From positions 62,001 to 126,000 of the forward strand of contig JAEPQO010000002.1 in NCBI GenBank assembly GCA_017640505.1: a DNA stretch of 64,000 nucleotides. The letters run 5' to 3'. The DNA is from Rhodospirillales bacterium. Lineage in GTDB: Bacteria > Pseudomonadota > Alphaproteobacteria > Rhodospirillales > Casp-alpha2. Under the pieces are notes generated by a model, which searched no databases, was not told where the DNA came from, and saw only the letters and a program-made list of their open reading frames with translations. A program made the position numbers and the translations under genes. Shown one piece after another: positions 1-64,000 of the stretch; within the stretch, counting starts at the first letter, position 1; each line of letters opens with the position of its first letter.

Positions 1-1002
1 CTGCCGCGCGGTGTTTCCGAAGCCGTTGTCGCGCACAAGAAACGTGTTTCCGAAGAACAGCCGAAGTGGGCGACACGCGTTGCGTCGGGTGAGTCGCTCA
101 ATGTCCTGGTGCCGGTAGTGACCGACCTGGTTTCCGGCTCGGCCGACCTGACGGGCTCCAACAATACGAGGACGTCGGATACGGCATCCGTAACCCCGTC
201 CGATTTCTCCGGCCGATACATTCACTACGGGGTGCGCGAGCACGGCATGGCTGCGGCGATGAACGGGATTGCGCTGCATGGCGGACTGATCCCGACGAGC
301 GGCACGTTCCTGGTGTTTGCCGATTACATGCGCGGTGCCATGCGCCTTTCGGCGCTGATGGAGCAACGCGTTCTTTACGTGCTGACGCACGACAGCATCG
401 GTCTTGGCGAGGACGGCCCAACGCACCAGCCCGTCGAGACGCTGTCGATGCTTCGTGCGACGCCGAATTTCCTTATGTTCCGGCCATGCGACGGTGTCGA
501 AGCGGTCGAATGCTGGCAGATAGCGCTGGAGAATGCAGACGGCCCGTCCGGTTTCGCGCTTTCGCGCCAGGGTGTGCCGACGCTTAGGACCAAGCACACG
601 GACGAGAACCTCTCGGCAAAAGGCGGCTACGTGCTGGCCGAGGCCGAAGCGTCCGCGCGCCAGGTCACGCTGCTGGCGACAGGCTCCGAAGTGCATCTGG
701 CGACGCAGGCACGCGAGGCGCTGGAAGCGGACGGTATCGGCACGGCGGTCGTGTCCATGCCGTGCTGGGAACTGTTCGACAAGCAGGATGCGGCCTACCG
801 TAACGGCGTTCTGGGCGAAGGAACGGTGCGGGTCGCCGTTGAAGCCGCCGTGCGCCATGGCTGGGACAAGTACATCGGTCCCGATGGCGGGTTCGTCGGC
901 ATGAACGGGTTCGGTGCCTCGGCGCCGGCCGGTGATCTTTACAAGCATTTTGGTATTACCGCCGAGGCCGTTGTTGCCGCGGCCAAGGAAGGTCTAGCCT
1001 GA
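1..1002 (+). CDS. tkt: Transketolase, C-terminal part (5' end outside window)
   Basis: The reading frame is open from base 1, so the gene starts upstream of the window; about 333 C-terminal residues are present. Transketolase moves two-carbon ketol units between sugar phosphates in the pentose phosphate pathway (and Calvin cycle where present), using thiamine diphosphate. Visible family signatures are [10 protein letters not shown]-like text near the start, [15 protein letters not shown], and [13 protein letters not shown], which belong to the pyrimidine-binding and C-terminal domains. The gene ends TGA, with 38 bases before the aldolase start, so the two are probably cotranscribed with rpe. 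The 5' truncation is only the window edge. The family call is secure from these motifs. Confidence 0.96.
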
Positions 1003-1040
1003 CCCCGTTTGCGGTCAGATCAATGTTGGAGGGTACGGAC

Positions 1041-2051
1041 ATGAACAAGCAGGAACTTTTTGAAACCGCCGTCGCGATGGTCGCTGACAACAAGGGTCTG
1101 CTGGCCGCCGACGAGAGCACCGGAACCATGGGCAAGCGCCTTGATTCCATCGGTGTCGAGAACGTCGAAGAAAAACGCCGCGATTACCGGGAAATGATGT
1201 TCCGCTCGAACGGTATCGGCAACTACATCTCGGGTGTCATTCTTTATGACGAAACGATCCGCCAGTCCGCTGCCGACGGCACGACGCTGGTCAAGATACT
1301 CCAGGATGCGGGCGTCATTCCGGGCATCAAGGTCGACGGCGGTGCCAAGGAGCTGCCGGGCCGTCCCGCCGAGAAAATCACCGAAGGTCTCGACGGTCTG
1401 CCGGGCCGTGTTGCCGAGTACTATGAACTGGGGGCGCGGTTCGCCAAGTGGCGCGCGGTGATTGATATCGCGGACGGTATTCCGAGCCGCTATGCCATTC
1501 ATACCAACGCCCATGCCCTGGCCCGTTACGCCAAGATCTGCCAGGAAGGCGGCCTTTGCCCGATTGTCGAACCGGAAGTCCTGATGGACGGCGCGCACGA
1601 CATCGACCGTTGCCAGGAAGTGACCGAAGAAGTCCTGGATGCGGTGTATAACGAACTGCACCTGCAGGAAGTCTATCTGGAAGGCACGATCCTTAAACCG
1701 AACATGATCATTTCGGGCAAGAAGTGTGCAACCCAGGCGTCGCCGGAAGAGGTCGCCGCGAAGACCGTCGAGACGCTGCTGCGCAAAGTGCCGGCTGCCG
1801 TCCCGGGGATCATGTTCCTGTCCGGCGGGCAATCGGAGGAAGATGCGACCCTGCACCTCGACCTGATGAACGCCAGCGACGCGAACCTGCCGTGGAAGCT
1901 CAGCTTCTCTTACGGCCGCGCCCTGCAGCAAAGCGCGCTCAGCGCCTGGAAAGGCGACAACGCCAACAGTCCCGCCGCGCAGCAGGCATTCATCGAACGC
2001 GCCAGCGCCAACAGCCGTGCCTGTGCCGGCACGTACTCCAAGGCAGCCTGA
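1041..2051 (+). CDS. Class I fructose-bisphosphate aldolase
   Basis: Predicted 336-residue cytoplasmic aldolase that interconverts fructose 1,6-bisphosphate with dihydroxyacetone phosphate and glyceraldehyde 3-phosphate by a Schiff-base mechanism, without metal. The N-terminal LLAADESTGTMGKRL and the LEGTILKPNM motif, in which K219 is the Schiff-base lysine, are characteristic of the animal/plant-type class I enzyme, not the DhnA/FbaB type. An in-frame ATG exists at 1023, but GGAGG at 1028-1032 lies 8 bases before the ATG at 1041, so I take 1041 as the start. It sits between tkt and rpe in one direction, forming a carbon-metabolism operon. Confidence 0.95.
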   Translation: MNKQELFETAVAMVADNKGLLAADESTGTMGKRLDSIGVENVEEKRRDYREMMFRSNGIGNYISGVILYDETIRQSAADGTTLVKILQDAGVIPGIKVDGGAKELPGRPAEKITEGLDGLPGRVAEYYELGARFAKWRAVIDIADGIPSRYAIHTNAHALARYAKICQEGGLCPIVEPEVLMDGAHDIDRCQEVTEEVLDAVYNELHLQEVYLEGTILKPNMIISGKKCATQASPEEVAAKTVETLLRKVPAAVPGIMFLSGGQSEEDATLHLDLMNASDANLPWKLSFSYGRALQQSALSAWKGDNANSPAAQQAFIERASANSRACAGTYSKAA

Positions 2052-2063
2052 TCGGAGCCTTTC

Positions 2064-2714
2064 ATGGTCAAAATCGCACCCTCGATCCTGTCCGCCGACT
2101 TCGCACGTTTCGGCGAGGAAATCCGCGCCATCGATGCGGCCGGGTGTGATTATGTGCACGTCGACGTCATGGACGGACACTTCGTTCCCAACATGACGTT
2201 CGGCGCGCCGATCATCGAGAAGCTCCGGCCGCATACGGCAAAGCCGTTCGACGTGCACCTGATGATTGATCCGGCGCAGCCGTATCTGGAAGAATATGCC
2301 AAGGCGGGCGCCGATATCATTACGGTGCATGCCGAAGCCGACAAGCATCTCGACCGCTCACTGCAGGTCATCCGTTCGCTCGGCAAGAAGGCCGGTGTGT
2401 CGCTCAATCCGGCGACGCCGGAAAGCGTTCTTGCCTACGTTCTCGACAAGGTCGACCTGATCCTGGTGATGAGCGTCAATCCGGGCTTCGGCGGACAGAG
2501 CTTTATCCCGGCACAGCTCGAGAAGATCAGGCGTATCCGCGAGATGATCGGCGACCGTCCGATCGAACTGGAAGTCGACGGTGGTGTTAACGTCGATACC
2601 ATTGCGGATGTCGTGGCGGCCGGTGCGGACGTCCTCGTCGCCGGTAGCGCCGTTTTCAAGGGTGACGATTACGCCAAAACCATCGGCGATCTGCGCACCG
2701 CGGCAAAGGGCTGA
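2064..2714 (+). CDS. rpe: Ribulose-phosphate 3-epimerase
   Basis: 216-residue TIM-barrel enzyme that interconverts D-ribulose 5-phosphate and D-xylulose 5-phosphate, supplying the substrate of the transketolase encoded upstream. Family motifs are clear: [11 protein letters not shown] at the N-terminus, [16 protein letters not shown] with the metal-binding His and Asp, [17 protein letters not shown] (phosphate loop) and EVDGGVN with the second catalytic Asp. Length is normal. It begins 12 bases after the aldolase stop. Its TGA abuts the stop of the convergent permease gene with no spacer, the two stops together reading TGATCA. Confidence 0.97.
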
Positions 2715-3626
2715 TCAGCCGCCGGCGGGCAGGACCGAATAAAGATCGGCGGGTTGCGTCGCCAGATCGATCAACAGCTTGATTGCCACGGAAATCACCA
2801 TCATCGCCAGTAGGCCGCGCAGTTGCTCGCCCTTGAGCTTGGCACCAATCTGCGCGCCCAGTTGTGCCCCGATGACGCCGCCGACAATCAGCAACATCGC
2901 CAGCACGACGTCGACCGTCTGATTGCTGACAGCCTGGAGCAGCGTGACGTTCGCGGTGACAAAGATGATCTGAAACAGCGATGTGCCGACGACGACAACG
3001 GTCGGCATGCCCAGCAGGTAGATCATCGCCGGGACCATGACGAAGCCGCCGCCGACACCCATGACCGCCGATAGAAGGCCGACAAAGAAACCGACGGCGA
3101 GCGGGAGCAGGGCGCTGATGTAAAGTCGTGAACGCCTGAACTTCATCTTGAACGGCAGGCCATGCGTCCAGTTGTGGACGTGGCTTTTTTTCCGCTTCTG
3201 CGCCTTTTGCGCCATCATCGCCTTGATGCTTTCCAACAGCATCAGCGATCCGATTATGCCGAGAAAGACCACGTAGCAAAGGTTGACCACGAGATCGACC
3301 TGGCCGACGGATTTGAGAAACGAAAACAGTCCGACGCCTGCCGTGGATCCGGCAAGGCCGCCGATCAGCAGCACCACGCCGATTTTCACGTCGACGTTAC
3401 CGCGCCGCCAATGCGCCAACACGCCGGATATTGATGCTGCGACGATCTGATTGGCGCCTGTGGCGACCGCGACGCCCGGCGGTATGCCGATAAAGATCAG
3501 CAATGGGGTCATGAGAAAACCGCCGCCGACACCGAAGATACCGGAGAGTGCGCCGATCCCGCCGCCGATACCCAGAAGCAGAAAGACATTTACGGATATT
3601 TCGGCGATTGGAAGGTAAATGTCCAT
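2715..3626 (-). CDS. TauE/SafE-family permease (paralogue 1)
   Basis: 303-residue multi-spanning inner-membrane protein of the TauE/SafE family, proposed exporters or importers of sulfite, sulfonates or other small anions. Two family repeats are visible: GVGGGFLMTPLLIFIGIPP near the N-terminus and GVGGGFVMVPAMIYLLGMP in the second half, separated by a basic cytoplasmic loop rich in Lys, Arg and His. I start at the ATG at 3626 rather than the adjacent GTG at 3629, because this makes it the same length as its paralogue at 4965-5876 and aligns the MxIYLPIAE N-termini. It is the last gene of a four-gene minus-strand cluster, 64 bases after the stress-protein gene. The substrate is not known from sequence. 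Confidence 0.88.
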   Translation of the reverse strand: MDIYLPIAEISVNVFLLLGIGGGIGALSGIFGVGGGFLMTPLLIFIGIPPGVAVATGANQIVAASISGVLAHWRRGNVDVKIGVVLLIGGLAGSTAGVGLFSFLKSVGQVDLVVNLCYVVFLGIIGSLMLLESIKAMMAQKAQKRKKSHVHNWTHGLPFKMKFRRSRLYISALLPLAVGFFVGLLSAVMGVGGGFVMVPAMIYLLGMPTVVVVGTSLFQIIFVTANVTLLQAVSNQTVDVVLAMLLIVGGVIGAQLGAQIGAKLKGEQLRGLLAMMVISVAIKLLIDLATQPADLYSVLPAGG

Positions 3627-3690
3627 CACGATCCGGTTTAATAAAGCCGGCTCGAGCGTCGGCGAGTGAACTCGGGAGCAGCGCAGCTGC

Positions 3691-4209
3691 TCAGGTAATC
3701 AGGGCGATGTCTTCTTCGGTAAGGCTGCCCGGCACAATCGTTACCGGAACGCGGAGTTTGCCCGCCATTTTTTCGACTAGGTACGATACCAGCGGACCGG
3801 GGCCGTCGGTGCCGGACGCAGCGCCGAGCACGAGAAGGGAGATACTTTCCTCTTCCTCGATCAGGCTTATGACCTCGTCGCGAAGTGCCCCTTCACGAAT
3901 ATAGAGCGCCGGCATCTGACCGAGCCGTTTCTGAACGACCGATGCGACGACGTTGAGCATCTCTTCGGCTTCCTCGCGTGCTTCTTCGCGCATGCGCTCG
4001 CCTACGGCCATCCAGTGCTGAAACTCGGCAGGTTGAATGACATACAGCAAGGCGACGCGGCCACCGGAATTTTTGGCGCGCTGGCATGCGAACTGGAGGG
4101 CGGCGGCGAATTCCTCGGTCTCGTCGACGACGCACAGGAAGGTACGGCCGGTTAATTGGCGTGTCGGCGCGTCGCCGTTTTTTTGTGTCGGATCGGTTCT
4201 GTCACTCAT
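3691..4209 (-). CDS. Universal stress protein family (UspA domain)
   Basis: 172-residue cytoplasmic protein with one Usp alpha/beta domain. The first strand reads TFLCVVDETEEFAAAL and the typical ATP-loop region appears near the C-terminus as LVLGAASGTDG, followed by MAGKLRVPVTIVPG, where family members read similarly. About 20 polar residues precede the domain. The gene lies 3 bases after the TIGR02186 gene and before a TauE/SafE permease, so it is probably cotranscribed with transport genes. Usp domains in such operons often sense nucleotide or stress state; whether it regulates the permeases is inference only. Confidence 0.85.
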   Translation of the reverse strand: MSDRTDPTQKNGDAPTRQLTGRTFLCVVDETEEFAAALQFACQRAKNSGGRVALLYVIQPAEFQHWMAVGERMREEAREEAEEMLNVVASVVQKRLGQMPALYIREGALRDEVISLIEEEESISLLVLGAASGTDGPGPLVSYLVEKMAGKLRVPVTIVPGSLTEEDIALIT

Positions 4210-4212
4210 GGC

Positions 4213-4962
4213 TTACCCTCTCCTAAACGCGGCATTTGCAAGCCATCCGGCGGCACAGGCGATGATGACTGCGAAAATACCGTACAAAAGCGATTGCTGA
4301 TGAGCAAAGTTATAAATCTCTGCCTCGAGTCCGAACTTGCGAACGTTAAGCAGCGTCGTTTCACTCGTGATGACTTCCTGGTCCCGAACAAGATAGGTCT
4401 CGATCGCGAACTCTCCGACGGAAACGCTGGCAGGAAAATTGATCGTTGTGTGGAACAGCATGTCGCTTCGGAATAGAAGCGGCACGGCGTCTTCCGCATA
4501 AAGGCGTTTACGGACCTTGTCGCGGACAAGCGCCGCGCGGAAGGCGATTTTCACTGCGGAATTGGGATCCTCTTCGACCGTCGACATCTGGACTTCATCC
4601 AGACCGATCTGCAAACGTGCCAGTGTGTCCGCGGGCAGGATGTTGAAGACGGGCCGGTTTGAGGCCACCCAGTAATAGGACGGGATGTCTTCGAACGTCA
4701 GGTTCTCGGTATTCACCCAAACACCGAGCTTTCGCTCTTTCAAGTGTACCGTCTGGTCCTCGAGCGGTCCGCGCACCACGACGATGACGTCGCCGGCGCC
4801 ACGCTTGGCACCGAAAAGCAATAATTCGGTGCCGGAGAACCCGGCCGTGATCTGCACGATCGGCGCCGACAGGTCGACGACAAGATCCCGCGCGTTGAGG
4901 CTCGACGCGCCCAGCAGGAGCGCCAATGAACAGGTCAGGACTTTGAGCGCGCGCGCAAACAT
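4213..4962 (-). CDS. TIGR02186-family membrane-anchored protein
   Basis: 249-residue protein with an N-terminal signal peptide (LKVLTCSLALLLGASSLNAR), a predominantly beta-strand extracytoplasmic region of about 190 residues, and one C-terminal membrane helix (LLYGIFAVIIACAAGWLANA) ending in a basic tail. This layout, and the ADLVVDLSAPIVQI-like beginning of the mature protein, fit the uncharacterised alphaproteobacterial family TIGR02186. Its stop is 2 bases after the start side of the Usp gene and its start is 2 bases from the stop of the TauE/SafE gene, so the three are tightly coupled. It may be an exported accessory subunit of the permease; that role is inferred from context. Confidence 0.78.
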   Translation of the reverse strand: MFARALKVLTCSLALLLGASSLNARDLVVDLSAPIVQITAGFSGTELLLFGAKRGAGDVIVVVRGPLEDQTVHLKERKLGVWVNTENLTFEDIPSYYWVASNRPVFNILPADTLARLQIGLDEVQMSTVEEDPNSAVKIAFRAALVRDKVRKRLYAEDAVPLLFRSDMLFHTTINFPASVSVGEFAIETYLVRDQEVITSETTLLNVRKFGLEAEIYNFAHQQSLLYGIFAVIIACAAGWLANAAFRRG

Positions 4963-4964
4963 TA

Positions 4965-5876
4965 TCAGTGTCCTCCGACGCCGAAGTCATAGGGATCGGC
5001 AGGGGCGACAACGAGATCGAACGTCAGCTTCAGGCAGACCGCGATGACGATCAGTGCCAGCATGCCACGTAATTGCTCGCCTTGCATGCGGCCGCCGAAG
5101 CGGGCGCCGAACTGTGCGCCGATCACGCCGCCGATCAAAAGCAGCAATGCGAGCACGATATCCACCGCCTGGTTGGATACGGCCTGCAGTACGGTCACGT
5201 TGGCGGTGACGAAGATGATCTGGAACAGCGACGTGCCGACAACGACAGCCGTCGGCATGCCGAGCAGGTAGATCATCGCGGGCACCATCACGAAACCGCC
5301 GCCGACGCCCATGATCGCGGACAGGATGCCGACGAATATGCCGATCACAATCGGGAGGATGGCACTGATATAAAGGCGAGATTTCCGGAAGCGCATCTTG
5401 AACGGCAAGCCATGCATCCAGTTGTGCGAGTGGCTTCTCTTCTGCGCTTTTCGCTTGCGGGCCCGCATCGCGTTGATGCTTTCGATCAGCATCAGGGATC
5501 CGATGATGCCCAGGAAAACCACGTAGGACAGCTTGATGACCAGATCGATCTGACCCAGCCCCTTAAGGAAGGTGAACAGCCAGACGCCGAAAGTCGATCC
5601 GATCACACCGCCGATCAGAAGCAGGATGCCCATCTTGATGTCGACGTTGCCGCGGCGGAGGTGGGCAAGCACGCCGGAAACGGAACTGGCCACGATCTGG
5701 TTGGCTTCCGTGGCGACGGCCACGGCGGGCGGAATGCCGATGAATATGAGCAACGGCGTCATCAGGAAGCCGCCGCCGACGCCGAAAAGCCCTGAAAGGA
5801 ACCCGACACCCCCGCCCATCCCCAGAATGAGGAAAATGTTCACCGACATTTCGGCGATGGGCAAATATATCTGCAT
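4965..5876 (-). CDS. TauE/SafE-family permease (paralogue 2)
   Basis: 303-residue multi-spanning membrane protein, first gene of the minus-strand cluster. It has the same two glycine-rich repeats (GVGGGFLMTPLLIFIGIPP and GVGGGFVMVPAMIYLLGMP) as the gene at 2715-3626, and most residues appear identical across the full length, including the basic central loop with HSHNWMHGLPFKMRF. The two copies flank the TIGR02186 and Usp genes. The last 20 residues differ most. Two equal-length paralogues in one operon could form a heterodimer or have different substrates. The substrate cannot be read from sequence; sulfite and organosulfonates are the usual suggestions for the family. Confidence 0.88.
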   Translation of the reverse strand: MQIYLPIAEMSVNIFLILGMGGGVGFLSGLFGVGGGFLMTPLLIFIGIPPAVAVATEANQIVASSVSGVLAHLRRGNVDIKMGILLLIGGVIGSTFGVWLFTFLKGLGQIDLVIKLSYVVFLGIIGSLMLIESINAMRARKRKAQKRSHSHNWMHGLPFKMRFRKSRLYISAILPIVIGIFVGILSAIMGVGGGFVMVPAMIYLLGMPTAVVVGTSLFQIIFVTANVTVLQAVSNQAVDIVLALLLLIGGVIGAQFGARFGGRMQGEQLRGMLALIVIAVCLKLTFDLVVAPADPYDFGVGGH

Positions 5877-6153
5877 CGAACGGCAGCTCCGGCCGGGCAG
5901 GCACGCCTGACGGCGAGGATGATTTTAATGTTTGATATCAGGCTTCTATGGCAGTCGATTCGGAATGTCAATGTCGATGCCTGATTTCCGCACTGATTCG
6001 GCGATAAACTTGTCTCGGTTTCCGTGTTTACGTTTTATGCACGAGTTTGCGCCAAGACTGGGAAGACAGAATGTGTACTGGGACTCTGCTATGCTGGCCT
6101 TAATAGGTGCCCGCGCCCGGCGGTTCCGGTTTGGATGCTGACTGGAATTCGAC

Positions 6154-7968
6154 GTGAGAAAGACGCCAGAACTGGTCGACGACGCCGACGATAGTGCCGT
6201 CGCCGAGGAAGAGGCCTGGACGGTGGAGGTCGAAGGCTCGCCTTATCGGTTCCCGTTGCTGGCGAAGTTCGGTATTGCACTTGCTGCACTTGTGTTGCTT
6301 GCGCTCTCCGCCGTTGCGCTCGCGCCCATGGTGATCCCCGCAAGCATGACCGTCGCCTATGCCGAGAGCATTATCGGACGGGTCGCCGGTGTCGAGGTCG
6401 CCATCAATGGCGATCATTCGTTCGCGATCCTGCCGTCGCTGCGGCTTGAAGCCGAGAACGTGGTTTCGGCCGATCCCGACGGGCCGGTATCTCTGAAGTT
6501 GCCGCACCTCGAACTGGAAGCGGGCACATTCGGCGCGCTCGCGGGCAGCGTCGACCTGAAACGGATTTTGCTGCGCGCGCCGCACGTTCGGATTGAAACC
6601 GGTCATGACGTCATGCCGGCGGAAAGGGACGCGACGCCTGAAATCGACCGCGCCTGGGGCTGGTGGCGGGACATGACCGTTCAGGACCTGAAGATAGAGA
6701 ACGCCTCGTTCGTTCTCGCCGACGGGCGGAGCGGCCGCATGCTCAAGCTTGAGCGGTTTGCCCTGTCCAACGCGGCTTCGGAAAACGCGGACGCGGGTGA
6801 CGGATTGCTGCTGAACGGTACCGGGCTGTTGAACGGTCAGGAAGTGACACTGTCGGCGACCACGTCCGACCCGCAGTTGCTGGTATCCGGCAACCGGTGG
6901 CCTTTCGAGATCGTGTTGAATTCGCAGCTGCTGAACGGGTCTTTCAAGGGATCGATGGCGGTGCGGGAGCGTACCGTGGGGGATGGCGAGATTGTTTTGG
7001 CGGGCGGCAACGCTGCCGCCCTGAATGCATGGGTCGGGCCGCTGTTGCCGGCGCGTGGTGACAGTCCAGTGTCGCTCAATGCCAGCGTCGATCTTGCCGG
7101 TGACACGATCGATATACGGCGCATGGACCTGAAATTCGGGCATACTTCCCTGACCGGGGCCGTCAAGATCGCCGGTGTCACCTCGGGTGCACCGCATATG
7201 ACCGGCCGGTTCGAGGCGGCGACACTCGATCTAGGGTCGACGCAGGCAGACGACGTCATGTCCCTGATGGAAGCGCCGTTGATGATCCCGGGGATGCCAA
7301 GCGGGCGCATCGAAGTTACCTGGCGCGACGCCATGTGGCGCAGCGTGGCGTTCGGTCCGGGGGATGCGCTGATCGAACGTGAACCGGGCACGCGCCGCCT
7401 TGCTGTTTCGCTCGAAGATACGATCGTCCATGGCGGTTCGATACGTGGCAAACTGACCCTGGATGCGTCCGAGGGAATGCGCGCGCTGAACATAGAAGGG
7501 CGCGCCGTCGGCGTCGATGTGGGGCCGGTCCTCGGCGCCGGCTCGGATGCGCTCAACCCGCCCCTTAGCGGACAGACGAATATCGAATTCAATCTCTTTT
7601 CCGTCGGCAGTTCCACGGGGGAACTGGTGGCGGCCCTGACCGGCGAAGCCGAAGTCGTTGCGCAGGAGGGCGCGTTGCGGATCACGGAACTGATACAGGG
7701 CCTGGCACCCGAAGCAGGCAACAGCCTGACCTTCAAATCCCTCAATGCGACCTTCAAGGTGGCACAGGGGATCGCCGCCAGCGACGACCTCTTGCTTCGT
7801 TCGGGCTCGCTTAGTCTTGTCGGAAAGGGGCGGATTGACCTTGCCAACTGGACGATCGACCTCGATATCGGCAGATTGGGGACGAACGGCGACACGCGGA
7901 CCCTGAAGCGCTACCGGGTCAGCGGCCCGGCGGACGAAATGCGCGTTGAACCGGTAAACGGCTCTTGA
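6154..7968 (+). CDS. AsmA-like envelope protein
   Basis: 604-residue protein starting at a GTG; an in-frame TGA lies 15 bases upstream, so no other standard start is possible. A hydrophilic acidic N-terminus of about 35 residues is followed by one membrane helix (FGIALAALVLLALSAVALAP), then a long beta-rich periplasmic region. The SFAILPSLRLEAENV segment after the helix and the GGSIRGKLTLD and SLVGKGRIDLANWTIDLDI segments near the C-terminus are typical of AsmA-family proteins, which are linked to outer-membrane assembly and phospholipid transport. It is 18 bases upstream of the antiporter gene and may be cotranscribed with it. The AsmA call rests on architecture and these motifs. Confidence 0.8.
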   Translation: MRKTPELVDDADDSAVAEEEAWTVEVEGSPYRFPLLAKFGIALAALVLLALSAVALAPMVIPASMTVAYAESIIGRVAGVEVAINGDHSFAILPSLRLEAENVVSADPDGPVSLKLPHLELEAGTFGALAGSVDLKRILLRAPHVRIETGHDVMPAERDATPEIDRAWGWWRDMTVQDLKIENASFVLADGRSGRMLKLERFALSNAASENADAGDGLLLNGTGLLNGQEVTLSATTSDPQLLVSGNRWPFEIVLNSQLLNGSFKGSMAVRERTVGDGEIVLAGGNAAALNAWVGPLLPARGDSPVSLNASVDLAGDTIDIRRMDLKFGHTSLTGAVKIAGVTSGAPHMTGRFEAATLDLGSTQADDVMSLMEAPLMIPGMPSGRIEVTWRDAMWRSVAFGPGDALIEREPGTRRLAVSLEDTIVHGGSIRGKLTLDASEGMRALNIEGRAVGVDVGPVLGAGSDALNPPLSGQTNIEFNLFSVGSSTGELVAALTGEAEVVAQEGALRITELIQGLAPEAGNSLTFKSLNATFKVAQGIAASDDLLLRSGSLSLVGKGRIDLANWTIDLDIGRLGTNGDTRTLKRYRVSGPADEMRVEPVNGS

Positions 7969-7986
7969 ATTTGGGGACTTGCTCGA

Positions 7987-9663
7987 ATGGTTGAAATTCT
8001 GAGCCTGCTGGGGGCGGCTGTCATCGCGGTTTTGATTTCCACTCGATTGGGGTTGGGATCGCAACTCGGGTACCTGGCTGCCGGCGCCGTTATCGGCCCC
8101 TTCGGTATCGGCGTGATCACGGATGCCGAGAACCTCAGACACATTGGCGAATTCGGTGTGGTCTTCCTGCTTTTCATGATCGGCATTGAGATGAAACCGC
8201 AGCGGCTCTGGATCATGCGCCGTCACGTCTTCGGTCTTGGCGGTCTGCAGGTTTTGATTACCGGCGCCGTTCTCTCGACCGGTGTTCATCTGGCTTTTGA
8301 CGTGCGTGTCGATGCGGCGCTGGTGATCGGTTTCGGACTGGCGCTTTCGTCAACGGCGTTCGGCGTGCAGTTACTTTCCGAACGAAACGAGCTGACCAGT
8401 CATCACGGTCGGAACAGTTTCTCGGTACTGTTGTTGCAGGACCTGGCGGTCGTGCCCCTGATCGTGCTGTTGCCGCTGCTGGCCGTCGGCGAGATCGCGG
8501 TGACGACGTCCATGGGGCTCGCCATGGTTCAGGCGGCGGGCATCATCATGGTCGTCGTGCTTGCCGGACGGTATGCCATCGGTCCGGCCATGCATGCCAT
8601 CGCCCGGATCGGCAACAGCGATACCTTTGTCGCCATGGCCCTGTTGCTGGTGCTGGGGTTTGCCTGGGTCATGAACCAGGTCGGGCTCTCGCTCGCCCTC
8701 GGCGCGTTTATGGCCGGCGTGCTTTTAGCGGAATCGGAATACCGCCACCAGATCGAAGCCGACATACTGCCGTTTCGCGGCCTCTTGCTCGGCCTGTTCT
8801 TCATGAGCGTGGGCATGAGCCTGGACCCTGCGCCGTTGGTCAGCCATGCGGCTATCGTCATCGGTGCAACCGTTGCGATGCTGGTCCTGAAAACGGCGAT
8901 CACCATTGTCCTGTCTCTGGCATTCAAGTCGCCGATGGCGGTCGCCATCAGAACCGGTTTCCTGCTGTCGCAGGCAGGGGAGTTCGGCTTCGTGCTCTTC
9001 TCGCTTGCCGCGGGCGAGGGCATACTGCCGAAATCCACGCTCGACATTCTGATCGCCGTCGTTGTGTTGAGCATGATCCTGACGCCCGCAATGGTTCATT
9101 TGGGCGGGCGCGTGGCCGAACGGTTCGCGGTGGTGGTCCCGGGTGAAGTACACGAACACGTCGCCGAGGAAACCCGCCCGGTGCTGATCGCGGGGTTCGG
9201 GCGTGTCGGCGAAACGGTCGCCAACATGCTGGCGGCGGCAGGGGTGCCCTATGTGGCCATCGATTCCGATGCGGACTGCGTCAGACGTGCAAGGCGCCAT
9301 GGGCATCATGTCTATTTCGGCAGTGCCGGCCGTCCCGAGGTGCTGCGTTCGGTCGGCGCCGAGCATGCGCGCCTTATCGTCGTGACACTTGACGACCCGA
9401 GAGTGGCCGAAGCCATGGTGCGAACCGTCAGACGGTTGTATCCGCACGTGCCCATTCATGTCCGTGCCCATGATTGGGACGTCGCTGATACCTATACCGA
9501 GATGGGGGTCGACCATGTGATGCCGGAGACGGTCGAGGCGAGCCTGCGGCTCGGCGCGGCGGCGCTGGAGGCGGCCGGGGTCGACGAAGAGCGGCGGCGC
9601 GAACTCTTCGAGGATTTAAGCGCGGAGAATTTCGCAAAAATGCGGGGTTTCCGCCGTTCTTGA
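7987..9663 (+). CDS. CPA2-family cation:proton antiporter with RCK (TrkA-N) domain, KefB/KefC-like
   Basis: 558-residue inner-membrane transporter. Residues 1 to about 380 form the hydrophobic Na+/H+-exchanger fold, with GYLAAGAVIGPFGIGVI and EFGVVFLLFMIGIEMKP typical of KefB/KefC/YbaL. Residues from about 395 are a cytoplasmic Rossmann domain starting PVLIAGFGRVGE (GxGxxG, NAD(H)-binding) and ending in the acidic DHVMPETVEASL region. The protein probably exchanges K+ (or Na+) for protons under nucleotide or redox control. It is shorter than Escherichia coli KefB/KefC and I see no KefG/KefF partner nearby, so the gating ligand is unknown. A strong hairpin follows the stop codon. Confidence 0.9.
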   Translation: MVEILSLLGAAVIAVLISTRLGLGSQLGYLAAGAVIGPFGIGVITDAENLRHIGEFGVVFLLFMIGIEMKPQRLWIMRRHVFGLGGLQVLITGAVLSTGVHLAFDVRVDAALVIGFGLALSSTAFGVQLLSERNELTSHHGRNSFSVLLLQDLAVVPLIVLLPLLAVGEIAVTTSMGLAMVQAAGIIMVVVLAGRYAIGPAMHAIARIGNSDTFVAMALLLVLGFAWVMNQVGLSLALGAFMAGVLLAESEYRHQIEADILPFRGLLLGLFFMSVGMSLDPAPLVSHAAIVIGATVAMLVLKTAITIVLSLAFKSPMAVAIRTGFLLSQAGEFGFVLFSLAAGEGILPKSTLDILIAVVVLSMILTPAMVHLGGRVAERFAVVVPGEVHEHVAEETRPVLIAGFGRVGETVANMLAAAGVPYVAIDSDADCVRRARRHGHHVYFGSAGRPEVLRSVGAEHARLIVVTLDDPRVAEAMVRTVRRLYPHVPIHVRAHDWDVADTYTEMGVDHVMPETVEASLRLGAAALEAAGVDEERRRELFEDLSAENFAKMRGFRRS

Positions 9664-9698
9664 GTGAATCCGCTGCCGCCGGTGCGGCAATGATTCAC
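9664..9698 (+). terminator. Hairpin after the antiporter gene
   Basis: GTGAATC at 9664-9670 pairs with GATTCAC at 9692-9698, and inside it TGCCGC at 9674-9679 pairs with GCGGCA at 9684-9689 around a CGGT loop. It begins directly after the stop codon. No clear T-run follows, so it may be a stabilising 3' hairpin rather than a true intrinsic terminator. Confidence 0.45.
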
Positions 9699-9826
9699 GG
9701 ATTGTTAACCACGTAGTGTCATCATCTACACGGGATTTGCCGCCGAGCGAGCTTGGCCGGGCAATTGGGACGCCAAAAGCCGCGATGCGTTGACGCGGAC
9801 TGGCCGACGGAAAAGGGAGCGCAGTC

Positions 9827-11086
9827 ATGCGCACAATAGCACGAGCATTGATCGCCGCCGCACTGGTTACCGGTGCAACGCTGCATGGCGCGGCCGCAGA
9901 AAATACGGGCGCCATCGGGACGTCGGCGACGGCGCCCGGAATGGTGCCGCAGAATGCCATTCACCCTGACGTCGCCGCTGCTACGCCGCCCGCCACGCAG
10001 GTGACGTCGCCGACCGGTCTGCCGCCGGTACCGGGCGTGATCAATGCGGACCCGGCGAAGCCGATTGCCTATCAAGATGCGAAACGCGGCTTTATGCTGG
10101 TTGCACCGCCGGGGTCGCGCTTCCAGGAACGCGCCGATGCCGAACAGATATCGATCCAGTCCCGCAAGGGTTACGCGGTCAACATCCAGACCGGCGACGC
10201 CAATCCGGCGATGACCACGCCGGAAATGTTCCACAAGCTTGAAGTGCGCTATCTGGGCGACGGCAAGCCGTGGGCGCGCAAGGTCGATGAGTCGGAGGAG
10301 ATCGTCGCCGGGATGCCTGCCGGCGTTGCCGTCTATGAAGCAGGGTCGACCCGGACGAAGGTCGTCGTTGCCCGAGGTGCGAACACCGATTTCGTGATGA
10401 TGTTCTTTGCCCCGATCAGTCACTTCGAAAAGCTGTCCACCGAGTTCGAATGGATTTTGGCAAGCTTTCGGCCTGCGCCGGGCGAAAAGCCGGCTGAACC
10501 CGTACAGATTGCCGGTAAGCAGGACCCGCAGGCGGTAGAGCCGCCGCTTCGTGCGCAGACGGCGCCGGATGCAAACCCGGCTGGCCGGCCCAAGCCGGTT
10601 GAACAGGCATCGGCGCCGGACGTTCTGATATTTTCGGAAGCGGGATACGGTTACAGGATCGAATACCCTGCGGCCTGGCAGCTCGAGAAGCTGAGCGCGT
10701 TCACCAACGCGATAAGCGGTCCGCAGGGCACGCCCGCATACGATGCGATCGTATCGCTTCAGAACGTCAAACCGGCTGGTGACGGTGATGTGGCACGGAT
10801 CGCGCTGGACAACCTTAAGGCAAACCTGTCGCAGCAGGCGCGCGCGGTCCAGTTCGTCGGCGAAAAGCCGGTGACCTACGCCAAGTACGGGCTCACGCTG
10901 CAGGGGCATCAGTTCGTCGCGAGTTACGACCACCAGGGACAGCGGTTCCGCAAATGGGCGCTGGTCATACCGCGGCCGGAAGGCGGCATCGCCCACATCT
11001 GGTCCTATACGGCACCGGCGACCCAGTTCGATACCTACCGGCCGGTTGCCGAGAAGATCCTCAATTCACTGAAAATTGACGGCTGA
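9827..11086 (+). CDS. Secreted protein with two PsbP/Mog1-like domains
   Basis: 419-residue exported protein with a signal peptide ending near GAAAEN. A Pro/Ala/Thr-rich stretch to about residue 75 leads to two similar domains. The first runs from about AYQDAKRGFMLVAPPGS to FEWILASFRP; the second from about SEAGYGYRIEYPAAWQ to AEKILNSLKIDG. Each starts with a G[FY] plus hydrophobic PP/YP segment and ends in a short amphipathic helix, the pattern of PsbP/Mog1/DUF1795 domains, which bind ligands or partners but have no known catalytic role in bacteria. A Pro/Ala-rich linker with KPAEPVQIAGK joins them. AAAAGGGAGC precedes the ATG. I cannot name a specific function. Confidence 0.6.
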   Translation: MRTIARALIAAALVTGATLHGAAAENTGAIGTSATAPGMVPQNAIHPDVAAATPPATQVTSPTGLPPVPGVINADPAKPIAYQDAKRGFMLVAPPGSRFQERADAEQISIQSRKGYAVNIQTGDANPAMTTPEMFHKLEVRYLGDGKPWARKVDESEEIVAGMPAGVAVYEAGSTRTKVVVARGANTDFVMMFFAPISHFEKLSTEFEWILASFRPAPGEKPAEPVQIAGKQDPQAVEPPLRAQTAPDANPAGRPKPVEQASAPDVLIFSEAGYGYRIEYPAAWQLEKLSAFTNAISGPQGTPAYDAIVSLQNVKPAGDGDVARIALDNLKANLSQQARAVQFVGEKPVTYAKYGLTLQGHQFVASYDHQGQRFRKWALVIPRPEGGIAHIWSYTAPATQFDTYRPVAEKILNSLKIDG

Positions 11087-11126
11087 CGGGTATCGCCGCC
11101 GACCGCGCGCGTGATAGTCTTTGGCC

Positions 11127-11936
11127 ATGTCGATGACGAACCCCGCCACGGCTGCAGGCGTTGCGCGTTTGCCCTTGCTGGCTCTGGTATTTTCGTTTTG
11201 GGCGAGTGCCCCGGCGGCAGCGGCCGATGTGCCGGGCGTTGACGAACTTGTGCGCCATTTCGACAACGTCGTTTTCGGGACTGAGTATGAGGGCGTACAG
11301 CGTGCCACCCATGTGCAGAAGTGGATGACGCCTGTTCGCGTCTCGATTTCGTCCATGCAGGGGAAGATGATCGATAAGGGCGGTGGCCAGCGGGAGTTGA
11401 AGCTGTCTTTTGTGCGCCCTGAAAAAACCCATGTCGATATGATCCGGAAGCACCTGACGACCCTGGTGAAATTGACTGGGACGGCATCTGAAAAGAGCGA
11501 CGCCAAGCAGGGTAAGCCTGCGAACTTCTTTATCAAGTTCGTCCCGCGCCTTGCCATGGGGCAGCCGTTCATTGCAAAGGATGTGGACCCTCAGATATTA
11601 AAACGGCTGGGACAGCCGGGCGTATGTTATTTCCTGACCCGATCAGTCGCCACGGGCGCCATGTTCAGGAGCCTCATCGTGGTGAACAACGAACTGCCGC
11701 CGGAACAGATGGACGCCTGCCTGCTCGAGGAAATGACGCAGGCGATGGGCCTGCCGAACGATAGCGACCTGGTGCGTCCTTCCATTTTCAATCAACAATC
11801 GACACGCCGCGATCTCTCGGAGACCGACATCATTCTGCTCAAGACGCTTTACGACAAGCGATTGCCGGCAGGCACGCCGCGGTCCGATGCGCTCCGCATC
11901 GGCCGTGACATCATCATTGAACATGTGGGCGGCTAG
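11127..11936 (+). CDS. DUF2927-family secreted protein (first of tandem pair)
   Basis: About 269 residues from the ATG at 11127; a TTG at 11121 and a second ATG at 11133 are alternatives, and no strong ribosome site decides. A signal peptide (LPLLALVFSFWASAPAAAAD) is clear. The C-terminal half carries the DUF2927 signature: ACLLEEMTQAMGLPNDSDL followed by RPSIFNQQ, then LSETDIILLKTLYDKRLPAGT. The conserved E-E, N-D-S and Asp residues suggest metal binding, possibly like a zincin-type fold, but that is inference. A similar gene follows, overlapping by 14 bases, so the pair looks like a duplication translated in coupled fashion. Confidence 0.78.
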   Translation: MSMTNPATAAGVARLPLLALVFSFWASAPAAAADVPGVDELVRHFDNVVFGTEYEGVQRATHVQKWMTPVRVSISSMQGKMIDKGGGQRELKLSFVRPEKTHVDMIRKHLTTLVKLTGTASEKSDAKQGKPANFFIKFVPRLAMGQPFIAKDVDPQILKRLGQPGVCYFLTRSVATGAMFRSLIVVNNELPPEQMDACLLEEMTQAMGLPNDSDLVRPSIFNQQSTRRDLSETDIILLKTLYDKRLPAGTPRSDALRIGRDIIIEHVGG

Positions 11937-12699
11937 AGGTTTGAAGCGTTTCCTGCTTACGGCCGCGATCTGCGCAGGCCTCGTGCTTCCGGTTTCATCG
12001 TCTGCGGACTCCGTACCGCCGATATCCGATCTGCGCCGGTTTGCAGAAGATGTGGTGATCGGTGCCGCCCCCGGCGCGCGGCTCGTGAAATGGCGCCGTG
12101 CCCCGGCGATCCGGCTTGAGACAATGATGCCCGGTCCCCGGGATGCAGCGACGGGGTTGGCACCCCCCGTTCCCGTCGAAACGTCCAATCAGCACTATAC
12201 GGCGTTGCAACGCCATGTCCGGGACTTGGCGGCATTGACCAGCCTGCCGCTTCGGCTGATGCCGCGCGATATTGGCACGGGCGGGGATATCGTCATCACG
12301 ATCGTGCCGCGGACGCTGATGGGTCGGCTGCCGTTTCCCGGCGTACCGGCGCGCCAATTGCGTAATCTTATGGGACCCAGCCGGTGCTTTTTCCTGATCT
12401 GGCCGAACAAGGACTGGAGTGCGAACAAGGCAAAGATCGTGATTAATTCATTGCTGGATGAAGATCATATAACTCATTGTTTATTAGAGGAATTAACGCA
12501 GGCAATGGGGCTGCCGAACGATAGCGAGCGGCTCCGTCCTTCCATCTTCAACGAGTCATCCATGCTGACCAGATTGTCCGTGCTCGATCGCATTCTGATC
12601 CGTAGCGTGTATGATCCCCGGATCGGTACGGGGATGACGTTGGGGGCATTCCGCGAGGTCGCAGAGACGATCATCGCGACCTACGCATCGACCGAATAG
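11923..12699 (+). CDS. DUF2927-family secreted protein (second of tandem pair)
   Basis: About 258 residues from the ATG at 11923, which overlaps the previous gene by 14 bases; an upstream in-frame start at 11887 and a TTG at 11941 are alternatives. The signal peptide is LKRFLLTAAICAGLVLPVSS followed by ADS. The family core repeats that of its neighbour: LLEELTQAMGLPNDSERL, RPSIFNES, then LSVLDRILIRSVYDPRIGTGM. Outside this core the two proteins are quite divergent, so the duplication is old or the genes were selected to differ. Bases 12464-12506, which encode part of this core, are noticeably more AT-rich than the rest of the gene. Function unknown; secretion to the periplasm is expected. Confidence 0.78.
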   Translation: MWAARGLKRFLLTAAICAGLVLPVSSSADSVPPISDLRRFAEDVVIGAAPGARLVKWRRAPAIRLETMMPGPRDAATGLAPPVPVETSNQHYTALQRHVRDLAALTSLPLRLMPRDIGTGGDIVITIVPRTLMGRLPFPGVPARQLRNLMGPSRCFFLIWPNKDWSANKAKIVINSLLDEDHITHCLLEELTQAMGLPNDSERLRPSIFNESSMLTRLSVLDRILIRSVYDPRIGTGMTLGAFREVAETIIATYASTE

Positions 12700-12901
12700 A
12701 CCGCGCACGTGCAGCGGGCACATCCTTCAGGGTGTTGTCAGTGCCAAGCGGCAAGCTCATCAACGGTTTGCCACAACTGGTGCGCGCCGCCTGTAAGGGT
12801 TTATTAACGACAACGGCCTAAACCGGTAAATGGACCCCTAGTCTTTGCGGGCAGGGCCAGGGAGCGGAAGGACCGGTCGTGTCGAGCGGCCGGATAGATG
12901 C

Positions 12902-14638
12902 ATGGGCTTGGCTGAAAAGCTAAAATCGTCGACGCCGAGGCAGGGCAGTGAGCTCGGGCGTATTTCCTATACGCCTGGTGGAATTTTCGACCTCATTGTC
13001 GCATCGGTGTTCATCAATCTGCTGGCGTTGGCGATGCCGCTGACGTTGCTGCAGGTGTATGACCGCATCATTCCGAACTCTGCCCAGGGCACGCTGATCC
13101 TTTTGATCGTGGGGGTCGGTTCAGCACTGCTGCTTGAGGCCGGCCTCAGGCAAGGCCGTTCCTACGTCTCCGGCTGGATGGGCGCGCGTTTCGAGCACCT
13201 CGCCGGTGTCGCGGCCGTGGAGCGTCTGCTTAACGTCTCCATTGTCGATTATGAGCGGCAGGGCTCGGGTGTTCACCTGGAACGCTTCAATGCGTTGGGG
13301 CCGCTCAAGGAATTCTACGCAGGTCAGGCGATCCTGGCGCTGTGCGACCTTCCGTTCGCCGTGCTGTTTCTGAGCGCCATGTACTACCTCGCGGGGCACC
13401 TGGTGGTGGTGCCGATCGTTTTGATTATCGTTTTCGCCATCGCCGCAATCCTGGTCGGCAACAAGCTGCGTGGCGCACTGGAAAGCCGGATGCTGGCAGA
13501 CGACAGGCGCTACAGTTTCATTATCGAGGTTCTAGGTGGTATCCACACGGTCAAGGGACTGGCGATGGAAGAGCAGATGATCCGCCGCTACGAGCGCCTT
13601 CAGGAAACCTGTGCCACCGCCGACTACAATGTTGCCCTGCATTCCTCGTCGGCGAGTTCGACCGGGGCATTGTTCTCGCAACTCGTCCTGTTTTGCGTCG
13701 TCGGTTACGGCGCAACGTTCGTCATCGACGGTGAGTTGACCGTCGGTGGCCTCGCGGCCTGCACCATGCTCGCCGGCCGCTCCATGCAGCCGCTTCAGAA
13801 AGCGGTTGGCATCTGGACCCGTTTTCAGTCCATTCAACTTTCGCTCGACCGGGTCCGTAAACTCTTCGAAATGGAAGAGGAAAAACCTTCAGGCCTGCCG
13901 CAACTGCCCGCAATCCGTGGCGACCTGAAGATCGAGAACATGACGTTCACGTACGGCAAGAACAAGGACGGTGAGGATCTGCCGCCCGTGTTCAAGGATA
14001 TCGATCTGACCGTTGAGGCCGGTGAGACGATCGGCATCACGGGCGCCGGCTCAAGCGGCAAGACGACGCTGCTATACATCATGATGGGTGTGTTCGCACC
14101 GACCGAGGGGCGCGTCTCGGCGGACGGCATGGATTTGTATGAATACGATCCCTCCAGCATCCGCCGCCAGATTGCCTATCTGCCGCAGGAAGGCGTGCTG
14201 TTCAACGGCACGATCCTGGAGAACGTGACCATGTTCCGTGAAGAGAAGATCGACGAGGCACTGGATATTTCGCGCCTGCTCGGTCTCGACGGTGTCGTCG
14301 CGCATATGCCGCACGGCTACGAAACCAAAGTCGGAGACGGTGCCGGCGACAAGTTGCCGAAGGGGATCAAGCAGCGCATCGCGATTGCGCGGGCACTTGT
14401 CGACAAGCCGCGCGTGTTGCTGTTCGACGAGGCGAATGCCGCCATGGACAGCGCCGGTGACTCGACGCTTCGTAACCTGCTGGAACGTCTCAAGGGCCGG
14501 GTCACACTGATCCTCGTGACGCCGCGTCCGTCGATGCTCAATCTCGCCGACCGTATTTTCGACATTTCCGATGCGCGCCTTGTCGAGCGTGCCCAGGAAT
14601 CAGAACGGCTCGGCAGTCCAACCGGAAAGGGGACCTGA
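12902..14638 (+). CDS. Type-I-secretion-like ABC half-transporter with degenerate ATPase site
   Basis: 578 residues from the ATG at 12902; an in-frame TTG at 12845 would add 19 residues but has no ribosome site. Residues 1 to about 310 are an ABC exporter membrane domain (IFDLIVASVFINLLALAMPL at the start). The nucleotide-binding domain has a Walker A loop GAGSSGKT at 381-388, a Q-loop YLPQEG and a Walker B LLFDEA with E510. The signature motif is LPKGIKQR near 485 instead of LSGGQ, and the H-loop histidine is Pro541 (VTPRPSM instead of VTHRPS). These losses predict weak or no hydrolysis at one site. It is the first gene of an operon with a second ABC protein and an HlyD adaptor, so a heterodimer is likely. 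Confidence 0.85.
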   Translation: MGLAEKLKSSTPRQGSELGRISYTPGGIFDLIVASVFINLLALAMPLTLLQVYDRIIPNSAQGTLILLIVGVGSALLLEAGLRQGRSYVSGWMGARFEHLAGVAAVERLLNVSIVDYERQGSGVHLERFNALGPLKEFYAGQAILALCDLPFAVLFLSAMYYLAGHLVVVPIVLIIVFAIAAILVGNKLRGALESRMLADDRRYSFIIEVLGGIHTVKGLAMEEQMIRRYERLQETCATADYNVALHSSSASSTGALFSQLVLFCVVGYGATFVIDGELTVGGLAACTMLAGRSMQPLQKAVGIWTRFQSIQLSLDRVRKLFEMEEEKPSGLPQLPAIRGDLKIENMTFTYGKNKDGEDLPPVFKDIDLTVEAGETIGITGAGSSGKTTLLYIMMGVFAPTEGRVSADGMDLYEYDPSSIRRQIAYLPQEGVLFNGTILENVTMFREEKIDEALDISRLLGLDGVVAHMPHGYETKVGDGAGDKLPKGIKQRIAIARALVDKPRVLLFDEANAAMDSAGDSTLRNLLERLKGRVTLILVTPRPSMLNLADRIFDISDARLVERAQESERLGSPTGKGT

Positions 14639-14640
14639 CG

Positions 14641-14826
14641 ATGATTGCGAAACTCAAGAAACTCGAAGCAACGGATGGCAGTGCCGTCAACGCCATGGCG
14701 TTGGATTTCGATAAACCGCAGGCGAAGACGCAAAAGCCGACTGTCCCGAGCCCGGAACTGCAGATGCTTTCCGTGCCACGCGACGGCTGGCTGAGCGGGC
14801 CCGGCCGCCGTTTCAACTGCGCCTGA
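14641..14826 (+). CDS. Small ORF between two ABC transporter genes, 61 residues
   Basis: The ATG lies two bases after the TGA of the upstream ABC gene and is preceded by AAAGGGGAC, a usable ribosome site. Codon third positions are mostly G or C, as in the flanking genes, which supports coding. The product begins MIAKLKKLEATDGSAVNAM, is hydrophilic, has no membrane segment or signal peptide, and ends in a Trp/Pro/Gly/Arg-rich tail. The first residues resemble the N-terminus of the next ABC protein (MTGILSKIEALDDADEDG). It could be a small accessory subunit or a detached N-terminal extension. I do not recognise a family, and it could be a non-functional ORF. Confidence 0.5.
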   Translation: MIAKLKKLEATDGSAVNAMALDFDKPQAKTQKPTVPSPELQMLSVPRDGWLSGPGRRFNCA

Positions 14827-14854
14827 ACGGATAATCGAGAGGTAACGAACCCGG

Positions 14855-17800
14855 ATGACCGGCATCCTTTCAAAGATCGAAGCGCTTGACGACGCCGATG
14901 AGGACGGCGTCGAAGCCGTCGACGCTGCCGTCGACCGGGTCTTTGGCGAAAAGACCGATGCCGCGCCGCCGCAAGCCGCCGCACCCGCCGCGCCTGCGCC
15001 TGATGAGCGGGGCATTCCCATGCCGCCGCTGGGCGAGCGCAAACGGCCGGCACCGCGCAAACCGGAACCGCCGAAAGCGGCGCGCGGCCCCCGGCCCAAT
15101 GTCAGGATGGAGCGGGCGCCCGCTCAGCCGTCCGCTGAGCCTGCCGCACCGTCCGTAGAGCCGCCCGCAAAACCGCCCGCGAAACCGCCCGCAAAACCGA
15201 CTGCCCGGACGCAACCACCCGCTGCACCTGCGCCGAAACCAGCGCCGGCACCGCAAGCCGTCCCGAACGAGGCGGACGAAAAGGCTGCACTTGCCGAAAA
15301 GGCCGCCGCCGCGCTGAATGCGCCGGCCAAGGGGGGGCGCGTACCGCCGAGGCTGAGAAAACGCCAGGAACAGGCTGAGAAGGCCGAAGCGGCGCCACCG
15401 CCACAAAAACCTGCACCCGCCAGACCCGCTGCCCGCACCGCACCGCCGGCAGCCAAGCCGCAGCAGCCGAAGGCCGACGAGAGCGGCCGGCGCCGGGTCG
15501 AAATGCCCGAACAGTTGCAAAAGAAGCAACAGGCGGCTGCACCGGCACCGGCAGCGCCGAAAGCGCCTCCGGCCGCGGCCAAGGCGCCGCCACCGCAGCC
15601 TCGACCTGCAGCCCGCAAGCCTGATGGCGGCGGTCAATTACGTTTGCCGCCGCCGCTGCCTGAATTGCCCGGCGTGTTCGAGCCGATGCCGACGTTCGCG
15701 ACACCTGCGCCCGCACACGCACCGGGGGCGGCGCCGGCCGCCGTCGCCGAGCGCGCGGCGCCACCACCGCCATTGCCGCCCGCGCCGCCTGGCGGGACGG
15801 GAGGGGGTGACGGCGGCGGGGACGGTCCCCGGCAAATGCCGGTGCCCGAGGCCGAGCCGCCGGCGCACGACGAACCGGCGCTTGCGGCGCTCAAGGAAGC
15901 GACGGATCTTTCGACCTGCCTGATGAAGCTGCTTCATGCGCTGAACTGGCGTGGCGATCGGCGCCACGTGGCGGAAGCGCTGCCGCACTTCACCAACCAG
16001 CTGGATATCACCTCGTTCCGCAACATCATGGCGACGCTGCATTACCAGAGCCGCCCGGTGAAATTGCGCCTTGCCGGTATCGACGACCGGCTGTTCCCGT
16101 GCCTGTTCCTGCCCGAAGAAGGTGACGCATTGATCCTGCTCGGCTATGAGCCCGCGGGCATCCGGGTCTTCGACGGCGGCCTCAACGAGGAACGGGTCAT
16201 CCCGCGCAGCAACGAAAAGGGCATCGCGTATTTCTTCAGCCCGGTCGATGCCGCCGACCTGCAGGCGGAGCAGAGCAAGGTCGGCTGGTTCCGCGCCGTG
16301 TCTGAACGTTTCCGGGCGCTCGTCTATCAGTCGCTCGGTATCACGTTCATCCTCAATATTCTGGCGCTTGTGACGCCGCTGTTCGTGATGGCGGTCTATG
16401 ACAAGGTGGTGGCCACGGGATCGTTGCCGACGCTGGCCTTCTTCGCCTTCGGGGTCGGTATCGCGATCGGCTGCGACATCATTCTGCGCATGATCAGGTC
16501 CAAGATCATGGCGTTCATCGGCGCCAGGCTGGACAACATCGTCGGCATCGCGATCTTCCACAAGATTCTGTTCCTGCCGCCGACCTACACGGAACGCGCG
16601 ACGATCGGTGCGCAGGTTGCGCGCATCAAGGACTTCGAAACGATCCGGGATTTCTTCACCGGACCGATGGCGCTTGTGCTGTTCGAGTTGCCGTTCGTGT
16701 TCATCTTCATCATTACCATCGCCGCCCTGGCCGGACCGGTTGTGTTCGTGTCCGTGATCATGATGGCGTGTTTCTTCATCCTCGGCCTGATCATCTCGCC
16801 GCTGCTTCGGAACTCGGTCGGCCGTGCCGCACGGGCATCATCCAAGAAACAGGAACTGATCGTCGAAACGCTGAGCGGCATGCGTGCCGTCAAATACTGC
16901 GGTGCCGAGGACAAATGGATGGAGCGGTTCCGCGAGTATTCCGCGTCCGCCGCACTGAACAGTTTTTACACCGCGCAACTGTCCGCCCTGATGCAGACCA
17001 TTTCGCACGTCCTGATGATTTCCGCAGGTCTGGGGACGATTATCTTCGGCGTGTTCCGGGTGATGAACGGCGATATGTCGGTCGGCGGCCTCGTCGCGTC
17101 GATGATCCTGGTGTGGCGCGTGCTGGCGCCGTTGCAGACAGCCTTCGTATCGCTGACGCGCCTGACGCAGGTGAAGTCCTCGATCTCGCAGATCAACAAC
17201 CTGATGAATATCCGTGGCGAGCGCGAACAGCACGCGCTGGTCAACCCGATCAAGCAGATCGAAGGCTTCGTGACCTTTGCCCGCGTATCGATCCGTTACA
17301 GCCCGGACAGCGACCCGGCGCTGGTCGGCGTGAGCTTCGATCTCGAGCCGGGCGAGGTGCTGTGCATTGTCGGGGGTAACGGTTCCGGTAAGTCGACGGC
17401 GCTGAAACTGCTGGCGGGCATGTACGCGCCGCAGGCCGGTTCGATCCGGATCGACAACATGGATATCCGGCAGATGGATACCGTCGAACTGCGCCATGCG
17501 GTCGCGTATGTTCCGCAGACCGTACAGTTCTTCTACGGGACCATCGCCCAGAATTTGCGCCTGGCACATCCGACGGCGACCGACGAGGACCTGTATCAGG
17601 CCTGCGAGGAGGCGGCCGTGCTGGACGACGTGTTGGCGCTGACGCAAGGTTCCGGCAAATGGAAGCGGGACGGCTTCGAGGTGCGGATCGGGGATTCAAG
17701 CTCCGGACAGATGCCAACCAGCCTGCTGCAGCGTCTCAATCTGGCGCGCGGGTATCTCAAGAAATCGCCGATCATGCTGTTCGACGAACCGGGCAACGGG

Positions 17801-17995
17801 CTTGATTTTGCAAGCGACCAGGCGTTTATGAAGAATGTGGAGCGCATGCGCGGTGAAACCACCATCATGATGGTGACGCACCGCCCGAGCCACCTTCGAC
17901 TTGCCGACAAGATTTTGTGGCTCGAGTACGGTAACGTGCGTGCCTTCGGGGGCGCCGAGGAAGTACTCAAGCAAATGCCGAAGGATTTCGTGTGA
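14855..17995 (+). CDS. Type-I-secretion-like ABC transporter with long Pro/Ala-rich N-terminal extension
   Basis: 1046 residues. Residues 1 to about 330 are low-complexity Ala/Pro/Lys-rich and probably disordered, with three repeats of the PAKPP type near residue 107. A C39-peptidase-like domain follows (about 340-470) without an evident catalytic Cys-His pair. The membrane domain spans about 480-770. The ATPase domain has Walker A GGNGSGKST at 840-848, Walker B IMLFDEPG with E978, and H-loop H1009, but the signature reads GQMPTSLLQR near 951 rather than LSGGQ. GAGAGG precedes the ATG. It pairs with the ABC gene at 12902 and overlaps the HlyD gene by one base. No secreted substrate or TolC-like gene is adjacent. 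Confidence 0.85.
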   Translation: MTGILSKIEALDDADEDGVEAVDAAVDRVFGEKTDAAPPQAAAPAAPAPDERGIPMPPLGERKRPAPRKPEPPKAARGPRPNVRMERAPAQPSAEPAAPSVEPPAKPPAKPPAKPTARTQPPAAPAPKPAPAPQAVPNEADEKAALAEKAAAALNAPAKGGRVPPRLRKRQEQAEKAEAAPPPQKPAPARPAARTAPPAAKPQQPKADESGRRRVEMPEQLQKKQQAAAPAPAAPKAPPAAAKAPPPQPRPAARKPDGGGQLRLPPPLPELPGVFEPMPTFATPAPAHAPGAAPAAVAERAAPPPPLPPAPPGGTGGGDGGGDGPRQMPVPEAEPPAHDEPALAALKEATDLSTCLMKLLHALNWRGDRRHVAEALPHFTNQLDITSFRNIMATLHYQSRPVKLRLAGIDDRLFPCLFLPEEGDALILLGYEPAGIRVFDGGLNEERVIPRSNEKGIAYFFSPVDAADLQAEQSKVGWFRAVSERFRALVYQSLGITFILNILALVTPLFVMAVYDKVVATGSLPTLAFFAFGVGIAIGCDIILRMIRSKIMAFIGARLDNIVGIAIFHKILFLPPTYTERATIGAQVARIKDFETIRDFFTGPMALVLFELPFVFIFIITIAALAGPVVFVSVIMMACFFILGLIISPLLRNSVGRAARASSKKQELIVETLSGMRAVKYCGAEDKWMERFREYSASAALNSFYTAQLSALMQTISHVLMISAGLGTIIFGVFRVMNGDMSVGGLVASMILVWRVLAPLQTAFVSLTRLTQVKSSISQINNLMNIRGEREQHALVNPIKQIEGFVTFARVSIRYSPDSDPALVGVSFDLEPGEVLCIVGGNGSGKSTALKLLAGMYAPQAGSIRIDNMDIRQMDTVELRHAVAYVPQTVQFFYGTIAQNLRLAHPTATDEDLYQACEEAAVLDDVLALTQGSGKWKRDGFEVRIGDSSSGQMPTSLLQRLNLARGYLKKSPIMLFDEPGNGLDFASDQAFMKNVERMRGETTIMMVTHRPSHLRLADKILWLEYGNVRAFGGAEEVLKQMPKDFV

Positions 17996-19389
17996 TGGCG
18001 GACGGATCGCAGATTACCGAGCAGAATTACGGCGACCATCCGGCAGCCCCGGAAAAGGACCGCCGCAAGAAGCTGCGGCGCGGCGACCGTCAGACGCGGT
18101 TCCTGGCGCAATCGGTCATTCTCGAGGAAGGCGGCAGTTCCGGTCTTGTCCGTGGCGCGATGCTGACCATCTGCATCGTGATCCTGCTGTTCCTCGGCTG
18201 GTCGATGGTGACCAACGTCGACGAAGTCGCGGTGTCCTCCGGCGAAGTCATTCCGTCCGGGCAGGTGCAGGCGTTGCAGCACCTCGAGGGCGGTATCGTG
18301 AAACAGATTCTGATCGAGGAAGGCCAACTGGTCGAACAAGGGCAGCAGTTGATCTTCCTGGACGAGACCGCAGCGGTGACCGAGTTGCAAAAACTCGAAG
18401 CCCGTCGTGCCGGTCTGGAAATTCGTTCCGAACGTTTGCGCGCACTGGGTACGGGCGGTGTGCCGGACTGGTCGAAGGTGGGCACGCGCTATCCGAATAT
18501 GCTCAACGACCAGCAGCGAATTTACGAAGGTTCGCTGGAGGCATTCTTCAGCCGACAGGAAACCATCCGCAAGCAGATCGAGCAGCGCCGCGCCGACCTC
18601 GAACTGCTGGAAGAGCGCGAACAGACCCTGAGGCGGACCGCAGAAATATTTGCGGAAGAGCTCGAGGTACGTGAAAAACTCTACAAGGACGGCCTGACGT
18701 CGAAAATTTCGTATCTCGATGCCAAGCGCTCGTTGAATACTGCGCGTGGTGAACTCTCCGACCTGTTCTCAGAGCGCGAGCGCGCGACCGAAGCGATCAA
18801 GGAGTCTCAAAGTCGGCTCGACGAGATCGAGACCGAATTTCGCGAACAGGCGCTGGCCGAACTCAGCGAAAGCGCGAACGAACTGATTCAGGTCGAAGAA
18901 GCCCTGGTGCAGGCCCGGGACCGGGTCCGCCGCTTAAAGATCACGGCGCCGGTCCGCGGGATTATCAAGGGTTTGAATATCCACACGGTCGGCGGCGTCG
19001 TGCCGCCCGGCGAGGTGATCACCGAAATCGTGCCGCTCGACAAGGAATTGGTCGTCGAAGCCAAGATCAAGCCGCGTGACGTCGGGCACGTGCGTATCGG
19101 GCAACCGGTGACGGTCAAGGTCACAACCTACGACTTCGCACGCTTCGGCGGCATCTCCGGTGAACTCAAGGATGTCTCCGCGTCGACGTTCCTCGACGAG
19201 GAAGGCGAGCCTTACTACAAGGGCATCATCGAGATGGATCGGAACTATGTTGGCCGTGACCCGGCTCAGAACCGCGTCATGCCGGGCATGACCGTCCAGG
19301 CGGACATCAAGACCGGCAAGAAGACGCTGTTCGAGTATCTGCTGAAACCGGTATACAGCTCGGTGTCCACGGCGTTCCGCGAACGCTAG
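17995..19389 (+). CDS. HlyD-family type I secretion membrane-fusion protein
   Basis: 464 residues from the ATG at 17995 that overlaps the upstream stop as TGATG; a GTG at 17992 is an alternative. A basic cytoplasmic N-terminus of about 50 residues precedes a single membrane helix (LTICIVILLFLGWSMV). Then come a lipoyl-like half (QALQHLEGGIVKQILIEEG), a long periplasmic coiled coil of roughly 150 residues rich in Glu, Gln and Arg, the second lipoyl half (ITAPVRGIIKGLNIHTVGG) and a beta-barrel with VPLDKELVVEAKIKPRDVG. This order is that of HlyD/PrtE-type adaptors, which link an ABC exporter to an outer-membrane TolC-like channel. The partners are evidently the two ABC proteins encoded immediately upstream. 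Confidence 0.93.
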   Translation: MADGSQITEQNYGDHPAAPEKDRRKKLRRGDRQTRFLAQSVILEEGGSSGLVRGAMLTICIVILLFLGWSMVTNVDEVAVSSGEVIPSGQVQALQHLEGGIVKQILIEEGQLVEQGQQLIFLDETAAVTELQKLEARRAGLEIRSERLRALGTGGVPDWSKVGTRYPNMLNDQQRIYEGSLEAFFSRQETIRKQIEQRRADLELLEEREQTLRRTAEIFAEELEVREKLYKDGLTSKISYLDAKRSLNTARGELSDLFSERERATEAIKESQSRLDEIETEFREQALAELSESANELIQVEEALVQARDRVRRLKITAPVRGIIKGLNIHTVGGVVPPGEVITEIVPLDKELVVEAKIKPRDVGHVRIGQPVTVKVTTYDFARFGGISGELKDVSASTFLDEEGEPYYKGIIEMDRNYVGRDPAQNRVMPGMTVQADIKTGKKTLFEYLLKPVYSSVSTAFRER

Positions 19390-19393
19390 GAAC

Positions 19394-19843
19394 TCAGCTG
19401 TTGCGCCAGAGGGCGTGCGCCATTTCAATCACGCGTCGGGTTTCCGACCACAGTTTCAGGTCGTCGAGTTCGTCGATTGCCACCCACCGCGCGTCGGCAG
19501 CGTCGCCGCCGGCCATCGGTTGCGCGTCACTTTCGACCGTCGCCCAGACATCGACCAACGTATAGTGATAGTGAATGCGGCCGTCATCAGCCGGCGTGAT
19601 TGAATCCACGACGTCCACCAGCCCGCCGATTTTTGCCGTGAGGCCGGTCTCTTCCCCGATTTCGCGTAAAGCGGCTTCGTGAACGGTTTCACCGAGTTTC
19701 TGGGCGCCGCCGGGCAGGCTCCAGCTCCCGGCGCGCGGCGGTTTGCCGCGCTTGATAAGGACGACGCCTCTTTCACCGACGATGATCGCGCCGATGCCGA
19801 CGATCGGACGAGGCGGAAATTCACGGCCTGTGTTCTGCGTCAT
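19394..19843 (-). CDS. Nudix hydrolase
   Basis: 149-residue cytoplasmic protein. The Nudix box is complete: GGAQKLGETVHEAALREIGE followed by ETGL, matching G-x5-E-x7-R-E-U-x-E-E-x-G-U. The preceding VGIGAIIVGERGVVLIKRGK strand and PRAGSWSLPGG turn are typical of the ADP-ribose pyrophosphatase/MutT-like group that cleaves nucleoside diphosphates linked to another moiety. The substrate cannot be told from sequence. It converges on the HlyD gene with 4 bases between stops, and no terminator fits between them. Confidence 0.92.
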   Translation of the reverse strand: MTQNTGREFPPRPIVGIGAIIVGERGVVLIKRGKPPRAGSWSLPGGAQKLGETVHEAALREIGEETGLTAKIGGLVDVVDSITPADDGRIHYHYTLVDVWATVESDAQPMAGGDAADARWVAIDELDDLKLWSETRRVIEMAHALWRNS

Positions 19844-19944
19844 ACGTGCCCCTCGGTTTATTGAATTACATTCGTCATCGGATTTGAATAAAATGCAACC
19901 AGATCAGGCGCAGAAAACGCCGACTGAAAGAGCCGGGGGTAAGT

Positions 19945-20283
19945 GTGTCAGATATTCTTGAACGCCGTACGCTAAGGGACGGCGACACCATCTTTCGTGA
20001 AGGTGAACAGGGTAGCACCGCCTTTGTGGTCCAGGGCGGCGAAATCGTCATCACCAAGCTCATTGACGGCGAAGACACGGAGCTGGCGACCATCGGGGCG
20101 GGCGGCATTTTCGGTGAAATGGCCCTGATCGACGAAGCGCCGCGCATGGCGACCGCCAAGGTTAAGGGCGGCGCAACGATTGTAACGATCACCAAGGCGA
20201 TGTATCAGGAGAAGCTAAAGAAGTCTGATCCGTTTATCCGGGCCTTGCTGAGAATCCTGGTGGAAACGGTTCGCAGAAGGTAA
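19945..20283 (+). CDS. Single-domain cyclic-nucleotide-binding protein
   Basis: 112-residue protein consisting of one Crp-type cyclic nucleotide-binding domain, with no DNA-binding or catalytic domain attached. The beta-roll (DGDTIFREGEQGSTAFVVQG) and the phosphate-binding cassette (FGEMALIDEAPRMATAKV) are clear; the cassette has the E and R contacts expected for cAMP or cGMP. It starts at a GTG at 19945 preceded by GGGGGT. The following hydrolase gene begins 16 bases after its stop, so they may share a transcript. Proteins of this type are probably ligand-responsive partners of other proteins; the ligand and partner are unknown. Confidence 0.87.
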   Translation: MSDILERRTLRDGDTIFREGEQGSTAFVVQGGEIVITKLIDGEDTELATIGAGGIFGEMALIDEAPRMATAKVKGGATIVTITKAMYQEKLKKSDPFIRALLRILVETVRRR

Positions 20284-20299
20284 CGGGGCGTTTTCCTGA

Positions 20300-21181
20300 A
20301 TGTTTGAAGGTTTTGAAACCCGGGATGTGGCGGGGACAGACGGGGTGACGATACACCTCCGGATCGGCGGCAGCGGCGCGCCGATACTGCTTTTGCACGG
20401 CTATCCCCAGTGCCATGTGATGTGGCATCGGATGGCGCCCGACCTGGCGCGGGACCATACCGTGGTGTGCGCCGATCTTCGCGGCTACGGCGATAGCTCA
20501 AAACCGGCAGGCACGGCCAACCACGACAACTATTCCAAGCGCGCGATGGCAGCGGACATGGTCGCGGTCATGAACGAACTCGGGTTTAACCGGTTTGTAG
20601 TTATCGGTCATGACCGGGGCGGCCGCGTGGCGCACCGTATGGCGCTCGATCACCCCGATGCCGTTACACGCCTCGTGGTGCTCGATATCGTACCGACACA
20701 CACGCTGTTCGCCCGTACCGACAAGGCTTTTTCGATCGGCTATTACCACTGGTTCTTTCTGGCGCAGCCGGCACCCTTGCCGGAACGCATGATCGGTGCC
20801 GATCCGGCTTATTTCCTGACCACCAAAATGGGTCACTGGAGTGCCGCCGACGCGATCTTCGACGCGGAGGCGATGGCCGAGTACCTCAGGTGTTTTTCGG
20901 ATCCGGCGACTATTCACGCGTCGTGTGAGGATTACCGGGCGGCCGCCACGATCGACCTCGAACACGACGAGGCAGACCTCGAACGCAAGGTCATGTGTCC
21001 GACGCTGGCGTTGTGGGGCAAGCACGGTTTGATGCACAAAACGTATGACGTCCTCGAAACCTGGCGGGAAAAATGCCATACCGTTAATGGCAAGGCGGTG
21101 GAGAGCGGTCATTTTCTGCCGGAGGAAGCCCCCGAAGAGACGTTGCACGAGGTTCGTGCGTTTCTTGGTGCGAAGGGATAA
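20300..21181 (+). CDS. Alpha/beta hydrolase, fluoroacetate/haloacetate dehalogenase type
   Basis: 293-residue alpha/beta-hydrolase. The nucleophile elbow is GHDRGGRVAHRMALD, in which D105 replaces the usual Ser and is accompanied by R106 and R109. With the putative acid D129, the H150-W151 pair, Y212 and the catalytic H271 (SGHFLPEE), this reproduces the set of residues of haloacetate dehalogenase H-1/fluoroacetate dehalogenase: carboxylate-binding Arg pair and halide-pocket His, Trp and Tyr. The enzyme would hydrolyse haloacetates, possibly including the C-F bond, to glycolate. Activity on fluoroacetate itself is inference. It lies between a cNMP-binding protein and a DUF502 gene, with 6 bases before the latter. 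Confidence 0.85.
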   Translation: MFEGFETRDVAGTDGVTIHLRIGGSGAPILLLHGYPQCHVMWHRMAPDLARDHTVVCADLRGYGDSSKPAGTANHDNYSKRAMAADMVAVMNELGFNRFVVIGHDRGGRVAHRMALDHPDAVTRLVVLDIVPTHTLFARTDKAFSIGYYHWFFLAQPAPLPERMIGADPAYFLTTKMGHWSAADAIFDAEAMAEYLRCFSDPATIHASCEDYRAAATIDLEHDEADLERKVMCPTLALWGKHGLMHKTYDVLETWREKCHTVNGKAVESGHFLPEEAPEETLHEVRAFLGAKG

Positions 21182-21187
21182 ACGGCG

Positions 21188-22024
21188 ATGACGCCACCGA
21201 GTTCAGATAAGGACACTTCACCCGCCGACGAAACCGGGGCGACGCGCCCGCGCATGTCGCTGTCGCAACGTCTGCGGGCTTACCTTTTTGCCGGCATTCT
21301 GGTCACGGCACCGATCTTCATCACGTTCTATCTGGCGTGGCTGTTCGTGACCTTCGTCGACAGCAAGATCAATCCGCTCATCCCTGCGAAGTACAACCCG
21401 GAAACCTATTTGCCGTTCGCGGTGCCGGGCCTGGGGCTGATCATTCTCATCATCGGCCTGATGCTGGTGGGCGCGCTGACGGCGGGCTTTTTCGGGCGCC
21501 TTTGGATGCGGCTGTCCGAACGCGTGCTCAGCCAAATGCCGGTTATCCGTAACGTTTATTCGGCGGTCAAACAGATCCTCGAAACCGTTCTGGCCCAGCA
21601 ATCGAACGCGTTCCGCGAAGCGGTGCTGATCGAATATCCGAGACGCGGAATATGGGCCATCGGATTTCTGACCGGTCAGACCAAGGGCGAGGTTCAGAAC
21701 CTGACGGAGGAGGAATGCATCAACGTGTTCCTGCCGACGACGCCGAACCCGACGTCCGGATTTTTGCTTTTCGTACCGAAGAAGGATCTTGTGCCGTTGT
21801 CGATGACGGTCGAGGAAGCGATCAAGATGGTAATCTCGGGCGGCATCGTGACGCCGCCTGACCATCGCCCGGAACACGAGCGGAACACACCCGTTGTCGC
21901 CGCGCAGACCTATGAAGACCTGGATGTCCTGCGCGAACGCGAAGGACGTCCTGTGCTTGTCGACAAGGGCTCGCGCCCGCGCGAGCGTCTTGACGACGCC
22001 AAGGATAAAGGCGGCGACGGCTGA
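21188..22024 (+). CDS. DUF502-family membrane protein
   Basis: 278-residue protein with two membrane helices, LFAGILVTAPIFITFYLAWL and LGLIILIIGLMLVGALTAGF, followed by the conserved MPVIRNVYSAVKQILETVL segment and the VLIEYPRRGIWAIGFLTG strand that mark DUF502. The soluble C-terminal part ends in a charged Arg/Asp/Lys-rich tail. Family members are widespread in bacteria and their role is not established. It begins 6 bases after the dehalogenase-like gene. Its stop abuts the stop of convergent recG with no spacer (TGATCA). Confidence 0.88.
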   Translation: MTPPSSDKDTSPADETGATRPRMSLSQRLRAYLFAGILVTAPIFITFYLAWLFVTFVDSKINPLIPAKYNPETYLPFAVPGLGLIILIIGLMLVGALTAGFFGRLWMRLSERVLSQMPVIRNVYSAVKQILETVLAQQSNAFREAVLIEYPRRGIWAIGFLTGQTKGEVQNLTEEECINVFLPTTPNPTSGFLLFVPKKDLVPLSMTVEEAIKMVISGGIVTPPDHRPEHERNTPVVAAQTYEDLDVLREREGRPVLVDKGSRPRERLDDAKDKGGDG

Positions 22025-24106
22025 TCAGCCTGATCGCAGGTAGCGGATCGCCGCATCTCTTTCGAACAGATAAAGAAGCTGCCTGAGCGCCTGACCGCGC
22101 GCGCTTTCCAGTTCCGGGTCGTTCCTGAGAATCAGTTCCGCGTCGTCGCGCGCCATCGCAAGCAGGTCGGCATGGAGCGAGATGTCGGCAAGCCGGAATT
22201 CCGGGAGGCCGCTTTGCCGGGTGCCGAGCAGTTCGCCGGCGCCCCTGAGCTCCAGATCTTTTTCAGCGATGATAAACCCGTCGTCGGTTTCGCGCATCGT
22301 CGTCAGGCGTGCCTTCGCGGTCTCGCCGATATGCCCCGCGTGCAGCAGAAGGCAGGTGGATTTTTCCGCGCCACGGCCGATCCGGCCCCTAAGTTGGTGC
22401 AGTTGGGCCAGCCCGAACCGTTCCGCGTGTTCGATGACCATTACGGTCGCTTCCGGCACGTCGACACCGACTTCGATCACCGTGGTCGCGACGAGGATTT
22501 CGACCTCGCCGTCCTTGAAGGCACTCATCACGGCGTCTTTCTCGGGGCCCTTGAGCCGTCCGTGAACGAGCCCGACCTTGTCGCCGAAAATCGACCTCAG
22601 ATGATCGTAGCGCGCTTCCGCCGCCGCCAGGTCGCTGGTTTCGCTTTCCTCGATCAGCGGGCACACCCAGTAGATACGTGCGCCTGTGCCGAGCGCCCGT
22701 TTGACGGCGGCAACGACCTCGTCCATGCGCTCGTTCGAGATCAGGACGGTCTGTACCGGCTGGCGGCCTGCCGGCTTTTCCATCAATCGCGAGACGTCCA
22801 TGTCGCCATATGCCGTCAGCATCAACGTGCGCGGGATAGGCGTCGCCGTCATCACAAGGACGTCCACGGCACGGCCCTTGGCGGCCAGCGTCAGGCGCTG
22901 ATGGACGCCGAAGCGATGCTGCTCGTCGATAACGGCAACGCGCAGATCTTTGTACTCGACGTCGTCCTGGAACAATGCGTGCGTGCCGACGGCGAGCCGC
23001 GCTGCGCCGCTCCTGAGCTTTTCCAGCAGGGCTTCACGGTTCTTGCCGCGTTCGCGCCCCGTCAGCAGCAGCGGCTGCAAGTCCGCGGCTTCGGCCATCT
23101 GCGTCAGCGTTGCATGGTGCTGACGGGCGAGGATCTCGGTCGGTGCCATCAGCACGGCCTGGCCGCCGGCCTCGACCGCGCTCAACATCGCCATCAGCGC
23201 CACCACTGTTTTGCCGGAACCGACATCGCCCTGCAAAAGCCGGAGCATCCGGTGAGACGCCGCAAGGTCCGCATCGATTTCATCGATCGCCAGCTTCTGC
23301 GCATTCGTCAGTTCGAAGGGAAGGGTGGCAACGACCTTTTCGCGCAGGCTGCCATCGCCCTCGAGCGACAATCCCTTGCTGCGTTTCATATGAGCGCGGA
23401 CCAGCGCCAGGGCGAGCTGGTTGGACAGCAGTTCGTCGTATGCCAGACGGCGTCGTGGCGGTGTGGCGGCATCCAGGTCGCTCTCGCTTTCCGGCGCATG
23501 TACGGCATGGATCGACTCCAGCCAGGCCGGCCATTTCTCGCGTTCGATGAGTGCCCGGTCCAGCCACTCCGGCAGCGCAACCGGGATTTCCAGCGCCGAT
23601 GCCATGGCCTTGCCCAAAACCTTGAGGGAAAGCCCTGCCGTCAGCGGATAGACGGGTTCGACCTTGCTGAGTGCGTCAATCTCATCTTCCGTGCCGATGT
23701 GGTCCGGATGTGTCATCTGTAGCGTGTCACCGAACTTCTCGACCTTGCCGGAGACGACCCTGGTTTCATTTTCCGGCAGAACCTTGTTCAGGTAATCGGA
23801 TCTCGCACGGAAGAACACCAGGTTCATGGCGCCGGTGTCGTCCATGCCGACGATCTTGTACGGCGAGCGCTTGTTGTAGGGCGGATAGTGTTTGGTTATC
23901 CGGAGCGTGATCGTGGCAATTGTATCCGGCCGCGCCTCGGCGACTTTCGGGCGATAGCGGCGGTCGATGATGTCCGTGGGCAGATGCCACAACAGGTCGA
24001 TGATGTGCGGGCCTGCGACCTTTTCGATCAATTCTGCCGTGCGCGCGCCGACGCCCTTGAGGGACGTCACCGATTTAAACAGGGGAAACAGGTTTTCTGG
24101 TCGCAT
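22025..24106 (-). CDS. recG: ATP-dependent DNA helicase RecG
   Basis: 693 residues, the same length as the Escherichia coli protein. RecG is a monomeric double-strand DNA translocase that regresses stalled replication forks and remodels branched DNA. The wedge/OB domain occupies the N-terminal part (IIDLLWHLPTDIIDRRYRP, then ATITLRI). Helicase motifs follow: Walker A GDVGSGKT at 293-300, DEQHRFG at 394-400, MTATPIPRT, and QLRGRIGRG, with the C-terminal TRG-type hook region after it. It is divergent from sdhE-mfd; the 82-base gap must hold both promoters. Confidence 0.97.
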   Translation of the reverse strand: MRPENLFPLFKSVTSLKGVGARTAELIEKVAGPHIIDLLWHLPTDIIDRRYRPKVAEARPDTIATITLRITKHYPPYNKRSPYKIVGMDDTGAMNLVFFRARSDYLNKVLPENETRVVSGKVEKFGDTLQMTHPDHIGTEDEIDALSKVEPVYPLTAGLSLKVLGKAMASALEIPVALPEWLDRALIEREKWPAWLESIHAVHAPESESDLDAATPPRRRLAYDELLSNQLALALVRAHMKRSKGLSLEGDGSLREKVVATLPFELTNAQKLAIDEIDADLAASHRMLRLLQGDVGSGKTVVALMAMLSAVEAGGQAVLMAPTEILARQHHATLTQMAEAADLQPLLLTGRERGKNREALLEKLRSGAARLAVGTHALFQDDVEYKDLRVAVIDEQHRFGVHQRLTLAAKGRAVDVLVMTATPIPRTLMLTAYGDMDVSRLMEKPAGRQPVQTVLISNERMDEVVAAVKRALGTGARIYWVCPLIEESETSDLAAAEARYDHLRSIFGDKVGLVHGRLKGPEKDAVMSAFKDGEVEILVATTVIEVGVDVPEATVMVIEHAERFGLAQLHQLRGRIGRGAEKSTCLLLHAGHIGETAKARLTTMRETDDGFIIAEKDLELRGAGELLGTRQSGLPEFRLADISLHADLLAMARDDAELILRNDPELESARGQALRQLLYLFERDAAIRYLRSG

Positions 24107-24188
24107 TGATCGCTTTCAAGCCCTGACAATTGCCGGGGGACGGGCTATATCCTAGGCGCACCGGGTAACGACGAAAAGGATAGAGGTC

Positions 24189-24440
24189 GTGGACGACCGC
24201 CGAAAACGCCTGATCTATCGTGCGACGCATTGCGGCATGAAGGAAAACGACGTGCTGCTGGGCAAGTTCGCGCTGGCACGGCTTGCCGAAATGAGCGACG
24301 ACGAGACGGACCAGTTCGAGAACCTCATGAATCATTCCGACAACGATCTCTACAACTGGATCATCGGACGGGAACCGACGCCGGAAATCGTCGACAGCCC
24401 GGTGCTTCGGATGATCAAGGAATTCAACGGTACGCTGTGA
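24189..24440 (+). CDS. sdhE: FAD assembly factor SdhE (succinate dehydrogenase assembly factor 2)
   Basis: 83-residue cytoplasmic protein that promotes covalent flavinylation of the SdhA subunit of succinate dehydrogenase. The family fold is plain: RRKRLIYRATHCGMKENDVL, then LLGKFALARLAEM, and DNDLYNWIIGREPTP. It starts at a GTG preceded by GGATAGAGG. The family RGxxE motif here reads CGMKE, with Cys at the arginine position while Gly and Glu are kept. The stop overlaps the mfd start by four bases (GTGA), so translation is coupled. Confidence 0.94.
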   Translation: MDDRRKRLIYRATHCGMKENDVLLGKFALARLAEMSDDETDQFENLMNHSDNDLYNWIIGREPTPEIVDSPVLRMIKEFNGTL

Positions 24441-27400
24441 ATATCCCAGTCGAGCAATTGCTGACACCGGGGCGGCGCGACGTCGGCCAGGCACCGGAAG
24501 GCGCGGACGTATTGTTCGCCGCCCGCCTGCTTTCGGACGGGCGCGACGTGTTGTTCGTGCTGCGTGACGACGCCGGTCTCGCGCGCCGGGCTGCCGTGGC
24601 GGCGTTTTTTGCGCCGGACGCGGACATCATCGAACTGCCGGCCTGGGACTGTCTGCCCTACGACCGCGTTTCGCCGCGCCGCGCCCTTGTCGGCCGCAGG
24701 CTCGCGGCCCTTGGCCGTCTGAGCGATGGCAGCACGGGGGGGCGACTGATCCTGACGACTGTTTCCGCGCTCCTGCAACGTGTGCCGCCGCGCGATTTCC
24801 TGAAAGGGGCGGGAAAGGAACTCAACTCCGGCACGCGGATCGAGCCCGATGATCTGGTGCGCGATCTGGAGCGATTCGGCTTCAATCGTATCGAAACGGT
24901 CACAGAACCCGGTGAATACGCCGTGCGTGGTGGGATTGTCGACGTTTACCCGGCGGGGGCCGGCGGTCCGGTGCGGCTCGATTTCTTCGGTGATGAACTG
25001 GATACGCTCCGCACCTTCGACCCGGCGACACAGCGTTCCACGGGCGAAGTTGCGTCGGTTGTCCTGACCCCGGTCAGCGAGGCGCCCCTGGACGAGGATG
25101 CGGTTTCCCGGTTCCGCACCAACTACCGGGAAATGTTCCAGACCGCGGGCTCGGACGATCCGCTTTACGAAGCGATCAGCGAAGGCCGCCGCCACCAGGG
25201 TTTCGAGCACTGGCTGCCGCTGTTCCATGACAAGCTTGAAACGCTGTTCGATTATCTGCCGGACGCCGCGGTCTTATTCGATCATCAGGCCGGGCCCGCC
25301 CTTCAGGCACGCCGCGATCTGATTGCAGAATACTATACGGCCCGCCAGACGATTTCCGATGCCGACAGCGGCGTGCCTTACCGCCCGGTCAATCCCGATC
25401 TGATGTTCGTGAACGAGGACACGTTGGACGCCGGGCTCAAGGGCCGCTCCGTCAGCGATCTGTCGCCCTATGAGACTGGCGGCACGGACATCGGCGCGGC
25501 CATCACGCGTGATTATGCTGACGTCCGGATCGATCCCAATGCCAATGTGTATGAGGCAGTTGCCGACGACCTGCGCCGTCTTGCCGAGGCCGGGTCGCGC
25601 ACGGTCGTCGCGTGCTTCAGTGAGGGGTCTCAGGAACGGCTCAAGGGTCTGCTGGCCGAGCACGGCGCGCCGTCGCTCAGGGCCGCCGAGCGAGATGACG
25701 CAAAGGCCGGTGAAGCGGTAATGGCCGTCATCGGCCTCGATCGCGGTTTCACGTTCGGTGATCTCGCGGTCATTACCGAAAGCGACATGCTGGGCGAACG
25801 CATGGCCCGGCCGGGCCGCCGCCGTATCCGTCCGGAGAACTTCATCGCCGAGGTATCGTCGCTCACGCCCGGAGATCTGGTGGTCCACGTCGACCACGGC
25901 ATCGGCCAGTTCCTGAACCTTGAGACGATCGAGGTCGGTGGTGCCCCGCACGACTGTCTGCAGATCGGTTACGCCGGTGACGCGAAACTCTTCCTGCCTG
26001 TCGAGAACGTGGATCTCCTGACCCGTTACGGTTCGGAGGATGCGGGCGTGCAGCTCGACCGACTTGGTGGGGCCGCTTGGCAGGCCCGACGCGCGAAGCT
26101 CAAGGAACGTGTTCGCGAGATGGCGGACGAGCTGATCAAGATCGCCGCGGCACGTGAGCTAAAGACGGCCGATAAGTTCATCGCCCCTGAAGGCGCCTAC
26201 GACGAATTCGCGGCGCGGTTCCCGTTTAACGAAACCGACGATCAGCTTGAAGCGATCCGTGACGTGCTGGGTGACCTGCAGAAGGGGCGGCCCACGGATC
26301 GTCTTGTCTGCGGTGATGTCGGTTTTGGCAAGACCGAGGTCGCGCTGCGTGCCGCGTTCGCCGTCGCTATGGAAGGAAAGCAGGTTGCCGTGGTGGTGCC
26401 GACAACGCTTCTTTGCCGTCAGCACTACATGAACTTCGCCGAACGCTTCCGGGGCTTCCCGGTGCGCGTCCGGCAGCTGTCACGGATGGTGACACAAAAG
26501 GAGATGAACGAGACCAAGGAGGGCATGAAGAAGGGCGATGTCGATATCGTCATTGGCACACATGCGCTTCTGGCCAAGGATGTCGCGTTCCGCGATCTGG
26601 GCCTTCTGATCGTCGATGAGGAACAGCACTTCGGCGTCGCGCACAAGGAGCGCCTTAAGGCACTGCGCGCCGACGTGCACGTGCTGACCCTGACGGCTAC
26701 GCCGATCCCGCGCACGCTGCAAATGGCGCTGACGGGCATTCGAGAAATGAGCCTGATCGCGACGCCGCCGGTGGACCGCCTCGCCGTGCGGACGTTCGTG
26801 CTGCCGTTCGATCCTGTGATCGTCCGCGAAGCCATCCTGCGGGAGCAATACCGCGGCGGTCAGACGTTCTATGTGTGTCCGCGCATCAACGATCTGGAAA
26901 AAGTCGCCGACCGGCTGCGCGAACTCGTTCCGGAAGCCAAGGTCGCCATGGTGCACGGCCAGATGCCGGTCAGCAATCTGGAAGATATCATCTCCAGGTT
27001 CTATGATGGGGCGTATGATGTGTTGTTGTCGACCAACATCATTGAAAGCGGACTCGACCTGCCGGCCGTCAATACGATCATCATCCACCGCGCAGACATG
27101 TTCGGACTGGCGCAGCTTTACCAGCTTCGCGGCCGTGTCGGTCGGTCCAAGACGCGTGCCTACGCCTACCTCACGTTGCCGCCCGGTCAATTGCTGACCA
27201 AAGCGGCGGAGAAACGCCTCGAGGTGATGCAGACGCTGGACAGTCTTGGTGCCGGGTTCACGCTGGCGAGCCACGACCTCGACATTCGGGGGGCGGGGAA
27301 CCTGCTGGGTGATGAACAATCCGGGCACATCCGCGAGGTCGGCATCGAGCTTTACCAGCAGATGCTGGAAGAGGCGGTCGCCGAAGCGCGCGGCATGACC

Positions 27401-27874
27401 GAGAATGAGGAAATGGACTGGTCGCCGCAGGTTGCGCTCGGCATGCCGGTGTTGATCCCCGATTGGTACGTGCCGGATCTGACGGTGCGGATGGGGCTAT
27501 ACCGGCGCATCGCCTGGCTCAAGGACGCCGATGAGATCGAGCAGACGGCAGCCGAGATGATCGATCGCTTCGGCCCCATACCGTCGGAAGCCGAGAACCT
27601 GCTTGAGGTTGTGAAGATCAAGCAGCTCTGCCGCCGCGCCGGTATCGCGAAGCTGGATGCCGGGCCAAAGGGCGCCGTTGTGCAGTTTCATAATGATCAG
27701 GTGCGCGATCCCGCGAAAATGGTCGAATGGATTACGGCACAGAAGGGGACGGCCAAGCTTCGTCCCGATTACAAGCTCGTCTTCTCACGCTCCTGGGATA
27801 CGCCGAAGGAGCGGATGAAGGGCCTAGAATACCTCGCCGGCGATCTTGCGACCGTCAACGGCGCCGACACCTGA
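24437..27874 (+). CDS. mfd: Transcription-repair coupling factor Mfd
   Basis: 1145 residues from the GTG at 24437, close to the usual family length. The frame is open further upstream, but those codons overlap sdhE and do not resemble Mfd, so they are excluded. Mfd displaces stalled RNA polymerase and recruits UvrA. The N-terminal UvrB-like part includes PAWDCLPYDRVSP and YAVRGGIVDVYPAG. The RNA-polymerase-interacting region includes LTPGDLVVHVDHGIGQF. The RecG-like translocase follows, with Walker A GDVGFGKT from about residue 626, DEEQHFGV, TLTATPIPRTLQMA and QLRGRVGRS. The C-terminal TRCF domain ends with LRPDYKLVFSR. Its GTGA overlap with sdhE indicates coupling. Confidence 0.97.
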   Translation: MNIPVEQLLTPGRRDVGQAPEGADVLFAARLLSDGRDVLFVLRDDAGLARRAAVAAFFAPDADIIELPAWDCLPYDRVSPRRALVGRRLAALGRLSDGSTGGRLILTTVSALLQRVPPRDFLKGAGKELNSGTRIEPDDLVRDLERFGFNRIETVTEPGEYAVRGGIVDVYPAGAGGPVRLDFFGDELDTLRTFDPATQRSTGEVASVVLTPVSEAPLDEDAVSRFRTNYREMFQTAGSDDPLYEAISEGRRHQGFEHWLPLFHDKLETLFDYLPDAAVLFDHQAGPALQARRDLIAEYYTARQTISDADSGVPYRPVNPDLMFVNEDTLDAGLKGRSVSDLSPYETGGTDIGAAITRDYADVRIDPNANVYEAVADDLRRLAEAGSRTVVACFSEGSQERLKGLLAEHGAPSLRAAERDDAKAGEAVMAVIGLDRGFTFGDLAVITESDMLGERMARPGRRRIRPENFIAEVSSLTPGDLVVHVDHGIGQFLNLETIEVGGAPHDCLQIGYAGDAKLFLPVENVDLLTRYGSEDAGVQLDRLGGAAWQARRAKLKERVREMADELIKIAAARELKTADKFIAPEGAYDEFAARFPFNETDDQLEAIRDVLGDLQKGRPTDRLVCGDVGFGKTEVALRAAFAVAMEGKQVAVVVPTTLLCRQHYMNFAERFRGFPVRVRQLSRMVTQKEMNETKEGMKKGDVDIVIGTHALLAKDVAFRDLGLLIVDEEQHFGVAHKERLKALRADVHVLTLTATPIPRTLQMALTGIREMSLIATPPVDRLAVRTFVLPFDPVIVREAILREQYRGGQTFYVCPRINDLEKVADRLRELVPEAKVAMVHGQMPVSNLEDIISRFYDGAYDVLLSTNIIESGLDLPAVNTIIIHRADMFGLAQLYQLRGRVGRSKTRAYAYLTLPPGQLLTKAAEKRLEVMQTLDSLGAGFTLASHDLDIRGAGNLLGDEQSGHIREVGIELYQQMLEEAVAEARGMTENEEMDWSPQVALGMPVLIPDWYVPDLTVRMGLYRRIAWLKDADEIEQTAAEMIDRFGPIPSEAENLLEVVKIKQLCRRAGIAKLDAGPKGAVVQFHNDQVRDPAKMVEWITAQKGTAKLRPDYKLVFSRSWDTPKERMKGLEYLAGDLATVNGADT

Positions 27875-27876
27875 GC

Positions 27877-28425
27877 TTACTCGCAGCCGCCCTTCAGGTT
27901 TTCAAAATCACCATAGAACGTTGCCATGGCATCGGGGGTGTGTACCTGAAATACCCGGCGTTTACGGAGCTGGTTCCAGTCCTGCAGCGTGCGTGGGATG
28001 TCGGAGGTCTCGAGGGTCACGGGCGGCGCGTAAAACGTGACCAGCATCGGGTCTTCATAACGGTTTTCACCGCCAAGATTTCCACCCGCCTCGTGTGCGT
28101 CGATGGAAATGTAATCGGCGATATAAGGCGTTCGAACGACGTGAACGACCCGAACCTTGGCGTGAACGGTGCCGGCGCTTGGATGGGTGACGGACACTTG
28201 CCCGTCAGCGGCATAGGAGAGGGTTTCGATGTCCTGCTGCCAGGCGGAGGTGGTCTTGAACGTCAACATTCCTTTCAAGCGGTCACCGGGTGTCACGGTG
28301 CCGAGTGTATTTCCGGCAACGACCTCGAACGAGAGGGCGCAATCGAATGACTGCGCGTTTGCCGGCTGAGATGACACGCAAACGAATATCGCGAATAGTG
28401 CCGGAAGGAGAGCGATCCTGTTCAT
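27877..28425 (-). CDS. Exported protein of unknown function
   Basis: 182 residues from the ATG at 28425, preceded by GGAAAGGA; the longer in-frame extension upstream overlaps the preceding gene and is not credible. A clear signal peptide (IALLPALFAIFVCVSSQPAN, then AQS) leads to a beta-rich mature protein with GTVTPGDRLKGMLTF and SIDAHEAGGNLGGENRYEDP. Two Cys (near the mature N-terminus and at the C-terminal GGCE) could form a disulfide. The start overlaps the stop of the upstream cytochrome-like gene by four bases (ATGA), so the two products probably act together in the periplasm. No family recognised. Confidence 0.65.
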   Translation of the reverse strand: MNRIALLPALFAIFVCVSSQPANAQSFDCALSFEVVAGNTLGTVTPGDRLKGMLTFKTTSAWQQDIETLSYAADGQVSVTHPSAGTVHAKVRVVHVVRTPYIADYISIDAHEAGGNLGGENRYEDPMLVTFYAPPVTLETSDIPRTLQDWNQLRKRRVFQVHTPDAMATFYGDFENLKGGCE

Positions 28426-29807
28426 GGTCTTGTCCTTTCCTGGTCTGCCCGTTGAAGCATGAAAACGAAATCCGCAGGGGCGCCGGAAGCCGTTTCGGCC
28501 GTGGCATGGCAGCCGAGGCATGTCCCGACTTTTGCCGTCTGTTGATACGTTTCCAGCGTAATGTTGGTCAGGTAACGGGGTACCTCGCCGTGTTCGAAAA
28601 GTGGGTGCGGATCGGTTCCGCGCCACTGCGTCGAGATCAGCATGTAGTTTGCAAACACGGAGCCTTTCAGTTTTTCCTGCCATAGCCGGTTCACGGCGGC
28701 GGTACTTTCGAAAATGTCCCAGCACCGGACGACCTGTGAGTGTTCAACGGGTTCGCCCGAGACATCCCGCGCGAAGGGCGGCGCGGACGCCCAACGCCAA
28801 TCGATCGCAGTCATTGTGTTCGTCCGGCAGTCGGGACAGTTCGGGTCGAAGAAGGCATACTGGGTTTCGCTGGCGCGGACGGGCGCCTGACACCCACCTG
28901 GAAACAGCTCGTCGTCATAGATGCTGTTCACATTGCGCGCATTCGCGGCGACGGGCGCGTTGTCGACGTGTTCGAACGTCGCCCATATCCACTCGCTGCC
29001 GTTGCCGCTTTCGGTCCTCATAGCGACATGCATGCCGACAAGGCCCAGTGTAACGTTCAGGCACATGGGCTTGCCGCTACGCGACCGCTCTTCCGGCACG
29101 TGAATAACGGCGGGTCTTGTCAGATACGATTGCCCGGCCGCGCCATCGCCGCTCATCACGCGCCATGCCATCTTGAGCGTAATGGAGGGGGCTGCCGCGG
29201 TCGTGCCGGCTTTCTCGTCGGATAGCCGGCCACGCGGAAATGCGATGTCTTCCGTTTTGGTGAATGCTGTCTGTCCCTCGGCATCGGTCAGACCGTTGTC
29301 GCGGATGTAGTCGGCGACGACGGTGTTGGCGTAGGTCGTGTAAACGGCGAAGTTGCCGTGACGGTCGATCAGAACAGACCCGTCAGATTGCACGAGGTCG
29401 CCAACCAGAAGGGTGCCTGCCTGCGCGTCGCCGCCGCATTCACTGAGGACCGTGTCCGGGCCGAACAACGCGGGACGTCGGATAAACGATTGCCAGACGC
29501 GGGGTGCCTTCGGCGCAACGCCAAGCCGCCCGTCGACCGGTCTGCCGGTCTGGTCGGCGGGCCAGTTGAGGGCGACGAAGGCCTGCCAGGAGAACACGTC
29601 GAACGGGTCCTGGGCGCCTTTCTCGATTAGCATGTAATTAAAGTCGCTGGAGAAATCCGCCTGGTCGAACGGCAAGACGGCGCACAGCCGGCCGTGTGGT
29701 GGTTCGATACAGAATTTATCGACAAACCCGCGCTCGACCGCGCCCGCTGTTGAACACATCGCGAGGACGGCCACGATCATACAAAGATGCCTGCAGCGCC
29801 CGACCAT
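28422..29807 (-). CDS. Exported protein with a single C-terminal haem c motif
   Basis: 461 residues from the ATG at 29807, preceded by AAGGAAGG; an upstream ATG at 29846 is less well placed. The signal peptide is LCMIVAVLAMCSTAGAV. Most of the mature protein does not resemble known domains. Near the C-terminus VGTCLGCHATAE contains one CxxCH haem c attachment site (codons near 28505-28520). A second Cys pair, CPDC, lacks the His, and several other Cys suggest disulfides. It may be a monohaem cytochrome or a haem-dependent periplasmic enzyme. Its stop overlaps the start of the next exported protein. I cannot name a substrate. Confidence 0.62.
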   Translation of the reverse strand: MVGRCRHLCMIVAVLAMCSTAGAVERGFVDKFCIEPPHGRLCAVLPFDQADFSSDFNYMLIEKGAQDPFDVFSWQAFVALNWPADQTGRPVDGRLGVAPKAPRVWQSFIRRPALFGPDTVLSECGGDAQAGTLLVGDLVQSDGSVLIDRHGNFAVYTTYANTVVADYIRDNGLTDAEGQTAFTKTEDIAFPRGRLSDEKAGTTAAAPSITLKMAWRVMSGDGAAGQSYLTRPAVIHVPEERSRSGKPMCLNVTLGLVGMHVAMRTESGNGSEWIWATFEHVDNAPVAANARNVNSIYDDELFPGGCQAPVRASETQYAFFDPNCPDCRTNTMTAIDWRWASAPPFARDVSGEPVEHSQVVRCWDIFESTAAVNRLWQEKLKGSVFANYMLISTQWRGTDPHPLFEHGEVPRYLTNITLETYQQTAKVGTCLGCHATAETASGAPADFVFMLQRADQERTRP

Positions 29808-29867
29808 GCACGCCTTCCTTTTCCGGCGACACGACGAGTATAGCACGGTTGTGGTGGCGGCTATGGT

Positions 29868-30572
29868 TCAACCTAAAAAGGCGTCGACGAAGGCTTTCAT
29901 GCTCGCAAACGTCGCCATGGGTTCGGCGAGTTCGGCACCGAAGCCGGTATGGCCCAAACCGCGGCCCGTGCGGTTTATCCAGACCACGTCCTGACCCAGC
30001 AGATTGGCCGGACGGACGTCGGCGCGAAGGCTCTGCGCAACGTGGAGCACCCGGTGCAGCGGAATCTCACGTGCCGCCAGATCGGTTAACCCGAGCACGA
30101 AATGGCGCAACGCCGGTTTGTACGCCTGCGCCCGTTCGGCGGTGACGATGACACTGAAACAGCCGCCGAGACGGGCATGCGATTTGGCGAACGACGCATC
30201 GTCTATATTCGTGAAGGCGCCGAGCACGTATCGCGCCTTGAGACGCGAAAGGGCATCGATACTGTCTTTATAAGGCGGCCAGTCTCCGACCGATGCGCCG
30301 AAGGCGTTCTGCTCTTCCGCACCCGGCGCCACGCCGTACTCATCCGCGATATAGGCAAAGGCTGACCGCAGGACGCGTGGATAGTCGCGGCACGGTTGCA
30401 GCGTCTGGTAATGCGCGCGTGCCCGGTCGAAGGCGTCGAGCAGGGCGGGTCGCGTTGCGGTGATGCCGTTGCGGGCGGCCCAGGCCTCGAGTGTATCGAG
30501 GATCGTCGGTTCCCAGTCGATCAGGGTGCCGTAAACGTCGAACGTAATTGCGTCGTAGTTGCCGGGCTGCAT
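29868..30572 (-). CDS. HAD-superfamily hydrolase, haloacid dehalogenase type II
   Basis: 234-residue cytoplasmic protein. The nucleophile motif is ITFDVYGTLIDWEP, with the DVYGTL wording typical of L-2-haloacid dehalogenases rather than phosphatases (DxDGT). Motif II reads GAFTNIDDA, motif III is the AYKPA lysine, and motif IV is near VVWINRTGRG, where the type II enzymes have similar text. It may hydrolyse a 2-haloacid or be a related phosphatase-like enzyme. It is transcribed away from a GntR-family regulator across a 76-base gap that carries a repeated AT-rich motif, so it is the likely target of that regulator. Confidence 0.82.
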   Translation of the reverse strand: MQPGNYDAITFDVYGTLIDWEPTILDTLEAWAARNGITATRPALLDAFDRARAHYQTLQPCRDYPRVLRSAFAYIADEYGVAPGAEEQNAFGASVGDWPPYKDSIDALSRLKARYVLGAFTNIDDASFAKSHARLGGCFSVIVTAERAQAYKPALRHFVLGLTDLAAREIPLHRVLHVAQSLRADVRPANLLGQDVVWINRTGRGLGHTGFGAELAEPMATFASMKAFVDAFLG

Positions 30573-30591
30573 CGGGCATTCCTCTTGCTAA

Positions 30592-30612
30592 ATTATCGAT
30601 TATCGATTATCA
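30592..30612. promoter_or_regulatory. Heptamer direct-repeat operator candidate
   Basis: Three head-to-tail copies of a 7-base unit, ATTATCG, ATTATCG, ATTATCA, occupy 30592-30612 in the 76-base divergent gap between the HAD gene and the GntR-family gene. The stretch continues AT-rich to about 30620, in contrast to the surrounding high-GC sequence. It is a plausible binding site for the divergently encoded regulator and could also include promoter elements for both genes. Confidence 0.4.
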
Positions 30613-30648
30613 ATAATATTGAGAGACATTGAACAGGAGTCAAGCGTC

Positions 30649-31332
30649 ATGCCGGTCGCCGCCGCACCATCTGTCCTCGGTATTCAGCCGCCGCCATCCA
30701 TTCCGGAGCGGATTGCGGACGCGCTCAGGCGTGAGATCGTCACCGCCGAACTCGACCCCGACACGGCGATCAAACAGAGCCACATCGCGGCCCGCTTCGG
30801 TGTCAGCCAGGCGCCTGTCCGCGAGGCTCTTAATCAACTCATCGGAGAGCATCTGGTGGTGCATCATCAAAACCGAGGTGTGCGGGTTGCGCCGCTCGAT
30901 GCATCCGAATTCGAGGAGGCGGCGCGGTTGCGGATCATCCTCGAAGCCGACTTGATCGCAACGGCGGCGACCAATTTCACGGCCGATGACGAGGTTGTTG
31001 CACAGGCTTCGCTAGAGGCGATCGGCCGTGCGGCAGACGTCGGTGACCTGATGGCGGCGCACGATGCGTTCCATGACGCGATCTACCTTCCGGCCCGCTC
31101 TCCCATCTCGCTGGATATCGTGCGGGGATTGCGAGCGAGGTGCTCACGCTATCTTGGATTCATGTGGAAACATTCCCGGAAGGCGCCGTTATCGTATGAC
31201 GAACACCGGAAACTGCTTGATTGGGTCGCGGCGGGAAATGGGGATGCGGCGGCGTCATTTCTGAAACCGCATATCGAGGGATCGACCGCTGCCGTATTGG
31301 CGGCGTTGGCTGATCATCCGCCGTCCGCTTAG
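30649..31332 (+). CDS. GntR-family regulator, FCD subfamily
   Basis: 227 residues from the ATG at 30649, chosen because CAGGAGT lies 9 bases upstream; an in-frame TTG at 30619 is not favoured. The N-terminal winged helix is IPERIADALRREIVTAEL, then IKQSHIAARFGVSQAPVREA. The C-terminal all-helical FCD ligand domain has EEAARLRIILEADL and AHDAFHDAIY, with Asp and His residues that in this family bind a metal and carboxylate ligand. It probably represses itself and the divergent HAD gene in response to an organic acid; that is inference. Its stop overlaps the stop of the convergent gene by three bases. Confidence 0.9.
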   Translation: MPVAAAPSVLGIQPPPSIPERIADALRREIVTAELDPDTAIKQSHIAARFGVSQAPVREALNQLIGEHLVVHHQNRGVRVAPLDASEFEEAARLRIILEADLIATAATNFTADDEVVAQASLEAIGRAADVGDLMAAHDAFHDAIYLPARSPISLDIVRGLRARCSRYLGFMWKHSRKAPLSYDEHRKLLDWVAAGNGDAAASFLKPHIEGSTAAVLAALADHPPSA

Positions 31333-31847
31333 TGCACGACCGCTTCGCCTGCAGGCACCACGACATTGCCTTCACCTAGGGCAAGGTCGAGGTTCCAGTC
31401 CGCTTTGACCGATGTCGTGACGATGAGGTGGCAAAAAGCGTGCATCAGCTGCTCATTCAGATTGAACCGGATGTCGGAACCGTCGGCGGTCTTGAATGAC
31501 ACACCCGTTATCTTGTCCCCCGGGTGTATCTTGCCACCGACCACCAGAAGCGGACCGGAATTGGATGTCGTATCGACGGTGTCCGTTGCCGGCGGGGTGT
31601 CGAAATCCGTGCTCTGTACCGCTTCCTGGTGCTTTATCCCGAGGACCGCGTCCTTGACGTCGTTGTCGACGAAACGCGCAAGTTCCTGGTCTTTCGCAAA
31701 TGACTGCTTCAGCGCGCCCCAGAGGACATGAATGAACCGCCGGGTCAGATGCAGCCGGTATTCCTTCTTGTCCGTGGTCGACAGACGGAACAGGATCCGG
31801 TCTTCTTCGGGCACGTAACTCATGGTCAATTGGTGGAGCGCACTCAT
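31329..31847 (-). CDS. Protein of unknown function, 172 residues
   Basis: Soluble protein with no signal peptide or membrane helix. The N-terminal part (LTMSYVPEEDRILFRLSTTD) reads like beta strands followed by an amphipathic helix with LTRRFIHVLWGALKQSF. A Thr/Asp/Pro-rich linker (about residues 80-95) separates it from a second part with GKIHPGDKITGVSFKTADG. Its ATG overlaps the stop of the upstream DsbA-like gene by four bases, so the two are translationally coupled. Codon use resembles the neighbours. I do not recognise a family. Confidence 0.6.
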   Translation of the reverse strand: MSALHQLTMSYVPEEDRILFRLSTTDKKEYRLHLTRRFIHVLWGALKQSFAKDQELARFVDNDVKDAVLGIKHQEAVQSTDFDTPPATDTVDTTSNSGPLLVVGGKIHPGDKITGVSFKTADGSDIRFNLNEQLMHAFCHLIVTTSVKADWNLDLALGEGNVVVPAGEAVVH

Positions 31848-32506
31848 AGGCCGGCCTCGTCGAGTTCGCGCCTGCTTGTCTGACCCGCATTGGCCGCGTC
31901 CAGCACACGCACCAGAACCTCCGGCTCCTGTGCGCCGGAAATCACCATGTTACTTTCGAAGGCAAATGCCGGTACGCCATTGATCCCGAGACGATGCGCC
32001 CGGGCGTTTTCTTCATAAATTTCGGCGACGTCGGCGTTGCTCTCCAGGTAACGTTTGACCTGTTCACCGTCGAGACCGAATTCGACGCCAATTCGGGTCA
32101 GCGTATCCGTGTCGCCGATGTCGACGCCGTCGATGAAATAGGCTTCGAACAGACGCTCGACCAGCGGGGCGACGTTGATGCTGCGGGCCGCGTGCCGGAT
32201 CAGCCGGTGCGAGGCAACGGAATTGGGCGTGCGGCGAATGCGATCGAACGCGAAGTCGATCTCGACCGAATGGCCGGCTTCGCCGATGGCGCCGTAAACA
32301 CGCCGGACCCGGGTTTCCGAACCGAACTTCTTGATCAGGTAGGCCGTGCGATCGATGCCGTCCGGCGGCATGTCCGGGTTCAGCATGAATGGCCGCCATT
32401 TGATTTCCACATCCGCACCGGGACGGAGCGCCAAGGCGCGCTCCAGCCGGCGCTTGCCGATATAGCACCAGGGGCAGACGGTATCGAAGATGACGTCAAG
32501 CTGCAT
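31844..32506 (-). CDS. DsbA-family thioredoxin-fold protein, FrnE/2-HCCA isomerase-like
   Basis: 220 residues from the ATG at 32506, preceded by CTGGAGAC; longer in-frame readings upstream run into the gcdH 3' region and are not credible. The N-terminus MQLDVIFDTVCPWCYIGKRR has a CPWC active site directly after the first strand, without a signal peptide, as in cytoplasmic FrnE-type oxidoreductases. The helical insertion is followed by LGINGVPAFAF with the cis-proline. It probably acts as a disulfide isomerase or glutathione-dependent enzyme in the cytoplasm. Its stop overlaps the start of the unknown gene downstream. Confidence 0.88.
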   Translation of the reverse strand: MQLDVIFDTVCPWCYIGKRRLERALALRPGADVEIKWRPFMLNPDMPPDGIDRTAYLIKKFGSETRVRRVYGAIGEAGHSVEIDFAFDRIRRTPNSVASHRLIRHAARSINVAPLVERLFEAYFIDGVDIGDTDTLTRIGVEFGLDGEQVKRYLESNADVAEIYEENARAHRLGINGVPAFAFESNMVISGAQEPEVLVRVLDAANAGQTSRRELDEAGL

Positions 32507-32549
32507 CCGCGTCTCCAGTTGGCCCTCTCCCCAATGTGGTGGCGGACCT

Positions 32550-33731
32550 TTACCCGGTAAAGGCCTGCAACCCCGTTTGTGCCCGGCCGAGAATGAGGGC
32601 GTGGATATCATGCGTGCCTTCGTACGTGATAACCGTTTCCAGGTTAAGCATGTGGCGCATGACGTGATACTCGTCGGCAATCCCGTTGCCGCCGTGCATG
32701 TCGCGGGCCATGCGCGCGATGTCCAATGCCTTGCCGGTGCCGTTCCGCTTAATCAGCGAAATGCATTCCGGCGGACAGTTGTCCTCGTCGAGAAGACGGC
32801 CGACCCGCAGCACGGACTGCAGGCCAAGGGTGATTTCCGTCTGCATGTCGGCGAGCTTTTTCTGGATCAGCTGGTTGTTGGCCAGCGGGCGGCCGAACTG
32901 CTTGCGTTCGAGCGTATATTCGCGCGCCGCATGCCAGCAGAACTCGGCGGACCCCAGCACGCCCCAGGCAATGCCGTAACGCGCCTTGTTGAGGCAGCCG
33001 AACGGACCGGCAAGCCCCGAGACATTCGGCAAAAGCGCATCTTCGCCGACTTCGACGTTATCCAGCGAAATGTCGCCCGTGATCGACGCGCGGAGCGACA
33101 GCTTGCCCTCGATCTTGTTGGCGGAGAGGCCCTTGGCACCTTTCTCCAGGACAAAACCGCGGACCTTGCCGTCGAGCTTGGCCCAGACCACGAAGACATC
33201 GGCGATGGGCGCATTGGAAATCCACATCTTGGAACCGGTCAGCTTGTAGCCGCCGTCGATTTTCTCGGCGCGGGTTTTCATGCCGCCGGGGTCGGAACCG
33301 AAATCGGGCTCCGTCAGGCCGAAACAGCCCACCCATTCGCCGGTGGCAAGCTTGGGCAGGTATTTCTGTTTCTGCTCCTCGGTGCCGTAGGCGTTGATCG
33401 GATGCATGACCAGCGAGGACTGCACACTAAGCGCGGAGCGGTAGCCGCTGTCGACGCGCTCGACCTCGCGCGCGATAAGCCCGTAGCAGACGTTGTTCAC
33501 GCCGGCGCCGCCGTATTCCTCGGGAATGGTCGGGCCGAGCAGGCCCAGCTCGCCGAATTCGTTCATGATTTCGCGGTCGAAGTGTTCGTTGCGATAGGCT
33601 TCGAGCACGCGCGGCATCAGCTTGTCCTGTGCGTAATCGCGCGCGGTGTCGCGCACCATCCGCTCTTCCTCGGTCAGCTGCGTGTCGAACAGAAACGGGT
33701 CATCCCATTGGAATTCAGGCTTGTTGGGCAT
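32550..33731 (-). CDS. gcdH: Glutaryl-CoA dehydrogenase
   Basis: 393-residue acyl-CoA dehydrogenase. It resembles GCDH closely: [18 protein letters not shown] includes the arginine that binds the glutaryl carboxylate, [17 protein letters not shown] lies at the flavin, and [18 protein letters not shown] carries the catalytic Glu. The enzyme oxidises and decarboxylates glutaryl-CoA to crotonyl-CoA in lysine, tryptophan and aromatic degradation, passing electrons to ETF. A CCTTTACC/GGTAAAGG inverted repeat overlaps its stop codon at 32547-32563. It follows the nitrile-hydratase-type cluster by 37 bases and may be cotranscribed with it. Confidence 0.93.
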
Positions 33732-33768
33732 TATTTCCTCTTGTTTGGTTGTGCGCTCTCGGGCGCGT

Positions 33769-34416
33769 TCAGAGATCTTCGGGCGACTTGGCGGGCGTGA
33801 CGCCGACCATGCTGTCGCGGGTAATCAACTGGGCGAGCTTGTGCTCGTCCCAATCCTCGGTGCCGGCCGGCCGCGCCGGGAGCACGATATACCTGAGATC
33901 CGCCGTCGAGTCATGGACACGGACCTCTACGTCATCCGGGATATGCGTGCCGAACTCTTCCAGCACCTTGCGCGGCTCCTTGACGGTGCGCGAACGGTAG
34001 GCGCGTGACTTGTACCAGTCCGGCGGCAGGCCGATCAGCATGCGCGGATAGCAGGAACACAGCGTGCAAACGACGACGTTGTGGACGTCCCCGGTGTTCT
34101 CGATGGCCTTGATCGGGATATCGCCGATGTCGATGCCGATCTCGGCGGCAGCCTTGCCGACGTCTTCCAGCACGCGCGCCTTGTAGGCCGGGTCGGCCCA
34201 GGCCTTGGCCACCAGTTTCGCGCCGAGACCGGGCTCGCGGCTGTCCATCAGCTCGATCTGCTGGCGCAGTTCGTCCGCCGTGCAGATGCCTTTCTCGACG
34301 ATCAGTTCGGCGACCGCCTGCGTCATCACCATGCGTTCGGTGAACGGAAAATCCTCGATATCCGGCTGGTAGGGATGATCGCCGTGATCGTGTTCGTGCG
34401 TGTGATCGTGGCTCAT
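33769..34416 (-). CDS. Nitrile hydratase alpha subunit / thiocyanate hydrolase gamma subunit, cobalt type
   Basis: 215 residues from the ATG at 34416, which overlaps the upstream stop (ATGA); an earlier GTG at 34434 lies inside that gene. The metal site [20 protein letters not shown] has the V-C-T-L-C-S-C wording of the cobalt enzymes, where the two later Cys become sulfinic and sulfenic acid and coordinate Co(III). The C-terminal [13 protein letters not shown] and [10 protein letters not shown] are family features. The first 15 residues are His/Asp-rich ([14 protein letters not shown]), perhaps a metal-gathering tail. The enzyme hydrates nitriles to amides or, if of thiocyanate hydrolase type, converts thiocyanate to carbonyl sulfide and ammonia. 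Confidence 0.88.
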
Positions 34417-34703
34417 TCCGCGGGCTCCAGCCAATGCTCGTAGATGTCGATGACGATGGTGTCGTCGGCCGGTCCGGTATAGCCGTCCCAGATGTCGGAC
34501 TGCCGGAACGACACACGGTACAGCGGCACGTCCGGTTTGCCGTCGCGGCCGTAGGCGAGTTCTTCCGGATTGGGATAAGTGCCGGCGATTTCCTGCACTT
34601 CGCCGTCGCAGCCGCGCACGAAATAGGGCGTGCGCACGTGTCCCGGCGGGAACGCGGCGCGCACGCGCACCCGGTCACCGGGCGTGTAGCGAAGCGCGTT
34701 CAC
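34413..34703 (-). CDS. Nitrile hydratase beta subunit C-terminal domain as a separate protein
   Basis: 96-residue SH3-like protein equivalent to the C-terminal half of nitrile hydratase beta or to thiocyanate hydrolase alpha. It begins with YTPGDRVRVRAAFPPGHVRT and PYFVRGCDGEVQEIAG, then LYRVSF and DIYEHWLEPA, all family hallmarks. Its ATG overlaps the stop of the N-terminal-domain gene, and its stop overlaps the alpha-subunit start, each as ATGA. The three chains are thus made in coupled 1:1:1 fashion. The fold caps the active site of the alpha-type subunit. Confidence 0.87.
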   Translation of the reverse strand: MNALRYTPGDRVRVRAAFPPGHVRTPYFVRGCDGEVQEIAGTYPNPEELAYGRDGKPDVPLYRVSFRQSDIWDGYTGPADDTIVIDIYEHWLEPAE

Positions 34704-35032
34704 TCTGCCGCCTCCCGGTCTTTGATCCAGCGCGCCTCGACCTCGGCCATCTTTGTGCCAAGCTCGTCGACCGTGATCACGCCCTTCTCGAGTAACAGGT
34801 TTGTGGCCGATGAAATCCAGCGTTCGTAGTAGCTTAGCTCGTCATAGACGCCGGGGCCCAGCTCCTCGATACCGCGCCGCAACTCGTCGGTGGAAAGCAG
34901 CTTGCGGTCCGGTGTCGAGAGGACCTTGACGATGGCATCGACACGCTTTTCCCACATGGCGTAGTCGTGCTCGGTCGTTTCGACGGGCCCCGCATCGAGG
35001 CCGCCCATATCGTGATGTCGGCGGATGGTCAT
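34700..35032 (-). CDS. Nitrile hydratase beta subunit N-terminal domain as a separate protein
   Basis: 110 residues from the ATG at 35032, which is preceded by CAGGAGAG; an upstream ATG at 35062 is not favoured. The opening HHDMGGLDAGPVETTEHDYA corresponds to the HDxGGM start of nitrile hydratase beta subunits, and YDELSYYERWISSATNLLLE followed by KGVITVDEL matches the helical domain. It lacks the SH3-like half, which is encoded by the next gene. This N-half, C-half, alpha order is that of thiocyanate hydrolase scnBAC and of the three-subunit toyocamycin nitrile hydratase. No cobalt chaperone gene is adjacent. Confidence 0.83.
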   Translation of the reverse strand: MTIRRHHDMGGLDAGPVETTEHDYAMWEKRVDAIVKVLSTPDRKLLSTDELRRGIEELGPGVYDELSYYERWISSATNLLLEKGVITVDELGTKMAEVEARWIKDREAAE

Positions 35033-35208
35033 GGCATGCTCTCCTGACGCTAAGGCTGGCATGGAAGCGGGGCTTCTTCAAGTCGTGACGGCCGGTGTAA
35101 ACCTGCAAAATCCTGCTTGCGTTACGGATATCGCCACATGCATTAACCGATTTTAGCCGCTATAAGCTTAGTTTGAACGAAAAACGCGGCCCCCGGGACA
35201 CAGGAAAC

Positions 35209-36891
35209 ATGTCACCACCCGATCATGCCTCAGCAGGTGCCACGGCGACGGATGCGACATTCCGTGCCGCGCTTTTGCACCTGATGGAGGACGCCTGTGC
35301 GACGCTCGATGCCGACGCCCGCATCGATGCCGTCAACGCCGGGATGGAGGAGCTTTTCGAAACCCATCAGAGCAATCTGCTGGGCCGCCGCCTGCCGGAC
35401 ATTTTCGAGACCGCCGGTGACCGGATCGAACATGCGCTCGCCGACGGCTGCGCATGGGAGGCGGAGCTCGACGCGGCAGAGGGACGCACCGTCCGCCTGC
35501 AGCTCAGCCCGACCTACGGTGATGACGGCGAGATCGCCGGCTGGGTCGCGATGGCGCGGGTGATCGATCTGATCCGCAAAGCGTCGAACGAGCTTGCCGC
35601 CAGTTACTACGACCCGCTGACGAACCTGCCGGGCCGCACGCTCGTCCTGCGCCGGCTGGCCCCGGACATGCAGCAGGCGCGCAAGGGCGAGTTGCAGGTG
35701 ACGGTGCTGTGCCTCGACCTCGACGGCTTCGACGCCGTCAACCGCGAGCACGGCCGGGCCGTCGGCGATCAGGTATTAATACAGACGGCGCGCCGCATCG
35801 GCCGCAGCATGCGGGCGTCGAACATCGTCGGCCGCCTGCAGGAGGACATGTTCGTCGTCGCCATTTCCGACATGCGCTCGCACGAACAGATCAACGCGGT
35901 CGCGCAACGGCTGATCGCCGCCGTCGCGGTCCCGTTCCAGGTCAAGGGCGTGCGCGAACCCGTGCTGCTGACGGCCAGCGTCGGCATCGCCATCGCGCCC
36001 GAGAACGCGACCGACGGCGACGTGTTGCTGGGCGATGCCCAGGCCGCGGTCGACCTTGCCAAGCAGACCGGCACCGGCACCTATCAGTTCTATTCCAACG
36101 CCACCGGCGGCGAAGCGCGGGAGCGCCGCTCGCGCGTCAACAGGCTGCGCCGCGCTATCGACGACGGGCAGATGCAGCTCAGGTATCAGCCCAAGGTCTC
36201 GCTGGCATCGGGCGAAATCGTCGCCGCCGAGGCCCTGGTCCGCTGGCAGGACCCGGACTCCGGCCTCATCATGCCGGCCGATTTCATCCCGCTCGCCGAG
36301 GACGCCGGCCTGATCGACCCGCTCGGCCGCAAGGTCCTGATCGAGGCATGCACGACGCTGGCCCGGTGGAAGAAGAACGGCATGCCGTTCCTGCGCGTCG
36401 CGGTCAACGTGTCGGCGCGCGAAATCGCGCGGACGTCGTTTTACGACGACCTCGTGACGATCCTCCGCAACACCGGGATCGAGCCGGATTCGCTCGAACT
36501 CGAGATCACCGAAAGCGCGGTCATGGAAGGCGCCGAGGAGGTGATCCGCTCGCTCCGTGAAATCCGCGAGCTCGGCGTCCACCTGACGGCCGACGATTTC
36601 GGCACCGGCTACGCGTCGCTCAGCTACCTGCGCAACTTCCCGCTCGACGGCATCAAGATCGACACCACCTTCGTCAGCGACATCGTCCCGGGCGGCGGCG
36701 GCCTCGCGTCCGCGGTCATCGCGGTGGGGCACTGCCTCGATATGAACGTGGTCGCCGAGGGCGTGGAAACCGAGGACCAACTCGCGTTCCTGCGCTGGCG
36801 TGACTGCGACGAGGTGCAGGGCTACCTGATCGCCGAGGCCCTGACGGCGGAAGATTTCGTCGCCATGGTCGAAAAGGGACCGGTGCTTTAG
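35209..36891 (+). CDS. PAS-GGDEF-EAL protein, probable c-di-GMP phosphodiesterase
   Basis: 560 residues from the ATG at 35209, preceded by CAGGAAAC; a TTG at 35173 would add 12 residues. Order: PAS-like domain (about 10-130), GGDEF-type domain (about 140-290) and EAL domain (about 305-560). The GGDEF site is lost: the equivalent segment reads GRLQEDMFVV. The EAL site is kept: AAEALVRWQDP, NVSAREIAR, DDFGTGYASLSYL, EGVET. The expected protein is a soluble cytoplasmic phosphodiesterase whose degenerate GGDEF domain is regulatory. In the KIDxxFV motif the residues are IDTTFV. It has no evident partner; a palindromic repeat lies 12 bases after its stop. Confidence 0.9.
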   Translation: MSPPDHASAGATATDATFRAALLHLMEDACATLDADARIDAVNAGMEELFETHQSNLLGRRLPDIFETAGDRIEHALADGCAWEAELDAAEGRTVRLQLSPTYGDDGEIAGWVAMARVIDLIRKASNELAASYYDPLTNLPGRTLVLRRLAPDMQQARKGELQVTVLCLDLDGFDAVNREHGRAVGDQVLIQTARRIGRSMRASNIVGRLQEDMFVVAISDMRSHEQINAVAQRLIAAVAVPFQVKGVREPVLLTASVGIAIAPENATDGDVLLGDAQAAVDLAKQTGTGTYQFYSNATGGEARERRSRVNRLRRAIDDGQMQLRYQPKVSLASGEIVAAEALVRWQDPDSGLIMPADFIPLAEDAGLIDPLGRKVLIEACTTLARWKKNGMPFLRVAVNVSAREIARTSFYDDLVTILRNTGIEPDSLELEITESAVMEGAEEVIRSLREIRELGVHLTADDFGTGYASLSYLRNFPLDGIKIDTTFVSDIVPGGGGLASAVIAVGHCLDMNVVAEGVETEDQLAFLRWRDCDEVQGYLIAEALTAEDFVAMVEKGPVL

Positions 36892-36903
36892 GGGTCTGGA
36901 CAG

Positions 36904-37012
36904 CCCCTCATCCTGTCCTTCTCCAAAGGGAGAAGGGACCATCGTACAAATGATGCGGTTATCTCCCTCTCCTCGGGGAGAGGGTGGCGAGCGTAGCGAG
37001 CCGGGTGAGGGG
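36904..37012. repeat. Long palindromic intergenic repeat, copy 1
   Basis: The element starts CCCCTCATCCTGTCC and ends GCCGGGTGAGGGG, so its ends are inverted complements, and it contains two inner hairpins with CTTCTCC/GGGAGAAG and CCCTCTCC/GGGAGAGGG stems. It shares ends and core with the element at 45709-45837. Together with the remnant and inverted repeat listed next it fills the 305-base stretch between the EAL gene and the 84-residue gene; nothing else is seen there. Confidence 0.75.
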
Positions 37013-37022
37013 CTACTTGCCC

Positions 37023-37071
37023 CCGGTCCCATCCAGCGGTTGATCTCTTCGTGTTCGATGCCGAGACGGTT
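37023..37071 (-). pseudogene. Remnant of a ubiX-like 3' end
   Basis: On the minus strand this stretch encodes GIEHEEINRWMGP, the C-terminus of UbiX, and matches the true ubiX end at 37457-37505 with only three differences over 42 bases. All three are synonymous. It lies between the palindromic repeat at 36904-37012 and another GCCGGGTGAGGG repeat end at about 37077, with no start or upstream UbiX sequence. It is a fragment, not a gene. Confidence 0.65.
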
Positions 37072-37107
37072 CGGCGTGCCGGGTGAGGGACCAGACTCGC
37101 TCGATAT

Positions 37108-37138
37108 TACCGCGCGCCAGAAAATTACAGGCGCGGTA
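37108..37138. promoter_or_regulatory. Inverted repeat upstream of the 84-residue gene
   Basis: TACCGCGC at 37108-37115 and GCGCGGTA at 37131-37138 form a perfect 8-base inverted repeat around a 15-base AT-richer centre. It ends 58 bases before the ATG at 37197 and could be an operator. No regulator can be assigned. Confidence 0.3.
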
Positions 37139-37196
37139 TGTTGAATTCCCCGAAATTGGGCATACTGTAACGGTACGTTTATCGGGGAGATCGACA

Positions 37197-37451
37197 ATGT
37201 CATTACATGAACTGGCGGACGACACGGCGCGCGACGTTCTTGAAAAACTGGGCCACGGGACGGATCAGCTGGCCGACGTGTCGCAGATTATCGAAGCGGC
37301 CCTCGAGAAATCCATTCGCAGCACCAAGGAAGGCTGCATCGACGCGGTCAATATCTGCTGCAGCGCCGATCAGGATTTGGCGCACAAAATCGCCGAACAA
37401 CTGCGGCTAAAAGAAAGAGCGCTGATCGCCAACCTCTCCAGCCTACGCTGA
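37197..37451 (+). CDS. Small helical protein of unknown function, 84 residues
   Basis: The ATG at 37197 is preceded by CGGGGAGA, a good ribosome site, which decides the start; the longer in-frame reading upstream covers repeat sequence. The product is soluble and mostly helical (LHELADDTARDVLEKLGHGT and IAEQLRLKERALIANLSSLR), with a vicinal Cys pair in AVNICCSAD. It converges on ubiX with a 9-base overlap of the two genes. Codon use is normal for the genome. No family recognised. Confidence 0.6.
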   Translation: MSLHELADDTARDVLEKLGHGTDQLADVSQIIEAALEKSIRSTKEGCIDAVNICCSADQDLAHKIAEQLRLKERALIANLSSLR

Positions 37452-38030
37452 GGTATCCGGCCCCATCCAGCGGTTGATTTCCTCGTGTTCGATGCCGAAC
37501 AGGTCGAGGGCGCGGCCGACGCTCTGACGCACCAGCTCCTCGATGCTTTTCGGTTTCGCATAGAACGCCGGCATCGGCGGGAAGATGATTGCACCGGCAT
37601 CGGTGGCGCGGCGCATCAGGTCGATATGGCCGGCGTGATAGGGCGTTTCCCGCACCATCAGCACGAGGCGGCGGCGTTCTTTCAGGGTGACGTCGGCGGC
37701 GCGGATGATCAGGTTGTCGGCATAGGAACTGGCGATCCCGGACAGTGTCTTGATGGAACACGGCGCGATCAGCATGCCGCGTGTCCGGTACGACCCGCTG
37801 GAAACGCAGGCTGCCTGGTCCTTGTTGGAGTGCACCATCTCGGCCAGCGCCTTGACCTCGTCGACGCTGACGTCGGTCTCGATCTCGATGGTGCGGCGTG
37901 CGACCTCGGACAGGATCAGGTGCGCCGGCTGGCCGATGGTCTTGAGCAGGCGCAGTGTCTCGATGCCGTAGATGGCGCCGGACGCGCCTGTCATTGCGAT
38001 AAGGATCGGGTCGGTCATTCGGTCGGGCAC
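37443..38030 (-). CDS. ubiX: Flavin prenyltransferase UbiX
   Basis: 195-residue enzyme that joins dimethylallyl phosphate to FMN to make prenyl-FMN, the cofactor of UbiD decarboxylases, needed in ubiquinone synthesis. The motifs ILIAMTGASGAIYGIETLRL, GSYRTRGMLIAPCSIKTLSG and LVLMVRETPYHAGHIDLMRR are typical of the family. I use the GTG at 38030 because GAGGAT lies at correct spacing before it, while the ATG at 38018 has none. A second, partial copy of its 3' end lies at 37023-37071. No ubiD gene is nearby. Confidence 0.95.
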   Translation of the reverse strand: MPDRMTDPILIAMTGASGAIYGIETLRLLKTIGQPAHLILSEVARRTIEIETDVSVDEVKALAEMVHSNKDQAACVSSGSYRTRGMLIAPCSIKTLSGIASSYADNLIIRAADVTLKERRRLVLMVRETPYHAGHIDLMRRATDAGAIIFPPMPAFYAKPKSIEELVRQSVGRALDLFGIEHEEINRWMGPDTSA

Positions 38031-38162
38031 TCTTTATCCTCTTCCGGAAGGGGGACTGTAACCGTAAGATACGGGGAACGCACGATTTTGGAGCACCGCG
38101 TGGACAAATTTCCCGCTGCCAGCACTTGTTGTCTGATCCCGGTCCGCGCGGTATAGAGAGGG

Positions 38163-38663
38163 ATGATCATCAAGCTGCCTGTACTGGGAATTGTCCTGCT
38201 GGGCGTGGCTGCGTGCAGCGGCGCACCGGCTTATGTCGACAAGCCCTACGAGATCAACCGGGAAAACGCGGATTTCCCCGAAGGCCCGCCCATCGTCCAC
38301 GGATCGCAGGTGACGATCTGTTACAAGAAATCCGGCACGACCCCGGCGCAAATCCGGGCACTGGCCGAGGAAGAGTGCGCCCGCGGCAATCTGAACGCCA
38401 CATTCACCGAGCAGACGTACAGTCTCTGCCCGTTGCTGACGCCGACCGCCGCCGTTTTCAGTTGCACCGAAACCGTTGCCGGTGGCCGGCGCACGACGAC
38501 GGGCGCGGGCGCAGCGGCCACGGCGGCGCCGCTCTTCGAAGCGCCGCGGCCGGCGGGGCTGGGGCGTTCATTCGGCGCCATTGGCGCGGCCGACGTATCG
38601 ACCACGGCGAAAAGCCAGCCGTTTCCGAAATACCTTTTCAACAGTCCTCAGCCGGAACGCTGA
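38163..38663 (+). CDS. Putative lipoprotein, 166 residues
   Basis: The N-terminus LPVLGIVLLGVAACSGAPAY is a lipoprotein signal with lipobox GVAAC, so the mature protein should be anchored by its Cys. A short conserved-looking part (VTICYKKSGTTPAQIRALAE) contains four further Cys spread over 70 residues. The C-terminal third is low-complexity Ala/Thr/Gly/Pro. No family recognised. It stands alone between divergent ubiX and the hydrolase gene that starts 26 bases after its stop. Confidence 0.68.
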   Translation: MIIKLPVLGIVLLGVAACSGAPAYVDKPYEINRENADFPEGPPIVHGSQVTICYKKSGTTPAQIRALAEEECARGNLNATFTEQTYSLCPLLTPTAAVFSCTETVAGGRRTTTGAGAAATAAPLFEAPRPAGLGRSFGAIGAADVSTTAKSQPFPKYLFNSPQPER

Positions 38664-38689
38664 CGGCCTGACGTCGACGGGATCCTTAC

Positions 38690-39499
38690 ATGCTCCAAGT
38701 CATTCTGGCGGTGGCGGGTGTGTATTCGCTGATGTTGCTGTCGCTGTTCGTGTTTCAGCGCAACCTCATGTACCACACCGACTCGCCGCCCGTGCCCGTG
38801 CAGCAGTCGCTGGTGCCGCACGCCGAGGAGCGTTTCGTCGAGAGCGGCCCCGGAATCCGGGTCCGGTCCTGGTATCTGCCGCCCGCGGGTGACAAGCCCG
38901 TTATCGTGCTCTTTCACGGCAATGCCGGCACCATCGCGGATCGCGATTTCAAGGCCGCGCCCTGGCACGACGCCGGATACGGCGTGTGGCTGTCGGGCTA
39001 CCGCGGCTTCGGCGGCAATGCCGGCAGTCCGACGGAGCAGGGTCTGTATGACGATGCCCGCGCCGTCATCGGCGCACTGTCAAAGGATGGCATCGCCCCC
39101 GGACGGATCGTCCTTTACGGCGAATCGCTCGGGTCCGGGATCGCCACGCAGATGGCGTTCGAACTGGCACGCGCCGGGACGCCGGCCAAGGCCCTGGTTC
39201 TCGAGGCGCCGTTTTCCTCCATGGGGGCTGCCGCGCAGGACCGGTATTTTTATGTGCCCGCCCGGATGCTGGTCCGGGACAAGTACGAAAATATCGCCAA
39301 GATCGCGGCCATCGACGCGCCGCTGTTCATCATGCACGGCGACGATGACCGGGTGATCACCCAGTCGCACGGGCGCGCCCTGTACGCCGCCGCGAAAGAG
39401 CCGAAACGCGCGCTGTGGATCGACGGCGGCGGTCATACCGGCCTGTTCGATCACGGCGCCGGTCAGGCGGTGATCGATTTCATCGAAGGGCTGGATTAA
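38690..39499 (+). CDS. Membrane-anchored alpha/beta hydrolase (ABHD17/Bem46-like)
   Basis: 269 residues. One N-terminal helix (VILAVAGVYSLMLLSLFVFQ) acts as anchor. The fold is shown by VIVLFHGNAGTIADR (oxyanion strand), GYRGFGGNAGSPTEQ, the nucleophile elbow LYGESLGSGIATQMA with the catalytic Ser, then the acid in IMHGDDDRVI and the His in GGGHTGLFDHG. These features match the Bem46/ABHD17 serine hydrolases, often thioesterases or lipases. The substrate is not known. It converges on pyrE; the stop codons overlap by three bases. Confidence 0.87.
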   Translation: MLQVILAVAGVYSLMLLSLFVFQRNLMYHTDSPPVPVQQSLVPHAEERFVESGPGIRVRSWYLPPAGDKPVIVLFHGNAGTIADRDFKAAPWHDAGYGVWLSGYRGFGGNAGSPTEQGLYDDARAVIGALSKDGIAPGRIVLYGESLGSGIATQMAFELARAGTPAKALVLEAPFSSMGAAAQDRYFYVPARMLVRDKYENIAKIAAIDAPLFIMHGDDDRVITQSHGRALYAAAKEPKRALWIDGGGHTGLFDHGAGQAVIDFIEGLD

Positions 39500-40182
39500 A
39501 GCTTGTCGCGTCCGCTGTGGTCCGCCGACCACTTGATCGGATCGTCGAGGAACGCGCGCACGCCGTCGAGGCTTTCCTGCGGGAAATCGCCGCCGTTGGT
39601 GGCTTCGGCCAGCACGTCCTGCCACGTCGCCAGGTAGTGCAGCTTGACGCCCATGCCCGCGAAGGTTTCCTCGGCGCCCGGGAAGGCGCCATAGAAAAAG
39701 ACCACGAAGATGTCTTCGACCGTGGCACCGGCGTCGCGCAGCGCATTGACGAAGTTCACTTTCGATCCGCCGTCGGTCGCCAGGTCCTCGACCAGGATGA
39801 CTTTCGCGCCTTCCGGCATCGACCCTTCGATCTGTGCACCGCGGCCGAACCCCTTGGGTTTCTTGCGCACGTACAGCATCGGTTTGGAGAGGCTTTCCGA
39901 CAGCCAAGATGAATAGGGAATGCCGGCCGTTTCGCCGCCGGCCATGAAATCGACGCTCGACATGTCGATGCCTTCCGACAGCATTTCGGCGCCCATCTCG
40001 ATGATGCGGCGACGGGCATCAAGGAACGAGATCACCCAGCGGCAGTCGATGTAGACCGGGCTCGCCCAGCCTGCCGTCAGCATGTAGGGTTCCTGCGGGC
40101 GGAAGTTGACGGCCTTGATATCGAGCAGAAGACGCGCCGTTTCCATGCCGCGCGCGGTGGTTTGGGTGATTGAGTCAGACAT
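39496..40182 (-). CDS. pyrE: Orotate phosphoribosyltransferase
   Basis: 228 residues from the ATG at 40182; the in-frame extension upstream runs into the divergent gap and is not favoured. PyrE converts orotate and PRPP to orotidine 5'-phosphate in pyrimidine synthesis. The N-terminal part (NFRPQEPYMLTAGWASPVYI) binds orotate, the central KPMLYVRKKPKGFGRGAQIE supplies the mobile loop lysines, and VILVEDLATDGGSKVNFV is the PRPP-binding motif. Length is normal for the alphaproteobacterial type. It is divergent from the TPR-sulfotransferase gene, with 126 bases between starts. Confidence 0.95.
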   Translation of the reverse strand: MSDSITQTTARGMETARLLLDIKAVNFRPQEPYMLTAGWASPVYIDCRWVISFLDARRRIIEMGAEMLSEGIDMSSVDFMAGGETAGIPYSSWLSESLSKPMLYVRKKPKGFGRGAQIEGSMPEGAKVILVEDLATDGGSKVNFVNALRDAGATVEDIFVVFFYGAFPGAEETFAGMGVKLHYLATWQDVLAEATNGGDFPQESLDGVRAFLDDPIKWSADHSGRDKL

Positions 40183-40308
40183 GCTTTTTCCGTTCCAAGG
40201 GGCGAGGTGTTCGTGCACCGGTTTTAAGCGGTTCCGCCCGAGAAGACAATCTGGCGTTGACTTGTCTGTGGCGTCACGCCATCCCACTTATCAGACCGGG
40301 AGAACACG

Positions 40309-42318
40309 ATGAACCGCCACGAACGACGCCGACAGGAAAGCCTTGGTATCGGCGGCGCAGAGCCGTCGGACGCGAAAGCGGTGAACGCCGCCAAGGCGCG
40401 TGTCCGCGCGGCGGAGAAAAAGCTCGACACGGGCGACGTCGCCGGTGCCATGGCCACGCTCAAGGAAGCCCAGGCACTGGACCCCAAGAACGCGCGGGCC
40501 TGGTTCCTGACGGCGATGCTGGACCTCAACGCCGGGCGGATCACCGAGGCGGGCGACGCAATCCTCAAGGCGTCGCTGCTGGACGAGGAAGACATCAACA
40601 TCCACGCCAACTGCGCGGCGATCATGAACCTGTGCGGGCGGCCTATGGAGGCCGAGGCGTCGGCGCGCTTCGTGCTGGAACGCATGCCGGACATGCCCGA
40701 GGCGCACTGCAACCTGGGCGTGGCGCTGGAAGCCCAGGGCAAGGTGGCCGATGCCCGCGAGGCCCTGAGCAAAGCCATCGATCTCCGGCCCGGTTATCCG
40801 GACGCATTGATCTCGCTGGGCAATCTCTGGTTCCGGGCGGGCGATTACGTGTCCGCGGCCGAGAGTTTTGCCGCCGCCGTGCAGTCGCGTCCCGAGAACG
40901 TCATGGCCAAGACCAACCTTGCCGTGGCGCTCAGGCATCTGGGCGAGCTGGCAGCGGCCGAACAGCAGTGCCTGGAAGCGATCAGCCTCGACCAGGGCTA
41001 TGCCGAGGCGCACAACGCGCTCGGCAACGTGCGACTGCAGCTGGGCGACGTGCCGGGGGCCGTGCGGGCGTTCGAGGATGCGGTCCGCAGGCGCGAAGCC
41101 TACCCGGAAGCGCGCGCCAACCTGGCCGGCGCCAAGTTCAAGGCGGGCGATTTCGAAGGCGCCGAGGCGGCCTATCAGGACGTGCTGGAGCGTCATCCGG
41201 AGTTTGCCGAGGCGGCGCTCGGTCTCGGCGTGGTGCTGCTCGCCGAGGGCCGTGTCGAGGAGGCCGAGCGGCGCTTCCGCCGTGCCGTTGAAATCCGCCC
41301 TGCGCTGGGCGAGGCATGGATGAACATCGCCGATGCCCGGGGCGCGGATATTGGCGATGAGGACCTCAAGGTGCTGCGGGAGCGGGCGGCGGACTCGCGC
41401 CTTGCCGAGGAAGACCGCATTGCCTTCCTGTTCGCGCTCGGCGCGGCGGAGGATGCGAAAGGCAACTATGCCGCCGCGATGGAGGCCTACACACAGGGGA
41501 ACGAACGCCGCCGCAAGCAGGCCGAGAAGGCGGAATCCGCCTTCGATCCGGACGCCTTTGATGAAGAAATAGATAGTGTTATCAGCATATTGTCAAAAGA
41601 AGCTCTGGCATCACTCGAGCAGTTTGGCGACACCGAGGCGGAGATGATTTTCATTTGCGGCATGCCGCGGTCGGGCACCACGCTGGTCGAACAGACGCTG
41701 GCCGCACACCCCGCCGTTACCGGCGCGGGCGAGGTCGATATCCTGAGCGGTCTGCTGGACGACTATCCGGCGGACGTGCCGGACATGGACGCGGCCCGGA
41801 CCCGGCTCTTGGCAGACACCTACCTGGCACGGTTGCCGGTCGCGCCCCGTGACGGCCGCCGCGTCACCGACAAGACGCCGCAGAACGTGTTCTTCCTCGG
41901 GCTGATTCAGGCCCTTTTCCCCAACGCAAAGATCGTGCATTGCCGCCGCGATGCGAACGACGTGGCGCTCTCCAACTATTTCCAGAACTTCAAGGCGGGC
42001 GGCCTCGACTGGTCGACCCGGCTCGACGACATCCGCCGCTATGCCGCCGCCGAGGACCGGATCATGGCGCATTGGCGGGACACACTCTCGATCGGCATTC
42101 ACGAGGTGGCCTACGAAGACATGGTCGCCAACCCGGAAGGCGAAGCGCGGAAGCTGCTCGAGTTCTGCGGGCTCGACTGGGACGACGCGGTGGCGCGGCC
42201 GCACGAGGCCACCGGCACGGTGCTGACGGCATCGAACTGGCAGGTGCGCAAACCGGTCTACAACACGTCCGTCGGCCGCTGGCAGCACTACAAGGATCTA
42301 CCAGGGGCTGGCGGGTGA
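40309..42318 (+). CDS. TPR-repeat sulfotransferase
   Basis: 669 residues. The ATG is preceded by GGGAGAAC. Residues from about 20 to 390 are tandem tetratricopeptide repeats (for example AHNALGNVRLQLGDVPGAV and MAKTNLAVALRHLGELAAAE). The C-terminal domain is a PAPS-dependent sulfotransferase: EMIFICGMPRSGTTLVEQTL is the 5'-phosphosulfate loop and VHCRRDANDVALSNYFQNF the 3'-phosphate site. This TPR-sulfotransferase architecture is common in alphaproteobacteria and is thought to modify proteins or glycans. Its stop overlaps the ELM1-family gene (GTGA), so they form an operon. A codon-use dip around 41560-41615 marks the domain boundary. Confidence 0.9.
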   Translation: MNRHERRRQESLGIGGAEPSDAKAVNAAKARVRAAEKKLDTGDVAGAMATLKEAQALDPKNARAWFLTAMLDLNAGRITEAGDAILKASLLDEEDINIHANCAAIMNLCGRPMEAEASARFVLERMPDMPEAHCNLGVALEAQGKVADAREALSKAIDLRPGYPDALISLGNLWFRAGDYVSAAESFAAAVQSRPENVMAKTNLAVALRHLGELAAAEQQCLEAISLDQGYAEAHNALGNVRLQLGDVPGAVRAFEDAVRRREAYPEARANLAGAKFKAGDFEGAEAAYQDVLERHPEFAEAALGLGVVLLAEGRVEEAERRFRRAVEIRPALGEAWMNIADARGADIGDEDLKVLRERAADSRLAEEDRIAFLFALGAAEDAKGNYAAAMEAYTQGNERRRKQAEKAESAFDPDAFDEEIDSVISILSKEALASLEQFGDTEAEMIFICGMPRSGTTLVEQTLAAHPAVTGAGEVDILSGLLDDYPADVPDMDAARTRLLADTYLARLPVAPRDGRRVTDKTPQNVFFLGLIQALFPNAKIVHCRRDANDVALSNYFQNFKAGGLDWSTRLDDIRRYAAAEDRIMAHWRDTLSIGIHEVAYEDMVANPEGEARKLLEFCGLDWDDAVARPHEATGTVLTASNWQVRKPVYNTSVGRWQHYKDLPGAGG

Positions 42319-43283
42319 CGGCCGAGGGCGATATCTGGGTCCTGCTCGACGACCGCGCCGGCAACCGGTCGCAGGCGCTGGGTGTCGCCGAACGCCTCGC
42401 GCTGCCGTTCCGGGAAATGGAAATCCGCTATGCCATGATGGCGCGGCTGCCGAACGTGGTGCTGGGGGCCTCGGTTTCGGGCCTCGACGCGTCTTCCAAG
42501 GCATCGCTGCATGCGCCGTGGCCCAAGCTGGTGATCGCCGCCGGCCGGCGTACGGCGCCGGTGGCGCGCTGGATCAAGAAACAGAGCAGCGATACGGCCA
42601 AGATCGTGCAGATCATGGACCCCGGCAGCGGCGATGCGTCGTTCGACCTGATTTGCCGCCCGGCGCACGACGGTATTGCCGGTGCGGCACCGAATGTCAT
42701 GACCATTCCGGCGGCGCCGCACCGCATGAGCGCCGATGCGCTGGCCCGTGCGCGCAACGACTGGCATGCGCAGGTCGACGGCCTGCCGGCGCCACGGATC
42801 GCGCTGCTGATCGGCGGCTCGACCCGAAAGCATACCTTCACGCCCGCCATGGGGCATACCCTCGCCCAGGCGGCCAGCGATGCGGCGTCGGCGCTCGGCG
42901 GCAGCCTGATGGTGACCACCAGCCGCCGCACCGGCGATGCGATCGATGCGATCCAGCACGAACTCAAGGCGCCGCACCGGCTCTATCATTGGGACCAGGG
43001 CGGCGAGAACCCGTATCCCGGCTTTTTGGCCCTGGCCGATGCAGTGATCGTCACGGGCGAAAGTGTGTCCATGTGTTCGGAAGCGGTGGCGACGGGAAAG
43101 CCGGTTTACATCGCCGCGCCCGCCGGGCTGATCTCGGCCAAGCACGCGCGGCTGCACGACGCGCTCTGCCGGGGCGGGCATGCGCGCATCTTCGACGGCC
43201 GTGTCCAGCTCGACTGGACGCCCCAGCCGCTGGACGTCGCCGCGGCGATCGCCGCCGCCATCCGTGAGCGCGGGTTCGTCTGA
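42315..43283 (+). CDS. ELM1-family (DUF1022) glycosyltransferase-like protein
   Basis: 322 residues from the GTG at 42315, which overlaps the sulfotransferase stop by four bases; the longer in-frame reading upstream lies inside that gene. The protein resembles the mitochondrial-fission ELM1 family: IWVLLDDRAGNRSQALGVAE at the N-terminus, GRRTAPVARWIKKQS, ALLIGGSTRKHTF and the GT-B-like DAVIVTGESVSMCSEAVATG near the C-terminus. The last motif resembles donor-sugar binding in GT-B glycosyltransferases. The bacterial role is unknown; linkage to a sulfotransferase suggests envelope or glycan modification. Confidence 0.88.
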   Translation: MTAEGDIWVLLDDRAGNRSQALGVAERLALPFREMEIRYAMMARLPNVVLGASVSGLDASSKASLHAPWPKLVIAAGRRTAPVARWIKKQSSDTAKIVQIMDPGSGDASFDLICRPAHDGIAGAAPNVMTIPAAPHRMSADALARARNDWHAQVDGLPAPRIALLIGGSTRKHTFTPAMGHTLAQAASDAASALGGSLMVTTSRRTGDAIDAIQHELKAPHRLYHWDQGGENPYPGFLALADAVIVTGESVSMCSEAVATGKPVYIAAPAGLISAKHARLHDALCRGGHARIFDGRVQLDWTPQPLDVAAAIAAAIRERGFV

Positions 43284-44068
43284 TGCCGGATCTCTGCGCC
43301 AACCTGATGTACCTGTTCACCGAGCTGCCGCTGATGCAGCGCTTCGCGGCGGCCAAGCGCGCCGGTTTCGATCTGGTCGAATACCAGTTTCCCTACGGTG
43401 AAGACGCGACGGACCTGCGCTGGGCGATGGACGAGGCCGGGGTGCGGATGCGCCTGATCAATACGCCGCCCGGCAACACCGAGCAGGGCGAACGGGGCCT
43501 AGCCGCGCTGGCCGACCGGGAAGACGCATTCAGCGACAGTTTCCTGCTGGCGCTGTCGTATGCGCGCGAACTCGGCTGTCCGCTGATTCACGTCATGGCC
43601 GGGATCGTGCCGGACGAAGAGCAGGATTTCGCGACGCACGTCTATGCCGAAAACCTGCGCGTTGCGGCGCGTCTCGCGGAAGCGGCAGGCGTCGGCATCG
43701 TCATCGAGCCGATCAACGGACAGGACTTGCCCGGCTACCTGCTGCAGCGGACGGCGCAGGCACGCGCCATCATCGCCATGGTCGGCGAGCCCAACCTGGG
43801 CCTGCAGTACGATACCTATCATGCGCTGATGAACGGCGAGGATCCGGCGGAAGGGCTGCGCGCCAATCTCGACCTCATCCGGCATATCCAGATCGCGGGT
43901 TTTCCCGGGCGCCACGAGCCGATCGCGGACGGCGGCTACGACATCGGCAGCTTCATCGAGCTTTGCGACATGCTGGGCTACGCGGGCGCCATCGGCTGCG
44001 AGTACAATCCGGCAAACGGCACCGAGGCGGGGCTTTCGTGGGCCAGCCGTTACGGGATCGGCGTCTGA
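43283..44068 (+). CDS. Hydroxypyruvate isomerase family protein (TIM barrel)
   Basis: 261 residues, starting at a TGATG overlap with the ELM1-family gene. It has the sugar-isomerase-like barrel of Hyi/OtnI: LCANLMYLFTELPLMQRFAA at the start, VIEPINGQDLPGYLL (catalytic Glu), LQYDTYHALMNGED, and IGCEYNPANGTEAGLSW (second catalytic Glu). The enzyme would interconvert hydroxypyruvate and tartronate semialdehyde, or 2-oxo-tetronate and its isomer. Its operon with sulfotransferase and ELM1 genes gives no metabolic hint. It converges on the FAH-family gene with 3 bases between stops. Confidence 0.88.
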   Translation: MPDLCANLMYLFTELPLMQRFAAAKRAGFDLVEYQFPYGEDATDLRWAMDEAGVRMRLINTPPGNTEQGERGLAALADREDAFSDSFLLALSYARELGCPLIHVMAGIVPDEEQDFATHVYAENLRVAARLAEAAGVGIVIEPINGQDLPGYLLQRTAQARAIIAMVGEPNLGLQYDTYHALMNGEDPAEGLRANLDLIRHIQIAGFPGRHEPIADGGYDIGSFIELCDMLGYAGAIGCEYNPANGTEAGLSWASRYGIGV

Positions 44069-44071
44069 GAC

Positions 44072-44914
44072 TTATCCGCCAACCATGGTATGGCGCTGCT
44101 CGCCCAGTTCCTCAATCCCGAAATTCAGGCTTTCACCCGGTTTCAGGTAACGCTGCGGTTTGCGGCCCGACCCCACGCCCGGCGGCGTGCCGGTGGCGAT
44201 GATGTCGCCCGGCATCAGGGTGATGCGCTCGGACACGAACGCCACCATGTGGCCAACGTCGAAGATCATGGTCTTGGTGTTGCCGTCCTGCATGCGCTCG
44301 CCGGCGACATCCAGCCACATGTGCAGGTTCTGCACGTCGGTGATGTCGTCGGGCGTGACCAGCCACGGCCCCAGCGGCGCAAAGCCCTTGTAGCTCTTGC
44401 CCTTGGTCCACTGCCCGGTGCCTTCGAGCTGCCACGCGCGTTCCGACACGTCGTTCATGATGGTGAAGCCGGCGATGTACTTCATGGCCTCGGACCGGGC
44501 CACGTTCTCGGCCTTTTTGCCGATGACGATGGTGAGTTCGATCTCCCAGTCGGTCTTGGTCGAGCCCGGCGGCATGGCGATGTCGTCGAACGGGCCGGTG
44601 ACGGCGTAGGGCGATTTCAGGAAGATCACCGGCTCGGACGGCAACGGCATGTTCAACTCGGCGGCGTGATCGGTGTAGTTGAGACCAATACAGACGATCT
44701 GGCGGATGTCGCCGACCGGCGCACCGATGCGGACATCGTTCGAGACCTTCGGCAGGCTCTCCGGGTCGAGCTTGGCCAGCCGCGCAAGCCGGTCCGGGGC
44801 CAGCGATGCACCTGCGAGGTCGTCGACCTGATCCGACAGATCGCGGATGTGTCCCGCAGCGTCGATCATCCCCGGTTTCTCGGCGCCGGGGTTACCGAAA
44901 CGAACGAATTTCAT
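44072..44914 (-). CDS. Fumarylacetoacetate hydrolase family protein
   Basis: 280 residues. FAH-fold features: a small N-terminal domain (MKFVRFGNPGAEKPGMID) and a C-terminal domain with IVCIGLNYTDHAAE, the metal ligands in KTDWEIELTIVIGKKAENV, the YIAGFTIMNDVSERAWQ segment, and IATGTPPGVGSGRKP. Close relatives are annotated as ureidoglycolate lyase, 2-keto-3-deoxy-L-fuconate hydrolase or acylpyruvase. The particular substrate cannot be told. A MarR-type regulator is encoded divergently, 172 bases away, and may control it. Confidence 0.9.
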   Translation of the reverse strand: MKFVRFGNPGAEKPGMIDAAGHIRDLSDQVDDLAGASLAPDRLARLAKLDPESLPKVSNDVRIGAPVGDIRQIVCIGLNYTDHAAELNMPLPSEPVIFLKSPYAVTGPFDDIAMPPGSTKTDWEIELTIVIGKKAENVARSEAMKYIAGFTIMNDVSERAWQLEGTGQWTKGKSYKGFAPLGPWLVTPDDITDVQNLHMWLDVAGERMQDGNTKTMIFDVGHMVAFVSERITLMPGDIIATGTPPGVGSGRKPQRYLKPGESLNFGIEELGEQRHTMVGG

Positions 44915-45086
44915 GATGTCTCACCACTCCGAAGATTTATTTTCCCGAAGGTTATGCCGCCCGCCGGGGCGCGTCCAGATGCCGCGCAGCGGAAAATCGC
45001 TAAAATTTTTCTCCAATGTGATGAAAATCATAGGCATTTCAAGGTTTTCGCCGTACTTCCGGGAAAACTGATAGGAGTTTCGTGCT

Positions 45087-45542
45087 TTGAGCATTGCATA
45101 CCGTGAACTGATCCATCTGGTCGAACGCCTGCACCGCCGCCTTCTCGACGTGGTGCGCGCTGAACTGACCCGCGCCGACATCCATGATCTGAACGGTGTC
45201 CAAGCCTTGTTGCTGGCCAACGTGGGCGAGGGCGAGATCGCCGTTCGTGACCTGGTCGAACGGGGCTACTATCTCGGCTCCAACGTGTCCTACAACCTGC
45301 GCAAGCTGACCGAGCTGGGGTATCTCAAACAGAAGCCGACCAAGCACGACCGCCGGTCCGTCACCGTGATCCCGACGGAAAAGGCGAAGAAAGCCGTCGC
45401 CGCCGTGCGTGCCGGCGAGGAAATCCATGCCGTGCAGTACCGGGACGTGCTTGCCGGTATGACGGATACGGAAACCGTGTGCGAGGCGCTCAAGTCGCTC
45501 GAGCACGTGTGGACGGAGAACCTGTCCCGCGCGGGTGGGTGA
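45087..45542 (+). CDS. MarR-type winged-helix regulator
   Basis: 151 residues. It starts at a TTG, chosen because AGGAG at 45073-45077 lies 9 bases upstream. The winged helix comprises LNGVQALLLANVGEGEIAVR, DLVERGYYLGSNVSYNLRKL and TELGYLKQKPTKHDRRSVTV, the last being the wing with the usual D-R-R. Flanking helices dimerise. It is divergent from the FAH-family gene, so that gene or its own promoter is a candidate target. Its TGA lies inside the edge of the repeat that begins at about 45536, so the repeat supplies the end of this gene. Confidence 0.87.
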   Translation: MSIAYRELIHLVERLHRRLLDVVRAELTRADIHDLNGVQALLLANVGEGEIAVRDLVERGYYLGSNVSYNLRKLTELGYLKQKPTKHDRRSVTVIPTEKAKKAVAAVRAGEEIHAVQYRDVLAGMTDTETVCEALKSLEHVWTENLSRAGG

Positions 45543-45561
45543 GGGCAGATACTGAATAGTT

Positions 45562-45632
45562 GTCATTCCCGCGAAAGCGGGAAGCTAGCTTTACCGATGT
45601 TTGATCTAGGTCCCCGCTTTCGCGGGGATGAC
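45562..45632. repeat. 71-base palindromic repeat, copy 1 (left of helicase gene)
   Basis: GTCATTCCCGCGAAAGCGGG at the left and CCCCGCTTTCGCGGGGATGA at the right form two hairpins whose outer ends are also inverted complements (GTCAT/ATGAC). The copy at 47832-47902 has the same length and orientation and differs at a small number of central positions. Similarity extends beyond the core to about 45536 and 45690. With the element at 45709-45837 this fills the gene-free stretch 45543-45845; nothing else is seen there. Confidence 0.85.
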
Positions 45633-45708
45633 GAAATCGTTTGTGCTTAAAAATCGCTGTTTCCCGGACGGGCCGAAGGTCCGATCCGGGACCCATGGCG
45701 CGAATGCG

Positions 45709-45837
45709 CCCCTCACCCTGTCCCTCTCCCAATGGAAGAGGGGACTCCCGGATCGTATAGACAGCTTGATCCCTCTCCTTGGGAAGAGGGAGGCGCTTTT
45801 TGCGGATGGCATCTGCGACGGACGCCGGGTGAGGGGG
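45709..45837. repeat. Long palindromic intergenic repeat, copy 2
   Basis: Starts CCCCTCACCCTGTCCCTCTC and ends GCCGGGTGAGGGGG, with inner stems CCCTCTCC/GGAAGAGGG. It shares ends and centre (TCGTATAGACAG against TCGTACAAATGA) with the element at 36904-37012. It ends 8 bases before the stop codon of the helicase gene, which is read toward it. Confidence 0.75.
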
Positions 45838-45845
45838 CTTGAACC

Positions 45846-47684
45846 CTATACACCGATCGCCTCGACATCGCGGGCGTTGAAGTAGGGTAGGTCATCTTCT
45901 TTCGAACATCCGAGCGTCACGATCCGCTCGGTGATCTTGATCGCGCGCTGGTACTTGGTTTCGCAGTCGCCGCGATCCAGCTCGTTCAGGATGGGCCCGA
46001 CGATCGCGGCACCGTAGTTCGCCTGCAGGGTGCGCACTTCGCGGCGCGTATCCAGACCGTCGGCAATCCAGCCCAGATTGAACTCCATCTGCCGCGCCAC
46101 TTCGCGGCCGTTCAAAATGAGCTCACGGCGCACTTCCGCCTCGGTCCTGAGTGTCTCTTCCCAGTACTGGCTCTCGCTCTCCGCGCTTTCGGGAGAGGAC
46201 CGGACAAACGCCTCGCAGAACAGGAGATAGGCGATTTCCTTCTCGTTGGCGGTGCGCCACGCACTGTCGGCGAGACTGTTCCACACCGAGACGTTCAGGC
46301 CATCGTATATCTCGGGCACGCGAGTGAAGAAGATACGATGCAGTTTGTTGTCGTTGAACGTGAGATCGAGCCGGCGTTCCTTGTAGATATCGATGGCCGA
46401 ATACGTGCCGCAGAGTGGGCAGGCATCGCCGTCGACGTCGCCCTTGCGGTAAATGTGCGAACACGGCCGCCCTTTCGAGATGTCGTTCTTGCACAGCAGG
46501 TAGGTTTCGGGGTGCTCCTCGTCGTCCTGCTGCTGCCCGATCCAGTTGAACCGGTTCTGAAACTGGAGGTATGAGCGGGGCGGGCTCCACAGCATCCACT
46601 TCAGCTTTTCCACCGGGCCGAACGTCGTCCAGTTGGAACTGACGTCGATGACGACGCATTCCTCCTTGCCGGGGGACGAACGCAGCCCACGGCCCACGGA
46701 TTGGCCCCACAGCACCTTGGACAGCGTCGGGCGCATGTGAACGATGATATTGCACTCGGGATTGTCCCAGCCTTCCGTCAGCACGCCGACCGAGACGAGC
46801 GCCTCGATATCGCCCTTGTCGTGCGCGGCCAGGATGCGCCGGCGTTCGCCAAGTGGCGTGCCGGCGGTGATGATCGCGGCGCTGATGCCGATCTCGCGAA
46901 GCCGTTCCTCGGTAATCTCCGCGACGCGTATGTCGGGACAGAACCACGCCGAGATCGGTGTCGCGCCGAGCGCCGCACGTTCCTCCAGGTAGGCGTGGGC
47001 GGCATAGTCGAGCATCGACGATTTGATGATTTCGTCGGTCAGCCGGGAAACGGGGAATTCTCCCGAACTGACATCGATATCGTCCAGGTCCAGGTCGTGC
47101 ACGAAATGCGGCCGGTACCGCGGCTTGACCAGGATTCCCTCGTCGATCAGATCCTGGATGTCGGCGCAGTCGATGATGGCGTCGAAGGCCAGGCTCAACT
47201 GATCGCGCTGATCGCCGGTGCGCCGTTCCGGGGACGCCGTCAGTCCCATGAAGTGGGCATCCGGCTTCCCCTGGTCGCGGAACATATCGATGATGCGCCG
47301 GTATCCGCGGCCGTTCGGCGACACCCGGTGCGCCTCGTCGACGATGATCAGGTCTGCTTTCGGGATGGCGTCTTCGAGCACTTCGCGCGCGCGCATGCTG
47401 GTCGACAGCAGGATGTCGTAGTCCGTGAAGGCCTCGCCCTTGTCCGAGACCTTCAGCGTCCTGACCCGCCGCCCCTTCAGCAGGGCCGACTGCAGCTGAT
47501 CCAGCAATACCAGCCGGTGACACAGCACCAGGACTTTCTTGCCGTCATAGAAGCGGTCGATGATTTCTCGGGCGAGCACCGTTTTGCCGGCACCGGTGGG
47601 GGCCTTCAGAATGAACCGTTTGTAGCTCGCCAGAATGGACGGAAAGTCGTCGATGATCGTCTGCTGCCAACGCCGTAAATCCAT
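45846..47684 (-). CDS. Superfamily 2 DEAD/DEAH-box helicase with a C-terminal Cys/His cluster
   Basis: 612 residues. MDLRRWQQTIIDDFPSILAS is the Q-motif region, Walker A is APTGAGKT at 28-35, motif II is DEAH at 116-119, motif III GLTASPERR, and motifs V and VI read GVLTEGWDNPE and QSVGRGLRSS. Residues about 395-426 hold Cys and His (LLCKNDISKGRPCSH, then DACPLCG) fit for zinc binding. The C-terminal 190 residues match nothing I know. It is of the type found in restriction or defence loci, but no nuclease or methylase gene is adjacent. Direct copies of a palindromic repeat bracket it, and its stop lies 8 bases from a second repeat type. Confidence 0.87.
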   Translation of the reverse strand: MDLRRWQQTIIDDFPSILASYKRFILKAPTGAGKTVLAREIIDRFYDGKKVLVLCHRLVLLDQLQSALLKGRRVRTLKVSDKGEAFTDYDILLSTSMRAREVLEDAIPKADLIIVDEAHRVSPNGRGYRRIIDMFRDQGKPDAHFMGLTASPERRTGDQRDQLSLAFDAIIDCADIQDLIDEGILVKPRYRPHFVHDLDLDDIDVSSGEFPVSRLTDEIIKSSMLDYAAHAYLEERAALGATPISAWFCPDIRVAEITEERLREIGISAAIITAGTPLGERRRILAAHDKGDIEALVSVGVLTEGWDNPECNIIVHMRPTLSKVLWGQSVGRGLRSSPGKEECVVIDVSSNWTTFGPVEKLKWMLWSPPRSYLQFQNRFNWIGQQQDDEEHPETYLLCKNDISKGRPCSHIYRKGDVDGDACPLCGTYSAIDIYKERRLDLTFNDNKLHRIFFTRVPEIYDGLNVSVWNSLADSAWRTANEKEIAYLLFCEAFVRSSPESAESESQYWEETLRTEAEVRRELILNGREVARQMEFNLGWIADGLDTRREVRTLQANYGAAIVGPILNELDRGDCETKYQRAIKITERIVTLGCSKEDDLPYFNARDVEAIGV

Positions 47685-47831
47685 GCTTTAGAAGTTCTCT
47701 CTCGTTGATGTGCAGCAGGCGTGCCAGCGCAAAGTGGTCGAAGATACCAGTTTAATATCTACGGAATATTTTTTGTAGCGCTACGTTCAATAGAACGCGC
47801 GGCCGCGGGTGAGGGCAGGTACGGCGCAATT

Positions 47832-47902
47832 GTCATTCCCGCAAAAGCGGGAACCCAGCCTTGCTGATGTTTGATCTGGGTCCCCGCTTTCGCGGGGATG
47901 AC
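47832..47902. repeat. 71-base palindromic repeat, copy 2 (right of helicase gene)
   Basis: Same length and orientation as the element at 45562-45632; outer hairpins GTCATTCCCGCAAAAGCGGG and CCCCGCTTTCGCGGGGATGA are kept. Similarity continues left to about 47807 (GGGTGAGGGCAG) and right to about 47955 (CGCTGTTTCC, then GGCCGACGG). It lies in the 314-base gene-free stretch 47685-47998, which holds nothing else recognisable apart from the helicase promoter region. Confidence 0.85.
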
Positions 47903-47998
47903 AAGGCTTAATCATAAATGACGCTGTTTCCTGGGCAGGCCGACGGCACAATCCGGTACTTCGGATAAGGACGGCTACGAAATAGCCTTTAACCGTGA

Positions 47999-48712
47999 TT
48001 AATTTGGTATTCGAATAATGTCGCCTGGTAACGCAGGTGGTGCGATTTCCGCCCCCCCTCGTTCAATTGATATTTCGTTCAAAAGAGACGTGAGAGCAGG
48101 CCATTCAGTGCTCTCACCGTTGAGTCGCATTAAAAGAGTAGTCGAGAATTGCACGCAGCCATCGGTCAATGTTATTGCTAAAACTCCCACCGGTGGAGTT
48201 ACTGCGTCGTTAGGAAACAGCTTTTTTTGTTTTTGCTCGGTGATCTGAAACTTGACGGCATACCCTTTCAGGGGGCCGATCTGCAGATCGTCACTGCCTC
48301 CAAGTGGTATTATCTCGCCTTTTCGAAGAGGGATATACGGGTATCCGAACCGCTCTTTCTGGCGTGCCAAGCGGTCTTTTGAATTCGTTGGAACAGTAAT
48401 CCCATACCTTGACTCTCGCTCGTCAAGCTCGGCCTTCGACGTTAAAAAATATAAGCCGCCCGACGGCGTACCACTGGCGCATGTCTTACAGCCTAAATGG
48501 CCGGTTGCATGCCAACCATATGGACTGGAAATCCAATCTTTGCCTGCAGTTTTCAAGGTATAGGCGACGGTCGATTGCTGGTGAGTCACTTTGATGTAAC
48601 TGTGACCGCCTTCAATAAACGTACATGTATCATTTTCCGCATAGGCAATGACAGGGGTGTACGCGAACACGACAACCAAGATCAACCATCGTCGTATAGC
48701 CTGAAATCCCAT
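47999..48712 (-). CDS. Exported protein of unknown function with AT-rich coding sequence
   Basis: 237 residues with a signal peptide (WLILVVVFAYTPVIAYA). The mature part is beta-rich with Cys pairs in GHLGCKTCASGTPSGG and single Cys in NDTCTF and LTDGCVQF. A basic stretch (KDRLARQKERF) precedes GYPYIPLRKGEIIPLGG. Base composition and codon use are visibly more AT-rich than flanking genes, with codons such as TTA, ATA and AAA common. This suggests recent transfer. It lies between the right-hand repeat and parE. No family recognised. Confidence 0.6.
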   Translation of the reverse strand: MGFQAIRRWLILVVVFAYTPVIAYAENDTCTFIEGGHSYIKVTHQQSTVAYTLKTAGKDWISSPYGWHATGHLGCKTCASGTPSGGLYFLTSKAELDERESRYGITVPTNSKDRLARQKERFGYPYIPLRKGEIIPLGGSDDLQIGPLKGYAVKFQITEQKQKKLFPNDAVTPPVGVLAITLTDGCVQFSTTLLMRLNGESTEWPALTSLLNEISIERGGAEIAPPALPGDIIRIPN

Positions 48713-48781
48713 GGTTGCCGCAACCCTCTGAGCGAAACCAGATTATATGTCAGATTGAAAAATGACATAATTAACCAGTGT

Positions 48782-50950
48782 TTAAATATCGATATCCTCG
48801 ACGAAGCGCGCGTGTTCCTGGATGTAGTTGAAGCGCAGTTCCGGCTTCTTGCCCATCAGCTGCTCGACCAGGCGTGCGGTCTGCTTGGCTTCCAGTTTCT
48901 CGTCGTCGGTGTGCGTCCCCGGCACGGTGACACGGATCAGCGTCCGGTTGGCGGGCGCCATGGTGGTTTCCTTGAGCTGCGCCGGCGGCATCTCGCCCAG
49001 GCCCTTGAAGCGGCTGACCTCGACCTTGCCGCGGCCCTTGAATTCGGATTCGAGCAGCTTTTCCCGGTGCACGTCGTCTCGTGCATACAAGGTCTTGCCG
49101 CCCTGCGTCAGGCGATAGAGCGGCGGCATCGCGAGGTACAGCGCGCCTTCCTCGATCAGGCCCGGCATCTGCTGATAGAAGAACGTCATCAGCAGGGATG
49201 CGATGTGCGCGCCGTCGACATCCGCATCGGTCATGATGATGATTTTCTCGTAACGCAGGTCGTCGATCATGAACCGTTCGCCGATGCCGCAGCCCAGTGC
49301 CTCGATCATGTCGGTCAGTTCCTGGTTCGCGCGCATCTTGTCGACGGTGGCGCTGGCGACGTTCAGGATCTTGCCGCGAAGCGGCAGGATCGCCTGGAAC
49401 TTGCGGTCGCGCGCCTGCTTGGCGGAGCCGCCGGCGCTGTCGCCCTCGACGATGAAAAGTTCGGTGCCTTCGCGGGTGTTGTTGGCGCAGTCGGCCAGCT
49501 TGCCCGGCAGCCTGAGCCGGCGCGTTGCCGACTGGCGCTTGGTCTGTTTGTCGTCGCGCTTCTTGAGCCGCACCTCGGCGCGCTCGATGGCGTGTTCCAG
49601 CAGTGCCGTCGCCATTTCCGGCGACGCCGACAGCCAGTGATCGAAGTGGTCGCGGACCGAGGTTTCGACCAGCTTCTGCGCGTCGGTGGTGGAGAGCTTT
49701 TCCTTGGTCTGGCCCTGGAACTGCGGGTCGCGGATGAACACCGACAGCATGATGTCGGACCCACCCATCACGTCCTCGGCCTGCAGCTTGGCGGCCTGCT
49801 TGTTCTTGATCAGCTCGCCGTAGGCCCGGAGCCCCTTGGTCAGCGCGCCGCGTAAGCCCAGCTCATGGGTGCCGCCGAGCGGCGTCGGCACGGTGTTGCA
49901 GTAGGAATTGAAGAACGCATCCTCGTCGACCGGCCAGGCAACGGCCCATTCGACGCGCCCGGCATTGTTCGGGAACGTCGCATCGCCGGCGAACGGCGTG
50001 TGCGTCAGGGTCTTGCGGCCCTTGAGCAGGCTCTCCAGGAAGTCGCCGAGACCACCCGGGAAATGCAGCGTCGCCGTTTCCGGCGTGTCGTCGTCGGCCT
50101 TGAGAATCTTGGGATCGACCGACCAGCGGATTTCGACGCCGCGGAACAGGTACGCCTTGGAACGCGCCATGCGGAACAGGGTCTGCGGCTTGAAGCGCGC
50201 GCCGGCGCCGAAAATCTGCGGATCGGGCAGGAATGTGATGGTCGTGCCGCGGCGGTTGGAAACGGCGCCGCCGTCCTTGAGTTTGGTTTTCGGTTTGCCG
50301 CGTTCATAGGTCTGTGCCCACAGCTTCTTGTCCTTGCAGACCTCGACGGTGAGCGTTTCGGCGAGCGCGTTGACGACCGAGAGGCCGACACCGTGCAGAC
50401 CGCCCGACGTCGCGTAGGCGTCGCCACCGAACTTGCCGCCGGAATGCAGCGTCGTCAGGATGACCTCGAGCGCCGACTTGTCCTTGAATTTGGGGTGCGG
50501 GTCGACCGGGATGCCGCGGCCGTTATCGCGGATGGTCAGCCGGTAATCGGCGTCCAGTTCGATTTCGATCCGCGTCGCGTGGCCGGCGACCGCTTCATCC
50601 ATGGAGTTGTCGAGAATTTCCGCCGCCAGATGGTGCAGTGCGCGCTCATCCGTGCCGCCGATGTACATGCCCGGGCGGTGACGCACCGGCTCCAGGCCTT
50701 CGAGAACCTCGATATCCTTGGCGGAATAGCTGTCCTTGGTGCGGCCGCTCGATCCGCCGTCGGATTTGGCCGACGATTTCGCCGATGATTTCGCGGGTTT
50801 CTCGGCAGTTTTCTGGGCGGTTTTCTTGCTCACGTTGCTCGCCTTCTTCTTGCCCGAGCTGCTGCCTTTGGCGGTGCGGGCGCTGTTTGTGGTGCCGGCC
50901 TCGGTATCGCCATCGCCGAACAGATCCCCCATATCACCACTACGTTCCAT
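48782..50950 (-). CDS. parE: DNA topoisomerase IV subunit B
   Basis: 722 residues. The GHKL ATPase has EILDNSMDEAVAGHATRIEI, RDNGRGIPVDPHP and TSGGLHGVGLSVVNALAETL. The TOPRIM domain shows ELFIVEGDSAGGSAKQARDR and IIMTDADVDGAHIASLLMTF, and the C-terminus is as in ParE, without the large GyrB insertion. The N-terminal 75 residues are an unusual Lys/Ser/Ala/Thr-rich tail with repeats of the KSSAK type. ParE with ParC decatenates replicated chromosomes. Only 69 bases separate it from the AT-rich gene upstream of its stop. Confidence 0.95.
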   Translation of the reverse strand: MERSGDMGDLFGDGDTEAGTTNSARTAKGSSSGKKKASNVSKKTAQKTAEKPAKSSAKSSAKSDGGSSGRTKDSYSAKDIEVLEGLEPVRHRPGMYIGGTDERALHHLAAEILDNSMDEAVAGHATRIEIELDADYRLTIRDNGRGIPVDPHPKFKDKSALEVILTTLHSGGKFGGDAYATSGGLHGVGLSVVNALAETLTVEVCKDKKLWAQTYERGKPKTKLKDGGAVSNRRGTTITFLPDPQIFGAGARFKPQTLFRMARSKAYLFRGVEIRWSVDPKILKADDDTPETATLHFPGGLGDFLESLLKGRKTLTHTPFAGDATFPNNAGRVEWAVAWPVDEDAFFNSYCNTVPTPLGGTHELGLRGALTKGLRAYGELIKNKQAAKLQAEDVMGGSDIMLSVFIRDPQFQGQTKEKLSTTDAQKLVETSVRDHFDHWLSASPEMATALLEHAIERAEVRLKKRDDKQTKRQSATRRLRLPGKLADCANNTREGTELFIVEGDSAGGSAKQARDRKFQAILPLRGKILNVASATVDKMRANQELTDMIEALGCGIGERFMIDDLRYEKIIIMTDADVDGAHIASLLMTFFYQQMPGLIEEGALYLAMPPLYRLTQGGKTLYARDDVHREKLLESEFKGRGKVEVSRFKGLGEMPPAQLKETTMAPANRTLIRVTVPGTHTDDEKLEAKQTARLVEQLMGKKPELRFNYIQEHARFVEDIDI

Positions 50951-51141
50951 GTGTGCCTAAATCCCCAGTGTAAGACAAGCGAATGACAAGCCCGAAAGCG
51001 CGCCGAAACCCCTCATAATCTGCGTCCACTTTACGCGGACAGGTACCCTGCATCAAGGATGATAAGGTATATCCGCGCTATCGGCGTACCCATATCTTGT
51101 ATATATTCCGTTTACCATAATTGGCGCAAAACCGGGCAAAA

Positions 51142-51648
51142 ATGCTGATCAGGGACGAAATCGCGGGCGATGCGGCTGCGATCTCGGCGGTCGTCGAAAA
51201 CGCCTTCGCCGGGACCGTTTACAGCGACGGGACCGAACCTGCCATCGTCGCCGGACTTCGTGACGCAGGCGCCATGACGTTGTCGCTGGTCGCGGACGTC
51301 GACGGCGAGGTCGCGGGGCATATCGCGTTCTCGCCGGTGACGGTGGCCGGCGCCGCGGGCGATTGGCTGGGTCTCGGTCCGCTTGCCGTCGACCCTGCCC
51401 GGCAACGGCAGGGGATCGGCACGGCCCTCGTCGAGGCGGGGCTCGTGCGGCTGAGAACGCGCGGGCATGGTGGCTGCGTCGTGTTCGGGGACCCGGCCTA
51501 TTACCGCCGCTTCGGGTTTGCGCCGGCCCGATCGATGACCCTGAAAGGCGCGCCCGCCGGCTACTTCATGATCCTGCCGTTCGGTACGGCGATCCCTGCG
51601 GGCGAGGTCCGTTTTCACGATGCGTTTGGCGTTGCATCCGGCGACTGA
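51142..51648 (+). CDS. GNAT-family N-acetyltransferase
   Basis: 168 residues from the ATG at 51142; an in-frame TTG at 51121 is an alternative and no strong ribosome site decides. Features: MLIRDEIAGDAAAISAVVEN, then VAGHIAFSPVTV, the acetyl-CoA loop LGPLAVDPARQRQGIGTALV (Q/R-x-x-G-x-G/A) and GDPAYYRRFGFAPARSM, typical of the YhbS-like group. The substrate may be a small amine or protein N-terminus. It lies divergent from parE, with a gap of 191 bases, and 51 bases before the thioesterase gene. Confidence 0.88.
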   Translation: MLIRDEIAGDAAAISAVVENAFAGTVYSDGTEPAIVAGLRDAGAMTLSLVADVDGEVAGHIAFSPVTVAGAAGDWLGLGPLAVDPARQRQGIGTALVEAGLVRLRTRGHGGCVVFGDPAYYRRFGFAPARSMTLKGAPAGYFMILPFGTAIPAGEVRFHDAFGVASGD

Positions 51649-51699
51649 TCTGGTTGAATCGGGAAACAACGCAATTATCGACCAAAGGAACGGCCACTC

Positions 51700-52125
51700 A
51701 TGAGCGACAACGGTGCCTCCAACCCGGCCCAAGAAGAACCGCGCGGCGAGCTTGCACTCCGCACCCTGGCCATGCCCGCCGACACCAACCCGTCCGGCGA
51801 CATCTTCGGCGGCTGGGTCATGGCGCAGATGGACATCGCGGGCGGCATCACGGCCTGGAACCGGGCCGACGGCCGCGTCGCCACCGTCGCCGTCGACGGT
51901 TTCACGTTCCATCGGCCGATCTTCGTCGGCGACGTGGTGTGCTGCTATTCGGATATCGTCCGCACCGGCCGCACCTCTATCACGGTGCTGGTCTCGGCGT
52001 GGGTGCTGCGCGGGCGCCGGCCCGATCAGCGGATCAAGGTGACGGAAGGGACCTTTACGTTCGTCGCCATCGACGCCGACGGGAACAAGCGCGAGGTGCC
52101 GCCGCTGGAGTCCCTTCCGCACTAG
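51700..52125 (+). CDS. Acyl-CoA thioesterase, YciA-type hotdog protein
   Basis: 141 residues with an acidic N-terminal tail. The hotdog core reads ELALRTLAMPADTNPSGDIF, then GGWVMAQMDIAGG, with catalytic Asp and Asn-Pro positions as in YciA, and VAVDGFTFHRPIFVGDVVCC. YciA-type enzymes hydrolyse short and long acyl-CoAs to maintain CoA pools. AAAGGAAC precedes the ATG. The gene converges on the 31-residue microprotein gene, with 29 bases between stops. Confidence 0.92.
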   Translation: MSDNGASNPAQEEPRGELALRTLAMPADTNPSGDIFGGWVMAQMDIAGGITAWNRADGRVATVAVDGFTFHRPIFVGDVVCCYSDIVRTGRTSITVLVSAWVLRGRRPDQRIKVTEGTFTFVAIDADGNKREVPPLESLPH

Positions 52126-52154
52126 ACCCAGGGGGGCGGCCCCGGGTGTCACTG

Positions 52155-52250
52155 TCAGATCAGCATCATCGAGATGTAGGCGGAAACGAACAGCGTGCCG
52201 AGGGCCAGAAACTCGCTCAGGAAACGGCCTGCGTTGTGCCACTTATTCAT
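52155..52250 (-). CDS. Membrane microprotein, 31 residues, with LexA-like promoter
   Basis: The ATG at 52250 is preceded by AAGGAG at 52262-52257, 6 bases away, an excellent ribosome site. The product begins MNKWHNAGRFLSEF, then has one hydrophobic segment (LALGTLFVSAYISMMLI) to the end, so it should be a single-span inner-membrane protein with a short basic cytoplasmic tail. A further in-frame extension upstream would cross the promoter and is rejected. The GAAC-N7-GAAC array and near-consensus promoter elements lie 58-100 bases upstream. The architecture (29-31 residues, one helix, LexA-type control) is like that of Caulobacter SidA, a division inhibitor; no sequence homology is claimed. 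Confidence 0.72.
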   Translation of the reverse strand: MNKWHNAGRFLSEFLALGTLFVSAYISMMLI

Positions 52251-52307
52251 GATTTTCTCCTTCGTCCGATGCACCCGACCTGCGGGCTTGGTTTTCTGCC
52301 AAAAAAG

Positions 52308-52344
52308 GAACATTAAAAGAACATTATAAGAACAAAAAAGGAAT
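52308..52344 (-). promoter_or_regulatory. LexA-like box array, GAAC-N7 direct repeats
   Basis: GAAC occurs at 52308-52311, 52319-52322 and 52330-52333, each separated by exactly 7 bases, with a near match GAAT at 52341-52344 in the same phase. Read on the minus strand this is GTTC-N7-GTTC repeated, the direct-repeat form of the SOS box used by LexA in alphaproteobacteria. The array sits 58 bases upstream of the microprotein start and overlaps its promoter. It is the only such array I saw in the intergenic regions I scanned. Confidence 0.72.
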
Positions 52345-52349
52345 TTCAA
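52323..52349 (-). promoter_or_regulatory. Sigma-70-type promoter for the microprotein gene
   Basis: On the minus strand TTGAAA (52349-52344) is followed after 15 bases by TATAAT (52328-52323), a perfect -10. The -10 falls inside the spacer between two GAAC boxes, so a repressor bound there would block the promoter. The 15-base spacing is shorter than ideal; taking CTTGAA gives 16. Confidence 0.6.
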
Positions 52350-52427
52350 GCGTTTTTGAACTCCAAGCTTGATCTCAAACGCGTGCTTGCTCACGCTTGG
52401 AAAAACGTTAGTGGAGGAGTGTGTCCA

Positions 52428-52811
52428 ATGCGGTCACATGTCATGCTGGCGGCGCTTGCCGCGCTTTCATTGCTGCTCCCGGGGCCGCTTTCGGCGGACG
52501 AACCGGCTGTGCTCGACGTGACGGCGTTCGCCAATCCGGACGGCACGTACGGATTCAACGTGACGGTGACGCACCGCGACGAGGGCTGGTCGCACTACGC
52601 CGACAAGTGGGAAGTGATCGGCGGTTCGGACAACCGGGTGCTGGGGACGCGCACGCTCTATCATCCGCATGTCGACGAACAGCCGTTTACCCGCACGCTG
52701 AGCCATGTCGAGGTGCCCATCGGCGTGACCCAGGTGACGGTCCGGGCGTACTGCAACACGACCGGCGTCGGCGCGCGGACGTTCACGGTGACGCTGCCGC
52801 CCAGGAAGTAA
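52428..52811 (+). CDS. Exported protein of unknown function, 127 residues
   Basis: The ATG at 52428 is preceded by GTGGAGGAG, which decides the start. A signal peptide (VMLAALAALSLLLPGPLSAD) leads to a beta-sandwich-like mature protein with YGFNVTVTHRDEGWSHYADK, LGTRTLYHPHVDEQPF and VTVRAYCNTTGVG. His and Asp residues in the HPHVDE segment could bind metal. It is divergent from the microprotein gene, so the LexA-like array may also affect it, although the array overlaps the other promoter. No family recognised. Confidence 0.65.
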   Translation: MRSHVMLAALAALSLLLPGPLSADEPAVLDVTAFANPDGTYGFNVTVTHRDEGWSHYADKWEVIGGSDNRVLGTRTLYHPHVDEQPFTRTLSHVEVPIGVTQVTVRAYCNTTGVGARTFTVTLPPRK

Positions 52812-52871
52812 TGTACATGCGCCGGAGCCCACGTGCTTGCAGATCTTGTTCTTCGCAGTGGGGCTGGCGAG

Positions 52872-53399
52872 ATGCATGAAGAACCACTTCACACCGGCCG
52901 GCCCAACGCATCTTATTTCGCGCGGCGCCTTTACGGCGGCGATGCCGTGCGCGGCGCCATCATTTCGTTTTTTGCCGCCGGCTGGCTGTATTACGTCGAT
53001 GCCGCGGCCGAGCGTCACGACGCAAAAGCCGGCATGGCGGACATTTTCTTCATCATCGGAATCCTGGTTCTCGCCGTCGGCGTGAGCCGCTTGGCGGCAT
53101 TTCCCTACGGTTACCTCAAGGCTCGACTGCAGACCTTTAAGGTGTTCCCGGACAGGGTGGAAATCCGCGACGCGTTGCCGGTGCCGCGCGTGCGGCGCTT
53201 TTCGCTGGCGACGCTGGATCCGCCGTTCGGTATGCAGGAGGACGGCGGCTACTGGTCATGGACGTTCGAGGAATCCCACGAGAACCGGACCAACACGCTG
53301 TTCTTCGCGCGCAAGGACGTGGGGTTGTTCGGGGTCGACAAGGCGGCGCTGGATCTGATCGAAAAGCTGCGCGACGCGGCGCAGGCGCGGGAAACCTGA
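52872..53399 (+). CDS. Membrane protein of unknown function
   Basis: 175 residues from the ATG at 52872; an in-frame start at 52833 is possible, and no ribosome site is strong. Two membrane helices (GAIISFFAAGWLYYVDAAAE and MADIFFIIGILVLAVGVSRL) are followed by a cytoplasmic part with FKVFPDRVEIRDALPVPRVR and YWSWTFEES. The latter looks like a small beta domain of pleckstrin-like type. It converges on another small membrane-protein gene with only 2 bases between stops. Confidence 0.62.
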   Translation: MHEEPLHTGRPNASYFARRLYGGDAVRGAIISFFAAGWLYYVDAAAERHDAKAGMADIFFIIGILVLAVGVSRLAAFPYGYLKARLQTFKVFPDRVEIRDALPVPRVRRFSLATLDPPFGMQEDGGYWSWTFEESHENRTNTLFFARKDVGLFGVDKAALDLIEKLRDAAQARET

Positions 53400-53401
53400 C
53401 G

Positions 53402-53788
53402 TCACGCCCGCCCGTAGCGGCGCATGAGGTTGTCGTGATCGCGCCGGCGGCGCAGCACCTTGGCGTACTCGACCCCGAGGACGATGGCGATCAGCGGGGA
53501 AAGCAGGCTGACGACGAACGACATCATCCAGGCCAGATGCAGCGATAGGCCGAGGAACGGTATCTTGGGCCAGGCGAAGTAATTCATTGTCAGCATGCCC
53601 CAGGTAAACAACCCTGTCGCGGCACAGAAAATCACCAAAAGCAGGGCGCCCGCGCGCAGGTCGAGAATCCGCTCGTCGATCAGTTGTTGTTCGACGGGGG
53701 CGAAGATCAGCCGGAGATTGTCGTCGCGCGGCTGAATTCCTCGCGAACCGGCGTCACCTTTTGGTAGAAAAGCATCTGGCAACTTCAT
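53402..53788 (-). CDS. Small membrane protein of unknown function
   Basis: 128 residues. A hydrophilic N-terminus (about 40 residues) precedes helices with GALLLVIFCAATGLFTWGML, a middle hydrophobic stretch around FLGLSLHLAWMMSFVVSLLS, and LIAIVLGVEYAKVLRR; a strongly basic tail ends the protein. There is no visible ribosome site before the ATG at 53788. It is divergent from the lipoprotein gene starting at 53836, with a 47-base gap. No family recognised. Confidence 0.55.
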   Translation of the reverse strand: MKLPDAFLPKGDAGSRGIQPRDDNLRLIFAPVEQQLIDERILDLRAGALLLVIFCAATGLFTWGMLTMNYFAWPKIPFLGLSLHLAWMMSFVVSLLSPLIAIVLGVEYAKVLRRRRDHDNLMRRYGRA

Positions 53789-53835
53789 ATAGGCATTGTA
53801 GTATATTCAGAGCAAAAAAGAGGGGGATTTTGAGG

Positions 53836-54222
53836 ATGAGACGAGGAAAAATGGTTGCTGCGGGAGCTGCGGTCCTGCTTCTTTCCGGATGTGCGACGTG
53901 GTCGCATTCGAATGTTGAGCCGGCTGCGGCTGCACCTTCGACGGCGGGCAGGGTCGTCGATCCGGCCAGCATCGTCGTGACAAAAGAAGACATTTCGGAC
54001 CGCCCCTACACGGTCCTCGCCGACATCGAGGCCACCGTTAACAAGACGACGATTTTCCATCCGGACCCCACGCCTGAACTGGTCAACGAGAAACTTCGTG
54101 AAGAGGCGGCCAATCTTGGCGCCGATGCCGTCATCCTGGTCCGTTACGGCACGGTCGGTGTGTCGTTCATGAGCTGGGGATCGTTGGATGGTAAAGGTCG
54201 GGCCGTTGTTTTCAAAAAATAG
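53836..54222 (+). CDS. Putative lipoprotein, 128 residues
   Basis: The ATG at 53836 follows GAGG closely and GGGGG farther up; the region before it is AT-rich promoter sequence. The signal peptide VAAGAAVLLLSGCATWSHSN has lipobox LLSGC. The mature protein contains RPYTVLADIEATVNKTTIFH and VNEKLREEAANLGADAVILV, a layout like YbjQ/DUF4156-type small lipoproteins in which an LGADAVI segment recurs. The next lipoprotein gene overlaps its 3' end by 35 bases. Confidence 0.68.
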   Translation: MRRGKMVAAGAAVLLLSGCATWSHSNVEPAAAAPSTAGRVVDPASIVVTKEDISDRPYTVLADIEATVNKTTIFHPDPTPELVNEKLREEAANLGADAVILVRYGTVGVSFMSWGSLDGKGRAVVFKK

Positions 54223-54607
54223 GACCGCAGCCGCCTTTGCCGCCATCTTGCTCGCGGGCGTGTTGGCGTCGTGCGCCAGACCGGCGCCGTCCCTGCCGGA
54301 CGCACCCGCTGCCGGGGCTGATGTGCAGCGGCCCGTAACCGGCGCGGTCGAGGTCGCGAAATGCGAGCAACTCGATACGCGGCTGGAAATGCTGGACGAA
54401 GAAGCGTCGCGGCTCGAATACGAGGTGCGGGCGAAACGTAGCCAAAATCAGGCCGCAGGATACTTTGGGGGGCTGTTCCTCGTGCCGCTGATTGCAATAG
54501 ACGATCAGCCGGCTGAGAAGGCGCGCCTGGACGGTATCCAGGTGGAACGTGACGACATCTATTACGAAAAACGCCGCCTGGCCTGTCCGGCGCGTCCCGG
54601 CAGGTAA
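54188..54607 (+). CDS. Putative lipoprotein with coiled coil, 139 residues
   Basis: The signal peptide AAFAAILLAGVLASCARPAP has lipobox VLASC. After an Ala/Pro linker, CEQLDTRLEMLDEEASRLEY reads as a coiled coil, followed by a Gly-rich hydrophobic stretch (AAGYFGGLFLVPLIAIDDQP) and a charged helix DGIQVERDDIYYEKRRLACP. The ATG at 54188 lies within the previous gene. A strong hairpin follows 12 bases after its stop. Confidence 0.62.
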   Translation: MVKVGPLFSKNRTAAAFAAILLAGVLASCARPAPSLPDAPAAGADVQRPVTGAVEVAKCEQLDTRLEMLDEEASRLEYEVRAKRSQNQAAGYFGGLFLVPLIAIDDQPAEKARLDGIQVERDDIYYEKRRLACPARPGR

Positions 54608-54618
54608 CGGCGGCGTCG

Positions 54619-54642
54619 TGGCCGGCCCGATAGGACCGGCCA
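54619..54642 (+). terminator. Hairpin after the lipoprotein pair
   Basis: TGGCCGG at 54619-54625 pairs with CCGGCCA at 54636-54642, with a further CC/GG pair inside. No T-run follows on the plus strand, so this is a candidate terminator or 3'-end stabilising hairpin only. Confidence 0.4.
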
Positions 54643-54778
54643 TCGTCCTAATTTAGCTCGCATGCGACCGGTCCGATGCCGGATTATTCCCGTATTCATG
54701 GTGCCGATCTGCGGATACCCCTCGGTAAGCCCGGATATCATCCAGGCCGGCAATTGGTTTAAACACTGAACTATTGTG

Positions 54779-55141
54779 ATGACGGCAGTACGGGGACATC
54801 CGGAAATGCACGTTGAGACGGCGGCCGAACGGCGACAGGCGATGGCGGTATCCCTTCTTTTCGGGGTCCTCGGCATTGCGGCGATCGCATGGCTGTCGCT
54901 TCGGGTGACGCCGGACATGGAGAACGTCGCCCTGGTGTTTCCGCCGTCGTTCAGTGCCGATCAGGCACTTGAGGCGGTGGCGCGGGCGGATGGCCGGATT
55001 GCGCGCTTCGGTGCGACCGGCAACGTGGTGATTGCGAATTTCATGGGCCTTGAGGCCGACAGGATTATCGAGAAGACAGGCGCGCTCGCGGCGATGAACC
55101 CGCTGGCGCCCGGCGCCTGCCTCTCTCTCGGAACCGAGTAA
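54779..55141 (+). CDS. Small membrane protein upstream of chemoreceptor gene
   Basis: 120 residues from the ATG at 54779; a GTG at 54776 and an ATG at 54806 are alternatives with no decisive ribosome site. One helix ([20 protein letters not shown]) is followed by a soluble part with [20 protein letters not shown], then [17 protein letters not shown]. The Ala-rich alpha-beta pattern could be a small periplasmic domain. It starts a probable two-gene unit with the chemoreceptor gene 14 bases downstream, which suggests a role in that receptor's signalling; this is inference. Confidence 0.6.
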
Positions 55142-55155
55142 CAGGAACAGAAAAC

Positions 55156-56706
55156 ATGACGGCGACCGACGCGCTGCGGCAGACAACCGCGAAATACCTG
55201 ATCCCGTACCTTTTCGTGCACGTGCCGGTGGTGTGGCTGACTGGCATGATCACGGGCAACGATGCCTTGATTCCGACGGCATTGGCCGCCGCGTTCGCAG
55301 CCGCGCCGGCGATTTCGTGGCGCCTGACCGGCACCGGGCCGCTGACGCGGTACCTGACGGCGGCATCGTTCATGCTGATCGTCGCCGTCCTCGTCTATGC
55401 GTTCCGCTCGCATCCGTGGCAGATCGATATCCACATGTATTTCTTTGCTGGTCTGGCGATGCTGCTGGGCTTTGCCGACTGGCGTGTCTACGCGGTCGCG
55501 ACCGGCGTCGTCGCGGTGCATCACCTGGCGTTGAACTTCACCGTGCCGTTCTGGGTGTTTCCGCAGGGCGCGGACTTCTTCCGCGTCGTGCTGCATGCCG
55601 TGATCGTCGTCGTCGAGACCGCGGTGCTGGCGATCGGCACGCTCAAGCTGGTCGACGCGCTGGATGAAGCGACCGTCGCCGTGCGCGACGCCGAGGAAGC
55701 ATCCCGCAAGGCGGAAATCGCACAACGCGACGCCGAGGCGGCCCTGGGCCAGGCGGAAGTCGCACAGCGCGATGCCGAGGCCGCGGGCCAGCAGGCGCAG
55801 GAGGCGTCCCGCCGTCAGGTCGAGGCCGAAGCCGAGCGCGTGCGCGAGCTGGAATTGATCGCGGCGGACTTCGAAGTGCAGGTCGGCGGTATCGTAAAAT
55901 CCGTGAACAGCGCGTCGGCATCGCTGAAAGCGCTGGCGTTGGCGATGACCGACGCGTCGGAAGACGTGCAGGGCAGCGCCCAGAACGCGAGCCAGACGAC
56001 GTCGAGCATTTCCGGCAACGTCGACGCCGTCGCCGAGGCGTCCAAGGAGCTGGCGGCGTCCGTGCGCGAAATCTCGGCGCAGATCGGCAAGTCGAACGAG
56101 ACCACGACACACGCCGTGGACCTGAGTTCACGGGCGTCGGAAAACGTGCGCAGCCTCACCGACAAGGTCGGCGAGATCCAGAACTTCGTCGAGGTCATCA
56201 GTGGCATCACCGAGCAGATCAACCTGCTGGCGCTCAACGCCACCATCGAGGCGGCGCGTGCAGGGGAGGCCGGCAAGGGTTTCGCCGTCGTCGCCAGCGA
56301 AGTCGGCAACCTGGCCAGCCAGTCGGCCAAGGCGGCCGAGCAGATCGAGCAGCAGATCAATGCCGTGGTGTCGTCGACGGAGCAGACCTCCGCCGACATC
56401 GAAGCCATCGGCACGTCGATCGAGAGCCTGCGCGAAGCCGCCGCCATCATCGCCGCCGCGATCGAGGAGCAGGGCGCATCGACACAGAGCATCGCCGACA
56501 ACGCGACGCAGACGGCAGGCGACGTGTCCACGTTCTCGGCGCTGGTCGGCAATGTGACCGACGGTGTCGCCAAGAGTGCCAGCCAGGCGCAGGACGTGCT
56601 GGGTGCGTCGGAAGCGCTACAGGGCGAATCGGAGAACCTCGCCCGCGAGGTGCAGGCGTTCGTCACCAAGCTGCGCCCGGCCGACGATCTAAAGGAAGCG
56701 AGCTAG
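55156..56706 (+). CDS. Methyl-accepting chemotaxis protein
   Basis: 516 residues. The first 175 residues are hydrophobic with about six membrane helices and no large periplasmic domain. A coiled-coil linker follows with near-repeats ([20 protein letters not shown]), then the cytoplasmic signalling domain, whose hairpin tip reads [20 protein letters not shown] followed by [15 protein letters not shown]. This receptor may sense signals in the membrane or energy state. No HAMP domain is obvious. It lies downstream of a small membrane protein and converges on glnA with a terminator between. Confidence 0.92.
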
Positions 56707-56770
56707 TAAATCCGACCCGAAGCGGGCTGACCGGCCCGCCTTCCACGCCAGAGACAGCCGCAAACGAAAA

Positions 56771-56796
56771 GACCCCCGCCATCGCTGGCGGGGGTC
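56771..56796 (-). terminator. Rho-independent terminator of glnA
   Basis: GACCCCCGCC at 56771-56780 and GGCGGGGGTC at 56787-56796 form a perfect 10-base stem with a 6-base loop. On the minus strand the stem is followed by TTTTCGTTT. It lies 31 bases after the glnA stop and 64 bases after the convergent chemoreceptor stop, so it clearly serves glnA and may help the other. Confidence 0.85.
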
Positions 56797-56827
56797 CCCA
56801 CGGTAGGGCTTACGCCCCGGTTCCGCG

Positions 56828-58249
56828 TTAGGAAGAGTAGTACATCATGAACTCGACCGGGTGCGGCGTGTGTTCGAAGTTGTAGATTTCTTCCCACTTC
56901 AGATCCATGTAGCCATCGATCTGATCGTCGGTGAACACGTCGCCCTTGGTCAGGAACCCGCGGTCCGCATCGAGGCTCTCGATGGCTTCACGCAGCGAAC
57001 CGCAAACCGTCGGCACGTCGGCCAGTTCTTCCGGCGGCAGGTCGTACAGGTCCTTGTCCATGGCGTCGCCCGGATGGATCTTGTTCTGGATGCCGTCGAG
57101 GCCGGCCATCATCATCGCCGAGAAGGCGAGATACGGGTTGGCGGTCGCATCCGGGAAGCGGATTTCGACGCGCTTGCCCTTCGGCGAACCCGAGAACGGG
57201 ATCCGGCACGAAGCGGAACGGTTGCGGGCCGAGTAGGCCAGCAGCACGGGCGCTTCGAAGCCCGGGATCAGACGCTTGTAGGAGTTGGTCGACGGGTTGG
57301 TGAAGGCGTTGATGGCCTTCGCGTGCTTGATGATACCGCCGATGTAGTACAGCGCCTCATCGGAGAGATCGGCGTAACCGGAACCGGCGAAGTTCGGCTT
57401 GCCGTCTTTCCAGATCGACTGGTGGGTGTGCATGCCCGTGCCGTTGTCGCCGGCAACCGGCTTCGGCATGAACGTGGCGGTCTTGCCGTAAGTGGCGGCG
57501 ACCATCTGCACGCAGTATTTGTAGATCTGCACGTTGTCGGCAGCGCGCACCAGCGTCGAGAACGCCATGCCCAACTCGTGCTGCGACGGCGCCACTTCGT
57601 GGTGGTGCTTGTCCATGGTCAGGCCCATTTCCATGCAGACCGAGACCATTTCGGCACGGATGTCATGCGCCTGGTCGACCGGCGGCACCGGGAAGTAGCC
57701 GCCCTTGACGCCCGGGCGGTGGCCCAGGTTGCCGTCATCGAACACGGTGCCGGTGACGTACGGGCCTTCCTCGGAGGTAAAGCCGTAGTAGCACTCGTTC
57801 ATGTCGACTTTGTAGCGGACGTCGTCGAACACGAAGAATTCCGGCTCGGCACCGAAATAGGCCGTGTCACCGATGCCGGTGGAACCGAGGTAGGCTTCGG
57901 CTTTCTTGGCGACGGAGCGCGGATCGCGTTCGTACGGCTGACCGTTGGTCGGCTCGACGATGTCGCAGTTCAGGATCAGCATCGGCTGCGCCGAAAACGG
58001 GTCCATGACAGCGGTTGCGGCATCCGGGATGAGTGCCATGTCGGATTCATTGATGGCCTTCCAGCCGGCGATCGACGAACCGTCGAACATGATGCCGTCT
58101 TCAAAGGTTTCTTCTTCAATGAAGTCGGACACCATCGTCAGGTGCTGCCACTTGCCGCGCGGGTCCGTAAAGCGCAGGTCGACATAACCGATTTCGTTGT
58201 CCTTAACGTATTTAAGAACATCGCTCGGAGACTTAATATCCAATCCCAT
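56828..58249 (-). CDS. glnA: Glutamine synthetase type I
   Basis: 473 residues, the usual length for GSI-beta. Glutamine synthetase condenses ammonia with glutamate using ATP. Visible motifs: [34 protein letters not shown], the ATP-binding [16 protein letters not shown] and [20 protein letters not shown]. The adenylylation site is Tyr402 in [11 protein letters not shown], so the enzyme should be regulated by GlnE. It follows glnB by 73 bases and is probably cotranscribed from a sigma-54 promoter upstream of glnB. AGGAAGGA precedes the ATG. Confidence 0.98.
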
Positions 58250-58322
58250 TTCTAGTCCTTCCTTCCTAACTCGGTGTGGTTTGGTTGATTATCCGTTGAC
58301 CGGGAACGATGCGGAGACGCCG

Positions 58323-58667
<345 letters not shown>

Positions 58668-58746
58668 TTAAACCCCTCAGTCAAGCTCAGCTGCCGGCAA
58701 TGCGCCTGACATGAAATATGAAAACCAATAGTTCACGCGCAAGAAC

Positions 58747-58762
58747 AGCACGGATCGTGCCA
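58747..58762 (-). promoter_or_regulatory. Sigma-54 promoter for glnB-glnA
   Basis: On the minus strand 58762-58747 reads TGGCACGATCCGTGCT, which fits the sigma-54 consensus TGGCACG-N4-TTGCW with one mismatch and exact GG-N10-GC spacing. Transcription would start roughly 12 bases downstream, leaving a leader of about 75 bases before glnB. The rest of the 498-base stretch 58662-59159 holds the sites listed separately and no gene that I can support. Confidence 0.75.
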
Positions 58763-58835
58763 GTTTTGCCCGGTCCGGCATCTTCGTTGAATTATAAGGC
58801 CTTAGCAGGTGCAGATCGAGGGCGTGAGAGGAAAG

Positions 58836-58853
58836 TGGGCACTTTCCAGTGCA
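58836..58853. promoter_or_regulatory. NtrC-like enhancer site
   Basis: GCACT at 58839-58843 and AGTGC at 58848-58852 form a perfect inverted repeat within TGGGCACTTTCCAGTGCA, 74 bases upstream of the sigma-54 element. The GCAC and GTGC halves are those of NtrC sites, but the 6-base spacing is one less than the usual 7. A further half-site GGTGCA lies at 58808-58813. An overlapping repeat GGAAAGT/ACTTTCC spans 58830-58847. Confidence 0.45.
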
Positions 58854-59067
58854 TATAAATTAATCAGGTGGCGATAATTTGATCTATCGAACGGGTCACA
58901 AGGCCCGAATGGGGCAGCCGGTCGTCCAATTTTTCGCCTGAAATTGTGGACTTTTTTCAGGATTTGTGAAATTATACATCTTCATCTTGAGGATCTAACC
59001 ATCAAGTGAGGTCGTCCAAACGCCTAAGCCGGTGTAATCGTTAGTAAAATTCGAGTGTGTAGAATTT

Positions 59068-59088
59068 TGCTGCAGTGCAGCATTTTTT
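59068..59088 (+). terminator. Hairpin plus T-run upstream of the small-gene pair
   Basis: TGCTGC at 59068-59073 pairs with GCAGCA at 59077-59082 around an AGT loop, followed directly by TTTTTT (59083-59088). It lies 72 bases before the ATG at 59160. It may end a small transcript from the region 58900-59060 or act as an attenuator for the downstream genes. Confidence 0.5.
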
Positions 59089-59159
59089 GTTGCGTCGCGA
59101 TTGCAATGGTATTACAAGGCGGGGCTTGACTATGAGGATCGCTTAAGGAGTAACGGAAG

Positions 59160-59351
59160 ATGCAACGCCTGGACTTGGTAAAATTTTTAGCGGACGAAGC
59201 GTCCGAACTTATCGCCCGAGAGATCGAGGGTGGTAATGCTTATTCTGCCGGTCTGGATGAAGCTGCAGAACTCCTGAACCTGAGCTCTCGTATTATGGCC
59301 CGCACCTCGACGATGGTTGGAAAGGACTTAATCCACCAGGAGGCTGCCTAA
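59160..59351 (+). CDS. Small helical protein, 63 residues
   Basis: TTAAGGAGTAACGG precedes the ATG, an excellent ribosome site. The product (MQRLDLVKFLADEASELIAR at the start, then YSAGLDEAAELLNLSSRIMA) is soluble, acidic in the first half and helical. Its stop overlaps the start of the next, zinc-ribbon gene as TAATG, so the two are translated together. A hairpin with a T-run lies upstream. No family recognised. Confidence 0.68.
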   Translation: MQRLDLVKFLADEASELIAREIEGGNAYSAGLDEAAELLNLSSRIMARTSTMVGKDLIHQEAA

Positions 59352-59521
59352 TGGCTTCTCGAAGCTCTGACAATAAGAAACCAACATCCGACCGCCCCGA
59401 GCAGCACAAAAAGCGTAAGTGCTTGATGTGCAGTGAAAACTTCCAGTCTCACCACTATGGTGAGCGTGTGTGCCCGTCTTGTAAGGGTACGGCGGCCTGG
59501 CGTGAAGGTGCTGCAGCGTAA
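59351..59521 (+). CDS. Small zinc-ribbon protein, 56 residues
   Basis: The ATG at 59351 overlaps the previous stop (TAATG) and the frame runs to TAA at 59519-59521. The product has a basic polar N-terminus (MASRSSDNKKPTSDRPEQ), then RKCLMCSENFQSHHYGERVC followed by PSCKG: two CxxC pairs 14 residues apart, a textbook zinc ribbon. Such short ribbons may bind RNA, DNA or protein. Codon use fits the genome, and a terminator lies 30 bases after the stop, confirming the gene end. It is shorter than most annotation cut-offs. Confidence 0.78.
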   Translation: MASRSSDNKKPTSDRPEQHKKRKCLMCSENFQSHHYGERVCPSCKGTAAWREGAAA

Positions 59522-59547
59522 TCTAGGCTAGGCTATGCCTGCATTTG

Positions 59548-59577
59548 ACAGGGCCCCGGCATCGTTCGGGGCCTTTG
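59548..59577 (+). terminator. Rho-independent terminator after the zinc-ribbon gene
   Basis: GGCCCCG at 59552-59558 pairs with CGGGGCC at 59567-59573 around an 8-base loop, followed by TTTGTCGTTT. Flanking GACA and TGTC add partial pairing. It separates the small-gene operon from the convergent aconitase-family gene. Confidence 0.75.
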
Positions 59578-59590
59578 TCGTTTCCGGCGC

Positions 59591-61540
59591 TTAGACGGAA
59601 TGGTTTTTCAGATCGTCGAACGAAATGATCCGGCCTGCGATGGCGCTGGCGGCCACAGTCTTGGGACTCGCCAGCCAGACCTTGCCGGGGCCCGAACGCC
59701 CGGGAAAGTTCCTGTTTATCGCGCTGACCGTCACCTGATCCGGGATCAATGACAGCCCGGGACCGCATCCGGCACAGGCCCCGCAGGCCGGTTGCAGGAT
59801 TTCCGCGCCAACCGCTTCGAAGGCCGCCAGATAGCCGCGTTCCTCGCAGTAGTCCCTGACTGCCGTGGTGCCGAACTGCAGATACAGTTTCACGGTGTCC
59901 GGCACCTTGAGGCCACTGTCCGCGGCCCACTTCAGAACTTCGTGATAGCCGTCGAAATCTTCCCGTTTGCCGGCGGTGCACGATCCGCCATAGGCGATGT
60001 CGACGGCGATCGTTTCATTGAGGTCCAGCACCCTGAGGCCGTTGCCGGGATCGCCGGGCGACGCCAGCATGGGCGAAAGTTGCGCGCAGTCGATGTCGAT
60101 CTCGTGGGCGTAGCGGGCGCCGTCGTCGCTTGTCACCCACGGCTCGATATCGAAATCGATGCCGCGCCGTTCTCTCAGGAACCGGCGGGTTTCCGCGTCG
60201 GGGGCGAAAATGCCGCTGAGGCCGCCCATCTCGGCGGTCATGTTGGTGAACGTCGCCCGTTCGTCGGTCGAGAGTTGCGCCGCTGCCGGTCCCCCGAACT
60301 CGAACACGCAGCCGATACCGCCGCCTTCATGGACGAACGGGTCGGCCAGCAGGTGCAGCACGATGTCCTTGGCCATGACACCGGCAGGGATCGTACCGTT
60401 GAGAATGACGCGGACCGTTTCCGGCACTTTGATGCGGGTCAGGCCGGTCATCAGTGCGTTCGACATTTCGGTGCTGCCGATCCCGTATGCCAACGCGCCC
60501 AGCGCGCCGCAGTGGGGCGTGTGAGAATCCGTCCCCGCCGCCAGTTGACCCGGCAGGACATAGTGCTCGGTCATCATGGCGTGGGAAATGCCTTCGGACC
60601 CTTCCTCGCCATGCAGATAGCCGTGATCCAGCAGACCGTACTTGCCGACGAAGGCGCGGTGGCCGTCGGACATGCGGCGGATCCCGGGCATCCGGTCCAC
60701 CTTTGCATTTACTTCAGGGCGGTGCGCGTACGAGTAATGATCCTCGAACGAGACCACGGTGGCGGGATCGTGGAACGTGAGGCCGTCGCCATAGAAGGCT
60801 TCCAGCATATGGCCGCACATCGCCGTGTAGATGTCGTGGAAATAGCGCCACGCCGGGCGGACGAAACCCGCCGAGCCGGTGGACAGGTCCCAAGGCTTGC
60901 CGTCGATCTCGACCGCATGGCGGGCAACGATCTTTTCGACCAGGGTTTTGGGGCCGTCCTGCGCGTTCCGCCGCTCGGCAATTGCCGTTGCCGTCGGCGC
61001 GATCTTCTGGCCGTACCCGAGCAGGCCGCCCGCGCGAAGGATGTCCTTTGCCTGGTCGTCGCGCCCGGCCAGCAGGTCTTCGACAGGGATCGCTTCGCCG
61101 GACCGGATACGGCCGATCAGGCCGAAATCCGTCGACGTGAAAAGGCCGAGGTTGTCGGCATTCTGCCGGTAAAGGCGCTCGAAGCTCTCGGCGATAATCA
61201 ATTTGATGCCGGCGCGGACCTCCGCAAGCGGGCTGTGCTCCCGGGACGATCCCTTGCCGTAACGCTTGCCGCCGACGATGACGGAAAAGCCGCCATCGAG
61301 GATCGCTGCCTCGCCGATCGGCGTTTGTCCCTGCGTCTCGAAGCCCGTGTGCGCGAAGCGGGCGATCTTTTCATCGTAGTGAACGAGCGTGGGGATCGGC
61401 GTGATTTCGTCCGTCGATACGTCGTTTCTGAACGGGCGCGCCGCGTCCGGCGTCAGGTCGGCACCCGCAAATTGCGCGGCCAGCTTCGCCGGGTCGTCGG
61501 ACAGAAACAGAAACCGGCCCGGAAAATCGATACGTGTCAT
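59591..61540 (-). CDS. Aconitase-family hydratase with N-terminal swivel domain
   Basis: 649 residues. The swivel (LeuD-like) domain comes first: GKRYGKGSSREHSPLAEVRA near residue 91. The catalytic three-domain part follows from about residue 215, with YGLLDHGYLHGEEGSEGISH, AGTDSHTPHCGALGALAYGI, YGGSCTAGKRE (C521) and CGACAGCGPG (C586, C589, C592), which supply the 4Fe-4S ligands. AcnA has the swivel domain last, and AcnB has it early but after a HEAT domain that is absent here. Aconitate or isopropylmalate-type substrates are both possible; the gene stands alone. Confidence 0.82.
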   Translation of the reverse strand: MTRIDFPGRFLFLSDDPAKLAAQFAGADLTPDAARPFRNDVSTDEITPIPTLVHYDEKIARFAHTGFETQGQTPIGEAAILDGGFSVIVGGKRYGKGSSREHSPLAEVRAGIKLIIAESFERLYRQNADNLGLFTSTDFGLIGRIRSGEAIPVEDLLAGRDDQAKDILRAGGLLGYGQKIAPTATAIAERRNAQDGPKTLVEKIVARHAVEIDGKPWDLSTGSAGFVRPAWRYFHDIYTAMCGHMLEAFYGDGLTFHDPATVVSFEDHYSYAHRPEVNAKVDRMPGIRRMSDGHRAFVGKYGLLDHGYLHGEEGSEGISHAMMTEHYVLPGQLAAGTDSHTPHCGALGALAYGIGSTEMSNALMTGLTRIKVPETVRVILNGTIPAGVMAKDIVLHLLADPFVHEGGGIGCVFEFGGPAAAQLSTDERATFTNMTAEMGGLSGIFAPDAETRRFLRERRGIDFDIEPWVTSDDGARYAHEIDIDCAQLSPMLASPGDPGNGLRVLDLNETIAVDIAYGGSCTAGKREDFDGYHEVLKWAADSGLKVPDTVKLYLQFGTTAVRDYCEERGYLAAFEAVGAEILQPACGACAGCGPGLSLIPDQVTVSAINRNFPGRSGPGKVWLASPKTVAASAIAGRIISFDDLKNHSV

Positions 61541-61643
61541 CTTCGCTGTACTTTTCTTGGACGTTCAATCCCCGTGGACAGTCTACACCGGTGATCCGGG
61601 CAGGGTAAAACCGCCTCGTTGCATGGCTCGCAAGGTAGGATGC

Positions 61644-62390
61644 TCAGCTTTCCAGCGCGGCCCGTGCACGCATCACGGCGATGGCCGTCATCGCCGGATC
61701 GGTGCCGACGGGGCCCGCGTCGACGATGTCACTGCGGTTCTGCCGCGCAACCGCCGCCCTGATGTCGTCGATGGCGTGTCCGCCGGGCGCCGCGAACAGG
61801 CCGACGACGGCGGCCGGGCCGTCAATGCCGGCCAGCACGTCATCCAGAAAGGGCGCTTCTTCCAGGGTGGCCAGCAAGACGTGGCCGAAACCGCCCGCCT
61901 GGGCCAGACGGTTTGCGTGCACCTCGCCGGCGGCTTTCGATTCCGGGCGCCCGCCGGAACCGTGCGCGACCAGCACGAGCGTTGCCCCGGCCGCGTCGAT
62001 TCCGGCCGATGTGAGCGCCTGTTCCGCCTTGTCGCGGGCGATGCTGGCAACGGCCTCATGGGTGCCGACGGGGGCCGTGACGACGATGTCGGTGGTGCCG
62101 GGGCGTTCGCAGAGGGCCTCTTTGAGCTTTGCCGAGATGGCGTCGGCCAGATAGCCGTCGGACATCATGAACGGCACGATGACGACGGTGTCGGCGTCGA
62201 TATTGGCGGCGATATCCGCGGGTGCCGTGTCGCCCAGCAGAAAGGCCGCCTCGACCTGGCGGAACGGGCCTTCGGCGCGCATCTGCCGGGCGTGCGCCTC
62301 GATGGTGGCGTTCGCATCGGGACGGCGCGTCGAGCCGTGCGCCGCGAGCACGATGCAGATATTCCGGGTTTGCGTGTCGGCTGGGGGCAT
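61644..62390 (-). CDS. Double-domain CbiX-like (sirohydrochlorin chelatase family) protein
   Basis: 248 residues made of two CbiX-type halves. The first begins CIVLAAHGSTRRPDANATIE with the metal-site His in AAHGS; the second begins TLVLVAHGSGGRPESKAAGE. Each includes a VxxAFL/VLLATLEEAPFL strand-helix element. Family members insert Co2+, Ni2+ or Fe2+ into sirohydrochlorin. The sequence VVIVPFMMSDGYLADAISAK in the first half occupies the position of the second catalytic His, which appears lost there (P-F-M-M-S). No cobalamin or sirohaem genes are nearby, so the exact role is uncertain. Confidence 0.82.
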   Translation of the reverse strand: MPPADTQTRNICIVLAAHGSTRRPDANATIEAHARQMRAEGPFRQVEAAFLLGDTAPADIAANIDADTVVIVPFMMSDGYLADAISAKLKEALCERPGTTDIVVTAPVGTHEAVASIARDKAEQALTSAGIDAAGATLVLVAHGSGGRPESKAAGEVHANRLAQAGGFGHVLLATLEEAPFLDDVLAGIDGPAAVVGLFAAPGGHAIDDIRAAVARQNRSDIVDAGPVGTDPAMTAIAVMRARAALES

Positions 62391-62549
62391 GCGGCTCTGC
62401 TTTCCTGGGGTTCAACTGTTATCCGTCCGGCAGGGCCCGGCGGATCACCGGCCGATCGTAATATTGTTGTATCATGGGCATGGCGGATCGCTTCTGCAAT
62501 CCGCCCGTGCATACCCAATCTTAACGACCGCGAGGGTACGTTCCGTGCC

Positions 62550-63338
62550 ATGTATTCACGATTAGCCGCCGCACTGATACTTGCCGTTCTGGCCGGCACC
62601 GCCGCTGCATCGGACGATATCGGCGACCTGAGCAGCGCCGTTGCCGCCGCCGGTCACGATGTCCCGGCGCCGGACGTGCTGCGCAAGGCTTGCGACCGCG
62701 ATGCGCTCTGCGTCGCCCGGTTCCTGAAAGACCGCATCGGCGACGGTGCCGCGATCGTGCCAGTCGAACCGGAAAACGGAAAATCCACGGGCTGGAGCCG
62801 GCCGCCGCCGGTCCGCATCGTGACGCTCGGCGCCGACGGGCGGCTGATCATCGTATTACGCCGGTTCGATACGCGTGCCGTCGCGAATGCGGTGCTGGGC
62901 GCGGGGAAGGAGGACGAGACGAAGGTCAGCCGCATCGTTCTCGACCTCAGGCAGATGGAAGGGGACGGCAACCTCGATAACATGCGCCGTGTCGCGTCGC
63001 TGTTCATCGGCGAGCGTGCCCGCGCGTTCCAGCTCAGGCACGCGACCGGCCGGGTCGTCGACTGGACCGTGCCGAAACCGATGCTGAACCTCGCGCGCAC
63101 GCCGACCGAGGTCTGGGTCGACGGCGATGTGGACGCCGACGCCGAACTGTTCGCCGCCATCCTTCGGAAATACGCCGGTGCCAAGGTGCTAGGCGAGATC
63201 ACCCGCGCTCGCGGTTATCGGCTCGAAACCGTGCCTGTGACCCACGGATGGGCGCTTCAGATCCCGACCGGCCGGCTCTCTGTGCCGGGCGAGGACTTGA
63301 CCGGCGGCCTGATTCCCGACGGCCCTGTGCCGGAGTAG
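62550..63338 (+). CDS. Exported S41-peptidase-like protein lacking the catalytic dyad
   Basis: 262 residues from the ATG at 62550; the frame is open far upstream but that part overlaps the CbiX and aconitase genes on the other strand and is rejected. A signal peptide (LAAALILAVLAGTAAAS) precedes a domain with SRIVLDLRQMEGDGNLDNMR and LGEITRARGYRLETVPVTHG, ending GGLIPDGPVPE, the order of S41 C-terminal-processing proteases. Where active enzymes have S-A-S-A-x-E it reads DGDVDADAEL, and the lysine loop reads GEITRARG. It is probably a non-catalytic fold. Confidence 0.62.
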   Translation: MYSRLAAALILAVLAGTAAASDDIGDLSSAVAAAGHDVPAPDVLRKACDRDALCVARFLKDRIGDGAAIVPVEPENGKSTGWSRPPPVRIVTLGADGRLIIVLRRFDTRAVANAVLGAGKEDETKVSRIVLDLRQMEGDGNLDNMRRVASLFIGERARAFQLRHATGRVVDWTVPKPMLNLARTPTEVWVDGDVDADAELFAAILRKYAGAKVLGEITRARGYRLETVPVTHGWALQIPTGRLSVPGEDLTGGLIPDGPVPE

Positions 63339-63381
63339 GCGCGCCCGCGTCACAAACTTTTCACTTGAGAATACGCTACAA

Positions 63382-63396
63382 ACATTCTTGTAATGT
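63382..63396. promoter_or_regulatory. ArsR-type operator candidate
   Basis: ACATT at 63382-63386 and AATGT at 63392-63396 form a perfect inverted repeat around CTTGT, just 3 bases before the arsR start. Position and symmetry fit ArsR autorepression. No ribosome site is seen before the ATG at 63400, so the site may overlap the transcript start. Confidence 0.5.
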
Positions 63397-63399
63397 CGC

Positions 63400-63747
63400 A
63401 TGCAAAGCGACAGTGCGATAGCGGCGCTCGGCGCCCTTGCCCAAAGCGACCGGCTGGCAGCGTTCCGGCTTGTGCTCGGTGCCGGCAAGGCGGGCATGGC
63501 GTCCGGCCATATTGCCGACAGGCTCGGTGTGCAACCGACCCGCATGTCGTTCCATCTGAGTACACTGGAACGCGCCGGCGTGCTCTCGTCCAGGCGCGAC
63601 GGGCGCCATGTGCGCTACGCGGTCAATCTGGAACTCATGCGCGATCTGCTGGGTTTCCTGACCGAGGAATGCTGTGCCGGGCATCCGGAAATCTGCGCCG
63701 AACTAAGCGGCACCAAAACGGCCCGAGAACTGGAGGACATTTCATGA
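63400..63747 (+). CDS. arsR: ArsR-family arsenic-responsive repressor
   Basis: 115 residues, starting at the ATG at 63400; a GTG at 63415 is possible. The winged helix is SGHIADRLGVQPTRMSFHLS followed by TLERAGVLSSRRDGRHVRYA. The Cys-Val-Cys site of plasmid ArsR proteins is absent. Instead the C-terminal helix has a vicinal pair and a third Cys (EECCAGHPEIC), like the arsenite sites of Acidithiobacillus-type ArsR. It overlaps arsC by four bases (ATGA), and a short inverted repeat overlaps its promoter. Confidence 0.88.
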   Translation: MQSDSAIAALGALAQSDRLAAFRLVLGAGKAGMASGHIADRLGVQPTRMSFHLSTLERAGVLSSRRDGRHVRYAVNLELMRDLLGFLTEECCAGHPEICAELSGTKTARELEDIS

Positions 63748-64000
63748 CGGATGGGGATGAAGACAACAAGGTGAAGAACGTCCTGTTTCTTTGCACCGGC
63801 AACTCGGCGCGCTCGATCCTCGCCGAAGCGATTCTCAACCGCGAGGGCATGGGCAAGTTCCGGGCGTTTTCGGCGGGATCCTTTCCGACCGGCAAGGTGC
63901 ATCCCTATGCGCTCGATCTTCTGAAGGCCCACAACCATCCGGTCGATGACCTGCGCTCCAAGAACTGGGACGAGTTCGCCGCCGAAGGCGCGCCGGAGCT
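63744..64000 (+). CDS. arsC: Arsenate reductase, low-molecular-weight phosphatase type (3' end outside window)
   Basis: About 85 N-terminal residues are present; the gene continues past the window. KNVLFLCTGNSARSILAEAI contains the C-x5-R phosphatase loop of the thioredoxin-coupled or glutaredoxin/mycothiol-type LMW-PTPase ArsC family, which reduces arsenate to arsenite. The AFSAGSFPTGKVHPYALDLL segment is typical of ArsC rather than tyrosine phosphatases. The start overlaps the arsR stop (ATGA). Transporter genes are expected downstream. Confidence 0.9.
   Translation, partial: MTDGDEDNKVKNVLFLCTGNSARSILAEAILNREGMGKFRAFSAGSFPTGKVHPYALDLLKAHNHPVDDLRSKNWDEFAAEGAPE

Follow-up and report, generated by a model that had tools for sequence, protein, structure and literature searches.

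A probable SOS-induced membrane microprotein and its predicted family in Rhodospirillales and Azospirillaceae

Introduction

Few bacteria are known to have an SOS division checkpoint, and most of those described are unrelated to one another in sequence. Does the locus described here hold another one? On the minus strand of the window, as we call the whole 64,000-nucleotide stretch of DNA analyzed in this study, a 31-codon open reading frame (ORF) lies behind a direct-repeat array of GTTC half-sites. A preliminary description had read it as a probable SOS-induced membrane peptide, perhaps a division checkpoint, and had likened its architecture to that of Caulobacter SidA while claiming no homology. 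SidA is a 29-aa, SOS-induced division inhibitor of the inner membrane that interacts with FtsW (PMC4211646). Deletion of sidA relieves the filamentation of a Caulobacter lexA mutant, and the published LexA motif of Caulobacter is GTTCN7GTTC, as in GTTCttgttatGTTC (PMC12700426).

Results

The microprotein gene

The ORF (52158-52250, minus strand) starts with an ATG at 52250 and its codon 31 ends at 52158, followed by a stop codon at 52155-52157; the encoded protein is MNKWHNAGRFLSEFLALGTLFVSAYISMMLI. A ribosome-binding site, AAGGAG (52257-52262, minus strand), lies six bases ahead of the ATG; both the 31-codon ORF and its AAGGAG site, as first described, can be read directly in the sequence. 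GGAG- or AGGA-type sequence likewise precedes the ORF in relatives, as judged by eye. The open frame reaches mechanically back to a GTG at 52394 (79 aa), and conservation supports the ATG at 52250 as the more probable start.

The ORF is kept as an ORF in all eight genomes available for the genus, including the window's own, and far beyond the genus, as described below. Its seven other copies in the genus are 74-97% identical to that of the window, 21 of the 31 residues are invariant across the eight sequences, pooled pN/pS is 0.19, and the differences at codon positions 1, 2, and 3 number 122, 81, and 311. Judged by these substitutions, the ORF evolves as coding DNA. The single membrane helix claimed earlier is also predicted here, both by hydropathy (maximum of 2.04 over 17 residues) and by AlphaFold2, which models one helix over residues 2-30 from eight sequences with a mean pLDDT of 90.8. 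Because its positive charges sit at the N-terminus, the window microprotein is likely oriented with that end inside.

The operator and the promoter region

The LexA-type array GTTC-N7-GTTC-N7-GTTC occupies 52308-52333 on the minus strand, between the microprotein ORF and a divergent gene, and is spelled GTTC-TTATAAT-GTTC-TTTTAAT-GTTC. A fourth, degenerate half-site lies in phase with it at 52341-52344 (GAAT on the plus strand, ATTC on the minus strand); by our own reading of the alignment, ATTC stands at this place in five of the eight genus rows. The GAAC half-sites noted previously at 52308, 52319, and 52330, spaced by exactly 7 bases, are all present, as is the in-phase GAAT at 52341.

This triple is the only one in the genome of 3.95 Mb, and the reversed-pattern control does not occur at all. 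Single pairs are common: 4 in the window versus 2.5 expected, and 154 genome-wide versus 53 for the reversed pattern. Two of the 21 pair sites in the 20 stretches of the own genome that we read were called intergenic, and a lone pair therefore says little. Within the genus, ORF and array are found together throughout, the array being triple in seven genomes and double in the eighth. Its mean identity is 0.98 in the half-sites, 0.68 in the spacers, and 0.51 in the flanks.

The genome has one match to the LexA DNA-binding domain and one RecA. Upstream of this lexA lies GAACTTAAGTAGAAC and upstream of this recA GAACACAGTTGGAAC. Both regions hold GAAC-N7-GAAC, which is GTTC-N7-GTTC on the opposite strand and hence of the same type as the microprotein operator. 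The interpretation of the array as a direct-repeat SOS box is borne out by these two genes, and the array also matches the published Caulobacter LexA motif (PMC12700426).

A TATAAT hexamer (52323-52328, minus strand), tentatively read as -10-like, lies within the array, with a -35-like TTGAAA 15 bp upstream of it by eye. Of the -10 element that had been proposed to overlap the array, the hexamer itself stands, whereas a sigma-70 promoter scan returned no site with 16-18 bp spacing.

A family across Rhodospirillales

With the single sequence as query, 40 of the 297 genomes searched in the order gave a match at E<=1, the best E outside the genus being 0.0017; E-values near 1 in these family searches are also reached by chance matches. 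Within 300 bp of 22 non-genus loci from this search, ten had the strict box (GTTC-N7-GTTC) and eight more its GTTG variant (GTTG-N7-GTTC), 18 of 22 in total. Two of the four boxless loci lie in long frames and one crosses stop codons; a boxless locus of family f14 (L052) was among the single-sequence matches.

We then used a profile, A3, made of 26 sequences: the 8 of the genus and 18 matches chosen with their ORFs and boxes already known. Matches after A3 were ranked by the profile alone. With A3, 184 of the 317 genomes searched in the order gave a match at E<=1. The box test set consisted of 100 consecutively ranked new matches in 97 genomes, with 170 bp searched upstream. A strict box was found at 68 of these loci and a strict or GTTG box at 84, counts that are not independent events since the genomes are related and many belong to the same genera. 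At the same 100 loci, the reversed pattern was found at none and the 170 bp downstream held no box, and shuffled upstream windows gave 1.15 boxes on average and 5 at most in 200 runs. Four higher-ranked new matches tested later all had a box (one strict, three GTTG), bringing the total to 88 of 104; below these 104 ranked matches, R. rubrum alone was fetched.

A box was present at 83 of the 94 profile matches whose protein does not exceed 45 aa and at one of the six longer ones, in which the called start precedes the box. Eleven of the 16 boxless loci are short ORFs (f9, f13, f15, f19, f20, and f26 among their families). By hand tally, 13 of the 17 families from which a short-ORF match was fetched have box-bearing members. 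Rhodospirillum rubrum, from the window's own order, was recognized by a plasmid of 53,732 bases that belongs to its strain ATCC 11170. Its copy, MGYGRMVRELCALAALFFTLYAWTVLGSATIV, scored E 0.152 in the A3 profile search and has GTTCCTGTTTTGTTC 60 bp ahead of its ATG.

The 94 short members are 21 to 36 aa long, 90 of them 24-36, and hydropathy reaches at least 1.6 in every one. An acidic residue (E or D) is conserved, in most members with F or L after it and then A-L (E/D-F-x-A-L), as is an aromatic residue near the middle of the helix, usually tyrosine. The tyrosine is invariant in the 83 sequences of alignment A4 and present in at least 90% of A5; many Azospirillum copies have phenylalanine in its place. 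As to the box, the spacer is T-rich, and 100 of 104 strict boxes have a T ahead of the second GTTC, a consensus that is independent of the search pattern, which did not select for it. The nearest box begins a median of 49 bases upstream of the start codon. A variant, GTTGCTATTTTGTTC, recurs in f20, and its TTGCTA may at the same time serve as a -35 hexamer. The GTTG-N7-GTTC variant is recurrent in f20, f6, f3, and f11, where its first half-site overlaps a possible, TTGCTA-like -35 hexamer.

These proteins matched no curated family. Pfam matched one of 26 members, at E 0.15, and NCBIfam none of the 26; PADLOC matched none of 45, and no PDB sequence was found at E<=10. PHROGs gave weak matches (best 0.015) in 6 of the 45 members and none for the window protein. 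Plasmids and phages had no match for the window microprotein, nor plasmids for two homologues. No paper on the family was found in the accessible parts of the open-licence PMC literature.

Two genomes with a box-bearing copy also encode a second family-like microprotein that has no box upstream, MEILKIGSDFAALLGMFAAGYLMLLLA (L171, G203) and MSLLKITGEFSALLSLFVVAYLMFIIS (L183, G154). These are possibly paralogues outside SOS control.

Azospirillaceae and the wider class

Among 387 sampled genomes of the class, 18 had a match at E<=0.1, the window's own included. The other 17 included three short ORFs that a strict box precedes (f71, two; f33, one) and four short frames without. In the order of f71, a grouping of the genome collection, the search gave matches at E<=1 in 59 of 82 genomes. 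The best-ranked 48 loci of this order were tested, two matches in frames of 457 and 477 aa being skipped, and a strict box was found at 28 of 29 and 18 of 19, that is, at 46 of 48; the 29 include the locus of one genome (G460) already counted in the class sample. Since a replicon piece of an f71 genome agrees with Azospirillum brasilense NZ_CP012916 in its coordinates and in 100% of its bases, f71 holds Azospirillum. The A. brasilense copy is MSILVFLRELAGLTALFGTLFVWTLLGHAAGF (L293), and some Azospirillaceae members are up to 66 aa long as read. The NCBI taxonomy places Azospirillaceae within Rhodospirillales, and whether this counts as a second order therefore depends on the taxonomy used.

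From these searches, the family appears as one of mostly 24-36 aa proteins with a single predicted helix, spread across Rhodospirillales and Azospirillaceae. Outside these two main groups, family-like short ORFs without a box were seen at L198 (G355; MISLRMTRDFVALGSLYATIYVSICFFEAIMF), L203 (G515; MKTIVKETLALTSLVLTLYTLFILAFALGAW), and L359 (G927; ...VTKKFVDDLAALFAIFFSIYLACVLAWHLNVYFFSAG). A Gallionella match (L216) was dropped as a piece of a 128-residue frame.

The order of Caulobacter

The holdfast gene HfaA marks families f82, f34, and f33 (6 of 23 genomes), and a plasmid of an f82 genome is 100% identical to a Caulobacter henricii plasmid; on these two grounds, f82 holds Caulobacter. The Rfam CC2171 RNA was rejected as a Caulobacter marker: its matches at E<=0.001 are spread over many families, in 79 of 337 class genomes (13 of them above cut-off), and it is therefore not confined to Caulobacter.

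Searched with profile A5, 135 of the 249 genomes of this order match at E<=5, mostly in long frames among the matches listed. Thirty loci gave no strict box and one GTTG variant, at a 159-residue frame, and 18 further short-frame matches gave none and one, at a 16-residue frame. With 0 of 48 strict and 2 of 48 GTTG boxes, this set serves as a negative control of the box test. SidA is expected in some of the 249 genomes and was not recognized among the 48 profile matches examined. Homology to SidA was thus not detected in these 48, a comparison by profile and box, and proteins of 29 residues can diverge past detection. With no box-bearing short member among these 48 save GTTG at the 159- and 16-residue frames, SidA gives no homology support for a role in division. 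By sequence, the resemblance to SidA is one of architecture, and the caution of the preliminary description on this point was well placed.

Neighboring genes

The microprotein gene is convergent with a 4HBT thioesterase gene (51700-52125, plus strand; Pfam PF03061, E 1.3e-18). It has the intergenic region with the array in common with a divergent ORF for a 127-aa protein (52428-52811, plus strand), for which neither Pfam nor NCBIfam gave a match. A type II topoisomerase subunit B with Pfam gyrase B domains, which we take to be parE, is encoded at 48782-50950 on the minus strand. In many families, the ORF likewise stands beside the thioesterase, with a gyrase-B-type topoisomerase farther out (many of the longer loci have it close to the ORF) and often the 127-aa gene divergent. 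Within about 450 bp (tblastn), the thioesterase was found at 41 and the 127-aa gene at 25 of the 100 profile matches. Other loci have other surroundings, for example a dihydrouridine synthase-like gene by our own reading of the translation. None of the neighbors that we read (among them the thioesterase, the gyrase-B-type topoisomerase, and the 127-aa protein) was recognized as a divisome gene.

Sorted by neighborhood, the 94 short matches had a box at 23 of 24 loci with thioesterase and 127-aa gene, 13 of 16 with thioesterase alone, 45 of 49 with none of the three neighbors, and two of four with topoisomerase alone; the one locus with the 127-aa gene alone (L171) had none. The box is independent of these neighbors, and the operator therefore follows the microprotein. 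As a separate observation, the 127-aa divergent gene is conserved and borders the same LexA array, and it may also be damage-induced.

Discussion

A 31-aa protein that annotation easily misses turns out to be a member of a large unnamed family, present in many alphaproteobacteria and usually encoded behind an SOS site. Combining a protein profile with the operator recovered this family of about 30 residues where single E-values resemble noise. Given the operator, its position, its conservation, and the way it travels with the ORF, we regard control of the microprotein gene by LexA as nearly certain. The reading of the window microprotein as a probable SOS-induced membrane peptide is supported by these sequence data. 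Of the three conditions named beforehand as refuting it, the two that sequence can address, a different operator at recA and lexA and an ORF that relatives do not conserve, are both contradicted by the results.

The sequences show a conserved coding ORF with one predicted helix, an operator of the type found at lexA and recA, and the joint occurrence of box and ORF in distant relatives and varied loci; what we say of damage induction, membrane topology, target, and effect on division is inference. The explanation that we slightly favor is a LexA-repressed single-pass microprotein of the inner membrane that would bind a divisome membrane protein and delay division until repair. In undamaged cells, LexA would sit on the GTTC array over the promoter and keep the gene off; upon damage, RecA-stimulated LexA cleavage would open the promoter. 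The short helix would then enter the inner membrane with its N-terminus in the cytoplasm and its C-terminus ending at the outer face, as its charges suggest. Its most likely partner there would be a divisome membrane protein that acts in septal peptidoglycan synthesis, for example FtsW or a protein associated with it, and division would be delayed until repair is complete.

The role in a division checkpoint is argued by analogy, and we consider the case for it evenly balanced. It is favored because SidA, the class's known LexA-controlled peptide of such size, is a division inhibitor that contacts FtsW (PMC4211646), and because FtsW seems to be the common point of action of other SOS membrane inhibitors as well (PMC13396833). 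YneA binds FtsW TM7, and low-confidence AF3 models also put SidA, SosA, and ChiZ at FtsW (PMC13396833). Like SidA, the window microprotein is a short, predicted single-pass membrane protein of the same size class under a LexA-type GTTC-N7-GTTC operator (PMC4211646; PMC12700426). Unlike SidA, with its published target FtsW, its partner is conjectural. It also resembles YneA of Bacillus, SosA of Staphylococcus, and ChiZ of Mycobacterium, small damage-induced membrane proteins thought to inhibit late division; however, YneA and ChiZ have a LysM domain and SosA an extended helix (PMC13396833), whereas the window microprotein would have almost no periplasmic part in the topology proposed. DidA of Caulobacter, a damage-induced division inhibitor, is likewise small and single-helix, but it has 71 aa, is SOS-independent, and interacts with FtsN (PMC4211646).

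A protein partner need not belong to the divisome. Once induced by damage, the microprotein could regulate some membrane enzyme or protease or join it as an accessory subunit, much as small respiratory or protease-modulating peptides do, with no direct effect on division; the 21 of 31 residues invariant in the genus and the tyrosine invariant in 83 aligned members would suit such a role as well, since they suggest a protein partner. An enzyme gene as constant neighbor is what this reading lacks, 49 of the 94 short matches having none of the three neighbors in the stretch fetched, and we think it rather improbable.

TisB of E. coli is a very short SOS-induced single-helix membrane peptide that is RNA-regulated, and the LexA operators of TisB and DinQ are of a different type from GTTC-N7-GTTC. 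DinQ of E. coli is likewise very short, SOS-induced, and single-helix, a toxic single-transmembrane peptide with antisense RNAs (PMC3567139). A peptide of this kind would insert in the inner membrane, lower the membrane potential, and slow growth, giving damage-tolerant dormant cells. The family, mostly 24-36 aa with one hydrophobic stretch, is of similar size; yet its helix conserves E/D-F-x-A-L and a mid-helix aromatic residue, a pattern that points to a surface for specific binding more than to unspecific depolarization. We consider a TisB- or DinQ-like function unlikely, and the RNA regulation of the E. coli peptides may be a further difference.

The operator might instead serve the divergent 127-aa gene (52428-52811), leaving the microprotein ORF a mere passenger, given that the array sits between the two divergent genes and that this gene is near 25 of 100 profile matches. 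The box is nevertheless retained where no divergent gene is visible, at 13 of 16 thioesterase-only loci and 45 of 49 with no known neighbor, and it is missing at L171, which has the divergent gene but no thioesterase. This very improbable reading is largely refuted. That so short an ORF, with no curated family, is untranslated and its transcript a small RNA, or is a chance reading frame, has a negligible probability in view of the pN/pS of 0.19, the 311 third-position differences versus 122 and 81, and a protein profile that retrieves box-bearing homologues.

Returning to the LexA-repressed division inhibitor, a broader proposal can be put forward tentatively, as a possibility rather than an expectation. 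One LexA-run microprotein family, spanning Rhodospirillales and Azospirillum and with one box-bearing outlier in another group, could be an old SOS checkpoint of much of Alphaproteobacteria that would stop septal peptidoglycan synthesis by binding the FtsW complex; SidA would then either have diverged from this family or have replaced it in the Caulobacter line. Since Rhodospirillum rubrum and Azospirillum brasilense, both cultivable, carry the family together with its LexA operator, the damage response of this large group can be tested directly.

Two minor observations concern the same genome. The translations of window positions 47721-47951, ...VIPAKAGTQ... and ...CHPRESGDPD...SRFCGND..., are what we take to be typical of an abundant intergenic repeat element. 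In addition, GTTCTTGATTTGTTC lies 20 bp ahead of an ORF with a CEHGCVYCYAR motif (C4:884800-888000, L258), presumably a radical SAM, photoproduct-lyase-like protein, and this ORF is a possible further LexA target.
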